64,000 nucleotides of DNA from Polytrichum commune (Eukaryota > Streptophyta > Polytrichopsida > Polytrichales > Polytrichaceae), in assembly GCA_950295325.1 (NCBI GenBank), contig OX485805.1:28939501-29003500 (forward strand), read 5' to 3'. Every line of letters begins with the position of its first letter. The first letter of the stretch is position 1. The position numbers were made by a program, and so were the translations under genes. This document shows, piece by piece, positions 1-64,000 of this stretch. Under the pieces are notes generated by a model. It did not search any database and had not been told where the DNA came from. It saw nothing but the letters and a program-made list of their open reading frames with translations.

Positions 1-1245
1 CACTTTCTAAGTTTGATGCATCATAAAATACCGTGTTTTGTGATCATCACATGGGGTTTAGAAAAATAGGCTTAAATTTCCATTTATAGCGATTTGTCTT
101 GGATACCAACAGCGGATCACAAACACACAATAATAAGAGTGAATTGTTTGGATCTTGCCCAAGAAAAATCAAAAGAAAACATCATTTTGCTTCCGGCATG
201 AATAGGGACAAAATAATTTGGATCTTGCTAGATTTTGCTACGTGAATAATTTTGATTCCACAAAGTCAAGTACATTTGGATTAATTCAAGTATGGGAGTG
301 TGCTCTCAACCAGTTTACAATGGAACCGGTTCACGAACCAAATCTTGCATTTTTCTCCTCTGCATTTTAAGGCAACATATTTTAAACATGGATTTTAATT
401 TTAATTTTTTTGATCCCTATGTGCAAATGATTCCCAATTGAATTGAAAATTTGCATGACACACAAACGCAACATATTTTAGACATCTACCGTTGGAATTC
501 TTAGTTGGACATGTGTTGGTGGGTGTGGATTCATGTGGAAGGTGTGTAGTTGTGGCACCACTGCCTCAAATTGCAAAGCTTCCCAAAGTATCACAAAAAA
601 TTGGTTTCAAGATTTGTGAGCCGATTTGAGTTGGTGTATTGCCCCTCTTTTGAATGAGGCTAACATTTTGGCATTTGGAGATGATTTGAGTGCAGGTTCG
701 ATCACAAAACCAACCCTAATTTAATTTCTAAATTAATGCCCCTCCAGACCACTATTGCCATTCCTATTATAATCTCTTACATGACGGATCTTCAACAATT
801 GAAATTTGAATTGTGAGTATTCACCTCTAAGCTAGAAGCATCTATACGGTTGCATTTGTCAACAACACTTTAGATCTCCAACTACAATCATTGAAATTGA
901 GGTCACATTTTTTGGGCATAATTGAGGGAAATTGGGCGTGGGAAATAAGGGGTTAAAGGATCATGTAGACCTTCCCAATTTTGTCGACTCTTGACTCTAA
1001 AATGGTGATTCTTCCTAGCACAAAGTTCAACTTCATCATAAGATATGTCGTTTTAGTGTCACTAAAATGGTGATAACATTTTTGATATTTTTTTGTTCAT
1101 CCATTGTTAACTTCAAGCTTTGTCATATACCACTCAAATATAGAGGTCACATAACAAGGAGTGACCACAAAACGCTCGCATACCTTAAGTAGATTCAAAT
1201 TTGTCTCTATAGCTTTCAAATTTACCTACACAAAAGTTAGATAAT

Positions 1246-1995
1246 GATCAACTTGGTTTCAATGAGTGACACTTGCCATCACAAAACTTACCGTTACCAA
1301 ACTTATTCAATTTGAGTTGCGTAAGAATCAACAACGAATCCTCAAAGTTTGAACACATTGGATGACCCATTCATGTTACATAGGATTCCCAAAATGAGTT
1401 ACGCCCTGTAGGTAAACTACGCAACTCGTACCCCAAAGTGGATTCATGAACAAGAGATAAGACTTGCAAGTAGTACCTACCTACAAAAAAACTCATATAT
1501 TGATCACCTTGGTTTCAACGAGTGGCCTTGCCATCACAAAACCCACCGTCACCAAACTTAGTCAATTTGAGTGGCGTAAGAATCAACAATGAATCCTCAA
1601 AGTTTGAACACATTGGATGACCCATTCATGTTACATAGGATCCCCAAAAATGAGTTACGCCCTGTGGGTAAACTACGCAACTTGTACCCCAAAGTGGATT
1701 CATGAACAAGAGATAAGATTTACAAGTAATACCTACCTACAAAAAAACTCATATATTGATCACCTTGGTTTCAACGAGTGGCACTTGCCATCACAAAACC
1801 CACCGTCACCAAACTTAGTCAATTTGAGTGGTGTAAGAATCAACAACGAATCCGCAAAGTTTGAACACATTGGATGACCCATTCATGTTACATAGGATCC
1901 CCAAAATGAGTTACGCCCTACAGGTAAACTACGCAATTCATAGCCCAAAGTGGGTTCATGAATAAGAGAGAAGACTTACAAGTAGTATCTGTTAA
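1246..1995. repeat. Three tandem copies of a ~256-bp unit
   Basis: Copies start near 1,246, 1,502 and 1,758. Each begins with a GATCA-CTTGGTTTCAA-like string and contains 'CCATTCATGTTACATAGGAT'. The third copy is cut short near 1,995. The corresponding place in unit B has two copies. The short reading frame at 1,617-1,877 lies wholly inside the repeat and is not a gene. Confidence 0.9.
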
Positions 1996-2139
1996 GAAGA
2001 GAAATCTACACGGAAGTGAAAGTGGAGCCAAAAGATGGCTACCAAGACCCCAATCTTGATTTCTAACTTACCTTCACACAGACACACCCAAAAAAAGCAA
2101 TTGATTGGTGCCCCCGAGCCCCACTCCCCCTAGTAGGGC

Positions 2140-2495
2140 CTCGGGGGGGGGGGGGGGGGGGTAGTCATTGGTTGGAGTAGCAATATCCGTGCGAACAAAT
2201 GATAGGGTATTTTTAAAACATGAGGGCAAAAAATTATAAATGGACTTAAGAGTAATATAGGGTATCAAAAATGGCACTGGACATCTTTAAAGTACTATAG
2301 GGTAAAAAATAATAGGTAATTTGGAATTATAAGTAATGCAAGCCATTTTTCTATTAACCCAAAGTAGAAATTTACATAATGATAGCATGTGAAAAAAAAA
2401 AGAGAATTGGAAGTAATACCCCCCTATAAAATAGTGGTTGTTCGCACCTATATCCTTAACTTTTTAACACACTGGCCCCCCCCCCCCCCCCCGAG
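2140..2495. mobile_element. hAT-like MITE with oligo-G/C termini
   Basis: The 356-bp insertion is flanked by a perfect 8-bp duplication AGTAGGGC (2,132-2,139 and 2,496-2,503). Its ends are inverted repeats CTCGGG... and ...CCCGAG, made of a 19-G run (2,143-2,161) and a 17-C run (2,476-2,492). Subterminal sequences also pair loosely (GTGCGAACAA on both arms). Unit B lacks it and reads directly from CTAGTAGG into CCTACCAAATTTG near 23,870. It has no coding capacity. An 8-bp duplication points to the hAT superfamily; the assignment rests on that and the inverted ends. Confidence 0.85.
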
Positions 2496-2503
2496 AGTAG
2501 GGC

Positions 2504-4280
2504 TACCAAATTTGATGTTTTTGGTGGTAAGGGGTAATGGGACTCTCCTATTATTTCCATCTAAAATAAGGAAGAGGAATGCTATTTTATTTATTTATGT
2601 CTATTGACACAAGAGGAGAGCATGTGTTTTGGATTTTTAGGAATGCCAAACCATATTTTCTTTTGTGCTATTACACTCTCACTAAAATCACATGAACCTA
2701 CACGAATTAGTACAATTTTAACAATAAGACCGATAACAATTTCATGAGAAACTATATGAGTTGTAGTTTTAATGCTCCTAAAAAAACACATGTGCCCATA
2801 GAAAGGCATCTAGACATCCTTGATCATTGCAAATAAATTATGAAACAACAATCAACGTACTAACTTGAAGGAACAAGTCATGTCAACAAGATTCATGTAG
2901 TAATGTGTATGTCAACATGAGACATCACTACACAAAATTGTTGACATGGCTTGTTTGCATGACATGTGATGATGTGTATGTGAACAAGTCATGTGTTAAG
3001 TTATGTGTCTTGGAGGAGATAAATCATATAAACAAGATTCATGATGTTATTTTGATATATTTGATAGGTTTGGTTTCATGACACATAACAAGGGGACGAT
3101 AGTACAAAAATGTCCCCTATATTTTGGGAGAGAGGGATTTGTCACATACGAAAGTACCTCTCATCCGTCTAACATAAAATTTGGACTTGTCCCCTATAGG
3201 TTTGTGGTTGTGTCATCTCAAATGGCTTGGACTAGACTACTTCAAAGTTTTTTAAACTAATTCCAGTGTCAAATCACCTTAAAAAGATAACCTCCAAGCT
3301 TAATGTTGTTTTGTTGGTTGAATTAGAGTTACACTCATGTGCAATAATTCCCTCTCTCCTATAGATTGGTTGATGATCCATCCCAATTTAAGCTCACTAG
3401 ATTAATTAAGGGTCTTTGACTAGGACTCAAGGATTGATTTGGCTAGAATTAACAATCGTTGGACTCTACTATAGTAAACAATGTTCCCCCTTCCCTATAA
3501 CCTTGTAATGGTGAAGACCCTTGACTCTCATCCAAAGGCCGTACCATGGGTGTTGGGAAATCCATTTTATGTAATCTTGGGCCCTCAAGCATAGTGTGAA
3601 GTGAGAATGAACCATGTTGCATGACTATTACACATTTTGTTGGCGGAAAAAGAGGGGAGGATTTGGTTCAATAGAATAGGTCTCAAATTTTATAAATTTG
3701 AGAAAATTACTTGGTGGTGTTTGTCTGTCCTGGAATATGTTCAGGAATCTGCCTTGCAGTCTGTCTTGAAATCTATCCTAGTGGAAAAAAAAATATTAAA
3801 AATGTCATGGTCTCCTAGAAAATTTGCGTCAAGCCCACCTCTTGGAGGTGGGTCTGACGAAAATTCCTATAGACCATGCATCCTTGTTCACAAGCTGCCA
3901 TGTAGGACTCCACGTAGACTTTTCATCCACAAACTTTCCTTTGGACATTTAGGCCTTCACCTCCTAGTGTGAAATGAGCTTGGACGGTCTCCGCCTCTAC
4001 GACCAATGAGAGCTCTTACATTGCCCGGTCAGGGGCCTTCAGCCTTGTGTGTGAAGTGGCCTGAAGATTGTCTTGGAGTGGCTTGATGCCGACTTGATCA
4101 GGAGCTGGTTGAAGTGATGGAAGTGAAACTAGCTGGAATATTTGATGCTCTGGAGTTCCCATAGCTCTGCGTTCCCAGATCGCCTTAGGTTACCTGGTTC
4201 TAATCAGCTGCAAGTTGTAAGCAGTGGTGCCCCTAATTAAGGGACTCTCATGCATGTCATTCCTTTCTGACTAATCCATA
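2504..4280. other. Intergenic part of unit A; no gene recognised
   Basis: 2,504-3,500 matches 23,872-24,870 in unit B closely. 3,505-4,070 has no counterpart there. 4,081-4,259 resumes the match at 25,568. Short open frames in this stretch (for example 3,637-3,972) show no domain or motif I recognise. Confidence 0.6.
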
Positions 4281-5059
4281 GTCTAACCTTGATAATGTCA
4301 CCCTTGTTAATATAACACCTTGATATTGTCACCTAAAAGTTTGAAACCGATTTTCATAGTGTAAAACTCCCTCGTTATTATCCCTATCACCCTTGGTAAT
4401 GTCACTATTTTTTTCCAAAATCCGTAGTATAAATGTGATAATACCAAGTATGGAGTACATAAACATGGAAGGTGAAGATGATTTTGAGGTGGAATATTCT
4501 ACTGAGGAGCTTGTGCAATTAGTGCAAGATGGCGAACAGGTTCTTGATTCCATGGAAGTAGACCCATTGATTGTTGATAACAGTGATGATGAGTCTAAAG
4601 TAGTGAAGCTAAGCGATGCACAAAAATATGCTAAAGATGTTTTGAATTTTATGGCTAGCCAAGGTTCTCATATTTTCAACACTTTGGACTTGTTAGGAAT
4701 GGAAAAAATCCATGACAAACTCATTAGAATTGGTGTTGCACATTTAACATCAACAAAACAATGTGACATTAGAAGCTTCTTTGTCTCTAGTGAGAGGTAT
4801 TTACCTGATCTCAATGACACATTATGATGTGCTCTTGTTGTTATTCACAATTTTGAATTAGATTTTACATTAAAAAACATTGAAGTATTTGTTATTTTCT
4901 TTTTTACATTGTAATTTTCTTTTTATTTTCTACCTATTTTTTTGATAATATCACATTATGCACAAATCTTCAAAATGTGACATTATCAAATATGTCACAC
5001 CTTGTTTATATCACTCTTTTTGGTGAAACGGATGGTGTGACATTATCAAGGTTAGATTG
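4281..5059. mobile_element. Decayed Tigger/pogo-like transposon
   Basis: A perfect 20-bp terminal inverted repeat is visible: TCTAACCTTGATAATGTCAC at 4,282-4,301 and its reverse complement at 5,037-5,056. Further partial copies of GATAATGTCAC lie inside both ends (around 4,331, 4,395 and 4,978-5,000). The interior encodes the C-terminal end of a DDE transposase. About 780 bp is far shorter than an autonomous pogo element, so it is an internal-deletion derivative. A TA target duplication is possible (4,279-4,280 and 5,060-5,061) but the extreme ends do not pair cleanly. Confidence 0.72.
4450..4827 (+). pseudogene. Tigger/pogo-like transposase, C-terminal fragment
   Basis: The frame encodes about 125 residues from the methionine at 4,450. 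It has an acidic stretch (EGEDDFEVEYSTEELVQLVQ), a DDESKVVKLSDAQKYAKDVLNF helix region, and ends with KQCDIRSFF. That tail resembles the KQT-I--FF sequence closing Tigger/jerky-type (CENP-B-like) transposases. The DNA-binding and catalytic DDE regions are missing, so it cannot transpose. The frame is open upstream to 4,393, but that part overlaps the subterminal repeats. The family call is from recalled resemblance; the inverted repeats around it agree. Confidence 0.6.
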
Positions 5060-5244
5060 TAATGCTCCTAGAAATTCTTCGCAGGCATGTACATCCTCTG
5101 ATGCTTAGGGGGTCGTATGCATGGGATTCAAAATTTTGCATAGATTCTTTGGACTTGCTTTTGGAATGGTGTCCTCGTTGCACTCTTGGCTGATAGTAAG
5201 TTAAGCCATGGTGTTGTCGAGAATCTTTGAGAGTGATCTTTACT

Positions 5245-5804
5245 CACGGGTAGGTCACTTAGTGCATTTTAAAAACGACGTGCGGCATAATATAGAGAGG
5301 ATTAAAATCATTTGAAATAAAAATTATAAAGGAATTCCAAATAATGAAGGGGCCATTAAATGTAGACAATCCCATTATAAGTAAGTTAGTGGACATAAAA
5401 TGTGGGCCATTATTTTTTTGTAAAATTAATATAGGGGCTGAAGATAAGGATCCTAGAAGGTATGTTTAGTATGTTTGCTATGGTCTCCTATGTGTTTTCT
5501 TCATAACTTTGTTTGCAATGATATTACTGTTTGCACCCTTCTTTGTTTCCATGGTTTCCCTTAACACTCGTCAATGCGTTAGGAAGTAGATTAGTTTTTA
5601 TGACTTAAAAGGAATATAGAGTACAAAAGATTGCAGTGACTTGGACAATATAAGTAATGGAAGGGTGCAAACAAATGGGCCATTTTTGAAATTTAAGTAA
5701 TTATAGGGAGGCTTTAATTTAGCCCTTGAAGGTAAATAGCCCCAAAACAAAAAACCCCCAACCGCACGTGGTGCACAAAAATGCCTTAGAGTGACCTACC
5801 CGTG
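5245..5804. mobile_element. hAT-like MITE, 560 bp
   Basis: A perfect 8-bp duplication TCTTTACT lies at 5,237-5,244 and 5,805-5,812. The ends are inverted repeats starting CACGGGTAGGTCACT (15 bp perfect), continuing as an imperfect match for about 45 bp (AGTGCATTTT, then CACGTGCGG on the right arm against GACGTGCGG on the left). No coding sequence. It lies inside a 1.65-kb block (4,260-5,914) missing from unit B. Confidence 0.85.
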
Positions 5805-6021
5805 TCTTTACTTGACCAGTGTACTCTTGTCATCCAGTTATGCAACTTACATTAGGAAGAGAGTCACACAATGTGGAAGCCTCATTAAGGAGATTCTTTC
5901 TTGGGTTGCACATTTACGGAAAATTAGGTCACCAAGGGGGATCGCCAATAAAACTTTCGTTTGTAGAATGCTTGAATTCGGAATGTATTGCGCAATTGTC
6001 TTATATACGTGGCCTTCACAG

Positions 6022-6402
6022 CAGAGCCCAACATTGGGCGCCCATGCCCATGCCCATGCCCATACCCACCCATGCCCATGGGTTTTGGGTGGGCATGGGT
6101 GCAATATTATTGTTCATGGGCGGGCATGGGTGGGCATGGCTGAGCTATTATTGTTCATGGGTGGGCATGGGTGGGGCACAATTACACAATTACACAATAC
6201 ACATTACATAATTTTTGAATACATGGGCGCAATTTGAATAGCATGGGTGGGCATGGGTGGGCACATGTCATGCTATGTGTGGGCATGGGTGGGCATGGGT
6301 GCGCACATGTCATGCTATGGGTGGGCATGGGTGGGCATAGGTCGCTGCTGATGGGCATGGTCTGGGTATGGGTGCAATTAGAAAGGAAAATGTTGGGCTC
6401 TG
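6022..6402. mobile_element. hAT-like MITE carrying a GGGTGGGCAT minisatellite
   Basis: The element is 381 bp and is flanked by a perfect 8-bp duplication CTTCACAG (6,014-6,021 and 6,403-6,410). Its 14-bp perfect inverted ends are CAGAGCCCAACATT / AATGTTGGGCTCTG. The empty site in unit B reads CCTTCACAATATGG at 25,846-25,859. The interior is a low-complexity array: CCCATG repeats at 6,040-6,080, then GGGTGGGCATGG-type repeats to 6,340. The two arms are complementary and could fold. Open frames here (rich in H/P/M or G/W/V) are by-products of the repeat. Confidence 0.9.
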
Positions 6403-6484
6403 CTTCACAGTATGGCTCATATAGCCATGTTGCCATGTCACGTAGAAACATAATTTAGTTCACCAGCTCTTCACAATGCTAGGA

Positions 6485-7114
6485 ATCGAAAGGTTGAGAA
6501 TCAAGGTATACCTAAACTTACCAAAAATGCCAATTTCCATGTAAGATGTAAGGTTCCAATTATGCACCTCATCATAGTAAGAATTTTTTTTTGTTCTTAT
6601 TGTTACTACTTGGATGTACACTTTCTTTGAGCTTCATCTAAAATGGGCTTTTTTACACAGTGGGATTCAAGGTTTAAGAGCGTTGTCATCCAATAAGCAC
6701 AAGCCGGGCAAAAAACAACATGTTGTTAGATCTTTGAAAGTGCTATTAGAAGGTCAAGAGTCAAGATATGCCTAAACTCACCAAAAGGTCGATTCACATT
6801 GGCTTCATAATTTGTTGGTTTTTAAGTGGGGGTTCACTTTGAGCTTCATTTGTAATGTAATGGGCTTTGTTAAGCAACGAGGTTTGAAATTTAAGAGCCT
6901 TGTCATCCAAAGTGCACGAATCATGCAAAAAAAATTGTAACCCACAATCTTTAGAGAATAGTATTAGAAGGCCAAGAATTAGGGTACAACTAAACTCACC
7001 AAAAAGGGACCATTCCTTATCGTTTCAAAATACGTTGTTCTTACTTTGAGGTGCACTTTCTTTGAGCTTCGTTTGTAATGTAATGGGCTTTGTCAAGCAA
7101 TGGGATTTGGGGTT
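6485..7114. repeat. Tandem copies of an S13 exon edge plus upstream sequence
   Basis: Three diverged units start near 6,493, 6,758 and 6,974. Each includes 'GAGCTTC-TTTGTAATGTAATGGGCTTTGT' followed (in the first two) by 'TTTAAGAGC-TTGTCATCCAA', the codons for KSLVIQ just before the conserved core of plastid S13. Unit B has two units (from 25,934 and 26,148). Only the last unit continues into the S13 core, so part of an exon and its upstream flank was multiplied in tandem. Confidence 0.7.
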
Positions 7115-8751
7115 TGTAGTAAGTTTTTGCTATAGCTTAAAAACAACAAAACCCAGGGAACAAAGTCTCCAGGAAGACTGAGATAGTGTCTATAAGGGTT
7201 AATGTCACATTGGATTAAGGTTCACAATAACAACTCAGGTTCATTCTTACTTCATTCCTTCTTTATGCCATTATTCTTCCACTCTTATGGTTCCTTTGTG
7301 CTTCCTCAGTCGTGAGTGATTATGTCCTATCTGTGGGTAAGTTTCTATCACTCTATGTCTTGACCTATTTCAGTCGTGAATTCCATAAACTTGGACTATT
7401 GTCTTTGAGTATCCGGTCAATAGTCATCCAATGGATTTTCATCCGATTGGGGTTAGTATCCTTTGGTTTCCATGAAACAACAATACAAGATCTTCAATTT
7501 GAATTCAATTCATCTCATTCAATGCAATGGATTCATTAATTATCTTATTTGCATTAATCTTCATTTAATAACTTATCTCGTTCATGAACCATCTTCCATT
7601 CCATTTCGGTCTACAATCTCTGCACATTCCAAGATAGAATAAACACATAGGACTATATTCCATATTAGCTTAAAGCTTGGGTTAGCCGAGTATTAATCTT
7701 GTCAATAAAATATGTAACATCATTCACTCATCCCTTGATTCATTATATCAACCTCACGCGGTAATCTCACATGCTTCGCAATGATGAACAGTACATTTCT
7801 CAGCCTACACTTCTATCTCATCAGGGATTAGCCTATCTGTGCTCTCATCATCAGATTACGCTCCCCTAATCCCTAATAAATCCTTTCATCTCTCTCTCTC
7901 TTTTCTTACATGCTGCTCGTTCTCCCCTCTGACTATAGTCTTTCTCGACTCCTTGCAGTAACGCTAAGTCTCAGCTCTGACCTATCTCTCTTCTCTCTCT
8001 CTTCACTTTGCCTCTGATCGGATGTTCTTATCCTTACCGGCTCTCGGTAACACCAATTAGGTAATTCTTCCAACATTACACTCCAGTATCATCTCTCTGA
8101 TAAAGCTCCGATAGACTATAGTCCGTTTATCTCGGCCTCGTTTCGTCTCTCTCTGTTACGATTCGCTCAATTTCTGTTTCTATTTTCTTTCTTGCGGTTA
8201 TAACTTTTTATACTCCGATACGCTTCCACTCTTTCCTGCTTTATTAGACTACTTGCTTCTCATACAATCAGTTTCTTGGACTCTCACTCACACAGTGCTC
8301 CGACTCATCCCTTCAATCTGCTCAATACGCGCATTCACTCCATAACACTCAGTTGCTTTCACTCACTTACACCAACAATGCATCACAGAAATTCCATTTA
8401 ACTACGATTATAGCCTCATAACAATACTTAATCTCCACTCTATCACAGAGTTGGAGTAGTGTCAGTCAATCTGTGGCACTTGGCCGATCCTACACATTCT
8501 TCGCCTGATAGCGACTACTCTAGACTATTGCCTGTAAACACTCGTTGATTATGGCATGCTTTCTTCTCCAGACTATAGTCCTTTATCACCCTTCCTCCCA
8601 GGCGGTTATAACTCCTTCCTGCGGCATTCGGTTGCTCAAACCGTTGTGGAGGTGTTTTCATCTGACTACAGTCCACTGTTTTCATCTATCCTTCAAAAAC
8701 TTAGTTTCAAAAAATCTTAGTTCAGACTATAGCCCAAAAATCTACTCTACA
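7115..8751. mobile_element. Solo LTR, 1,637 bp
   Basis: The insertion begins TGTAG and ends CTACA and is flanked by a perfect 5-bp duplication GGGTT (7,110-7,114 and 8,752-8,756). These are the marks of an LTR-retrotransposon end. No second LTR, gag or pol is present, so this is a solo LTR left by recombination. Unit B lacks it (empty site near 26,284). The interior is pyrimidine-rich and contains repeated GACTATAGTC palindromes. Orientation is not determined. Confidence 0.82.
7394..8734. promoter_or_regulatory. GACTATAGTC palindromes in the solo LTR
   Basis: Exact copies lie at 7,931-7,940, 8,114-8,123 and 8,571-8,580. Variants lie at 7,394-7,403 (GACTATTGTC), 8,664-8,673 (GACTACAGTC) and 8,725-8,734 (GACTATAGCC). 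The motif is a perfect 10-bp palindrome, and its recurrence within one LTR suggests protein-binding sites. No known factor is assigned. Confidence 0.45.
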
Positions 8752-8970
8752 GGGTTTAAGAGCCTTGTCATCCAATGTGCACGAAACAGGTGAGTGGAGA
8801 TACCAAACAATAAGCACATCGAGACATCCATGCAGTATGTGCATGGAGCGGGACAAACAACTGCACAACAAATCTTGTTGAATGTGGGATTGGAAAACAA
8901 AATTACATCCGAGATATCGGAACTAGAGCTTGCTAGGTACATGATTGAGATAGAGTTGGTATGTAGGTAG
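8752..8970 (+). pseudogene. Plastid ribosomal protein S13 exon fragment, copy A
   Basis: The frame reads KSLVIQCARNR, a TGA stop at 8,791-8,793, then VEIPNNKHIETSMQYVHGAG, TTAQQILLNVGLENKITSEI and a YMIEIEL tail, ending at TAG 8,968-8,970. This matches the bacterial-type S13 family as found in plastid S13: the ARVGGVEIPNNKR start, the Y-hG-G-TTA--IL helix-turn and the YMIEG region. S13 sits in the small-subunit head. About eight residues (KIHEELVG in copy B) are deleted, the C-terminal tail is absent, and a solo LTR splits it from its upstream sequence. It is a dead fragment. A mitochondrial S13 origin is less likely but possible. Confidence 0.7.
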
Positions 8971-11900
8971 ATCTTGTGTTTTTCCATATAATCATGCACG
9001 GAATACTGAAAATCAAAAAGTCTATTGAATTTGCTGTATTGAGGTCCTAACTCAGCTTACATATGTTCTTAACCAAAAGAAATCATGTCAATTTTGTCAA
9101 ATTTTGAGTTGGTATTCAACTTAAAACTAGAATTAATGGCATTACATGATTTTGCATACTTGCAATTATCCCTTTTGCTTTTCATTGAAGATTAGGTACA
9201 GGAACTTGTTATGTGTGGGTACGTCCACCAATGCAATTGATGGAATTAGGACAAAAGAAACTAAGTTCGTAGAAATAGAGTTGCATGTACAAACTTGGTA
9301 GCCTACTTTTGAGAGATGATGTACATAAAATTTTGATATATTTAAGAATCGAGACATGAATGAACACCGGACTTCCAAAAGTCTAGGTTTACTTAAATCC
9401 TATTTTTATGTGGAAATAGTTGGGTTTTATGGCCTAAATTATTCTAACATAATCATCAAAATGCCTAGATGTTGGCAAATTTGGTGCATTGGAAAGCTCA
9501 ATCCAAACTCATGAATGAATGGAAATCAAGTTACATTACATGGATTTGTGTGTAGGATATGCTATGTCATGACATGGATGAATGTACATATACAATTTTT
9601 CTTGATTTTCCATAAAAGTTTGTATGGACCGCCTTAGCCCTTTTTGAAATTAGTTATTTATGGGGAAAAGAATGTCCAACATTCTATCAACCTTCGGTAC
9701 AGTTTATGACTGATCTACCTCAAATTTCACCCAGTAGACCACTTTGAGATCCATGATGCTATTTCCAAAGTCAAATCTATTAGAAAGGGGAAACCTCCAA
9801 GCCGCAAGGGTTCTCGACAATTTTCACCTTTAGCTTGGATAGTTGTAAGAAATCGACTTCTTGGGATACACAAAGACCCAAAGGTTTAAGGTATGGTGTG
9901 CCTAAATTGTTGTTTAGTCTTAAATGGACACATGTATATGAGTGGTGTACGATACATTTGTTGAACAAAGATCGGACTACATGTTGAATATTTGTTAATC
10001 AGTCTAGATGCTATAGTCCACATAATCAGAGGGAGAGATCTATATGATCATATTAATAACTTATAGAATCTGCACTTTGACAATGCAAAAGATACTCATA
10101 CGAACTCCGAAAACTATGAGGTAAGTGGCTCCAAACATGATTTTGATATGCTAATCATCTCACACTAACTACATGTTTCTTATCCTACGAGAAGCGGGTG
10201 CAAAGAGAAAAGTGTCCATTGGACTCGCACTCACCCGCTTACCATCGTACCTAATGTCATGCTTTCCAAACTTTGTGAGAAATCAAACCACATGCACGAT
10301 GAGGACCTTACCCTAAAGTCTCCATGTTGCTGAAATTCCATGGTAGAATCTTCATCGAACACGGCCTGAGTCCACTACAAGTACCGAATCTTCTCTATTA
10401 TTCTTGCTAGCAAAGATTAAACTGGAGAAAATAATTGAATCTTCATGGCCACACCTTCTTATTATGTACCTACTGTCTCTCAATTGGACCATCAAGTTGG
10501 CATTAGCCTATCTCATGGAGGCTACAACACTCCACCACTCTAGAGAATTACTTTATTTTGTCTAATTAGTGTGGGTTGCATTAGGAGTTGTACATTGCTA
10601 TAACATTTTACTGAAAGTATCATTTTTTACTTAGATAACATCATTACACTAAATGGAATATTTAGTATTCGATACACTAAATATGAAAGCATACACAAAA
10701 TATCAATAACCTTATGAAAGTAAGTAACATTAAATGTAAACTCAAACACTAAATATCAACTATGATAATATATGGAATTTACATGTTTGAATTTAATGCT
10801 AGCAAGGATATGGAGAAAAAAGGATATAATAAGGGAGGTGGCAAGAGGGAACGTAGCGGAACATTTATTTCTAACATTAATTGTCAAGGAATTGAATTTA
10901 GTGTTGAGCAGGGTAGGGTGGTAACAACACTAAATATAATCAAACACTAAATGTCTTATTTAGTGTAGTTAGTATGCACACCGAAGATTATAATATAACT
11001 TAGTTGCGTAGAAAATGATAATTATGGTACAACATTACAATAACACATAACTGCAAATGGTATCCCACACAAATTAGACAAAATATTGTAACTGGTTTGA
11101 TACCATCCTCATAGTTTCAACCCCATTAGCCTTTTTGGCTTCTCGGACTTCGAAATTCTCTCCACCAAACACGCTTCTAGAATCTTGTCTTGTTGGTTTG
11201 ACATCTACATAAGGCCAAACTTCTGAAAAGTGTAAGTGCATAATCAGTGTGGATAGCCTTTGTGTATCACCTATTCATTAACCTTATGTTCAAAAATTTG
11301 ATGGTGATCACAAGTTGAAGCAAAGGTTTGTCTGGAACATCAAAAGATCAAATTTTGATCATCCTTTCATCCCCCAATTTGCCATCAAATTGGATAAAAA
11401 GAGCAATTGATCTTGTAGAGCTTGCCGGTAAGCATAAGATCATCACCTAATTTTCAGTTGTTTGTTTGTGATAAGCATTTGCATATCACATGTTTGTCAC
11501 GTATTGATTCCACCTACATTTACGACAATTACTCCTTTGTTGTTGGATCTTTGGTTATCAAATTAAAGCTCAGTAGCTTATACTGGAAATTGGTAATGGA
11601 TGCAATGCATAATTTGAAATACAAAATTTGATGAAACACAATGTGATTTACTATGTGCATTTAAACTTAAGGTCGTGCATGACTTTGGATATTTTGATTA
11701 GTACTTGATTAGTTGATTAATTTTACCAACTAACAACTAAAGCATGTGATGCGATCGTGGGCACTTTCAACACCACATATAATTTTGACCATTGCATTGC
11801 AGCATGGATTTTCTCATCTAATTAACAATTGCAAGTCACAAAGACTGATATTTTAAGTTTGAAAATCATAGATGAGATCCGAAAATCATAAGACGTCACA

Positions 11901-14518
11901 ACGTAGATTCTCTTTGTATATGAACAAACACACTATAGATCCTCCCCATGATCGAGAGTTAACCTATTAAACCTAGAATAACAATGTCTAGGTGTTCAAC
12001 ATTCTTAGTCTAGTCTCATCATAACTTAATGCACGTGAATTTGGTGTCCATTTTTATAAACAATAAGCGTGGCCATAGACCAATGTTCAGGGAGATTTAT
12101 GGGCATAATTGGTCGAGCTTCTAGTGTCTCCAAGTCCAACCGGTTACATGTTGACATCCTTCGGTTATTCTTTATTATTGTGGGTATATTCTCCAGATTC
12201 CTTTGAAATGATAAGTAGTTTTCTTGAGGTCTTCATCTTTAACCGGTTATTTCTCAAACTCAACCAGTTCATCTGTAACTAGCGGCCGGTTCTCCCCTTT
12301 CATTTCCACTCAATATATAGGCATCCAATAAAGGTTCGGAGTGACCACATAAAGACCACAATCCTTCACTTAACCTTTTCATTTCGAAGCAAGCCCTAGG
12401 ACATGGCAGCTCCTTGTGGCAAGCATCCACCCTGCCAACCAATCATTTTAGAGGAATCCATGGAATATACCTCGAATTGATAAAGGGAAACCGAACAATG
12501 ATAACATGTAATTGGTTGGACTTGGAAACACTAGGATTTTCACCGATTATGCCTCAAAATCTCTTGAGATACTATAGTGTATGATCCTATTATTATGGGC
12601 CACAATAAGTTTCTACAACGCACGCTCATTTGTGTAATGAGAATTAATATGGGCCCCGTTACCTTGCAACCCATGTTGAATTATTGTTTAAAAATTAATG
12701 TGGGTGATTTATTTTATTTTATTTGGTGGTATTTTTTTGTCATGTAACTAATATTCAATGTCTTGGGTCGGAAGTCTTAACGAAGACTCATGGGACGACC
12801 TTGGGTCTTGGACCCACGTTAATTCCACCTTGACTAGAAAGTAAGCATGGCCCATGCTAAATTAGATCCACGCTAATTTTCCACCCACACTAACAGGACT
12901 AATTAGTGTAGTTGGCTTCATTTGCAACCCTAAGCCTAGACTTATACTAGAGGACCATTGGATTATGTTGAAATCCGTGTGGAATCATTACAATCTTTCC
13001 GATATTTGTGCGTCTTTATATATTAACCTTATACCTACTTTGGGTGATCAAGAAACTTTGGTTGGAAAGTGGGGCCATAGAGAGAAGGATATGAAGTTTC
13101 CTTTTGGAATGGCAACGCCAAGCACCCCTCAGAGACTACTTGAGGGTTAACATATCAACCCGCGTGCGGTAGTATCTTCTAACTTACAAGCCACGCTGAG
13201 TTCTTGGACATTTGGACAGAACCTTGGTAGAGAGTGTCATGGTATGAATGAGCAAGAGAGGTTAATGGATACGAATCATATACAAAGACATGAAGTAGCA
13301 TGCATCCCTGAGATTCTTATTATTTTGGTTGTTTTAATATCAAAATTTAGTCAATTAAGAAACCCCGGATTGATTTAGTCCAAGTCATTTGAGATTGTTC
13401 GGTCACAAATCTAAAGGGGGCCAAGCTTTTATGTTGGATCATATATATGAGAGGTACACTAGAGGTTATGGCAATATATATACTTGAGTTGAGGATTTTT
13501 TGAGAGTGAGCATTGCTCCTTGTATAATTAAGTGTTTGGTAGGGTGTTGAGGGCTTTGAAGGTTGGTTTAGGGAATTATAATTAACAAATGATTATGGCA
13601 ATGGAATGAAGTGGCTCGGTAGAATAACCAAGGTGGGAGACAACAATATTTAGTTAAGAGATTGTATAGAGTAGCATAGAGGACTCGAAGAGATTGTGTA
13701 GGTTCAAAAGTATAAGAAGTTCAGGGGAAGAACTCCTACGATGGTCACACCCGGAGTGTTATTGGGATGGTAGACTGTGCCGAGGTGTCATATGGAGCAT
13801 TCTAAATTAGATCGAGGTTACATATCGGTAAAATGGGATAGGACCAAATACTAGGAAATTGTATGCTATAGAAAGGAAAGAAGAGGCATATCACTTGGTA
13901 GCCTCACGATTGTATGCATACATGGTCTGACAAGGTACTTAAGGGGATAAGGTCGGACTACTTGTCCAAGTAAGGTAGTTGACGTCACTTACATGTAGGA
14001 ATATGAAACCCATATGGAATGACGTGGCGCACTATACCGGTACAAGGACGGAGGATCCGGTCGCGGATTTGTTGCACTCAAGTATTTTCATCACTATAGT
14101 GTTCTTCATTTGCTTTCATCTTGTCAATGATATTACTAATTTTGTTTCAAACAATTTAAGCAATAAGCAATAAGATGATTCCTTGTCTTGTGTGGGATAA
14201 TAATATATGCATGTTGGCAAAACCTAAAAATATCTAAGCAAGCACACTAGGTTGTTGACTATGCAAATTCGCCAACTTGCAGCCATGTACGACCCTCCAC
14301 ATCTTTGCTTCTTCACAACCCACATGAACTACTTATAGAGTTTTGTTTACCCTTTGTTCCTCATTGTTATTGACATGTGCAAGCCTTGCTCCACTTCTTC
14401 ACCTTTTTTATTTGTTTTAAGATCTTCACGTTCATCTTGATTTTTGCTATCATTTTTTATGGAGTGCTTTATTTTTCATTTTGAGTTACACATCAAAGAT
14501 CTTGTTGTTTTTTTGCAT
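8971..14518. other. Gene-poor stretch; nothing recognised
   Basis: 8,971-9,404 matches 26,530-26,960 of unit B. From about 9,405 to 14,590 unit A shows no similarity to unit B. Small features include several ACACTAAAT / ATTTAGTGT strings at 10,640-10,970 and GTGTGGG-type inverted strings around 12,670-12,930. Frames of 60-70 residues here (for example 10,762-10,950 and 13,979-14,173) have no recognisable motif. Confidence 0.55.
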
Positions 14519-16234
14519 CTATTCTCCTTTCAAAAGGTTTTTGTTTCTCAATTTGTAGACCTTCATGTGCTCCATGTTTTTGTCCTTGATTTTCTTGAGA
14601 GCAGAGACATTCATCTGATTAGACACCTTTTCCAGTAAACAACTTTTGTCAAACTGAGGTAAATCATTGGAATATATTCCAACCATGAACTTCTTCTTCA
14701 AGGTTGCGAGCCTTTCACAAATGTTAGAAAATGTTGGCCTTTGTGAAGGATCCTCAATCCAACATTCTTTGATCAAAGTGGTAAGCTCCTCACAATTCAT
14801 AGGTAGCGCAGGCCTCCAACCATCTTTTATTTTTTGCAAGATATCCTTTGTATTCTTTGTGTGTGAAAACGGTACCTCCAGAAACAGAATCTCTGAACAA
14901 GTCATACCAAATGACCACACATCAGGTGGAAAAGGACACGCCATATTTGAGGTTGACTTTTCTTTGTTATTCATCTCAGGTGCCATGTACTTTGGTGTAC
15001 CGATGGTAAACTCTTGCAATTCCGGTTTGCTTTGAACCTCCGTTTTGGAAGCATCATAATCTGTCAATTTGACAAAATCATAGCCAATATTTCCATTGAC
15101 TTTTGGAAATCTTGACACCGAGCTTAAGAGCACATTGCTTGGCTTTAGATCAAGATGGGCAACATGCATGTCATGAAGATAACACATGCCCCTTGCGATT
15201 TCATACATCATATCAATTGCAACAAGATATGGTAAAGGTGTCTTTTGCTTCTTCAGGAAATCACTCAAGCTCATTTCCATGCGCTCCATTACTATGAACA
15301 AATTTCTTGAGACATTGTTCGATCCACCCACATTTTCCTCCTTAGTTTCATTGAGTCTTCCACAACAAATGAATTTCACGAGGTTTGGATGCCCCAAGCA
15401 TCCTAAGATGCCAGCTTCTTTATCAAAATTCGGGAGAACCCCTAACTTTTTTGTGGCACTTTGAAGTCCCAACCAGCGTGATTTGTACACCTCACCCGCC
15501 GCTCCAAATCCTATTCGTTCTAAGAATTTTGGCTTTTCAACATGGTCAGGAATTTCCAAGGCATCCAATTCTCCACCTTTCACTTGTGGCAATTCAAATC
15601 GCAATCTCCTCAATAAATATTTTCCCAATTCATGCTCCTTGGAATCATTGGGCATCGATTGAAGTCTTGTTCGAAGTCTTTCCACCATGGCTTTTCCATC
15701 ACTTTTAACCTCGTCATAAGTGGCCACATTAAAATCAATACATGGGATACTAAAATTTTGTGAATCCGGATAGATAGCCAAATATGTTTCCCGCATTGCA
15801 TCCCAAAAACATTGCAAATCATCCACAAGTTCTCGAAAAGCCTCTGTATTGTTCATTTGGAATGTCACTGCATCGCACCATTCTTGCCTCCCACAATCTT
15901 CGACCAATATTCTTACTTTTCGAGTTATGCGACATAACTCCCCAAGCACAAGCCCAAATTTATTAGTCGTCTCCTTAGTGGATGTGATTATCTCATTCAC
16001 ATAAAGTACAACTTGGTCAAGCTTTTGGACAAGATGTCTACATTGTTTTTCATTCAACACTTGCTTTGCCTTCAGGACCTCTTGAAGTTTGGTTACTTCC
16101 TCCCTTTGCCGCTTCAAAATATCTCCAAGCACATTGCTTTGTTTTTGTCCTTTCCCTACATATGTCCCAAACTTTACGAACCAAATACTTATGAAACCCC
16201 AAATCATGCAAACAAATCGCAAAATCTTGGCCAT
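14519..16234 (-). CDS. Kinase-only relative of the PNL immune receptor (copy A)
   Basis: This is a single open exon of 571 residues from the ATG at 16,234-16,232. That start is kept in both copies; sequence upstream of it differs by a 2-bp indel between them. In order: a hydrophobic segment (about 2-20), a helical region (about 33-150) and a Ser/Thr-type kinase domain (about 235-515). Kinase marks are a GFGAAGEV glycine loop, ATKK lysine, HLDLKPSN catalytic loop (non-RD), LTDYD in place of DFG, GTPKYMAPE, DVWSFGM and RPTF. It is very close to exon 1 of the gene at 28,800-33,924. It lacks NB-ARC and LRR: the donor AAGAAG|GTAAG of copy B reads AAGAAAATCAAG here, and the frame runs 25 more codons to TAG. 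It could be a working truncated kinase or a decaying copy. Confidence 0.72.
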   Translation of the reverse strand: MAKILRFVCMIWGFISIWFVKFGTYVGKGQKQSNVLGDILKRQREEVTKLQEVLKAKQVLNEKQCRHLVQKLDQVVLYVNEIITSTKETTNKFGLVLGELCRITRKVRILVEDCGRQEWCDAVTFQMNNTEAFRELVDDLQCFWDAMRETYLAIYPDSQNFSIPCIDFNVATYDEVKSDGKAMVERLRTRLQSMPNDSKEHELGKYLLRRLRFELPQVKGGELDALEIPDHVEKPKFLERIGFGAAGEVYKSRWLGLQSATKKLGVLPNFDKEAGILGCLGHPNLVKFICCGRLNETKEENVGGSNNVSRNLFIVMERMEMSLSDFLKKQKTPLPYLVAIDMMYEIARGMCYLHDMHVAHLDLKPSNVLLSSVSRFPKVNGNIGYDFVKLTDYDASKTEVQSKPELQEFTIGTPKYMAPEMNNKEKSTSNMACPFPPDVWSFGMTCSEILFLEVPFSHTKNTKDILQKIKDGWRPALPMNCEELTTLIKECWIEDPSQRPTFSNICERLATLKKKFMVGIYSNDLPQFDKSCLLEKVSNQMNVSALKKIKDKNMEHMKVYKLRNKNLLKGE

Positions 16235-17565
16235 GACGAAACACAACTTATTTTCCAAAACAATCCACCAATACATATAGTTGGTTGATTTGCACGCCAC
16301 AACCTTGTAAGTGAATCGCAATTGTCCTAATCTGCAATTAAAAAATTTGAACAAGGTAGATTTAGCAAAATCTCCAAAGCATCGACAACAATAGTAGTTA
16401 AGTTTCCCTCCAAAAGACATTCCAAAATTTGGTCAACGTCCAACCTCCAAATTTTGGGATGAAAAAAAGAACAATCTCAATAAAAAAAATTATTATAATT
16501 TCAAGAATGAATGTCATGGTAGTTGCACATCTTCTAGACTACCAAAAAAGGCATTATTTGGTGTTAATTATCATTTGGAGTTACAAAATGCTATTATCTT
16601 CACAAACAAAATGTAAAAAGGTCACATATACATAATATGCAAAGATGTACATGGTAGACATTGCCACTTCCAATGAATAGTTTTAGCAATACAACAATCA
16701 AGTGCGCCTTGCCGACCAATGCTATGACTCATAGTTTTGTGCCCTAAATGGGGCTAATCTAGTTTTCTCTAGGTCTATCTTTCTTGAAGCAACTACAAAG
16801 TGGAACTAATTTTTCCATATATTATATATACCAACAAAATAAATACAACTACAATCCATGACAATTCTCATGTGCTACAAATTACACTACATACCATATT
16901 AGGTTTTGATGATTCTTGTCATCAAAACAATTGATGCAAGATATTCCAAATTCTTGTCACCACCAACGAAAGCAAATTACTCCCAAACTTCCTACCTAGC
17001 TCAAACAAAAAATCAAAAATTCTCAACACAATGTTGAAACCCGGAATCACTTATACCTACTATACCGCCATGTTCTCCAAACCCAACATCAAAAAAATTA
17101 AACAAAATACTCAACAAACTAACCAAAGAAATGTGCAACATATCCAAAAGCACAACCAACATCCTCACCCACCTCAAGAATGAAGACTTGTTCATGATCA
17201 TATACTGAGTTACATCAACGCTCAAATAATTCATTGTTTAGTCATCAAGGAGAATTATTTACAAGGACTAAACTAAGTACACCAAGAGCAATTGCCACAA
17301 TCATCCCATGTATTGCAATAAGTAGACAAGATATCCTTGTAAGTCTTGAGGTTCTAATAACCAATATACCACAAAATAAGCAGCAGGCAAAACAAATCAT
17401 CCAAAGCGTTTACACTTACATACTCAATTGGAAACAACTTGAAAGAAACAAACAACAACTAGAATGAAATAGACACTGTAAATGACATTTTTGACAGTAG
17501 CGAAATGATGGATTCTTAGGACTTGAATTTCTACTACATCTCGAGAGGTAGAAAAAAAATTCAAA
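16235..17565. repeat. Upstream region of the kinase gene, shared with unit B
   Basis: This sequence is nearly the same as 33,925-35,240. It has a 73-codon minus-strand frame at 17,013-17,234 (start MNYLSVDVTQYMIMNKSSFL) that is also open in unit B at 34,687-34,908 (start MKYLSVD). It carries a run of hydrophobic residues (MLVVLLDMLHISLVSLL) and a possible splice donor (AG|GTATAAG) near its end. It could be a 5' exon or a chance frame. The shared DNA itself is clear. Confidence 0.6.
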
Positions 17566-18785
17566 CAAATTTTTGTGTAGCATGTGTACTAAGACCTCCA
17601 TAACTAGGACGTAAGTGGAAACCCATGGTCTAAAATTGGCCAAACCTAAATCCTAAACCCTAGACCTTGTTCATCACATACTCCGTGCCTTGGTAATGAC
17701 CAATAGAAACAGAGAGGTTGTAAAATTTGATACGGGAATTCAATTGAAAGCGTTCAGGTGTGAATTGTTTGTATTTTTGCAAACGGAGAAAAATTTCCGA
17801 AAAATAACTGGAAACAAACCCAAGCCAAAACAACAACAAACACCACATTCATACATGAAATTGAACAAATAAGGTTTTAAGGCCTCCATTCAAACCTCCA
17901 ACTGCCTAAGATTTTGCAGAGTCAAATTGATAGCAAAATTTCACCCTTGAAAGTAGTCTTACCGCCTAGCAAAGCCAACACTAATCAAGGGCGGCTATCA
18001 AAGTCAACACTAACCTCTTCGTCTACCTCATCAAGGGCGGCTCCCAATAACGAAGGTTTGAAAGGTAGGGTTCTATACAAACAAATTTGCCGGCGCCCCT
18101 ACCTAATCGAGACTAGATCATCAGCACTAGTACCCCGTATTGTTGCCAATAAGGTTTAGCCAAAGGAACAATAAGCACGGCACAAAAGTAAACTGTCGGT
18201 TCAAGTCCTCATGCACTTGATAATAAGCACTTACAAACGCCAACTTCTCATATGTTAAACTGTATACATAACAGAAACACATATCAATACTTACAAGTTG
18301 TTGCGACCGATTCTTCCCAAGTCTCAGTTGTTATCACAGATCTCTATTCCACATGTGGCAACTCCTCCCGCCCCCCCCCCCCCCCACAAGCAATAATGAA
18401 CGCGGAGACAACTCCAACCAATGGTTACTATTCAACAACCATCGTCTACGGAGTAGCTTCAAGCATCAAAAACCTGTGGGAAGAGATTTCGGTAACTAGC
18501 TAAGATTTGGGCACCTTGCAAGGCTTCTCCAAAATCGTTCTCCCGCACACGGGCAGAAGAGCACCCAAGAGAAAGGTGTTGATATTGTATCCAAAACAAC
18601 CAATAGAAACTCATACGGGACCAACTCCCAACGAAAAGTCCCAAAAAGTTTGTTGTTCACAATGCCATCCAGCTGATCAAGACAATTCGTACAAGGAACC
18701 TAGGAGATGAAAATATGATCTGAACATTCCACCATATCGAGTTAGACTACGCAGCCGTTGCAAATATCTCAATTATACATCCCGG
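17566..18785. other. Unit-A-only stretch with a 15-C run
   Basis: Unit B lacks this 1.2 kb: its sequence passes from TTCAAACAA (35,235) to ATTTTTAATCTGTTGG. No gene is recognised. A run of about 15 C lies at 18,371-18,385. Confidence 0.5.
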
Positions 18786-19310
18786 AACATATTTTTAATC
18801 TGTTGGAACCAAACAGTTCAAAGGAATCGATTTCAATCGAGAAAAGGACCAGAATGTACACAAAACGAAAAGTAACCTACTGACCTTTCCTCCACTGCAG
18901 CTATGGAGGTCTCGGACCTTGTTAGCAATTCTCAAATACCAATACTATGCATCAAGAGCTCGGGAAAAAGCATGTAGAACGGCTGGAACGAGAACGACAA
19001 TAATTAGCAACTCACCGCGATGGAACAATATCGGACCATTCGTATGCTCACATTTCATAAGGCAATTAAATCGCACAATCAAGAAGCCATGCTTTTAAGT
19101 GTACTTCACTCATAGAGTTCCTCACATTAGTGCGAAAACTACAAAACCTACATCAAGAAATCGATGGAACTAGAAGTTAAACAGAACAAAATTTGACCTA
19201 CTCATCTTTCCTCGGCCACAGCTATGGAGGTCTCAGACCATACTACCTCTTCTTCAATACCAGTGCTAACTTATGCATGAAGAGCTCGGGAAAAGAAAAC
19301 AGAACGCCTC
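18786..19310. repeat. Leader-like repeat, two tandem copies
   Basis: Two related blocks, about 18,830-18,990 and 19,150-19,310, share 'AGCTATGGAGGTCTC-GACC', 'GCATGAAGAGCTCGGGAAAA' and nearby strings. The region is present in unit B at 35,246-35,735. It lies upstream of the minus-strand kinase and has donor-like strings on that strand, so it may hold untranslated 5' exons. That role is inferred only. Confidence 0.45.
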
Positions 19311-22300
19311 AAACAAACGAGAACGTCCGTAATTACCCGACAGAACTTTAGCTAGCCTGACCTTGCCACTTATTGGGAGGACAGTTTCTTTACACGGTCC
19401 ACGCATCAAGATTACATGAAAAGCACAAACCGACGAGCAGGAATCCGCAGCACGTACCTTCGTATACACCGATTTGTGGCGAAGAAGCAGCGATCAAGCA
19501 CCCGAATGACGAGATGTGCATCAAAGTTGGATTGCCGTGGCTCAGGAGAACCTCTGGAGCGAGGGTGTGCAGTGAGAAAGAGACAGCGAGAGTCTCTTTC
19601 ATTAAATAATGGTGGCACAGGGAATCCTGGGCACTGGTCCTTCCCGGCCTCACCTTTCTCAAGGATTCCGCCCAACTAAACTTTAACTTATATGCCGACA
19701 GAAGTGTCTGATTGAGTGTCCCATGACTTTCGTAACACTTTCTGTTCCCCGCACTTCACGCCTCTGTTGTGTCACCACCCAAAAAAGACTACTACACCGT
19801 TTATGGTATTTAATATCACGTACACTATTTGCAGAGGTCTAACCTAGATGCCTAGAGGTTGCCTAGAGGTCTCAAAGCGTCATGCCCACTAAATGTCAAT
19901 ATGATTATATTCACCAAGCATGTAATACCGAAACACTTTTACTCAAGCATGGAAGGAGGTCACCAAATAGCATGGATGCTTGAGAAATGGAAAGTTTTGT
20001 CTTGGTTGGATAACCAACCATAATTGGTCACAAGTGCAAGATAATACTAAGGTAAAGAACTCTTGCAACTAACCACTTGTTTAAGGATTTTGTTGTGGAC
20101 CACTAAGGTGAATGTGTGTCGAATGGTTGGTGTTGGTTGGTTGTCATGGTTCTCAACTTGGATTTTGAATTTTAGATTCTTCTTGAATCCTCACATGTGA
20201 TATGAGATTTTAGCAACAATCTATAGAATTCTTTTTAACTTTCCTTGTTCCTGGTATGATTTTGCAAAGTCAAATTGTCAAAGCCATGAAATTGTCATGT
20301 ACACCCCTCCCCCATTTTATGTTGACTATTGAATCTTGAATTGGCTAAGAAAGTTTGTGCACATATTCTAATTTCTTTTAACCATATGCCTTTTCAATAT
20401 CCATTCATAATTCCACACCTAACTCCACACCGCTCAGATATACATGACCGATAAAGATTAGTGGCCAAATTAGCCACGCTTACCTTAAGTAGATGTGTTT
20501 TTATTTGCTTGTTTTTGTTGTTTGTTGCCTTATATTCCTCAAGTTTGTGATGTTGAAATTTATGCTCATTCGCAATTGTGTCTTCATGTATAATCTTAAA
20601 AGGTTTAGGGCAACTCTCAAATTATTATGAAATATCAAAATCCATTGACACTGACACATAAGAAGACCAAATAGCCCCCCCCCCCCCCCCCAACGCCAAT
20701 TCTTTTGCCTACTGAACATGGAGTGGTTAACAAATTTTAAGCACGTAGTCCAATATATTTTTAACAAGTGTCTTTTTGGTTTCTATTCCCAAATTTGCAA
20801 CCAACCGCTAATATACATGTGTTTTATAAACATAGATTAGCAAATCATGCCCGCTTTCTTTAAGGTATGTGCCATGTGGATTTTATGTGGCAATATAAGT
20901 GTTCAATTTACAATGTTTAGCTAAAACATTCAGCTAACTTAATAGGACCCCTATTTTTGAGAAGTACACATCAAAGTTTGTAGCTAAGAATAGACAACCA
21001 AGAAACACATGTTGTACAAACGAGAATGAATTATGTGCTCAGAAAACAAACACCATCCTAGGTTCAATAGCTAACAAAATTGGTAGGTCCTACATCTGGA
21101 TTTAACCCTTAAACGTCCAAGAGGCCCCTACATGTCTTTGCATGCACAAAAACATCACATATTTGAGGTACATAGTTTCATTTTTAGCTAATTATGTCAA
21201 TATTGACCCTATATAGCAATTTCTTACTCTCCAAGTGCATTTTTCGAATCAGTTGAATACCTCATATGTCATTAAACATTGTAGTTCAAATACAAAATGT
21301 GGGTGCCCTTGAATAAAAATACATACAATAAAGTTTTTTTTTATCCTCAATGTCATATATGAGTATATTCTGAGTTTCTTCTTGATTTATTAAGAAAATA
21401 TATAAAATAAGGATTATGACATGTAAATAAAATAGAATAAATGAAATGTAAACTTGGTGAGGCTCATATGATCTATGTATATGGCCATGCAATTTTTAAA
21501 GGGTTAAAATGTAGGCTACACAAATTGTGAATGCATGCATGATGTTACAATAATTTAGTAACATTTGGCACACTTTTCAACTCATATTTAGCACCATGTA
21601 TGCACTAAACATAATATACAAATAAAGGTGCAATTGTACATGCATTTGGATGTAAGGTAGATGAGGCTAATATGGACACCTTCAACTCTATTGAATCGTC
21701 CAACCGATGGATTCGAACATTAGAAGCGTGAGCATGTTAGCAATTATGAACTAAGGCCAAAGAATTTGAAATCGATGAAATCGTTGAAATCCTATCTAGC
21801 ATTTACTTACTCTCCAAGTGCATTTTTTGAATTAGTTGAATACCTCGTATGTCATTAAAGTTTGTAGTTCAAATACACAATGTGGGTGCCCTTGAATTTG
21901 TTTTTAATGAATGGATTGATTTTAGACTTGAGAGGGCCTCTCAACGTTGAGGAGTTAAAGAGGAAATTTCTACATATTTGAAAAGAAACCCGACATTGTT
22001 AGAACCTAGATAAACTTTATCACTTGTCTAAAAATAGCTTATATAAGTTGACATATTTAAAATAAACATGAACCTAGATAAGCTAGATTCAAGATTTGTA
22101 TGTTCTTGTAATCGACCCATTAAATATTCTTGTTGCAATGGCTTCCATTCCTTGTCTAGGGATGCCCCCCATAAGGAGATATAGAATGTTATTGAGCTCA
22201 AATCACTATTTGACGCTTGTGCAACGGTACGTAGGATTTGTGGACCTTCGTGGGAATTTAGTCAATCATCTCTTGAGTTGAAAAAAGTACCACAATTATT

Positions 22301-22410
22301 TGTCACGGGTGGAAAACAACAAAGATGACGATGAGATTGAATGGAATCATCAACAATGTTCATGAGAGTCACAAAGTTATTCCTATATGTACCTTATGAA
22401 ATAATTGTAG
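19311..22410. other. Spacer between units A and B; no gene recognised
   Basis: 19,390-19,690 is richer in G+C and open in several frames, as promoter or leader DNA often is; a good donor (GAAG|GTACGTG) occurs there on the minus strand. A 17-C run lies at 20,675-20,691. A roughly 100-bp stretch at 21,222-21,312 recurs at 21,806-21,900 ('TTACTCTCCAAGTGCATTTTT'). The frame at 22,096-22,281 is unrecognised. Confidence 0.5.
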
Positions 22411-23236
22411 CATTTTCTAAGTTTGATGCATCATAAAATACCGTGTTTTGTGATCATCACAGGGGGTTTAGAAAAATAGGCTTAAACGTCCATTTATAGC
22501 GATTTGTCTTAGATATTAACAACGGATCACAAACACACAATAATAAGAGTGAATTGTTTGGATCTTGCACCAAAAAAATGAAAGAAAACATCGTTTTGCT
22601 TCGGGCATGAATAGGGACCAAATAATTTGGATGTTGCTATATTTTGCTACATGAGTAATTTCGATTCCACAAAGTCAACTACATTTGGAATAATTCAAGT
22701 ATGGGAATGTGCTCTCAACCGGTTTACAGTGGAACCCGTCCACGAACCAAAGCTTGCATTTGTCACCTCTGCATTTTAAGGCAACATATCCTAAACAAGG
22801 ATTTTATTTATTTAGTTTTGACCCCTATGTGCAAATGATTCCCAATTGAATTGAAAATTTGCATGACACTCAAATCATGAGGGGAGGGCAAATTTGCATG
22901 TGTGAAATCATGTGTTGGACATGTGTTGGTGGGTGTGAATTCATGCAGGATCGTGTAGACCCTCCCAATTTTGCCAACTATTGATTCTAAAATGGTGATT
23001 ATTCCAAGCACAAAGTTCAACTTCATCGTAAGATATGTCTTTTCAGTGTCACTAAAATGATGATAACATTTTTGATATTTTTTTGTTCATCCATTGTTAA
23101 CTTCAAGCTTTGCCATATAACGTTCAAATATAGAGGTCCCGTAACAAGGAGTGACCTCAAAACGCTCACATACCTTAAGTAGATTCAAATCCGACTGTGT
23201 AGCTTTCAAATCTACCTACGCAAAAGTTTGGATAAT

Positions 23237-23725
23237 GATCACCTTGGTTTCAATGAGTGACACTCACCATCACAAAACCCACCGTCATCAAACTTATTCA
23301 ATTTGAGTGGCGTAAGAATCAACAACGAATCCTCAAAGTTTGAACACATTGGATGACCCATTCATGTAACATAGGATCCCCAAAATGATTTACGCCCTGT
23401 AGATAAACTACGCAACTTGTACCCCAAAGTGGATTCATGGACAAGAGATAAGACTTGCAAGTAGTACCTACCTACAAAAAAGTTCATATATTGATCACCT
23501 TGGTTTCAACGAGTGGCACTTGCCATCACAAAACCCACTTTCACCAAACTTAGTCAATTTGAGTGGCGTAAGAATCAACAACGAATCCTCAAAGTTTGAA
23601 CACATTGGATGACCCATTCATGTTACATAGGATCCCCAAAATGATTTACGCCTTGCGGGTAAACTACGCAACTTGTACACCAAAGTGGATTCATGAGCAA
23701 GAGACAAGACTTGCAAGTAGTATTT
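23237..23725. repeat. Two tandem copies of the ~256-bp unit
   Basis: Units start at 23,237 and 23,493. They are the same family as 1,246-1,995, with one copy fewer. Confidence 0.88.
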
Positions 23726-25929
23726 GTTAAGAAGAGAAATTTACACGGAAGTGAAAGTGGAGCCAAAAGATGGCTACCAAGACCCCAATCTTGATTTCTA
23801 ACTTACCTTCACACAAACACACCCGAAAAAAAGCAATTGATTGGTGCCCCCGAGCCCCACTCCCCCTAGTAGGCCTACCAAATTTGATGTTTTTGGTGGT
23901 AAGGGGTTAATGGGACTCTCCTATTATTTCCATCTAAAATAAGGAAGAGGAATGCTATTTTGTTTATTTATGTCTATTGACACAAGAGGAGAGCATGTGT
24001 TTTGGTTTTTTAGGATTGCCAAACCATATTTTCTTTTGCGGTATTACACTCTCACTAAAATTACATGACCTACATGAATTAGTACAATTTTAAGAATAAG
24101 ACCGATAGAAATTTCATGAGAAACTATATGAGTTGTAGTTTTAATGCTCCTAAAAAAAACACATGTGCCCATAGAAAGGCATCTAGACATCCTTGATCAT
24201 TTCAAATAAATTATGGAACAACAATCAACATACCAACTTGAAGGAACAAGTCATGTCAGCAAGATTCAAGTAGTAATAAATATGTCAACAAGTGACATCA
24301 CTACACAAGACCATTGACATGGCTTGTTCCCATGACATGTAATGGTGTGTATGTGAACAAGTCATGTGTTAAGTTATGTGTCTTGGAGGAGATAAATCAT
24401 ATAAACAAGATTCATGATGTTATTTTGATATATTTGATAGGTTTGGTTTCATGGGACATAAGAAGGGGACGATAGTACAAACTTGTCCCCTTATAGTTTG
24501 GGAGAGAGGGATTTATCGCATACGAGAGTACCTGTCATCCATCTAACATAGAATTTTGACCCCCTATAGGGTTGTGGTTATTCCATCTCAAATGGCTTGG
24601 ACTAGACTAATTCAAAGTTTTAAAAACTAATTCTAGTGTCAAATCACCTTTAAAAGGTAATCTCCGAGCTTAATGTTATTTTGTTGGATGAATAAGAGTT
24701 ACACTCGTATGCAATAATTCCCTCACTCCTATAGAATGGTTGATGATCCATCCCAATTTAATCTCACTAGATTAATTCAGGGTTTTTGGCTTGGACTCAA
24801 GGATTGATTTGGCTAGAACTAACAATCGTTGGACTCTACAATAGTAATCAAAGTTCCCCCTTCCCTATCGGAAGGGTGTTATGACCATTCATCCAAAATT
24901 TGACCAATATGTAGCAATCCAAGTGGAAATTTATCAAGTAACCATCCAGTCCTTGTAGTTGCACGCAATGTGTGGTTGGACCCCAAATTCTTTATGCAAG
25001 TCCACCGAGAAAAGTACATCCACCCTAGTACCCATTCATTTGCAATCTATCCAACAGTCATCCATCCATGCCCAAGTTTCTTCCACAAGTGCACCGCAAA
25101 AAATGCATCCACCCTTATTGTCTAAAATCCATCCAACATTCATCCATCTATGGCATCTGTACAGTCGGCGATGGCACATCGCCGGCCCCAAGACACAAAA
25201 ACAAACAAACAAACAAGATTCCACACTTGCTGGAAGGACGAGAATCCATAGCTCCACTTCTAAAAAATTCAACAAGCATCTTAGTGAGCCTATCATGATG
25301 CGAACAACCGATCGATCGATCAATCTTTCGAGATTTTTTTTTGAGAAATCAGAAACAAGAAATCTCCGTTTCAGAATCCCGAACGGTCATGTCGGTTAGA
25401 AACTATGCGATCGAGATGCTCTGCGGTAAAGGGAGAGCGAGCGAAATCATGGCCTTCAAAGGGTTTGAAAATATGTGTTGACCTAACTTGGTGGACTTTC
25501 GGCCTCATCAGAGGGCGAAGAATCAAGGGGAATTAACTGGTTAAGATTTTTTGAGAGTGATTTGGAGTGGCTTGATGCCGACTTGATCAGGAGTTGGTTG
25601 AAGAGATGGACGTGAAACTAGCTGCAATTATTTCGTGCTCCGGAGTTCCCATAGCTCTGCATTCCCAGATCGCCTGAAGCTTACCTGGCTCTAAATATTT
25701 GGGAGTTGGAAACAGCGGTGCCCCTAAGGGACTCTCATGCATGTTTACAAAAATTAGGTTATCAAGGGAAGCACCAATAGAACTATCATTTGTAGAATGC
25801 TTGAATTTGGAATGTACTGCGCAATTGTCTTACATACGTGGCCTTCACAATATGGCTCATATAGCCATGTTGCCATGTCACGTACCAACACAATTTAGTT
25901 CACCATCTCTTGACATTGCCAAGATTCGG
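23726..25929. other. Intergenic part of unit B; no gene recognised
   Basis: 23,726-24,870 matches unit A without the oligo-G MITE. 24,871-25,560 is private to B and includes the frame 24,959-25,399, which has no motif I recognise. 25,561-25,929 matches A again without the 1.65-kb transposon block and without the minisatellite MITE. Confidence 0.55.
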
Positions 25930-26283
25930 AAGGTCAAGAATCAAGGTAAACCTAAACTCACCAAAAGGTCGATTCACATTGGCTTCATAATTTGTTGTTC
26001 TTAATTGGGGGTCCACTTTGAGCTTCATTTGTAATGTAATGGGCTTTGTTAAGCAGCGGGGTTTAGAATTGAAGAGCCTTGTCATCCAAAGTGCACGAAT
26101 CGGGCAAATAAGATTGTAACCCACAATCTATAGACAATGGTATTAGAAGGCCAAGAATTAGGGTACAACTTAACTCACCTGAGAGGGATCGTTCCTAGTC
26201 AATTTCAAAATACATTGCTTTTACTTTGAGGTGCACTTTCTTTGAGCTTTGTTTGTAATGTAATGAGCTTTGTCAAGCAGTGG

Positions 26284-26530
26284 GGTTCAGGGTTTAAGAG
26301 CCTTGTCATCTAATGTGCACAAATGGAGGGAGTGGAGATACCAAACAAGAAGCACAATGGAGACATCCATGCAGTATGTGCGCAGTGTGGGACAAACAAC
26401 TGCACAACAAATCTTGTTGAATATGGGATTGGAAAACAAAATTACATCCAAGATTTCGGAACCAGAGCTTGCCAAGATCCACGAGGAGCTTGTTGGGTAC
26501 ATGATTGAGCGAGAGTTGATATGTTGGTAG
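26284..26530 (+). pseudogene. Plastid ribosomal protein S13 exon fragment, copy B
   Basis: Reading GVEIPNKK in one frame and then, after a 1-nt shift near 26,364, METSMQYVRSVGQTTAQQIL, LNMGLENKITSKISEPELAK, IHEELVGYMIERELICW and a TAG at 26,528-26,530. It retains the eight residues deleted in copy A but has its own frameshift, so neither copy can make S13. The C-terminal RNA-binding tail is missing. Tandem partial copies of its leading edge lie at 25,930-26,283. Confidence 0.72.
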
Positions 26531-28799
26531 ATCTTGTGTTTTTCTATAGAATCATGCACGGAATACTGAGGATCAAAAAGTCTATTGCATTTGATGTATC
26601 GAAGTCCTAACTAAACATGCGTATGTTCTTAACCAAAAGAAATCATGTCAATTTTGTCAAATTTTGAGTTGGTGTTCAAATTAAAACTAGAATTAATGAC
26701 ATTACACGATTTTGCATACTTGCAATTATCTCTTTTGCTTTTGATTGAAGATTGGGTACATGAACTTGTTATGTGTGGTTACGTCCACCAATGCAATTGT
26801 TTGAATTAGGACAAAGGAAACTAAGTTCATAGAAAAAGAGTTGCATGTACAAACTTGGTTGCCTGCTTTTGAGAAATGATGTACATAGAATTTTGATATA
26901 TTTAAGAATCAAGACATGAATGATTTCTAGACTTCCAAAAAGTCCAGTTCTACTTGAATCCTTGTTTATAGACCGAGGCTTGAACTCAGAAGATTTACAA
27001 ATCGTCCCTATGTATTTCTTCCCAACGAAGATTCAATGCCCTGAATATCAAGCCATTGATAAATATCAAATGCTACCAAGGAAGACGTCATGTTTTGGGA
27101 TTGCCCTGCAAGAGGCAGCACACACAATGCAATTCACGAACTCCACGTTCATGTAAGAGAAGGCTTGTTGCAGGAAAAAAGAAGACTTCGAAGAGATGAA
27201 GCTCTTTGCAATTCAAGTTGAAGCAAGTCGTGCTGACAATTGCCAGAGTTCATAACCTCCTACAACACAGTGGCCATTATAGCTTGAGGATTTATAAATG
27301 CAACAAGCCATGTACTGTCGAAGATTGGGACTGCTTCATAAATTCGTAAATTAGAATTGTGAACCATGTTTCTCATCTGGGCTAGAACAGTTTTGAATCA
27401 ACTAAATCATGTTGGCGATGTTAAGGGTTTCATTCATCTGCTTTACTAGGTAGCTGACTCAAAGTCCTCTCCAAAGGCAAGGTTCAGAGTGTGTGAATAT
27501 TGGGAGTTTCCTACTTGCATTAGCACTTTCCAATGCAAAACAAGGACATTATAAAGTGTTATTGCCGCTGTTAAATCCTGGAAGATCCACTTTACATGTT
27601 AATTTGGCAGAAGCATTCCAACTTTCGAGACCTCTTATCTGCAAACCCTGGCAATTGTCCTTTGAAAGTTACAGTTTTAGAGATAAAATTAAGAACTCCC
27701 AAGTTGCTAATCGTAACAACTCTGCACACACACAAGTGTTCAGAGTTGGTCATATGTCTCTGCTACGAAGTTATATTGCAATTTCAGTCGTGACTCATGA
27801 ATGCCTACGCCTCTAAGAAAACGCATGCCAGTATAGTAAAGATTCTCTCACCTTGAGATACCCAACAAATATCAATATTTGACTGGTACTCCAATTTTGA
27901 TACCCATGGGTAGGTTCTATGATACCATTCTTGATATTGATTATTGATACCCATGAATACATTTGGGTTTATACTAGTCCAACATTGGTTGGGACGTAAG
28001 AATTATCCCACATCTAAATCAGATGTATCGCAAGTAGTGTGAACTTCAAATATCTAGTTGACATAGATCTCATATAATGTAATATTCATGAGCCTTTATT
28101 AGTTGCATCAAACTAGCATTGGACTGACTTTTGTGAAGTGCGGCCAGATGTAGAGTAGTATGTACAATATGAGCATTGCAAAGAAATAATGGATGACTGA
28201 TAAATCGCACTTGTCAAGGCATAACGCCCACATCTTTACCCCCTTCACTTCAAACATTTTCAATCCTTGCTCCGAAAGGGCTAGGTGTAGAATGACATAA
28301 TGCTCCGGCATATCCAATTCCTTGAGATATTGCACTTTAAAACAAAAATTCTACCTGTATGAGAAGTAAAAGTGGCTTTCATTATACTCCAGTTAGTGTG
28401 CAAATAGGAGGTTGGACTTTGTTTATGCCCCTACATACTTAATCTATCAACCTGAAACGCAATTCACACTCTGCTTTCAATGGAACACACACAACACTAT
28501 TGATTTGGATCCTCTTTTTGGATCAATATACAAGTTGATTGTAGTTTTTTGCAAATTCATGCCAAAAGCTACAATCAATGTGACAGTGTGCAAACTTATG
28601 GCTACATTTTTTACCTTTGCAGCACTGTGGAAGGTGTTTCAAGGTGTATCTCAATTTCAACAAATATAGTCTCTCACCTATTAGAAGGTTGCGAGTTGTT
28701 CACTATTGTCTTGAAAAGGAGAAAAAATAGCACCTCACAAATGTGTGCTTTATTTCCTAATTAAGGAAAAAACATGATTCCATATGCAACAAACTTCAT
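26531..28799. other. Unit-B stretch downstream of the PNL gene; no gene recognised
   Basis: 26,531-26,960 matches unit A. Beyond that the sequence is private to B. Frames at 26,920-27,156, 27,493-27,816 and, on the minus strand, 28,108-28,335 have no recognisable motif. The 3' end of the PNL transcript should fall just left of 28,800. Confidence 0.5.
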
Positions 28800-28849
28800 T
28801 TAATCAACCGAGGTGCCGCAACACCTGCTCACATTTGGGTTGTAACATT

Positions 28850-30190
28850 CACACAAATCCAATGTTCTCAAAGGAGTCAAGTTCCCCAATCCCTCTGGTA
28901 ATGTGGTCAAGCTTTTGCACCAAAACAAATGCACTATTGTCAAAAAAAGTCAAGTTCCCCAATCCCTCCGGTAATGTCGTGAAGCTCTCACACCAAAACA
29001 AATTCAATGTTGTCAAAGTAGTCAAGTTCCGCAATCCCTCTGGTAATGTCCTCAAGCTCTCACACCAAAACAAATTCAATGTTGTCAAAGAATTCAAGTT
29101 CCCCAATCCCTCCGGTAATGTCCTGAAGCTCTCAAACCAAGACAAACCCAATGTTGTCAAAGAACTCAAGTTCCCCAATCCCTCCAGTAATGTCGTCAAC
29201 CTCTCACACCAAAACAAATTCAATGTTGTCAAAGAACTCAAGTTCCCCAATCCCTCCGGGAATGTTGCAACCTCCTACATCCAAACATATTCAAGTTGTC
29301 AAAACAGACAAGTTTCTCAATCCCTCCGGTAATGTCATCAAGCTCTCACACCAAGACAAATCCAATGATGTCCAAAAAGTCAAATTCCCCAATCCTCTGG
29401 TAATGTCGTCAAGCTCGAACATCCAGACAAATCCAATGATGTCAAAGAAGTCAAGGTCCCCAATCTCTTCGGTAATGTCATCAAGCTCAAACATCCAGAC
29501 AAATCCAAGGATGTCAAAGAAGTCAAGGTCCCCAATCTCTTCGGTAATGTCGTCAAGCTCAAACATCCAGACAAATCCAATGATGTCAAAGCAGTCAATT
29601 TCCCCAATCTCTTCGGTAATGTCGTCAAGCTCAAACATCCAGACAAATCCAATGATCTCAAAGAACTCAAGTTCCCCAATCCCTCCGGTAATGTCGTCAA
29701 GCTCTCACACCAAGACAAATCCAATGATGTCAAACAAGTCAAATTCCCCAATCCCTCTTGTAATGTCGTCAAGCTCGAACATCCAGACAAATCCAATGAT
29801 GTCAAAGCAGTCAAGTTCCCCAATCCCTCCGGTAATGTCGTTGAGTTCGAACATTCAGACAAATCCAATGATGTCAAAGAAGTCAAGTTCCCCAATCCCT
29901 CCGGTAATGTCGTCAAGCTCGAACACCGAGACAATCTCAATATTTTCAAAGACCTCAAGTTTCCCAATCCCTCCAGTAATGTCGTCAAGCTCCAACAACT
30001 ATACAAATTCAATGTTGTCAAAGAAGTTAAGTTCCCCAATCCCTCCGGTAATGTCGTCAAGCTCCAACACCAAGACAAATCCAATGTTGTCAAAGAAGTC
30101 AAGTTCTCCAATCCCTCCGGTAGTGTCGTCAATCCTTTACATATCAATAGTCGAAGGGAGTCTTTCATGCGTGTGGAATTGTCCCTAAGC
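28850..30190. repeat. 72-bp tandem array encoding the LRRs
   Basis: About 17 units of 72 bp; on the minus strand each encodes a 24-residue LRR of the form LTTLPEGLGNLTSLTSLDLSGCSS. Units are similar enough at the DNA level (e.g. 'TCCCCAATCCCTCCGGTAATGTC') for slippage or unequal exchange. The plus-strand and second minus-strand open frames across it are shadows. Confidence 0.9.
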
Positions 30191-31511
30191 CATTGTGAAA
30201 TTTCTTCGTCTATATAAAGCGCTTCTAATTTCTTGTAGTTCTGGGATTCCAATGCACCACAAAATGTCAAAATTATGTTTTGCTGATTAGAGTGGTAACA
30301 AAATTCAACTGTTGTGTTTAGATAACATGGCAAAACCTTTTCACTACATATTTCAAAAGTTTCAAATATAAAATTTGAACAACTTCACGCACATGCAAAC
30401 TTTCACCAACATATTTGTACTTACATTTTACAAAAATCCACCTTATTAAGTTCTTTTATTTGCACCATACCTTGCCATGTGCCGATCCAATTCGTAAAGG
30501 AATCATGTTTAGTTTCCAAATTCGAGTGCCCAAATATTCCTTGTCTGTTTCGACAATCATACGTCCCATGTCACGTAGTTGGTCGTGCATTTCTACAATC
30601 CCATGTTGATTTATCTTAACCAAGGATTTGTCCACCAATATATCAAGCACATGATTTGGGGAGGCTCCATCGTTGGTACATGTACGCAATTCTTTTTCTT
30701 CCCACATGCGCATGGGAAGGAAGCATGCTAGATCCAAAAACATATTTTTCTCATCATTTCCCAATCCATCAAAATTGATCCTCAAGGTACTCCAAAGCCC
30801 TTCATCGCCATCCAAATGCCTACCCCTTTTCATCCTTTGCAAAGCCCGTTCCCAACTTCGAATCCTCTCCTTTCCCCGTAAAAATGCACCCATGACTTCC
30901 AAGCTCAAAGGCAAGCCGTTACATTGTTTTATAATTTTCTCATGTAGATCAAAGAGTTGTGGTGATAATGGAGCTCCATCCACAAGAACTTAAGAATCAA
31001 AGAGTTTTTTCGCTTCTTTTTCATCTAACTTGTCAACATCTATCGTACCATGCGCGTCCATACAATTTGCAAGTGAAGCCTTTCCACGGGTTGTTATAAT
31101 AATTTTGGTGCCATTGTTGACACAAGAAACATCTGCTGGTATTATTTCCCGCACTTGAGTTGCATCTTTGGGATCATCCAATACTAGAAGGATTTTCGTC
31201 GTAGCCAACAACTCCCACATTATCTTCTGTGCATCCTCCAATGTCCAAGTGGACTCTTTGTCACTTCCAAACTTTTGTAAAATTTCACATAAGATTTGAA
31301 GTGAATTTCTACTTTTCAAATTCTCAATAAAACACGATGCATCGTATGTGGACCTCACATCATCAAATATGGCCTTAGCCAAAGTGGTCTTCCCTATTCC
31401 ACCCATACCAATGAGACCCAAAATATTCCTTCCTTCAAGGTGGTTTTTCACCTTTGCAAGATTGTTGTCAAGACCAACCACAACTTCATATCGTGTTTTC
31501 CTTGCATCCAC

Positions 31512-32241
31512 CTGTATGAAGAAGTTCACATATCATGTCAATTGGGCCTAGAAGTGTACACTATGATAGAAGATTCGAAAACACACCGTACATATGAATA
31601 TTGTGAATCTTTCCTAAAAGGTATTACAAAACATGTTTCAAAAACTTCAACAATTTGTTCCAAGAAAATCAATGAAAGCATAATACATACAATTGAAGAT
31701 GGTGGAAGCAACTCAAATTGAAGAAGAAAAAATTGCATAGCCAAGAATGTTTCCACAAATTAGGCTTTGAATACATTCATTTGATTCATTAAGTTTTCTT
31801 TTTTATGGAGCCCTCCAATTCATCATGAATCCAAGAACGATTTTGAAAATTAGTTCATTTCCATGTATATGTAAGGTCATGAAGAATGCTTCTAGAACCA
31901 AATGTCGTCATTAGTTTGTGGATATATTTTTCATAATAAATTTTCAAGTTAGCATTTTGATATTGTAAATCGAATACTTGTAACAATGATAGAGGGCCAT
32001 GTAAAACCAAAATCTACTTGGAAGACCTTTCGGTGCTACTTTATAGCCTTTGACCAAGAGATTTGTGATCTCAACATACATGACCCGTCTATTGGTCCAG
32101 TTGACCATGCTTGCCCCATATCCTATGTTTTGGTTCAATTATCATGTCTTCAACTCCAAGAAAATTATATTATTTAGAACAATTTAAAAATGACATCTAA
32201 AAAATACACAATAAGCATATTGTAATGAAATGTGCTCTTAC
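31512..32241 (-). other. Intron 1 of the PNL gene
   Basis: The donor AAGAAG|GTAAGAGC is at 32,242/32,241 and the acceptor ATACAG|GTGGATGC at 31,512/31,511. Both flanking codons are complete, so kinase and NB-ARC join in phase 0 as ...NVSAPKK-VDARKTRYE.... Nothing else is recognised in it. Confidence 0.8.
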
Positions 32242-33924
32242 CTTCTTGGGAGCAGAGACATTCATCTGGTTAAAGGCCTTTTCCAAGTGGGTGCTTGGGA
32301 AAGAAATCCATCTTTTGAACATATTCCAACCTTTGAACTTTGGTAATTCATTTGAATATATTCCAATCACGAACTTCTTCTTCAAGGTTGTGAGCCTCTC
32401 ACAAATGCTAGAAAATGTTGGCCTTTGTGAAGGATCCTCAATCCAACATTCTTTGATCAAAGTGGTAAGCTCCTCACAATTCATAGGTAGCTCAGGCCTC
32501 CAACCATCTTTTATTTTTTGCAAGATAACCTCTCTTTTATTTGTGTCTAGAAATGGTTCCTTCAAAGAAAGGATCTCTGAACATGTCATACCAAATGACC
32601 ACACATCAGCTGAAAAAGGACATGCCATATTTGAAGTTGATTTTTCTTTGTTGTTGTTATTCATCTCAGGTGCCATGTACTTTGGTGTACCGATGGTAAA
32701 CTCTTGCAATTCCGGTTTGCTTTGAACCTCTGTTTCGGAAGTATCATAATCTGTCAATTTGACAAAATCATAGCCAATATTTCCCTTGACTCTTGGAAAT
32801 TTTGGCACCGTGTTTAAAAGCACATTACTTGGCTTTAGGTCAAGATGGGCAACATGCATGTCATGAAGATAGCACATGCCCCTTGCGATTTCATACATCA
32901 TATCAATTGCAACAAGATATGGTAAAGGTGTCTTTTGCTTCTTCATCAAATCACTCAAGCTCGTCTCCATGCGCTCCATTACTAGAAACAAATTTCTTGA
33001 AACATTGTTCGATCCACCCACATTTTCCTCCTTAGTCTCATTGAGTCTTCCACAACAAATGAATTTCACAAGGTTTGGATGCCCCAAGCATGCTAAGATG
33101 CCAGCTTCTTTGTGAAAGTTGGGGGGAACCCCTACTTTTTTTGTGGCACTTTGAAGTCCCAACCAACTTGACTTGTACACCTCACCCGCTGCTCCAGATC
33201 CTAATCGTTCTAAGAAATCCGGCTTTTCAACATCATCTGGAATTTCCAAAGCATCCAATTCTCCACCTTTCACTTGTGGCAATTCAAATTGCAATCTCCT
33301 CAATAAATATTTTCCCAATTCATGCTCTTTGGAATCATTGGGCATCGATTGAAGTCTTGTTTGAAGTCTTTCCACCATGGCTTTTTCATCATTTTCAATC
33401 TCGTCATAAGTGGCCACACTAAAATCAATACATGGGATACTAAAATTTTGTGAATCCGGATAGATAGCCAAATATTTTTCCCGCATTGCATCCCAAAAAC
33501 ATTGCAAATCATCCACAAGTTCTCGAAAAGCCTCTGTATTGCTCATTTGGAATGTCACTGCATCGCACCATTCTTGCCTCCCACAATCTTCCACCAATAT
33601 TCTTACTTTTCGAGTTATGCGATATAACTCCCCAAGCACAAGCCCAAATTTATTAGTCCTCTCCTTAGTGGATGTGATCATCTCATTCACATAAAGTGCA
33701 ACTTGGTTAAGCTTTTGGACAAGATTTCTACATTGTTTTTCATTCAAAACTTGCTTCGCCTTGAGGACCTCTTGAAGTTTGGTTACTTCCTCCCTTTGCC
33801 GCTTCAAAATATCTCCAAGCTCATTGCTTTGTTTTTGTCCTTTCCCTACATATGTCCCAAACTTTACGAACCAAATACTTATGAAACCCCAAATCATGCG
33901 AACAAATCGCAAAATCTTGGCCAT

Positions 33925-35245
33925 GACGAAACACAACTTATTTTCCAAAACAATCCACCAATACACAGTTGGTTGATTTGCACGCCACAACCTTGTGAGT
34001 GAATCACAATTGTCCTAATCTGCAATTAAAAAATTTGAACAAGGTAGATTTAGCAAAATCTCCAAAGCATCAACAACAATAGTAGTTAAGTTTCCCTCCA
34101 AAAGACATTCCAAAATTTGGTCAACCTCCAACCTCCAAATTTTGGGATGAATAAAAGTACAATCTCAATAATAATTTTATTATTATATCATGGTAGTTGC
34201 ACATCTTTTAGACTACACAAAAAGGCATTATTTAGTGTTAATTATCATTTGGAGTTACAAAATGCTATTAGCTTCACAAACAAAATGTAAAAAGATCACA
34301 TATACATAATATGCAAAGATGTACATGGTACACATTGCCACTTCCAATGACTAGTTTTAGCAATGCAACAATCAAGTGCGCCTTGCCAACCAATGCTATG
34401 ACTCATAGTTTTGTGCCCTAAATGGGGCTAATCTAGTTTTCTCTAGCTCTATCTTTCTTGAAGTAATTACAAAGTGCAACTCATTTTTCCATACAATATA
34501 TATACCAACAAAATAAATACAACTACAATCCATGACAATTCTCATGTTCTACAAATTACACTACATACCATATTAGGTTTTGATGATTCTTGTCATCAAA
34601 ACAATTGATGCAAGATATTCCAAATTCTTGTCACCACCAACGAAAGCAAATTACTCCCAAACTTCCTACCTAGCTCAAACAAAAAATCAAAAATTCTCAA
34701 CACAATGTTGAAACCCGGAATCACTTATACCTACTATACCGCCATGTTCTCCAAACCCAACATCAAAAAAATTCGACAAAATACTCAACAAACTAACCAA
34801 AGAAATCTGAAACATATCCAAAAGCACAACCAACATCCTCACCCACCTCAAGAATGAAGACTTGTTCATGATCATATACTGAGTTACATCAACGCTCAAA
34901 TACTTCATTGTTTAGTCATCAAGGAGAATTATTTACAAAGACTAAACTAAGTACACCAAGAGCAATTGCCGCACTCATCACATGTATTGCAATAACTAGA
35001 CAAGATATCCTTGTAAGTCTTGAGGTTCTAATAACCAATATACCACAAAATAAGAAGCAGGAAAAACAAGTCATCCAAAGCATTTAGAGTTACATACTCA
35101 ATTGAAAACAACTTGAAAGAAACAAACAACTAGAATGAAATAGACGCTGTAAATGACATTTTTGACAGTAGCGAAATGATGGATTCTTAGGACTTGAATT
35201 TCTACTACATCTCGAAAGGTAGAAAAAAAATTCAAACAACATTTT
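33925..35245. repeat. Upstream region of the PNL gene, shared with unit A
   Basis: Close copy of 16,235-17,565. It includes the 73-codon minus-strand frame at 34,687-34,908, which differs from its partner at four residues and stays open, as well as TATA-like AT-rich blocks. 5' exons or the promoter of the receptor are expected here. Confidence 0.55.
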
Positions 35246-35735
35246 TAATCTGTTGGAACCAAACAGTTCAAAGGAATCGATTTCAAACAAGAAAATTACC
35301 AGAATGTACACAAAACAAAAAGTGACCTACTGACCTTTCCTCCACTGTAACTATGGAGGTCTCGAACCTTGTTAGCAATTCTCAAATACCAATACTATGC
35401 ATCAAGAGCTCGGGAAAAAGCATGTAGAACGACTGGAATGAAAACGACCATAATTAGCAACTCACCCCGATGGAACAATATCGGACCATTCATATGCTCA
35501 CATTTCAGAAGGCAATTAAATCGCATAATCAAGAAGCCATGCTTTTAAGTGTACTTTACTCGTCGAATTACTCACATTAGTGCGAAAACTACAAAACCTA
35601 CATCAAACTGCATCAAACTACGATTCCTACATCAAGAAATCGATGGCACCAGAAGGTCAACAGAACAAAATTTGACCTACTCATCTTTCCTCCGCCGTAG
35701 CTATGGAGGTCTCAGACCATACGGGGCTCTCTAAA
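35246..35735. repeat. Leader-like repeat, unit B copy
   Basis: Matches 18,786-19,250, including the two blocks with AGCTATGGAGGTCTC. It marks the right end of the duplicated unit. Confidence 0.5.
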
Positions 35736-35958
35736 TATTCTATATACCATAGTGGCTAACTTTGTTTAAGCTACAAACAAATATATGACAGAATCATTAT
35801 TTGATGTCAAAGAGCAAGCTGAGGATGGACTATGATCTTCCCAAGTATCAGAATCATGATGATTCAGTGAATGTAGAGCTCTAGATTTCGTTTAATATAC
35901 ATACATGATTATTAATGTAACACATAATGTATCAGTTTTGGGTTCAATGACTCCGTAC

Positions 35959-36129
35959 CTAACCAAGAGACACAGCAGCCACTGGTTGTGGAGAGATTTT
36001 TGTAATGAGATGCTCAACAGTTACCCCCAACTCTTGCGCAATGATGTTCAAAGCAAGTCCAATTGAAAAAGGAGCAATTCGGTCCTGTAGAAGTCCAAGT
36101 TCTGCCAAATATTCCGGAGCAATTACATC
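35959..36129 (-). pseudogene. ABC1-kinase (ABC1K/AarF) exon fragment
   Basis: After an acceptor (GGCAG|GATG) at 36,130, the exon encodes 56 residues: DVIAPEYLAELGLLQDRIAP, FSIGLALNIIAQELGVTVEH, LITKISPQPVAAVSLG, then TAG. This is the stretch of ABC1 kinases just before the 'AAASLGQVYKA' alanine-rich loop, including the P-EY--EL--LQD motif. The expected glutamine codon after SLG is TAG (35,961-35,959) followed by GTA, as if CAG had mutated to TAG at an exon end. No kinase core follows on the left. ABC1Ks of plants act in plastids and mitochondria on prenyl-lipid metabolism. This piece cannot make an enzyme. Confidence 0.72.
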
Positions 36130-38012
36130 CTGCCAACACCAATTACCGTTGTACAGTTGATGAGATCACACACCTCAGCTACAGAACGGTAAATATATCT
36201 GCAGGGAATGAAATCTTTGCTGTCAAAGAAGTCATCAAATAAGACAATGGGCAGCAGATGCTTACAGGGCGAGAGGAGACGACTTCTGCAATTTTCACAA
36301 ATGCCTGTCACATGCCATTTAAGAATTTATCAGAGTCCCGAGCACAAAATTCAGTCCCTGAAATCCTCGCACCAAATAAGCCCAACTTCCAAGTAAGCCC
36401 AACACTTGGAATCTCACACAATGTCGACCTTGCTTCTTCGGCCTCCTCCTCTGATTCGGTAACGGTGTAATAATTTCTGGAAGCTGCTGGCTCGCACCTT
36501 AAGACTAAGCTAAGCTTATGCTTTCCTTTCCTCCTGGATGCATCGATTACAGGAAACATGTGAAGTGGGTCACAAAGTTGTGCCCATGCACACGTGACGA
36601 AGAGGCGGAGTTGAAGGAAGAGGTGCAATTTCACCTAAGTGTAGGCACGATCATCGTGGGAGAGAAAAGTAGACATACTTCCAATATTGCGAAGCTCTTG
36701 TGCTGCTTGACAATAAAGATTTGGAGTAGACTGCTCACTTCCAGCTTCAACCTGCATAACATGTGAACAAACATTTTCTTAAAATAGATCGCCTTGTACA
36801 TTATGCATGGATCCTAGAGATATGTGGTCCTTGAAAAAGCTTAGAGCAAGAACCCTAGAACCACAACCTTTGTGCTTAGAATCAACTTGTTGAATATAAC
36901 GCCACAACAAAAAAACCTTAACAGTCATCTCCATCCCAGTACAACAGACTACCAAAAACGTAAGGAAGAATAAACCCTTGGAAACATGGTATACACCTCC
37001 TATACAAACCGGAGGTGGAGGAAAGGATACAACTAGGATGGAAGTTCAGGTTCAGTTGCACTACTCCTAAATGACACTCTTGAAACTGATTGACACAGAG
37101 ATAAGTCTTCCAAAAAGCTACAAGACCTGCACAACTTACAAGAGGATTCTCTAGTTTTCCCATAATCACATCGTTACACCGCAGCAGCGCCTTCCATGTT
37201 TGGAGGTCTTGAATCAAGTCAGTTGCTCCCAAGCCCTTTCCACTAACACCACAAGTATTATCCTTGGGTCTTTGAGGTAGACCTTCTTCTTCCTCTTGAT
37301 TCCCTACCTTAAACGTAAGTCGTTGTTGCTGTAATGGTATCCCGTCTTTGCCCTGAAATCAGAGTATGCCCACTTTAACATCACATTTTCTAAGAAAGCA
37401 CTGTGAGCTCCCAAGGTTCTGCCACCCACAGCACTACAACCCACAAATTAAACCCTAAACCCAAAAATGTCGACAAGACAATCTTCATCCACTTCTTTCA
37501 CCAGCTTACAACCTGGTTTGAACTCCAGAGAGCTAGAAGAGAAGAGAAGAGAAGGAGTAGCCAGTATTTTGAAAGAACACTAGGCCCAGATAGAGGGACC
37601 CTGTCTGCATTTCTGGAGGAGAAGGGCTGCATCCTCACCTGCCTCAGTGCTCTAGTCAGGTAGAGTGAAGGACAGAAAATAAGATCTGGATCTCTCGCTT
37701 CCAATTTTCAACAAACGCTGCAGGGTCCAATAATACCTGCAAAACGGTAACACACTTAAAACGCACAAGTTCCACATCTTTTGACATTCTAGAACTTCAA
37801 AATTTACTTACGAGTTGGCTGGAATAAAAACAATCAGGTGTTGTTACAAGATTGGCATATTTTTATTTCAACTAAAGGTGAAGTTTGCCTAGAAAGCAAT
37901 GATATAGAATAAAAGAAATTGTGAAATCGGTAGAAGCCACACCCACACTGAGGGGATGAAATTTATGAAATTTATGAAAACAACCACATGCCATTTGGCA
38001 TCTTCAACAAAC
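36130..38012. other. Debris right of the ABC1K fragment
   Basis: The minus-strand frame 36,308-36,634 has an acidic stretch (VTESEEEAEEARSTLCEIPS) and could be an upstream exon of the ABC1K gene, but I cannot show it. The rest, including a GC-normal frame at 36,918-37,232, is unrecognised. Confidence 0.35.
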
Positions 38013-38512
38013 GTAGTGCAACTACAAGTCATGAAGCACACAATTCAAAGCATGATGCTAAGTTCAAAGGCAAATGGCACAGTGGCGCTTCACTAGAAAA
38101 AAGACATCGTCAGTAGTGCAACTACAAGTCATGAAGCACACAATTCAAAGCATGATGCTAAGTTCAAAGGCAAATGGCACAGTGGAGCTTCACTAGAAAA
38201 AAGACATCGTCAGTAGTGCAACTACAAGTCATGAAGCACACAATTCAAAGCATGATGCTAAGTTCAAAGGCAAATGGCACAGTGGAGCTTCACTAGAAAA
38301 AAGACATCGTCAGTAGTGCAACTACAAGTCATGAAGCACACAATTCAAAGCATGATGCTAAGTTCAAAGGCAAATGGCACAGTGGGGCTTCGCTACAAAA
38401 AAGACATCGTCAGTAGTGCAACTACAAGTCATGAAGCACACAATTCAAAGCATGATGCTAAGTTCAAAGGCAAATGGCACAGTGGGGCTTCACTACAAAA
38501 AAGACATCGTCA
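38013..38512. repeat. Five tandem 100-bp repeats
   Basis: Units start at 38,013, 38,113, 38,213, 38,313 and 38,413 with exactly 100-bp spacing. They differ at very few sites (for example GCGCTTC, GAGCTTC or GGGCTTC near unit position 74). The lack of divergence points to recent expansion or ongoing exchange. The frame 38,274-38,561 runs through it and is a by-product. Confidence 0.95.
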
Positions 38513-39310
38513 ATCTTTGTGTCTCCCTCCAGCGAGAGAGAGGATAGGAATGAATGTGTGAGAATGTCGATTTCATTGTCATTCCATCATCCATCAGCCA
38601 CCTTGGAAGTTCCGGTCACCAATTAAACCGTCATCAACTCAATTACAGATCCACAACCCACACAGGAGACACTCACTCCTGTACAATCATCAGCAATGCC
38701 ATCTTATATGGATCCATCCCTGGCCACATTTCAGACTCTGAAGCAGTTGTACATTCAAGAGAATGTCATCCCGCATGCTGCACATCGGTTGCACACCGGT
38801 ACTACAAGATACACATAAACCCGAATGGGAACCACCCTCCTCTATGTTCAAATGGCGACGCAGCCAGTGCCAGGGCTCTATCAATTTGGTTGTCAAATGC
38901 GAAGGCTTGAGGTTCAAATTCCGAGAATACACAGAGACACAAGCAAGCAAACAGAGCAGGAGCAGCAAGAATAGTAATAATAACTCACTGTGGATGACTT
39001 TGAGTGCGCCCACCACCGAGACTCCCTTCCTGCTTGCCCATCAACCTATTTCTCTCACCCTATCATGCTCCCCTCCTCTGCTCGCTTGCTCAAACCGCTT
39101 TCCCTCTTGATTCCAAACAGCCTTCCGCGCAAATCCACCTTCGGAGAACCTCAATGACGCTCAATTCAGCATTCGTACACCCATTGTCGCCATGACCAAT
39201 CCGCCCCCGCAGCTTTGTCTTCCAATCGAGCAATGACCTAGCCCCGGTTTCTGAAGCCCTCCCCCTGAGCAGTCCTCCGCGTCAAGTCCCCTTGAGCAGT
39301 CCTCCGTGAT
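38513..39310. other. Non-coding stretch; no gene recognised
   Basis: Frames here overlap on both strands without recognisable motifs. A string GGTTCAAATTCCG (38,911-38,923) resembles a tRNA B box but no cloverleaf fits. Confidence 0.4.
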
Positions 39311-39503
39311 CGGAGAGGAGCGCGCCGCGGGGAGGGCGGGCATCGCGGGGCCGGTGGGGAGGGGCCAGCAGGGCGGGCGGGGCCGGCAGGCTCGGGGCTT
39401 AGCTAGCCTCGGCCATATTTGACCGAGCCTCTGGCTTTTTTGGGGCTGCCCTTGCCCGCCGCTCGACGAGTGCAACGCTCGTCGGGGGCATTTAGGCAGC
39501 CCC
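39311..39503. other. GC-rich island with a 62-bp foldback
   Basis: 39,311-39,413 is almost all G and C (CGCGCCGCGGGGAGGGCGGG and similar), unlike the AT-rich surroundings. Immediately right, 39,442-39,503 begins GGGGCTGCC and ends GGCAGCCCC, with an inner perfect hairpin CGACGAG-7 nt-CTCGTCG. It may be a small mobile element or part of a promoter. Confidence 0.5.
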
Positions 39504-41240
39504 GACTTGCTCTCTCACGATACACAAGAATCTAAAAACACACCACCAGATTGATGAACCAATTTGTTTTTTGAAATGTAACTGTAGTCGAACCACAAGA
39601 TGAGGAGGAGAGAATATGTAGACACAGGGATAGGACTTCGGATCATGAGGCGTAGCCTTCGACCTTCGGCACAAATTGCAACAAGTCCTGTACGAAAACT
39701 TCAGCTGATCAGGAATTTTGCTGCACTTCTCTGAGCGTCGAGTATTCAAGCTGTGGAAACAAAGACCCCCAACAGAGTGACTTGTTTCCACCGAAAAGAG
39801 GCTCGGGACACGAGAAAATCATTTGTACACATCCCTAACTCTGAATGATGTACAATATTCTTCAGCAGCGCTGCAGTACAATCTGTTCCACATCCGCCAT
39901 CAAATTGGGCAGACTAAATTCATCCTCACACATGGAGTGGCAAAGGCCTTTAATACGTGAATGCGCAGCTATTCACAAAGTTAGTATCTAATGGCGCCTG
40001 TTGAACACAAAGTAAACCAGGGGCCAAGGTGTCATCATTCAACCGCAACTATTCTAACATAATATTCAGATTTCACGAGTTCTAAACTTGTGTGCGTACG
40101 TTACAGACACAACATCAAAAAATTATATAAAATATCACACAGAATCCACGTCGATCAAACAGAAAGGTCAGGAGATTGATGTGGTGTGAGGACGACATGG
40201 AACTTTGATTGCAGCATTTTCACAACTGAGAAAAACAAACCGAATATCTACTGGAGCCTGTGGGGCGCAACCAAACCAGGGGCCTCAGGTCAAGCGCAAC
40301 TAGTCTAACTTGAGATTCAGAAATTTACAGATCGCAAAGTCTACTCGACTGCGTCCCTCCCAGATAATACGAGTGCAACATTACCAAAAACTGCACAGAA
40401 CTCAGAGCGATCAAATACAGACGTTGGAAATGGGAAGTAGCGTAAAGAAGTGGGAGCGAGTGGACATGGAAAAGTGGAAGGGCGGGGGAGGACGATAAGC
40501 AAGGAAAGCTCGATGAGGTGAATGTGAGCAGGAGTAGAGTAGGAGCCGAAGTACTCACCAATCTACGCAACTGGTATTAATGAGACTTCGATAAAATCTA
40601 AAATGTCGGATTCAGATCGTATGCGTGCCAAACACAATGCCAGAGCACACCTACCAGAAAGTACACAAAATCGAGTTCAATCGAATACAGAGGTTGAGCA
40701 ATTTGACGTTGAGGAACAAGTGACGATGGAAAAGGATGGAGGGAGGAGGAAGATAAGGAACAAAATGCTCTGAGGAGGTAAGTTCGCAATTGTGAGGCGA
40801 GGCACCAGGGGTAGAGCAAAAAGCTTGGCACGCGTGTGGCCGTGGCGGAGGCCGTAGTTCCTCCTCCTTCATGCACGCCACAGTCACGCTCTCTCTCTCT
40901 CTCTTTCTCTCGTCTCTCTCTTCGACGGCGATGGCGACGGACGGAGGTATACAGAAACCCACCTTCTTTCGTCCGTCGCCGTTGCCATCGCCGTCGGATC
41001 GTCCTTTCCAGAAGCGGAGCGAGTCCGGTGACTGGACAGAGCAAACTGCTTTTGGTTCCCTTGACTCCAAAATGAAAGAATGAAACAAACACTGAACGCC
41101 TGTAAAATTACCTAGGACCACTTCACACACGAGACTGAGAGCCCGTGACCATTACACTTCAAGCACTCTCATTGGTGGAAAAGGCGGAGCCGGTCCAAGT
41201 TCAATTCACACTACACTTCAGGGACCAACGGAGTATGTGA
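39504..41240. other. Leader-like DNA with a CT microsatellite
   Basis: A (CT)n run lies at 40,889-40,920, within GC-richer DNA open in several frames (40,598-41,130). Minus-strand donor-like strings follow stretches resembling 'ACCAGAA-GTACACAAAA' (40,654), a motif also seen in the leaders at 18,850 and 35,300. It may be the 5' region of a lost or unseen minus-strand gene. Confidence 0.35.
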
Positions 41241-41620
41241 ATGCAGGATGGATGTAAAGTCTACATGGATTCCTACATGGCATCAAATGGATCATGTTTC
41301 ATGGTCACTTGTACCGTGTTTTTATAAACCACTTCTTGGAGGTAGGCCTAACACAAAACCGGGAGACCATGGCATTTTGAATGCTCACAACTATTGGTTT
41401 ATTCTATTTATCATATGTGAGGACCCGCATGAATAGAAATTCATTGAAATAGGATTTGGTTAAGGACCTAGTCACATATGACTTCACACTACACTTGAGA
41501 GTCTGTGACCACACTACATGATTTTGGAGGTGTCTTGGGTTATCCTTTGAACGTTTTCTTTTGGGTTCTCACAATTTCATGGTCACGGCTTTTGGCTCGT
41601 GTATGAAGTGGCCCTTAGCA

Positions 41621-41743
41621 CCTACTGTTTGTTCAATGGGCCCTCGTAATATAACAATTGGATGCTCAAAAAGTTGAGTCTCTTGGTCAACTTTTTATGC
41701 ATCCGACTATTATAATTTGAGGGTCTACTAAACAAACAATAGG
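41621..41743. repeat. 123-nt foldback (MITE or hairpin precursor)
   Basis: The left arm CCTACTGTTTGTTCAATGGG... pairs with a right arm ending ...AAACAAACAATAGG along its whole length, closing around AAAAAGTTGAGTCTCTTGGTCAACTTTTT. The pairing is imperfect, as in a pre-miRNA or a very short MITE. No clear target duplication. Confidence 0.7.
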
Positions 41744-41793
41744 CTTTGAGTAATGTTATGTCCTTGAAAGCACGTAACTTACTTCATGCAACC

Positions 41794-42297
41794 TCATTCA
41801 CCCAAGCCCCAAAAATACTCAAAATGGGCATCATGCACATACACATTTCTCAAACTGTACAAAAGCATGTTCAAAATACGGTAGTCCAACGACTTAATTC
41901 TTATGGCATGCACAACATCTTTAACCTTCACATGGATGCCATCATATATGGCTATACATAACGAATGCTCCAACTTCCAATTTTGAAGACCCTCACTAAG
42001 CTCTTCTTTAATCCTCTTGGTAAGTAAGCCTCTCTTTGCGAGTACCACTTGCAACCCTGTGAATCGATCCTTACATGAACTGCATAGAGGCGTCTTGTTT
42101 GATGTATTTGAGGATATTGTAGGACACAATTGAGATAGATAGAAACTCCAGTCCCATTTAGGGGCCGGCGTGAATAGAGTGTCCGTTCGTAATGCCAACA
42201 ACCCGATGCCCACAGGACATGGGGAAGCTGGGACAAATGGACACAATTGATCTTCATTAACCTCGTCCAACTCGTAAATGTAAGACTCCACGAACAC
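41794..42297 (-). pseudogene. Fragment of a conserved, unnamed plant protein
   Basis: An open frame of 167 residues with protein-like composition: a CSSCKDRF motif, then helices such as LLTKRIKEELSEGLQNWKLE, IHVKVKDVVHAIRIKSLDYR and ILNMLLYSLRNVYVHDAHFE, ending FEYFWGLGE at a TGA. It reads like an internal exon of a larger helical plant protein that I cannot name. No flanking exons are visible and the end looks abrupt, so it is probably a gene fragment. Its start at 42,297 is only the first ATG. Confidence 0.4.
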
Positions 42298-43792
42298 AAG
42301 AAGTGGGCATCCTAACTGGCTCTAGCCCTAATAGTGCGAACTATCGGGGAACATGGGGAATATAGGATGACATGGCTGCCTCAGGGGGCGGCATTTTTGG
42401 ACGGCACTTTAAGCCTTAAGTCATTCGATTTTGAACTTGCTACTATATGGTTTGAGGAATGTGCTTGTGGATGAGGCCCATTTTGAGTTTTTTTTCCAAG
42501 AAAACTAAAGGAAAAACAAGGGGTTAGAATTAGGGTTAGAAGCAAAGGATTTTTAGAAGAAAGAAATAGGAAGAATGAGAATCATTATGCTTGCATTTGA
42601 AGCACCTCTTATTAGAAACGTAATTAGATCTATCAGAAGCACCTCAACTAGCACAATTTTTTTGATGTACTATTCTCTTTTGTAATCGTTGCTAGCCATG
42701 CAAAAGACTCTTAGAGACTTGAGAGAAATGAATTAAGATTTGTGGATTATGTGCTTCTTCAATCCTGAAGATATATTGGATTCAAGATACAACGCACTTT
42801 TATTTGTTAATTTATACAATTCTTTGTGAATTCCAATCATTTTTTTGTTCTTTTCAATTGTTGTCACCTAAGTGTTGTGAGTTATTTGAGCACCTTCGGC
42901 ATATGGACATGTAGATATTGAGCTCGCATACATATTGAGCAAGTCATGATTGAGTGAGGTTTGAAGTTCAATCCTGCATTTTCGTGTTGTTTTTTTAGGA
43001 AAACTTGGTGTAAGCAAATTGTTGGAGGCATTAGGTTTCCTGTTCAAAGTGCATGAGATTGCCCATGTGCCAAGTGATCTACGATATTGCAACACCGCCT
43101 CCTCCTCCGACCAATGATGAGGCCTAGGCCCCAAGTGGCTAGTTTTACTTATTGGACCCCATATATAACTCCTAGTGAGCCTACGATGGATTCACTTTCA
43201 ATATGTAGGGTTTAGATTCTCAACCGTACTCTTAGTGATTATTAAATTTTCTAAACCACATATGTAACATAGATCTAATGGGTTAGTATTATGTTATAGG
43301 TTGTTATGAAGCCTCATGAATGAACTCAACGAGCCGCTAGGGGCCAAAGGCCCACCGCTGGCGGGAGAAAAAGTCCTCAAGAAAGTTGGCATGTAGGAAG
43401 TTGATAAATTTCAACCTTCATACCAAGTAACCGAGTAAGACCTGCATACCTTATGTCACGGATTATTTGACTGAAATTATAGACATGTTGTCTGCCTGCA
43501 TCAAATTCCTCTCTACAAAGACTATTTGCCCTAGACAATCACACTAAAGACTATTTCAACTGCTAAACCGACAATCATGTCAAACTACAACACTTAATCA
43601 ATGCCTACCAAACATAGGGTTGCAATTTAAATCTTTTGTTTCTATATTGTATTGTTGCAAGACTTAAGAGGTTGACTCGTGGATTGCATCTATCTTGATT
43701 GAATATGAATTAGTAGCTGAATGTTGACTTAGCACTGGAAAAAGGTTTGATGTTGACTCAACATTGAACCGATGATCAGTTGCATTGCATTT
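42298..43792. other. Intergenic; nothing recognised
   Basis: AT-rich sequence without a coding region, inverted repeat or array that I can support. Confidence 0.5.
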
Positions 43793-44385
43793 TGAGATGG
43801 TGCTCCCAAGGATAACACAAAATCTATTCCACTTTTCAAAGCTTCTGAATTCCAAATCCATACCTAAAGCATCATAAAGATTTAGAAGAACTATAGAAAA
43901 GATAGTGCCAAAAAGTCTTAACAGGAGCATATCACAACAAATCACAAAATGCAGGCACACATACAACACTGCCTCCACCCCAAAAATTGGAATTTAAGAG
44001 ATGATTTTGACACATGGAGTGCAGAATTACGCTATATGAGTTGAATCGATGTTGAATAAATCATTAGCTCAATGATAAGTGAGAAAAGACATTAAACTCG
44101 CAAGGGTCTCAACAACATCGAACCCTGGTCATTTGTCATTGTGAGATGGTGCCCTCAAGGATAACACAATCTTTCCACTTTCCAAAGATTTTGAATTCCA
44201 ATCCATAGCTGAAGCATCAAATTTAGAATAAGCCACATATAGATAGTACCAAAAAGCCTGAACACGAGCAGATCACAACAAAATTACAAAATGCAGGGGC
44301 ACCGAACACTGCCTCGACTTCATAAACGGGATTTGAGAGATGATTTCAAGTCATGGAGTGCAGAATTTCGGTATACATCCAAAAC
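43793..44385. repeat. Diverged direct repeat of ~245 bp
   Basis: 43,793-44,038 ('TGAGATGGTGCTCCCAAGGATAACACAA' ... 'CATGGAGTGCAGAATT') recurs at 44,140-44,380 with many small differences. The spacing is about 347 bp. Non-coding. Confidence 0.75.
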
Positions 44386-44439
44386 CTTTGTGAGCGGATC
44401 GAACGAGGTCGCGAAAGATGCTCACAATTTGGGATGTAC

Positions 44440-44533
44440 CTTTGAGGTGGACGTAGTCATCGCTGTGGAGTTTTGAGGTTTCTTCTTTGGTGAGAATGTA
44501 GTGATTGCCATGACGCATGCCTCCGTCCACCAT
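44440..44533 (-). pseudogene. Possible first exon of a phytanoyl-CoA dioxygenase-like gene
   Basis: From ATG 44,533 the frame reads MVDGGMRHGNHYILTKEETS, KLHSDDYVHLKG up to a donor CAAAG|GTACAT at 44,440/44,439. The 'LTKEE---(F/L)H-D-YV-LKG' pattern is like the N-terminus of PhyH-family 2-oxoglutarate dioxygenases. No further exon is found to the left, where the 245-bp repeats lie. A MITE sits 30 bp upstream. Treat as a weak suggestion. Confidence 0.25.
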
Positions 44534-44562
44534 AGCCTCGATTTTACGTCCAAAACAATCTA

Positions 44563-45145
44563 CAGTCTACCCTCTATAAATGTTAACCCTTGGGAGTGGA
44601 TCAAAGTTAACATTTATAGAGGTGTTAACAATTAACAATTATAAAATTACTTTTTGGAGCAATATACAAATCTTAACATTTATAAATATAAGCAATTGTG
44701 AAGAGTCCTTGTGAGAGAATACCATTCATAAAATTGCAAACCCAATCAAAACTTTATTCAATATCAAGTTTACAAATCACGGGTGAAGTATGAATCAATG
44801 GTTCTTTGGTGAGATTCATCTACATGCACAACTTGCAAATATTTCTCAATCTGCACCAACAAACCCACATACTTGGACACATCACATGAACGTGATTTCA
44901 TATTGAATGTAATTGGATGAATAGAGAGAGAGAGGAATGTAACTAGATGTGTAGTTTTTATCCATATTATGGTTGTATTTCATTCGTTAACATTTATAGA
45001 GTAAAATTTACAAAGAAGGGAGTACCATTTTGTTAACAGTTAACACGTTTAACATTTATAGTGTGCAATATGTGGGGAGTAGAAGAAAGTTAACATTTAG
45101 AGAGGGTTAACACTTATAGGTGTAACATTTATAGAGGGTGGACTG
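44563..45145. mobile_element. pogo/Lemi-like MITE, 583 bp
   Basis: TA target duplications lie at 44,561-44,562 and 45,146-45,147. The 23-bp inverted ends are CAGTCTACCCTCTATAAATG... and its complement with one mismatch. The CAG...CCTCTATAAAT terminus is like those of plant Lemi/Emigrant elements (pogo, Tc1/mariner). Several internal TTAACATTTATAGAG copies form subterminal repeats. No coding sequence. Confidence 0.88.
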
Positions 45146-45147
45146 TA

Positions 45148-46138
45148 ACGATTCGCAAGAAACGAGGACAAGATGCATTCCTCTAGAGGTAGAGTGATCA
45201 ATTGCGAGAGGGTCCCGATCCGCATGGGAAGAAACAGACGCAGACGCGCGACAAGGAGAACGCATGGATCTGGAAGTTTCTCCGCCCAAACTGCCGGTTT
45301 GGTGGATTGTATGGTGGCTCAGTTGTGGTTTGTCTGCATGGAAATTTTTACATCGGTGGTTCAAGGAAAAAGTATAAAATCCGACGATCGTGAAAGCACA
45401 TGCAACATGGCCTCACGAGAAGGCAGAAGCTGCTTTCATTGTCCATAGACTTCTTCTCGACCAGGTTATTATGAAACCGAGTGGATTATAATGGACTAAG
45501 TGACAATCTAGTTAACTGATTGTAAAATAAGATAAAATCTTGGACAAGTGGCATGGAGGTGAGCACTTTGCATGAGGAAGGCTTGCATGGCAAAGGGGTC
45601 TCCTACCTCATGGCTCCAAGGTTGGGTGGTTCATGAAACATTTTGAAACACTTTTGTATGTCTCTGTCCACCTCTCCCTCCCTCTCTCACTCCTTGTTGT
45701 TGCTAAGTTGAGGGTTTGTTTTATAATTTTATTTTGAGGGTTGTGATCTTGTGACATTAGATGAATCCTAATGTTCACTAACTTATATGTGTAAAATACA
45801 ACATAACTTGAGGTCCAGTTGTAGAAACAAGAATGGAAATTAGTAGCTCATTCCTAAAATACTTATGTCTACCTCAAAACCACCATTTTGTAATGTGTAA
45901 TCGACATGTCAACGACCATGCATAATCACAAGAAACAACACACAAACAACACACAATTACAATTTGCTAAATTTCAAAAGTGATAAGAGTAAAAAGCCTC
46001 TTGAAAACAAGAAAAAATTAAACTCTTTATTTTAGAAAAAGCCGACCTCTAATGCAACATGTGTTATGTTGGATGGAGGAATACCCTAATGTGAACAAAT
46101 ATTGAAAATTTAAATTAGGGTAACATGTACATATGCCC
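45148..46138. other. Intergenic; nothing certain
   Basis: 45,160-45,450 is GC-richer and open in overlapping frames on both strands, resembling leader DNA rather than a protein. The rest is AT-rich spacer. Confidence 0.4.
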
Positions 46139-46141
46139 TAA

Positions 46142-46535
46142 GAGCATCCTCAGTCGGTCTAGGTAAAGCTCACTGCAAACCAAAACCTATCTTTTGACTG
46201 ACCTAAAATTAGAAACTGAAATTACCATCATTAGAAGCACACCTAAATAAACGTGAGATATTTCTCAAGAAAAAAGAATTGTAAAAATTTGACGTAGGTG
46301 AAATCCCTCATTGAAAACACCACATTTTCAAAATTTAGAGGGAGTGCACCAAATCTTGCTTTAAAATGGAAAGATCCTCCCACACTCCCTCCAAATTTTT
46401 GACATTTAGAGGGAGTGTGGGAGGATCTGTCCATTTTAAGCAAGATTTGGTGCACTCCCTCTAAATTTTGAGCAATTTTAAGCAAGATAGATCTTGGTTT
46501 GCAGTGAGCTTTACCTAGACCGACTGAGGATGCTC
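46142..46535. mobile_element. PIF/Harbinger MITE, 394 bp, near-complete foldback
   Basis: TAA target duplications lie at 46,139-46,141 and 46,536-46,538. The inverted ends start GAGCATCCTCAGTCGGTCTA and match perfectly for about 42 bp. Inner segments also pair (TTTAGAGGGAGTG-like strings at 46,337 and 46,407; GCACCAAATCTTGC at 46,347 and its complement at 46,440), so most of the element folds on itself. GAGCATC ends with a TAA duplication are typical of PIF/Harbinger MITEs. Confidence 0.92.
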
Positions 46536-46539
46536 TAAT

Positions 46540-47464
46540 ACCCGTGTCCAAAAATTATACCCATTGAATCACATGTGCGGGTCTTAAGAAAAAATCTTCA
46601 TTAGCAAAGGATACGCGATGAATATTGCCCTCAATGGATATTCTTGAGCAAGAGCACACTTTATCCGCCAAAACTTATGCCCTTTTCATTATCCGTTTGA
46701 CTCGGATTCCCACCCAACATTGGTGTATACCTTTATTATATGAAATGCTCGAATGAAAATATAGATTATTCGAATGAGAAGCATCCACCCTCACCTATTA
46801 CTCATCCACACCAACTGGGCTTGCGGTGAATGGACAGATTAGAGTCATCCATCCACACTTCATCCATGCGTGACGCTTCCCTCCGTCGCGTTGCCTCCAC
46901 GCCGGTTTCAAAGCTTCTCCATCACGGGAGAGCGAAAGAGATCGCCAAACAAGTTACAATTCACCATCACTCCATCGCCATCGTCCCATCTATCTCCTTC
47001 CCAATCGCTTCGCTTTCCGAGTCCCGCACACTTTTTCCATTTCAAATTTGATCCTGTATCATCGGTCATACTCTGCAGTACCCTCGTCACCTCCACATCT
47101 GCACTCCCTCTTTCCTTCCTTCCTTCCCACTAAAGGAGTCGGAGGTTCTTGTCCTCCATTTTGAACAAGAATAAAAATAAAAATCCGTGGCGGATATGGA
47201 TGCAGCTTGCCCCCACTGGGAGCTTGCATCCGTTGATTATTCCACCTCGTTAGTTCAACCGTCTCGCTAGTTCCGTCTCACTTGCTGCTCCCGTGGTCCT
47301 GTCCCTAATTCTCATCCTTGTTCGATTGCTTCTGAAAACCCTAGGGTTGTTTGATCACTCAACAGGGGATTTTTTTTTTCTTTCTCAATTTGAAATCTGC
47401 AATTCTCCGCCATTTTGATTATAATTACCTTATTATCACGTGTTGTTCTCCTCATGATTACGAC
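46540..47464 (+). promoter_or_regulatory. Upstream region and leader of the GBP-type gene
   Basis: From about 46,800 the sequence becomes pyrimidine-rich with TC-rich tracts (47,090-47,130 and 47,370-47,385), as in plant promoters and 5' leaders. No upstream exon or TATA box is assigned with confidence. Confidence 0.35.
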
Positions 47465-50400
47465 ATGGCCACCATGATGAGAGCACTGGTGATGATACTG
47501 GTACTCCTGGTCTCCGTTCCCTTATTAGCGGACTCGCAGTCCCCGTCGACGGGCGTTGGTTCGTTGGAGGAAGTTCTTGGCTATGGCGTCTTAGGAGTGG
47601 AGCCGGAATTCAATCCTATCAGTGTAGAGCCGAGGGTCGAGTTTCCCGACGACGACGGACGGACTTTGCAGTTATTGAAGCCCGGAGCAGGCCATGATCA
47701 GCTGGAGCTCAACCAGATGGTAGTGGAGAGGCTGGCCAGCATTGAAGGGCCAGTATCTTTCGTCTCGGTGGTCGGACCATACCACGGGTTTGTTCTCCAA
47801 CTCACTCACTCTATCGCCCCTTTAAGCATAATAGAGTTATCCTCTAACTCAATATGACTTCTGTTCGGGAGTTGATTGTTTTGCATACAACACCTTCCAC
47901 GTTCGGTAAGTTTTTGGTGCATGCTTGGAGGTACAGGTAGTCATGTGGAGGTTTGGAGGAAGAACAATTTGTATTGGTTCGTTCATTGAGGGTCAAACTC
48001 ATTTTTGGCATGGCAAGAGGTGCTAAAATGAGTTTGGCAAAATAGGTTGCTCTTCATTTAAGATCAAATACTACCTAGGTTGCTCTTCATTTCAGATCAA
48101 ACCCTACCTTCGAGCATGCACCACAAGTGGAAAGTAATTATTTATTTTGCATGCAAGACAACCAATGCAAAATCATGGGGGACCAACAAAAGTCCCATCC
48201 AGTTAAAGAATAACTCCAATGTTAAGAATTCCCTTCTCCTTTGTCTTTTGTTTCTACATCCTTGGGAACAAGTCTTGGAGAGTTTGATTCCATTTGCTTG
48301 TGTTTTGCACCTATGAAGATTAGGTTATGGCGTTCAACACCATAACGTTGCTAAGCTTCATCCTCCCTCATCCTTTATTCAAAATAAAAGAGATGCCATG
48401 TTCCATGCGGACCTTGCAGCAGCACTGACGCTTAGGATTTGGGATTTAGGGTTTACAATGTAGCTACATATAACTCTAATGTTCCTTTGATGTTGAGTAC
48501 ATCATGGCATTCATTGGCACATCCAATGTCAATTTTCTCTCTAAGGTAGTTGGATACTTTTCTCTCTGCACTCATAGTATATGAAACATGTTGCAATTAG
48601 TGTAAGAGATGAGTAGCAATTCAAATTGTGCGTGTAGCCATTTGGCTTGTAATTTTTGGAGCTCAGATGAATATCTTATTGATTATTAAAGTGAAGTTCC
48701 TTGTGCTCATTTAAGTGATCATATAGGTCCCTCCAATCATGTTGACTATTGATTGGTTAGCATATTTTGAGCATGTAGTACAATCTCATTTAAACACATG
48801 ATTTTAGATCCTTTTTGGTGCCTGTCTTTAGATCCAGACCTAACCACATACCACTCAAATATAGGTGTCTAGATTATTGCTGTGTTGGATCAACCCACAT
48901 CTATTTTACATCCATGGGATCAAGGTCTTCAAGAGTTCGACTCCAACTCCTTTATTTTGCACCTATAAAGAAATTAGGCTATGGCGTTCAATTCAGGGAA
49001 TTCCTATTGTTTTGGTGATTTATGTTGACATTTTAAATGCTTTCTTCAGGCAAAAAATGGAGTGTGTTCTCTGCTTTTTCTGGTTTCTGAAGTCTAAATT
49101 TCAAATTTCATATGACTTGTCAATGACACCTTGGTTATTACATGAGATTAACTTAGATTGTTTGCGTTCCTTGGTGCAATCTGAGCAATGGTGCTCAGTT
49201 GGAAAGTTAAAGTTTCAACCACTAATTGTTTGGAAGCAGGATAGGCTTATGTGCAAATTGTATATGATTGTTTTGTGAGGGAAATTAGCATTGTCAGTAT
49301 CTGATTTTGTTGGACAATTCCAAAATCAGACACTTCCAGTGATGGGTATTCTCACAATGTTGTCTAAAACGAGCATTTATAATCTACACTTGTAATGATG
49401 ATCACTCTTTGTTGACTATAAGCTACCATCAAACCTCTAAGAGGTTGAGAACTATATTTTTCCAAATGGGGCTTGACAAGGAGAAAAGTGGTCTCTGTAG
49501 GTGCACTATTTGTCTAATTTCATGATTGAAAATATCCGATTTTCTTTTTGCAGCCTTCTGTTCTGGGTTTTCTCTAACATTGATCAATCTAAATGTGTGC
49601 AATGGGAGATGCTATGTGGTATTTGAACATATCGCTTATTCATCCTGACAAGGTTACTTGTGTGTGTGGGGTTATCCATGGAGACAGTGGGAAGTCATTC
49701 CTCCTTAATGTGCTCCTCAATTCAACACAGGGCTTCACTGTTGGTGCTGTGCCAGACCCTGAGACACGGGGCATCTGGCTACGTATTGTGCCAAAGGAGA
49801 AAATGAGTGGATCTGATGGCTCTCAGATTGTATTGATGGATACTGAAGGTTTTTATGGGGAAGGTGCAACTCGGTCGTATGATGCTCGCATCTTTGCCAT
49901 TGCTACTCTTGTGAGCTCACAGCTCATCTACAACACATTACGAACAATTGGTGAGTGATAAATCTCCTCCTTTATGTCCCAACATTTACATGTGTAGAAA
50001 GATAGCCTTCATGGGTTTAGGGTCCAAACCCTAATTTATCTAGCATTTGAGGATAGGGCGTTAGTCTGATCATAGTCCTCATTTGAGTATTGCATTCTTC
50101 AAGCAATAGAGTTGGTCTGCAACAGTTGGACAGTCACCTCAAATGGCTGCCAAATCAGTCTGAAGAGATTGTCTCAGCTTTCTGGCTGCAAGACTTGCCT
50201 TCACTAGCAATTCTCTGTACCTCTGAACTCGCCCTTCCTGAACACTCCTTTTCCTTCGTCTCCTTTATCATGCTCTTAAGTCTTAGAGCTCTTTAGGGTT
50301 TCTTTGTGACTCTGTGAGACATATTTCTTGATGCTGATTTGGTTCATCTAGATTTGGTTGTTCTCAGTGTATCTAGTCATTGACCTAGTTATTGGCCATT

Positions 50401-53400
50401 AGAAAGAGGAGGTTTTCTCACTTGTTATTGTGTACATGAGCTCCCACTTAGCGGAATTCAATTCTTGCAACAACATGATATGATGGTGGCTTCTATATGG
50501 CACTTTCACAGCTACCCAAAAGCTTGAACCTGAGCAAACATATGGACGTTTCTCAGATTGCTGAGTACTCTTGTGCATGGCTCTCAGCAGTTGTTGGTCA
50601 TAGGGTAATCCAACTATAGATTGCAACTGATCTGAGTGTTTTCAGTGCGAAAGCTTAGTATTTGTAATATTGATTAGAGCTCATCAAGTTATGTTCTGGA
50701 CCACCTGATCAAGAGTTTACTCAACTCGAGCGACAGTGGAGAGGTGTCTCGGGTTAAATTATTTAAAAAATAAATGGAGGTACTAAGGATGTTTAATTGT
50801 GCCTGCAGGGGATGCCCAGTCAGTGAGTGCCTTGGCGGACCTAGCAAAGCAAGCACAAGTTTTTAACCTACAGAATTGGTTGCATTCTGCTGAAGCCTCA
50901 TCTGGTTTGTATCTTTTTCTCCTGTAGCTCATTTTGTCTCTTTCCAATTGCATTTGTCAAACTTAGGTCATTGCAATATGTCTGAAATTTGTGCAATTTC
51001 GAGGCCCCTGAAAGTCATAACTAGTCTTTCTTATTTGCGTCTCTAAAGCATTTTCAATATCTCTATCATGTTCTGGATCTGTACAGATCAGGAGCAATTT
51101 TCGTCCCCAGCCAACATGAATCCCTTTTTGCTCCTGAAGACACTTGATTTTCCACCTTTAACCTGGGTGGTTCAAGGATTTGACATGGAGCTTTCGTCAC
51201 AAAGTCCAATGGATCACCTTAACAGATACTTGGAGGCTCATGCTCACAGTGGTGACCGCACACTAGACACATTATTTACTCAGGGGATATCCTGCCATAC
51301 TATGCGGACTCCAACTGATCTGAACAAGCTACGTGAGGAGGTAATAGGTCACAGCTTTATTCTGCACAATACTTTAGCCTTGATCCTCAGCCATCTGGTA
51401 TTGGACGAATGTCTTAAATCCATGGTGGTGCTAGTAAAAAGGACGAAGATTTTGATTTGTCATCCAGGTTGTAACAGTAAGATACATGTGCAGCAATATG
51501 GTACTTGATATTGATGCTGTTGGTGATGCATATGAATATTCAATCAGAATCAGAATATTCAATCAGAATGTGGTGCTTCAATATATTTTCTCTTCATTTA
51601 TCAAACTGTGCATTTTTTTCCTTTTTTCTACAGGTGGGTGGAGAAGGGTTAGCTGCACACACTGAATTGTATCCATATTTACACCCAAGTTATCTAGAGG
51701 ATGCTGAGCGTCTCCGAAAAACAGTCTTTGGGAAGTTGAAAGCAAAAGGAGGGTTTAGTGGCAAGGCTTTAGCAGGAATCATGCCTCTCCTTGTGCACTA
51801 CGTCAATGAAGACTTTCCTCTAAATGCCGAACGGAAGATGAGGGATGTTCTTACAGACATTGTCATTGATGGAGCCTTTTCTGGTGGAGCTCAGTACTTT
51901 CAGATGGCCATGCAGAACCCCACCCTTCTCCCTGGGGCTAGAGGAAAAGGAGGGGACCCTGTGCTTGCAAAGCTTGAGCGCAATGCCTCATTAAAAGCTT
52001 TAGCTGTAACGGCCTTCACCTCCAAAGAGCTGGAAGATATCATGAATAGTGCAGGTGTTGTTGAAGTCAATCCATTGCCTTGTGCATTCATGTTGATGCA
52101 GAAACTTCACACAGTGTATTTATACTTGATTATGTGTTATAATACTTTGTCTGAAACCTAAAGTTGGATTTTGGTTTTGCAGAAAGTAAATCTGTTGAAT
52201 ACTGTAAGCAGCGTTGTGTAGGAGTTCCTACTGGACGGGTGGGCCCAACATGCATAGCACAGCTTGGTGCCAAAATAGCTCGTATGAAGCCCAAGTACAG
52301 GTGTGTATTGTTTGTGTATATTTGATAATTTAATGAGATAGTCAGGCCTGTATAGGGTGCCTTATTTTTTTTCGTACAAGTTTGTGCTATGTACAGTCTT
52401 GGGACAATCAATCTAACATTGGGTTTAATACCTCTTGATTAGAGAGGAGAATGAGCGACGTGTGAAGCAAGTCTTAGTGGAGTTGGGTGAAGACCTGCGT
52501 TTATCAGCTGAAAAGGAAGTAGAGAGTCTGCATCTGCCAATGCGTGATGCTGAAATTCAACGCCTCTGCAAGCAATCCCAAACTCGGGTCCTCCAAGGGT
52601 CAGAAAGCAATATTTTTTGCTTGTTTCTATGTGCACTATCATGTCTTTTTAGTGAGTTGTAGTCTTCATTTACACTCAAGCTTTGTTTCTCATATGTGGA
52701 TTCAAATCTGCTTCTGAACAATGGTAAGACAGCGAATAAGATTCTATAAAATATTCAATGATCCTAGTACCAAATTTGTTTGTTCTTGTGGCAGTTATGA
52801 GACGCTGGTTGGGCCACATCGTGGGAGCAACTTGTACAATGAAGCACGATCACAGATTATATCAGCTATTCAGACGAAGTGTGATAAAATGTCTTTGATC
52901 AATTCTGAAAAAATCACAAAGCTTCTAACAAGTGGTAAACAAGCATATCAGGAGGCATATAGTCGTGTGATGCAGAGAGGAGTTTTGGGAGATTCCGAAG
53001 GTGATCAGGCTCAAAATGGAGATCAGAGTAACAAAGAGAAGAAACAAGAGGAACCACCTATCTCTCCCAAAAGGCTGTTAGACATACACAAGGCAGCCAT
53101 AAAGGCTGCTCAGGAAGCATTTGAAAATGATGTGAAGGCTGCAGGTTTGCCATGGGTAGGCCCAGGAGATGATCAATATGATTTTCATTTGTACACATGT
53201 TTACAGTGGTCCAAGAAGCAGTTTGAAAAGCTCCGGGTATGTTTTCTATCAGGCTTCTCCCTTGCTGGAGAGTGATCTGACTTATGCCACTGAATGTAAG
53301 GGCTTTGTGACATCTTTGTGGGCACTTGTGAGATTTCTAGTATTTTCATGTCCTCAAACTTATTTGTGTCCGGAGATAATACTGATTTGATATTCCTTTC

Positions 53401-54693
53401 TTATTAGTTGCAAAGGACATGTTTATTGATTTCAAGGTGAAAAGAAGGACTAAAGAGTTTCATTTTTGAAAATGCAGGACGAAAACGACAGAGTAATCCT
53501 GGCCTATGTTGCAATGCGGGCAGCCAACCTAGCACTGCAGTACAAGGAAACAATCGCAGCCATCACTCCCTTTCCTGATAATGATGAAGTTCTGACTGCC
53601 AAGGTGTGTAGCGCCTGATTCTTGTTTACCATTAAGTGCTCCTGAAAATCCTCTTTGTTCGCATAGTGGCATATCTGTATAATGTCAGCAATGCCAATCA
53701 TCTATGGAAAAAACATAGCCTTTCTGAGTTTCTGCCTTCAGATCTGTATATGTCCTATTGTTCGTATTATATATGTATTTGAATATATATAGAGTCCAGA
53801 GAATGTACAGTTTCTGATGGTAACAATGTTGCTTGCCACCTGCAGGCAGATAACATAGCAAAGAAGATGCTAGAAGAGTTTGGGATTATGGTAAAGGAAT
53901 TCCAGTCAGTCAGTGGAGTAGATGAGAAGCGGAAGGAGTTGAACAATCACATCCAGGAAACACATAGTCGCTTCCTGAAAAAGAATACTGCATTGATGGC
54001 AGCATTCTGCTATGATCCCCTCCAGGAAGCTTATCGAGAACTTCGCATGCAGGTTTGTACCTCCATTTTTCTCCTACAATCAGTTTCCATATTTCCTGAT
54101 GGACCTCTCTCCTGTTGCTGGTGATCCCTCCTCTTTGTGATGGGATCGATTCGTGTAGGCCCTAATTCTAGGACATGTCATCACATTCAAATAGTGTTGA
54201 GTCCAAGTACATGCATTTTAAGTGACCAAACTTGTCTCCTATATGTTTATCTTTGCAGGAGTGTGAGCTGAACTACAATAACATATGGAGGACCCGATCT
54301 TGGTGGTCTCGCAAATGCCTGTGGCCTGGGCCTCGATACACTTTTGGATTCAAGTATGCTGCCTTTGCAGCTGCACAGAAGTATCTTGACAAGGCACAGG
54401 CTGAGCCTCGTAAGGGAGGGCAAGACATGGGGGTGGTCCTCAGTCCTGCAACACGAAACAAGGTGATCCAGTCATGGGTGGATCATGACCTGGCACGGTT
54501 TGCCAACACAGTTCTCTTCAATTTCAGTTTGTTGAGTGCCGCTCTTGTCATTATCATTACTTCTATAGCGTGGCTGTGGGGACGATTTGGTGTGGGAAGG
54601 GAGGCCAAAAGCGGCGGATCTACATACTCAGAAAAGTCAGTGTTCAAGAAAGATGGTTTTTTCCCTCGTGCACATGACTCTCGATATCAATAG
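47465..54693 (+). CDS. Guanylate-binding protein-like (GBPL) GTPase, membrane-anchored
   Basis: Eleven exons: 47,465-47,787; 49,688-49,950; 50,809-50,904; 51,087-51,340; 51,634-52,054; 52,183-52,300; 52,443-52,598; 52,795-53,236; 53,478-53,603; 53,846-54,052; 54,259-54,693. They total 2,841 nt and 946 residues with every junction in frame. Residues 1-26 form a signal peptide. G1 is GPYHGGKS (104-111, split by intron 1), switch I ETRGIW (133-138), G3 DTEG (159-162), all typical of the dynamin-like GBP/atlastin family, which hydrolyse GTP and oligomerise. The usual T-RD (G4) site reads LTWVVQGFD (252-260). A long helical part follows with a charged insert near 610-640, then one membrane segment at about 887-908 and a 35-residue tail. 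Plant GBPLs are linked to defence and membranes; the exact role here is unknown. Confidence 0.9.
47788..49687 (+). other. Intron 1 of the GBPL gene
   Basis: A 1.9-kb intron splits the P-loop codon for the first glycine of GGKS. It contains a diverged duplicate: 48,240-48,340 resembles 48,905-49,005 ('TTTGCACCTATGAAGATTAGGTTATGGCGTTCAA'-like), and a short tandem 'TAGGTTGCTCTTCATTT' near 48,040-48,090. Confidence 0.6.
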
Positions 54694-55239
54694 ATGAAAA
54701 AGAGTGTACAGCTTGGGACACCTCCTACTCAAGTGTTCATTGGTGCCTGCTTTCCCCATTGTCTAGGTGCTCAAAATTTTGCCCAAACCTCACAAATGTA
54801 CTCGTTATTGTACAGCTCATGCATAGCCAAATCCAGGTTGAATGTAAGCTAGTTTACGCTTCCTTTTGTCTGCAGTTGTATTGTTTTCGTATTTTTGTAC
54901 ACAAATTTTTATGAGTCGTGTTAGCAAGGTGCAGAATAGGTAGCTCAGATTGACAATTTCCTTATGTAGTGCAGCAGATAGCCTTTTAGACCATGATGCC
55001 AGGTGCCAAAATGATGACAAATTACTTATGCTCTGGAATGAATGTTCACTCACAGGACCTCCTTGCAGGATGAGCTTGATTGAGATTGCAAGTTGAGATT
55101 GATACTGTTGAAGTGCATCCATATTTCATGTGTTCCACAAGAACACACTGAAGTTGGCTATTGTCGTTAATTTAATGGAATTGAACCTCACCTGGCCTTC
55201 CAGAGTTCAATTGTTGTGCATATAATTAATAGGGTAGTT

Positions 55240-55378
55240 CGTTACCAAACTTGATAGACTTGGTCAAGCGTTACCAAAATGGAACATGTTCACACTAGAT
55301 GATAGGTATTTTGGTAAGGCATTTTATTTAATGTGACCATGTTCTTTTTTGGTAACAACTGACCAAGTTTCTGGAGCT
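55240..55378. repeat. ~140-bp foldback, MITE remnant
   Basis: GACTTGGTCAAGCGTTACCAAAATGGAACATGTTCACA-like sequence on the left pairs with TGTGACCATGTTCTTTTTTG and GTAACAACTGACCAAGTTTC on the right. No target duplication is clear. Confidence 0.6.
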
Positions 55379-56606
55379 TTTCTTGAAGTGCATTGAAAAA
55401 CAACGTGGAATTACAAATGTTTGTTGAATCATTGTCCTATTATCAAAACTCTACACGGAACACTATTTTTTAATAATGAGCAGAATGAATGTGGTGTGAT
55501 TTTGGTGTGTTATCATGAGCACATGGACATGGTGTGATCCTTTTTGGCTATGACAATGTGGTGCTTGGCAAGGGCATTACGGTTGATGGGTTTTGGCGTC
55601 CACTAAATTCTATCCATGTTTCTCAGTTCAGCCTTGATTATGTATTGAGAGCGATTATGAAAACATTAATTTAATTGGATGTGATCTGCACATGATGACA
55701 CCTTAAGACTTTTAGTTGTTTATTTGATAATATTGAATGCAAACTACTAGTAGAGGTCAGTTGTCATTGTTCAAAGCTTTGCAAAGTATTCACACTAAAG
55801 GGTAAGTTACACTAATATGGTGAATCCTTGGATTGGTGCTCATCACCAAAAGCTACCTTCAAGAAACACCTCCAGCTACTTCAAATGATGATATTTCCTT
55901 CAAATCTCTTTCATTTTCCACAAACAATTGGTTTACAATGCAGAACTTTTCATGCTCCTTTCAAGACATCAAGATTGTCTCTTAAACTTTAAATCGTTGA
56001 GTGTAGTTGTCATTCAAATATCACTACAACTCATCTTCAAGAAACACATCTAGCTCCTTAAAGCAACCTTCATAACTTATCATGTAGTAGCAAGTGTCGA
56101 ATGCCACCTTCTCTAGTTGCCACCCAATGACTGCAAGTTCATGTATTTATGTGTGTTGATGATGAATAGCCTTGCAAGTGGGTCGCATTAAATGAATGTT
56201 TAGTGTAATGAGTCATGCCTTGGGAGCCTTGAATAAGTCTTAACTTACTACATTTCACAAGTTGAAGTACCTAGTTAAGGGCCAAGTTCCATGTGCCGGT
56301 CCCGGTCCGTTTTTTAAATGGGTGAGAAACGGGTGACATCATCCAAAAAATGGGTGATGTCACCAATTTTATGGAGGGGTACTTCTATGTGGGGTGTTGG
56401 TTTATTTCAATTTCCTACTTTCTAACTAATTTTGGTTAGTGATAAGACATGACACTTTATGAAGGTCACCGGCAATGGAAGTCATCATCAGTTGACTTTT
56501 CATATTTGATTTGCACATTAATTTCCATACATTTATTGAATGAATTCCAAATTATGTGTTGTTGATATTCGTAGGTTGGTACTACTGTCATCTATGGAAA
56601 TATGTA

Positions 56607-56633
<27 letters not shown>
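56607..56633. repeat. (AT)13 microsatellite
   Basis: An uninterrupted run of alternating A and T, 27 bases long. Confidence 0.95.
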
Positions 56634-56637
<4 letters not shown>

Positions 56638-58150
56638 AAAGTTGAAATCGTCATTGTACATTGCTTATAAGTTATTTTTGATACATTTTTTTTATTAAAC
56701 CCAACACGTGACATGAGCCATCATTAGTACATATTGACTAGAATTAAGATAACGGTAGTCTAGAACGAATTTAAAGTAAAAGCACATAGTTCATTATTTT
56801 TGCGTAAATAGATTTGCAAAAATAACATGCGTTTACATGGTTTAGGGTTTGTTACATGGTTTAGGGTTTGCCTCCTATAATAATTGAATTATTACAGAGG
56901 AGAGATTCCTCATGTGATTGTCAATACGTGGTTTAGGTTATTGACGCAATCCGTGAATATTCTGATTACTTTGGCCAAGATTGGGTAAAAGGCTATAGCA
57001 TGACAACTTAATTTAAAATCATAATTAATCTAAGAATGTCAACAATTTTGATTAATGTTGACTACATTGTAAATTTCAAGTTACACTAATTTAAAAAAAT
57101 TAAATGCAAGAGTATGGACTATGATACATAGAGATTTTTTAAGTTTATACCCCTAATTGATAATCTAATTGTCAATGTAACCACTACATAAAGTGAAATA
57201 ATCATGTGTTTGTTTTAACAAAACTTAAATGTGACACCTAAATGATACCAAAATAATCTTTTAAATATTTCATGAGCGTTTCTAAGAATATCATAAAATA
57301 AATCTAGATTCTAAAAACATCATAAAATACATGTTCCCTAGGAGTACTTCTCAAAAGAAAGGACTTGAAGAACAAAGTGGCCTTTAGCATCCAAGGGTGT
57401 ACCCTAGGTGACCGGCTGATCCGGTCACCGGAGCTTTCTAACCGGCACATGTCCTTCTTGTGACCATTAGGACCGCCGGTCCTTTGGCACCCGTTCTTGC
57501 ACAACACAAAATGTGGGACACCCATCCATGGGGGGTACCGGTCCTTGGGTGAGAAGGATGGGCACATGGCACCACCCTCTTTTCACCAGCCCAACCATTT
57601 ATTTAAAAAAAAACGAACCAAGACCCGCACATGGAACTTGGCCCTAACTCTCCTCGACCCAATATCCAAAGTTACCATCAATGGTAAGTCCAATGATGGA
57701 AACATAGAAAAGATAAAGTATAATGATAGATTACATTTTGCCAAAATTACTGTTACTTCAAACATTATTATGAGTTTAAAGTGGTCCCGTGTGAACCAAG
57801 ATAATTCTACACTAGATATGATATTTAGTGTCATATAGTAGTTATGTCACCATGGTAAATTTTCGGACGACATTTCTTATGAATAAGTGAACAAATGCTG
57901 TCATGGATGATGGATGAGTTCATCCATTGGCCAAAACCCTACCTTCGCTTGTCATCAACTTGTGATGAAATATGATCATGGATGATTAAATTTTGGATGA
58001 AAAATACTTGGTAAGTGACAGTAATTGCAATGCTGTAAATCTTTAATCCCCCAAAATTTACAAGGAATGACAAATAATTTAGTGTTGGTGACACTATACG
58101 GCGGCTTACAATTAGTATTGAGCAAGACAATTAGAATTGGATTTACTAAA

Positions 58151-59486
58151 TATCATATTTGAGCGAACCCTGCCTGAGCAGCATAGGGAACGCGTTCCCA
58201 ATTGAGGAACGGCCACTCCTGATTTGGGCCGGACGAGATCCAACGAGGAAGCTCCCCTCCCCAAGCAAACCCCTCGCACAGATTCCGGTACCGGAGGTCG
58301 CCACCGTCAGATCGCATCATGCAGCGTCATGTCCAAACGATTCGCTGCTGCGATGCCGTCATTTTGAGCCAATTCTGACAGTTTTCGGCCAAGTGTGCAG
58401 CCGGATCGAGGATTTTGAAGTCCCAAACCCTTTGTTGCATGTTCTTGGTGGAAAGAGTGCGCAGGAAGCGTGATTTTGGTGCCGGACAAGCTCGGAATGT
58501 GCACGGAATTGCAATAAGGGAAAGGACGAGGTACCTTTCAACTTTATTTCCTGGCCTCTGTCTATGATTGAAGGGAAACGAGCTTGTGGCATGATGTGTA
58601 GAGACTCTTTGTTGTTTTGGTAATTGAGAGGGCGAACTTAGTGTCAGAATGCACATTGAAATGCGGAGGTAGGTTTTAAGCTAATAGAGATCATTTTGTT
58701 GTCGATCTTTGTGATTGTGGTGAGCCTGGTGGACGAAAGTCGGAGCTATTGTCGTTGTTTTTGGTAATTAAGAGTGGTGAATCGAGTGCAGAGGGCCTTG
58801 TTTCGGTGTTGGAATGTGCACTGAAAGGTCCAAGAGAAATCAAGAGGTGTAAGTGGACGCACTTTTCACTTTTGTGATGATTGTCGTGAAGCAGGTGGAC
58901 GAAACGAGCTTGTGTTTTGTGTTGAAGAGTTCTGCCAATTTGGTATGAGGGGCAACATCGGAGTGTTGAAGAGGCTTCATTTGGTGTTGAAAGTTGGAAT
59001 GTGCATTGAGATGCGGAGGGGGATTTAAAAGCTAGTAGAGAACATTTTGTTTTCGATCTATGTGATTGTAATGAGCCTGGTGGACGAAAGAAGCTATTGT
59101 CGTTGTTTCTGGTGTTGATTTTGGAAATTAAGAGTGACGGCCCGAGTGCAGGGAGTCTTATTTTCGGTGTTGGAAGAAGAGGTTGGAATGTGCGTTGAAA
59201 GGTATAAGAGAAAACAAGAGGTGAAAGTGGACGTATTTTTCACTTTTGTGATGATTGCGATAATGCAGGTGGGCGAAACGAGCTTGTGTCAGCTTGTGAA
59301 GAAGACCCCTGTCAATTTGGATTAAAAGAGGAAAAATCTAAGTGTAGAAGAAGAGGCGTAGAATTCGGTGTTGAAGGTTTGGAATGTGCATTGAGAGACA
59401 GGGGGCAGTTCGAGACCTGGGTTATGTGAAGAAGAAGCTGGGTTGCTTTGATAATTGATAAGGACAGCCACAGTGAGTCAGCTGCA
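58151..59486 (+). promoter_or_regulatory. Upstream region of the TPR gene with a duplicated ~350-bp block
   Basis: 58,640-58,985 and 58,990-59,335 are diverged tandem copies: both run TTGGAATGTGCA-TGA-ATGCGGAGG, GAGCCTGGTGGACGAAAG, AGCTATTGTCGTTGTTT, then GAATGTGC--TGAAAGG and CACTTTTGTGATGATTG. A third start appears at 59,380. This is probably leader or intron DNA of the gene starting at 59,487. Confidence 0.6.
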
Positions 59487-62400
59487 ATGTCCTCAGGAGA
59501 GGATGGTGCATCTGGAGGAGGGGAAGCCGTTCTTGCCCAATCAGAATCTTTGAAAGCATTTGCACCATTTCCTTTGGCAGAAAATCTACTCCTCATTGCA
59601 AAGGACTCCTTGCCATCACAAGCATTCGCAGCACATATGAGTGATGATAATATACCACATGGTGGTGCAGAGCTGAAGTTGGAACAACCTAACCAACCCT
59701 TTGCTCCATTTATAATTGACCACAAAGAAGAAGCTGCAGTTGAGTCCTTGAGTAACAAGGAGGAGCTGGAGGGTGCCTTAGAGGCTGCTCTGGAGAAAAG
59801 GGACGAGCTTTCCAATGTAATTGATGAGAGTAGAAATAATAATGAGGATGTGATTGATGACCTGCCTATTCGTCATGAAAATTTGGAAGAAATAGTCACT
59901 GAGGCTGAGAAAGAATTCAGGGTTGAAGAATTTGCGAATTTCGAAGAGACTCTTGTGAATGTGCCTGAGGTGAAACATGATGTGGTGACTGAGAATGGGA
60001 CATCAGTGCCCTTAGCGAAGGCTTTGAGGGTGGGAGCTGAAATGCTAGAAAGGACTGAAACAAATTATGAGGTGGCCAATTCAGAAGCAGCAAGCTATGA
60101 GACACTTGTTGAGATGTATGAAAGAGAAGCAGTGGTGGAGCAAGGCATCAGTGGAGAGCATGGAGAAGGCAGTGAGTCTATGGTTCCGATTGACATTGGA
60201 AGTCGTGCAGTTGGCAAGCAAAACTCCCCCGGGAAGCACCTGGTAAATGGGTATGGCAATGCGAATCTCAAAGTTCAGAAGCTGCCGGTGCCTTCTGTTC
60301 CTACTCGAGATGGGTAATGGCAGTGACCCGTCTATAGTGTCATGTGTCTCTCAATATTGTATCAGATGGTATACCTGGTTCTCCCATTCTTTTTAAAGGT
60401 ATACTGGTCTTTGTTATCTGAGTGACATTTATTGTACCGGCTTCTCAGATTTAGACTTTTGACGAAGACTCCTCGGTCAAGTGCAAGTAATTTCTTTTAA
60501 ATGTGAAAATGTTGAGGAATTTCATTAAGAAATTGGAGGTTCAGAGAAACTTCCTAGGTAGGAAAAGGAGTCTTGCTTATCCTGCTTTTGATAGAAGTCG
60601 TTCTTATCTATACCCTCTATACCCTCTAGTCATCATCTCATCACTTTATGCTTGCCATTGAATATTTTGTAATGGGTCTGATTCTCTGTATAGCAGAACA
60701 CCAAGCAGCACAAGCACTCGTGGTCATCAACGAACTCCAAGTGGTGGTACGAGCATAGTTGGAGACATCTTGTACAGTATTGCAACTGGTGATGAAGAAG
60801 GGCGTAACAGACAACGAATTCTGACTTTTGCAGCAAAGAGGTAAGTTCCATTGTATTTGAGGAGTATATGTAGGAAATAACCAATGTTTGAATGTTGATT
60901 ATACATTTCTACTGCTAAGTGTAGCAGTCTCCATACAGTTTTCTTTCTCTTTCTCCTTGAAACCCAGTGTGCATTACGATCTTTCAAAGGTTGTGGTAAA
61001 CTGTAATGCTCCCAGTACTTATGTATAAGGTGGAGGTCTTGATCACCTTATGTTGAAATCCCAGCACACACAAACGTGTTCAAACCATAAGCTTTGGAAC
61101 TTGTAGAATATGTCATTCACATTATATCTACCATCATCACATACTATTATTTTGGATGTTTGAACTCCATTCACTTTGCCACACATCAGTGATGAAGGAC
61201 TTCTTAGTGGTATTGATGACACATTGTTTTAGAAAATTCTAAAAAGCTTGTTTTCTGCAGGTATGCTAATGCAGTGGAACGAAATCCAAATGATCATGAT
61301 GCCCTTTATAACTGGGCGTTGGTATTGCAGGTGCTAAATTAAACCATATTGTTGAATTTGTTAGGGCACATGCTCATGTAGGGTGTTATAGGGTTGCAAT
61401 GTTTCCACAGGCTCCTTTTTGCTCAAGTGCCAAGTGGAAGTACCAACAATGAGGAGCTTTGGTGTGAGAATCACCCCCGCTTGTGTCCTCATCTGTACCA
61501 TCTTAGCAGGGATTTGGTTTGTTGAAAATCAAGCACGGGTTGCATTCTGAGCAGTTGTTTGTGTTCGAGAGGTTCCAAAATTCATCAAGAAGTATTTGGA
61601 GATCTATTGTACGACATTGCATTCTTCTAAACTGTAGGAGGGTGACTAATATAAACCCACAGTTGGCAAAGCTTCTTGTCAAACCAATAATTGGGGTTCA
61701 TATTTTGCAGGAGAGTGCTGATAGTGCAGCACCTGAAGTAGGGGCTTCTGGGAAAGATGCACTGCTCAAAGAGGCATGCAAGAAGTATGAGGCTGCTACT
61801 CGCCTCTGTCCTTCTTTACACGAGGTACTATATGGGTTTTTGTAAACTTTCAAGTTGTTAGTATATTTTGTACCAGTCTAGATTGAAGTTCGCAGCAAAA
61901 TTATGCTTCTTGATGGAAATAAATGCCTGTGAACCCGTCTGCTCTATCCTGGCTGTTTCCGCACTCTATTGGTTCAATAATTCATGAAATTTTGATTTTG
62001 CTAGATGCATTAAAAAAATTAAATGAAGCTAATTGTTTAGTCATGATCTGGTGATTCCTCCCTACCTGTATCAAACAGGCTTTCTACAACTGGGCAATTG
62101 CAATATCAGACCGGGCTAAGATCAGGGGACGGACAAAGGAGGCAGAGGAGCTTTGGAAACAGGTTTTTCGTCAGAGCGTATCTACTTTGTTTTGTGAAAT
62201 TTCACAATTAGTGTGTCAACAGGCACTGGTATGGGCGTTTTATGTTGAAGGTGTTCTGAGCTACTCATACATTATTTTTAATAGTATCATTGATTCTATT
62301 GTCTATCAGTAGATGGTGCAGTGATGATGTTTAAGTGCTCCCAGTGATCCTTAGTATCTGGTTAATGAAGTTCTCTTCATAGTTCTTGCAGATTACAGAG

Positions 62401-63727
62401 AACCTGGTTAATTACAGATTAATCTGTCTCATGTGTGGTTATGCCATTTTTGTTTCAACAGGCGTGTGACAGATATGATCAATCTGTGCAACTGAATTGG
62501 GACAGTCCACAGGTCATTATCATAACGATCTCCTGTAGCTTCACTAAAATTTATTTTGAGCTCTCTGAAAATTGAAAAGATGCCTACGGGTGTAATTTTC
62601 AGCTTGTCTCTTCTTTACCAGCAGCAAAGTTGAGGGATTCCCAATTTGAAGTCTTCTTGCATTTATCCTTCACTGAAATCAATCTCTCATTTTTCAGGCA
62701 TTCAATAATTGGGGTCTTGCTCTCCAGGTATTGGACTCACCCTGGTGTCTCTTTGACTAGTTTTTCACTTGTGTGACGCACTTGCAAGTTTGCATATATG
62801 GAAGCCTGACTAATTTCTTAAAATATTCACACTGATTGAGACATGTCTAATGTTCTCTATGTTGGAAGCTCAACGATCATAAACTGACAGCTAATTCTGA
62901 ATTGAACATCCAATTCTGATGCAGGAGCTGAGTGCCATTGTGACAGCCAGGGAGAAACGCCCTATTGTCAAGAAATCCATCAGGAAGGTAAATGCCAAAT
63001 ACTAGTACTAAGAACTATACTTGTGGTATACACACATAGTAAGTATTTTGCCTATGGATTGTTCCTGCTCATTCAAGTTGGTTTCATAGTTGCTGGATAC
63101 ATCTCTTGGGAATGGAATATGGTAAGGGCAGACTTTGGAATTAATCATAGTTATCTTGGATTCCATTTCTTATTGGATGTCTTATGTTGCATGAATGCAT
63201 TTCAGTTTCGTGCAGCAATTCAACTTCGATTCGATTTCCATCGTGCTGTCTACAACTTGGGCACTGTGTTGGTGAGTAGACATACACTTCTTAATCAAGT
63301 CTTCTCTCTCTAGATTTGTTGTGCTTCTTGGGAATGCTGCATATTTTTTCCCTCCCTTCAACTGGATCAAGTCTTTGAAATTTATAAAAAATAAAAAAAC
63401 ACTTGCAAGGTTTCTTCACATCGTTGGGCTATAGAATTTCATCATTTTTTGTATAACATAAGGAATATACAGCATCAACTACATCAACTATCATACAAAG
63501 ATTATGTTCATAGCTAGCTCCTTTCCATCTACAATGTGATTTGTGCATTCTTGGGATCATAAATTTCCAGCTTATCTTGACCGAGTGGATATCTGCAGTA
63601 TGGACTAGCAGAGGACACATTCCAAAGTGGGAGGAAATTAGGTCCAAAGGAGGACAAACCAGAAGACCTGTACAGTCAGTCTGCTGTTTACATAGCTGCT
63701 GCCCACGCCCTGAAACCGGAGTATCCG
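59487..63727 (+). CDS. TPR protein with acidic N-terminal half (partial, runs off the right edge)
   Basis: Ten exons in the window: 59,487-60,313; 60,694-60,840; 61,261-61,330; 61,711-61,824; 62,079-62,162; 62,462-62,512; 62,698-62,727; 62,925-62,987; 63,206-63,271; 63,599-63,727. They give 527 codons in one frame, and a donor (CCG|GTATGG) closes the last. Residues 1-275 are acidic, low in structure and rich in E, S and A. From about 290 ([18 protein letters not shown]) the protein is ordered, with TPR-type helices [49 protein letters not shown] and [18 protein letters not shown]. Introns cut the repeats before A-(F)YNW-type positions. The conserved end '[20 protein letters not shown]' suggests a plant-wide TPR family; I cannot name it. 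TPRs bind partner proteins. The start is the first in-frame ATG. Confidence 0.85.
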
Positions 63728-64000
63728 GTATGGTCTGATTCTAGTTATTTTTGAAATGTGCAGAATTTGCTGGTAATCAGTGACTAGTCAAGCGTCTTTA
63801 TACTCCCTTAATCATGTGGGAACTGGTTTTCTCAATGTGCAGCCATCTTCTAGTTCTAGTTCGTGGTAAAAACATGGGTTTGATATGTGGCACTTAGGAG
63901 TTTAAGCCTACAACCTTAAAATATTTACCTTGGCATCCTGGATCCTTGTGTCAATAACTTTGCAATTTAATAATGAAGATTTTCAGTGTTGAGTCCATAA
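63728..64000 (+). other. Intron of the TPR gene at the window edge
   Basis: The sequence after the donor at 63,728 has no continuing frame. The remaining exons lie beyond 64,000. Confidence 0.6.

Follow-up and report, generated by a model that had tools for sequence, protein, structure and literature searches.

The kinase, NB-ARC and LRR exons that follow one another at this Polytrichum commune locus raise the question of whether they constitute one receptor gene and of what kind of protein the kinase exon represents. The locus lies in a window of 64,000 nucleotides (the whole stretch that was analysed; contig OX485805.1, positions 28,939,501 to 29,003,500), and all the window features described below are on the minus strand. 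Exon 1 (32242..33924) is open for 561 codons from its ATG, as first annotated, and looks like an MLKL-type module made up of a helical region, a brace and a kinase. A hydrophobic stretch at about residues 3-26 (33847..33918) is followed by a HeLo/DUF1221-like region at residues 53-151 (33472..33768), a brace-like region at residues 178-237 (33214..33393) and the kinase domain at residues 238-509 (32398..33213), which is matched by the Pkinase model with an E-value of 1e-37. Intron 1 (31512..32241), of phase 0, leads into exon 2 (30471..31511), where matches to NB-ARC and to the Roq1-type winged helix WHD_ROQ1 (E 1.9e-14) flank an in-frame stop on both sides. A second phase-0 intron (30241..30470) precedes exon 3, whose open part (29380..30240), consisting of a linker and LRRs, runs to the first stop past the first frame break and matches LRR models. 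The LRR array itself extends over 28853..30132, with 17.8 copies of a 72-base unit and three out-of-frame steps. The domain search suggested by the initial annotation thus matched the Pkinase, NB-ARC and LRR models, all three in the gene order kinase, NB-ARC, LRR. The junctions at 32242/31511 and 30471 are of phase 0 and recur in 11 close paralogs (L001-L011), which confirms the junction predicted between kinase and NB-ARC. The aligned stretch of L006 stops two codons short of its own gtaag. The LRR acceptor had been placed at 30282, where the AG displays no conservation among the 11 close paralogs; comparison with these paralogs locates it at 30241/30240 (CAG/AAC), a position shared by 10 of the 11, L009 being the one that differs.

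The fusion of kinase and NB-ARC is a family trait and not a peculiarity of the window copy. A genome search with the kinase exon gave 80 matches among 683 candidates, which became 78 places once two pieces had been joined and one fragment dropped, and in 75 of the 78 an NB-ARC exon follows on the same strand, no more than 6 kb downstream and at a median gap of 245 bases. The three kinase exons without NB-ARC are the second copy in the window, C6:36876982 and C5:33840098. The rows of the NB-ARC exon were reduced from 117 to 109 by leaving out seven distant ones and joining two pieces, and 16/16 further NB-ARC exons (15 of the 34 that had been partnerless and one more distant) have a kinase exon upstream. 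A second clade, which is L029-like, comprises at least 77 matches among 799 candidates and carries NB-ARC in all seven loci sampled. Only the best candidates were scored in the genome searches, and their counts are lower bounds.

The description of one receptor gene thus holds for the family, through its paired exons, but a full receptor could not be made from the window copy in its assembled form. Exon 2, presented initially as 347 open codons, is closed at codon 174 by an in-frame TAA (30990..30992). The core motifs of the NB-ARC can be read in order, as had been claimed, but this stop interrupts them, at a point between those that we take to be RNBS-B and GLPL. In exon 3 the 72-base period is broken at 29466-29395 (71 bases), 29323-29253 (70) and 28965-28892 (73), and the LRR frame ends at 29380. 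With the TAA in exon 2 and the three steps in exon 3, no continuous frame through NB-ARC and LRR is present in the window copy. The initial annotation overlooked the stop, the frame breaks of the LRR array and the probable relation of residues 1-237 to the HeLo/DUF1221 and brace regions of MLKL. Among the close paralogs the NB-ARC exon is open in 9 of 11, the exceptions being L004, closed by a stop, and L002, whose frame is broken, and LRR frames extend for 604 codons in L001, 589 in L003, 458 in L005, 728 in L006, 690 in L009, 704 in L010 and 218 in L004. The product of the window copy would be at most a stub of 734 residues (561 plus 173 codons), with nothing beyond the stop in frame. The stop lies 519 bases upstream of the exon 2/3 junction and nonsense-mediated decay is therefore expected, by the general rule for stops that precede an exon junction.

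It is possible, although unlikely, that the window copy works as a truncated protein composed of HeLo region, kinase and half of an NB domain, or through exon 1 alone by intron retention, with the second copy being a free MLKL-like gene. The window contributes to a cluster of three same-strand copies (G000 C3:28914574, 28954091 and 28971742) in which exon 1 is intact in 3/3, while the NB-ARC is frame-broken (L002), missing (window 16234-14519) or stop-bearing (the window copy). Only 1.3 stops would be expected in exon 1 under neutrality, with a probability of 0.26 for none at all, and its intactness is therefore weak evidence for such a protein, whose transcript would in addition face the decay expected from the position of the stop. 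Compared with six close copies, exon 1 of the window copy has a dN/dS of 0.36-0.47, which overlaps the values of other pairs (0.40-0.72) or falls beneath them and fits a retained function, but the private changes of this exon (20 N : 12 S) are not different from neutral (P 0.15); considered together, these values do not demonstrate that exon 1 is under constraint or that it is decaying. Between the window copy and L003, intron 1 has 97.7% identity, yet exon-1 dS is 0.116, and a search for a mosaic origin revealed no clean breakpoint in 200-base windows. The second copy of exon 1 (14519..16234) is a stand-alone frame of 571 residues with no NB-ARC or LRR match nearby, but it nests among the fused copies in the tree described below and has therefore lost its NLR part.

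Exon 1 does not look like a plain kinase; it appears to align end to end with plant MLKL, through a HeLo/DUF1221-like region, a brace and a kinase. A profile of 19 diverse exon-1 rows finds 6lba_A, a chain referred to as MLKL in the available text of PMC10881975, as its best PDB match, with an E-value of 5.9e-53 and a single alignment that covers chain residues 21-516. The profile of 18 close members has the same best match, with the brace stretch aligned, and residues 53-151 are aligned separately to residues 21-126 of 6lba (14.6 bits, i-E 0.085). Thus, the brace and kinase of exon 1 are colinear with a solved plant MLKL. With 6ka4, another MLKL chain, brace and kinase are again aligned, but the N-terminal region scores -2.4 bits and is not matched. 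Taken alone, the N-terminal profile A2 ranks 6lba first in the PDB, yet only at an E-value of 0.087, and the broader profile A5 did not retrieve 6lba from the PDB at E 10. Residues 21-126 of 6lba score 18.8 bits with A2 and 21.9 bits with A5, and the latter value was reached neither by 20,000 shuffles (18,503 scored, best 14.3 bits) nor by 20,000 Markov sequences (18,720 scored, best 15.9 bits), the reversed sequence scoring 1.1; these controls test one chosen pair, picked since it was already aligned. In a direct Pfam search, no HeLo match (PF06760, DUF1221) was obtained in any of the 18 close members at E-values up to 10. AF2 models, built from an alignment of just the two window copies, had a pLDDT of 32.6 for exon 1 and 48.1 for its first 228 residues. 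Foldseek found no match at E 0.001 for the latter, low-confidence model, and among the 50 matches listed in the VIA rows of its fold search, which comprise STAT, designed bundles and other proteins, there is no MLKL; given the quality of the models, these outcomes count neither in favour of a HeLo-type four-helix bundle nor against it. RPW8 matches, a lone one in L014 (E 0.0072) and one in L044 (E 4.7e-4), both fall below the cut-off and carry no weight here. The N-terminal hydrophobic helix, present in clade 1, is missing in the second clade.

Stand-alone DUF1221-kinase genes of the same genome form, by their profile scores, a bridge between the N-terminus of the kinase-NLRs and plant MLKL, which RefPlantNLR defines by PF06760 in the available part of that work (PMC8559963). 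The genome search with PF06760 detected at least 16 places, one of them over the cut-off, and two are inside kinase exons accompanied by NB-ARC (C4:5412060 and C3:8796763). Five places were examined. L040, L041, L042 and L043 are DUF1221-kinase genes with no NB-ARC match in the adjoining stretch, an absence less certain for L042b, where only about 0.7 kb downstream was covered, than for L040, L041 and L043, and L044 is a kinase-NLR whose DUF1221 is below the cut-off. The stand-alone L040 exceeds the DUF1221 cut-off (26.4 vs 25 bits). With A5 the N-termini score 71.4 bits (L044), 54.7 (L040), 43.5 (L041), 41.5 (L042b), 14.4 (L043) and 10.4 (L042a), while the best of 2,000 shuffles reached 5.8-9.5 bits overall (8.3 for L040). 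L042a is weak with A5 (10.4 vs 5.8) and not above shuffles with A2 (7.2 vs 8.4). In a 37-row tree, rooted at the midpoint and bearing long-branch warnings for L040-L043 and L044, the fused copies and one nested stand-alone (the second window copy) form a clade with support of 98/88, L040-L042 are on the other side and L043 is in between. That exon 1 is instead an ordinary kinase extended by an unrelated helical segment, with phosphorylation as the receptor's sole means of signalling, as reviews assume, is hard to reconcile with the colinear full-length match to MLKL, the shuffle and Markov controls and the bridge provided by the DUF1221-positive L040. This reading agrees with surveys that, in their available text, speak of a protein kinase (PMC3352924, PMC11218826, PMC10952240), with the lack of a direct DUF1221 match in close members and with N-terminal profiles that are weak alone in the PDB, and we consider it decidedly unlikely.

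The best explanation is that intact members probably carry an MLKL-type module (HeLo/DUF1221-like, brace, kinase) joined via a phase-0 intron to NB-ARC and LRR, and, as part of the same judgement, that the window locus, as assembled, represents a kinase-NLR (PNL) gene in decay. Errors of assembly in a gene that is in fact intact could account for the lesions, a suggestion to which the frame steps seen late in the LRR arrays of several paralogs lend something; it is nevertheless improbable, given that one substitution-type stop and three separate steps would have to fall within a single gene and that sister exons seldom contain internal stops (6 of 126 NB-ARC rows and 8 of 80 kinase rows).

The core catalytic residues of the kinase, Lys-262, Glu-273, Asp-362, Asn-367 and Asp-392, are kept in 19/19 diverse rows and in 18/18 close rows, apart from Lys-262 falling on a gap in L005, where an adjacent lysine is kept. 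In clade 1, HLD takes the place of the HRD motif, and DFG is mostly replaced by DYD. With its core residues present, exon 1 does not display the pseudokinase feature of plant MLKL; of the five stand-alone genes, three (L040, L041 and L043) lack at least one core residue and two (L042a and L042b) keep all. A signalling or decoy domain had been proposed, and the former role is favoured because all family members examined appear to have the module at their N-terminus, with its predicted catalytic residues kept. The remaining suggestion, that the kinase is an integrated decoy baiting effectors, is very improbable and finds no support in a kinase that is always N-terminal, family-wide and conserved in its catalytic residues, the standard N-terminus of a large family and not a one-off insertion, even though the kinase C-lobe (32724-32525) is the most diverged 200-base window against five close paralogs (83-88% identity) and RefPlantNLR, in the part available, counts P. 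patens kinase domains as integrated domains (PMC8559963).

The assignment to the PNL class proved correct. The available text on this class in Physcomitrium patens (Xue 2012, PMC3352924) and on kinase-NL/PpC24 (Tanigaki 2014, PMC3991678) describes the same order of kinase, NBS and LRR and a large family with many incomplete members, 6/45 being complete in Xue's table; in the PK-NBS-LRR genes of the former, a conserved intron of phase 0 separates kinase from NBS. A further trait of the class is an NBS nearer to that of TNL than of CNL, and on this trait the observation in the window copy is its WHD_ROQ1 match. The window copy differs from it by the stop inside its NB-ARC, and an MLKL or HeLo N-terminus is not mentioned in the available text of either paper. 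The Pkn-NLRs (Chia 2024, PMC11218826) are likewise N-terminal-kinase NLRs, from non-flowering plants and placed near bryophyte TIR-NLRs. Their N-terminus is, in contrast, classed there as a protein kinase, with Tsn1 as the representative of one structure cluster, and the available part of that survey treats MLKL only as a separate NLR-associated category. Tsn1-type monocot kinase-NLRs likewise have a kinase before the NLR, a likeness of description, and fall in the CC/RPW8 clade, as reported in the same source (PMC11218826). Exon 1 is colinear with plant MLKL (DUF1221/HeLo-kinase; PDB 6lba) over brace and kinase and apparently also over the HeLo-like region, but plant MLKL stands alone. Exon 1 is accordingly filed, on its sequence, as an MLKL-type module within the NLR family and not as MLKL, because the family members are fused to NB-ARC. 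AtMLKLs are called pseudokinases in the text available (PMC10951266), whereas the kinase-NLRs keep the core catalytic residues. Pm13 of wheat shares the MLKL_NTD and a kinase predicted to be active, lacks NB-ARC and LRR, and indicates, in the same partial source, that the pseudokinase state is not universal among MLKL-type proteins (PMC10951266).

In the proposed mechanism, recognition by the LRR would switch the NB-ARC to an oligomer, whose assembly would cluster the MLKL modules; kinase and brace might then release the helical domain for membrane permeabilisation and/or phosphorylation of a partner. A P. patens Pkn-NLR kinase is described, in the available part of PMC11218826, as causing cell death in N. 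benthamiana to a modest and variable extent. It is about an even chance that the kinase-NLR family as a whole consists of MLKL-NLR fusions, with sensor, switch and a complete executioner made up of HeLo, brace and catalytically intact kinase in one chain, the fusions forming a single clade derived from stand-alone DUF1221-kinases still in the genome and some copies, such as the second window copy, having shed the NLR part.

The class itself is already published, as PNL (Xue 2012) and Pkn-NLR (Chia 2024), and moss kinase-NLRs have been described since 2012 with no output known beyond 'kinase'. An MLKL identity of their N-terminus was not found in the accessible text of the open-access literature searched, and it is this identity, proposed for the fused module, that merits further study. 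The window copy, a broken member, is of little weight in itself; the family is of more interest. If the module is a whole MLKL, the predicted output is damage to membranes driven by the HeLo region, with the kinase built in. NLR sensing would in that case lead directly to execution of the necroptosis type and would need neither a helper NLR nor a separate MLKL, and the family would link two cell-death systems that surveys, in their available text, treat as separate protein categories.

Three copies on the same strand form a tandem cluster at genome coordinates G000 C3:28914574 (the close paralog L002), 28954091 (window copy 2) and 28971742 (window copy 1), with exon 1 intact and the NB-ARC broken or missing in all three. 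Window copy 2, a second copy of exon 1 on the minus strand (14519–16234), consists of a stand-alone frame of 571 residues in which the splice donor is lost and the open frame reads on across the former donor site. No NB-ARC or LRR match lies close to it, and the tree places it inside the fused copies, those with exon 1 joined to NB-ARC. Elsewhere in the genome, L029 and L033–L039 belong to a second kinase-NLR clade, also large, whose members lack the hydrophobic stretch at the N-terminus. L040–L043 hold five stand-alone DUF1221-kinase genes, three of them with degenerate catalytic residues. An F-box/beta-propeller gene follows L043.

The LRR array of window copy 1 (28853–30132) comprises 17.8 copies of a very regular 72-base unit, and very regular units of this length also build the LRR exons of the close paralogs L003 and L010. 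These arrays are occasionally interrupted by frame steps, both in window copy 1 and in other copies. Further tandem repeats are found at 38013–38512 (five copies of 100 bases, 98%) and 23212–23722 (two copies of 256 bases, 90%).

Against five close paralogs, identity along the window copy 1 gene is 83–88% at 32724–32525, within the kinase C-lobe, and 90–99% in the remaining 200-base windows. This C-lobe stretch is possibly a diversifying surface. Intron 1 (32241–31512) and its counterpart in L003 share 97.7% identity, despite a dS of 0.116 between exon 1 of the two copies; gene conversion perhaps lies behind the near-identical introns.
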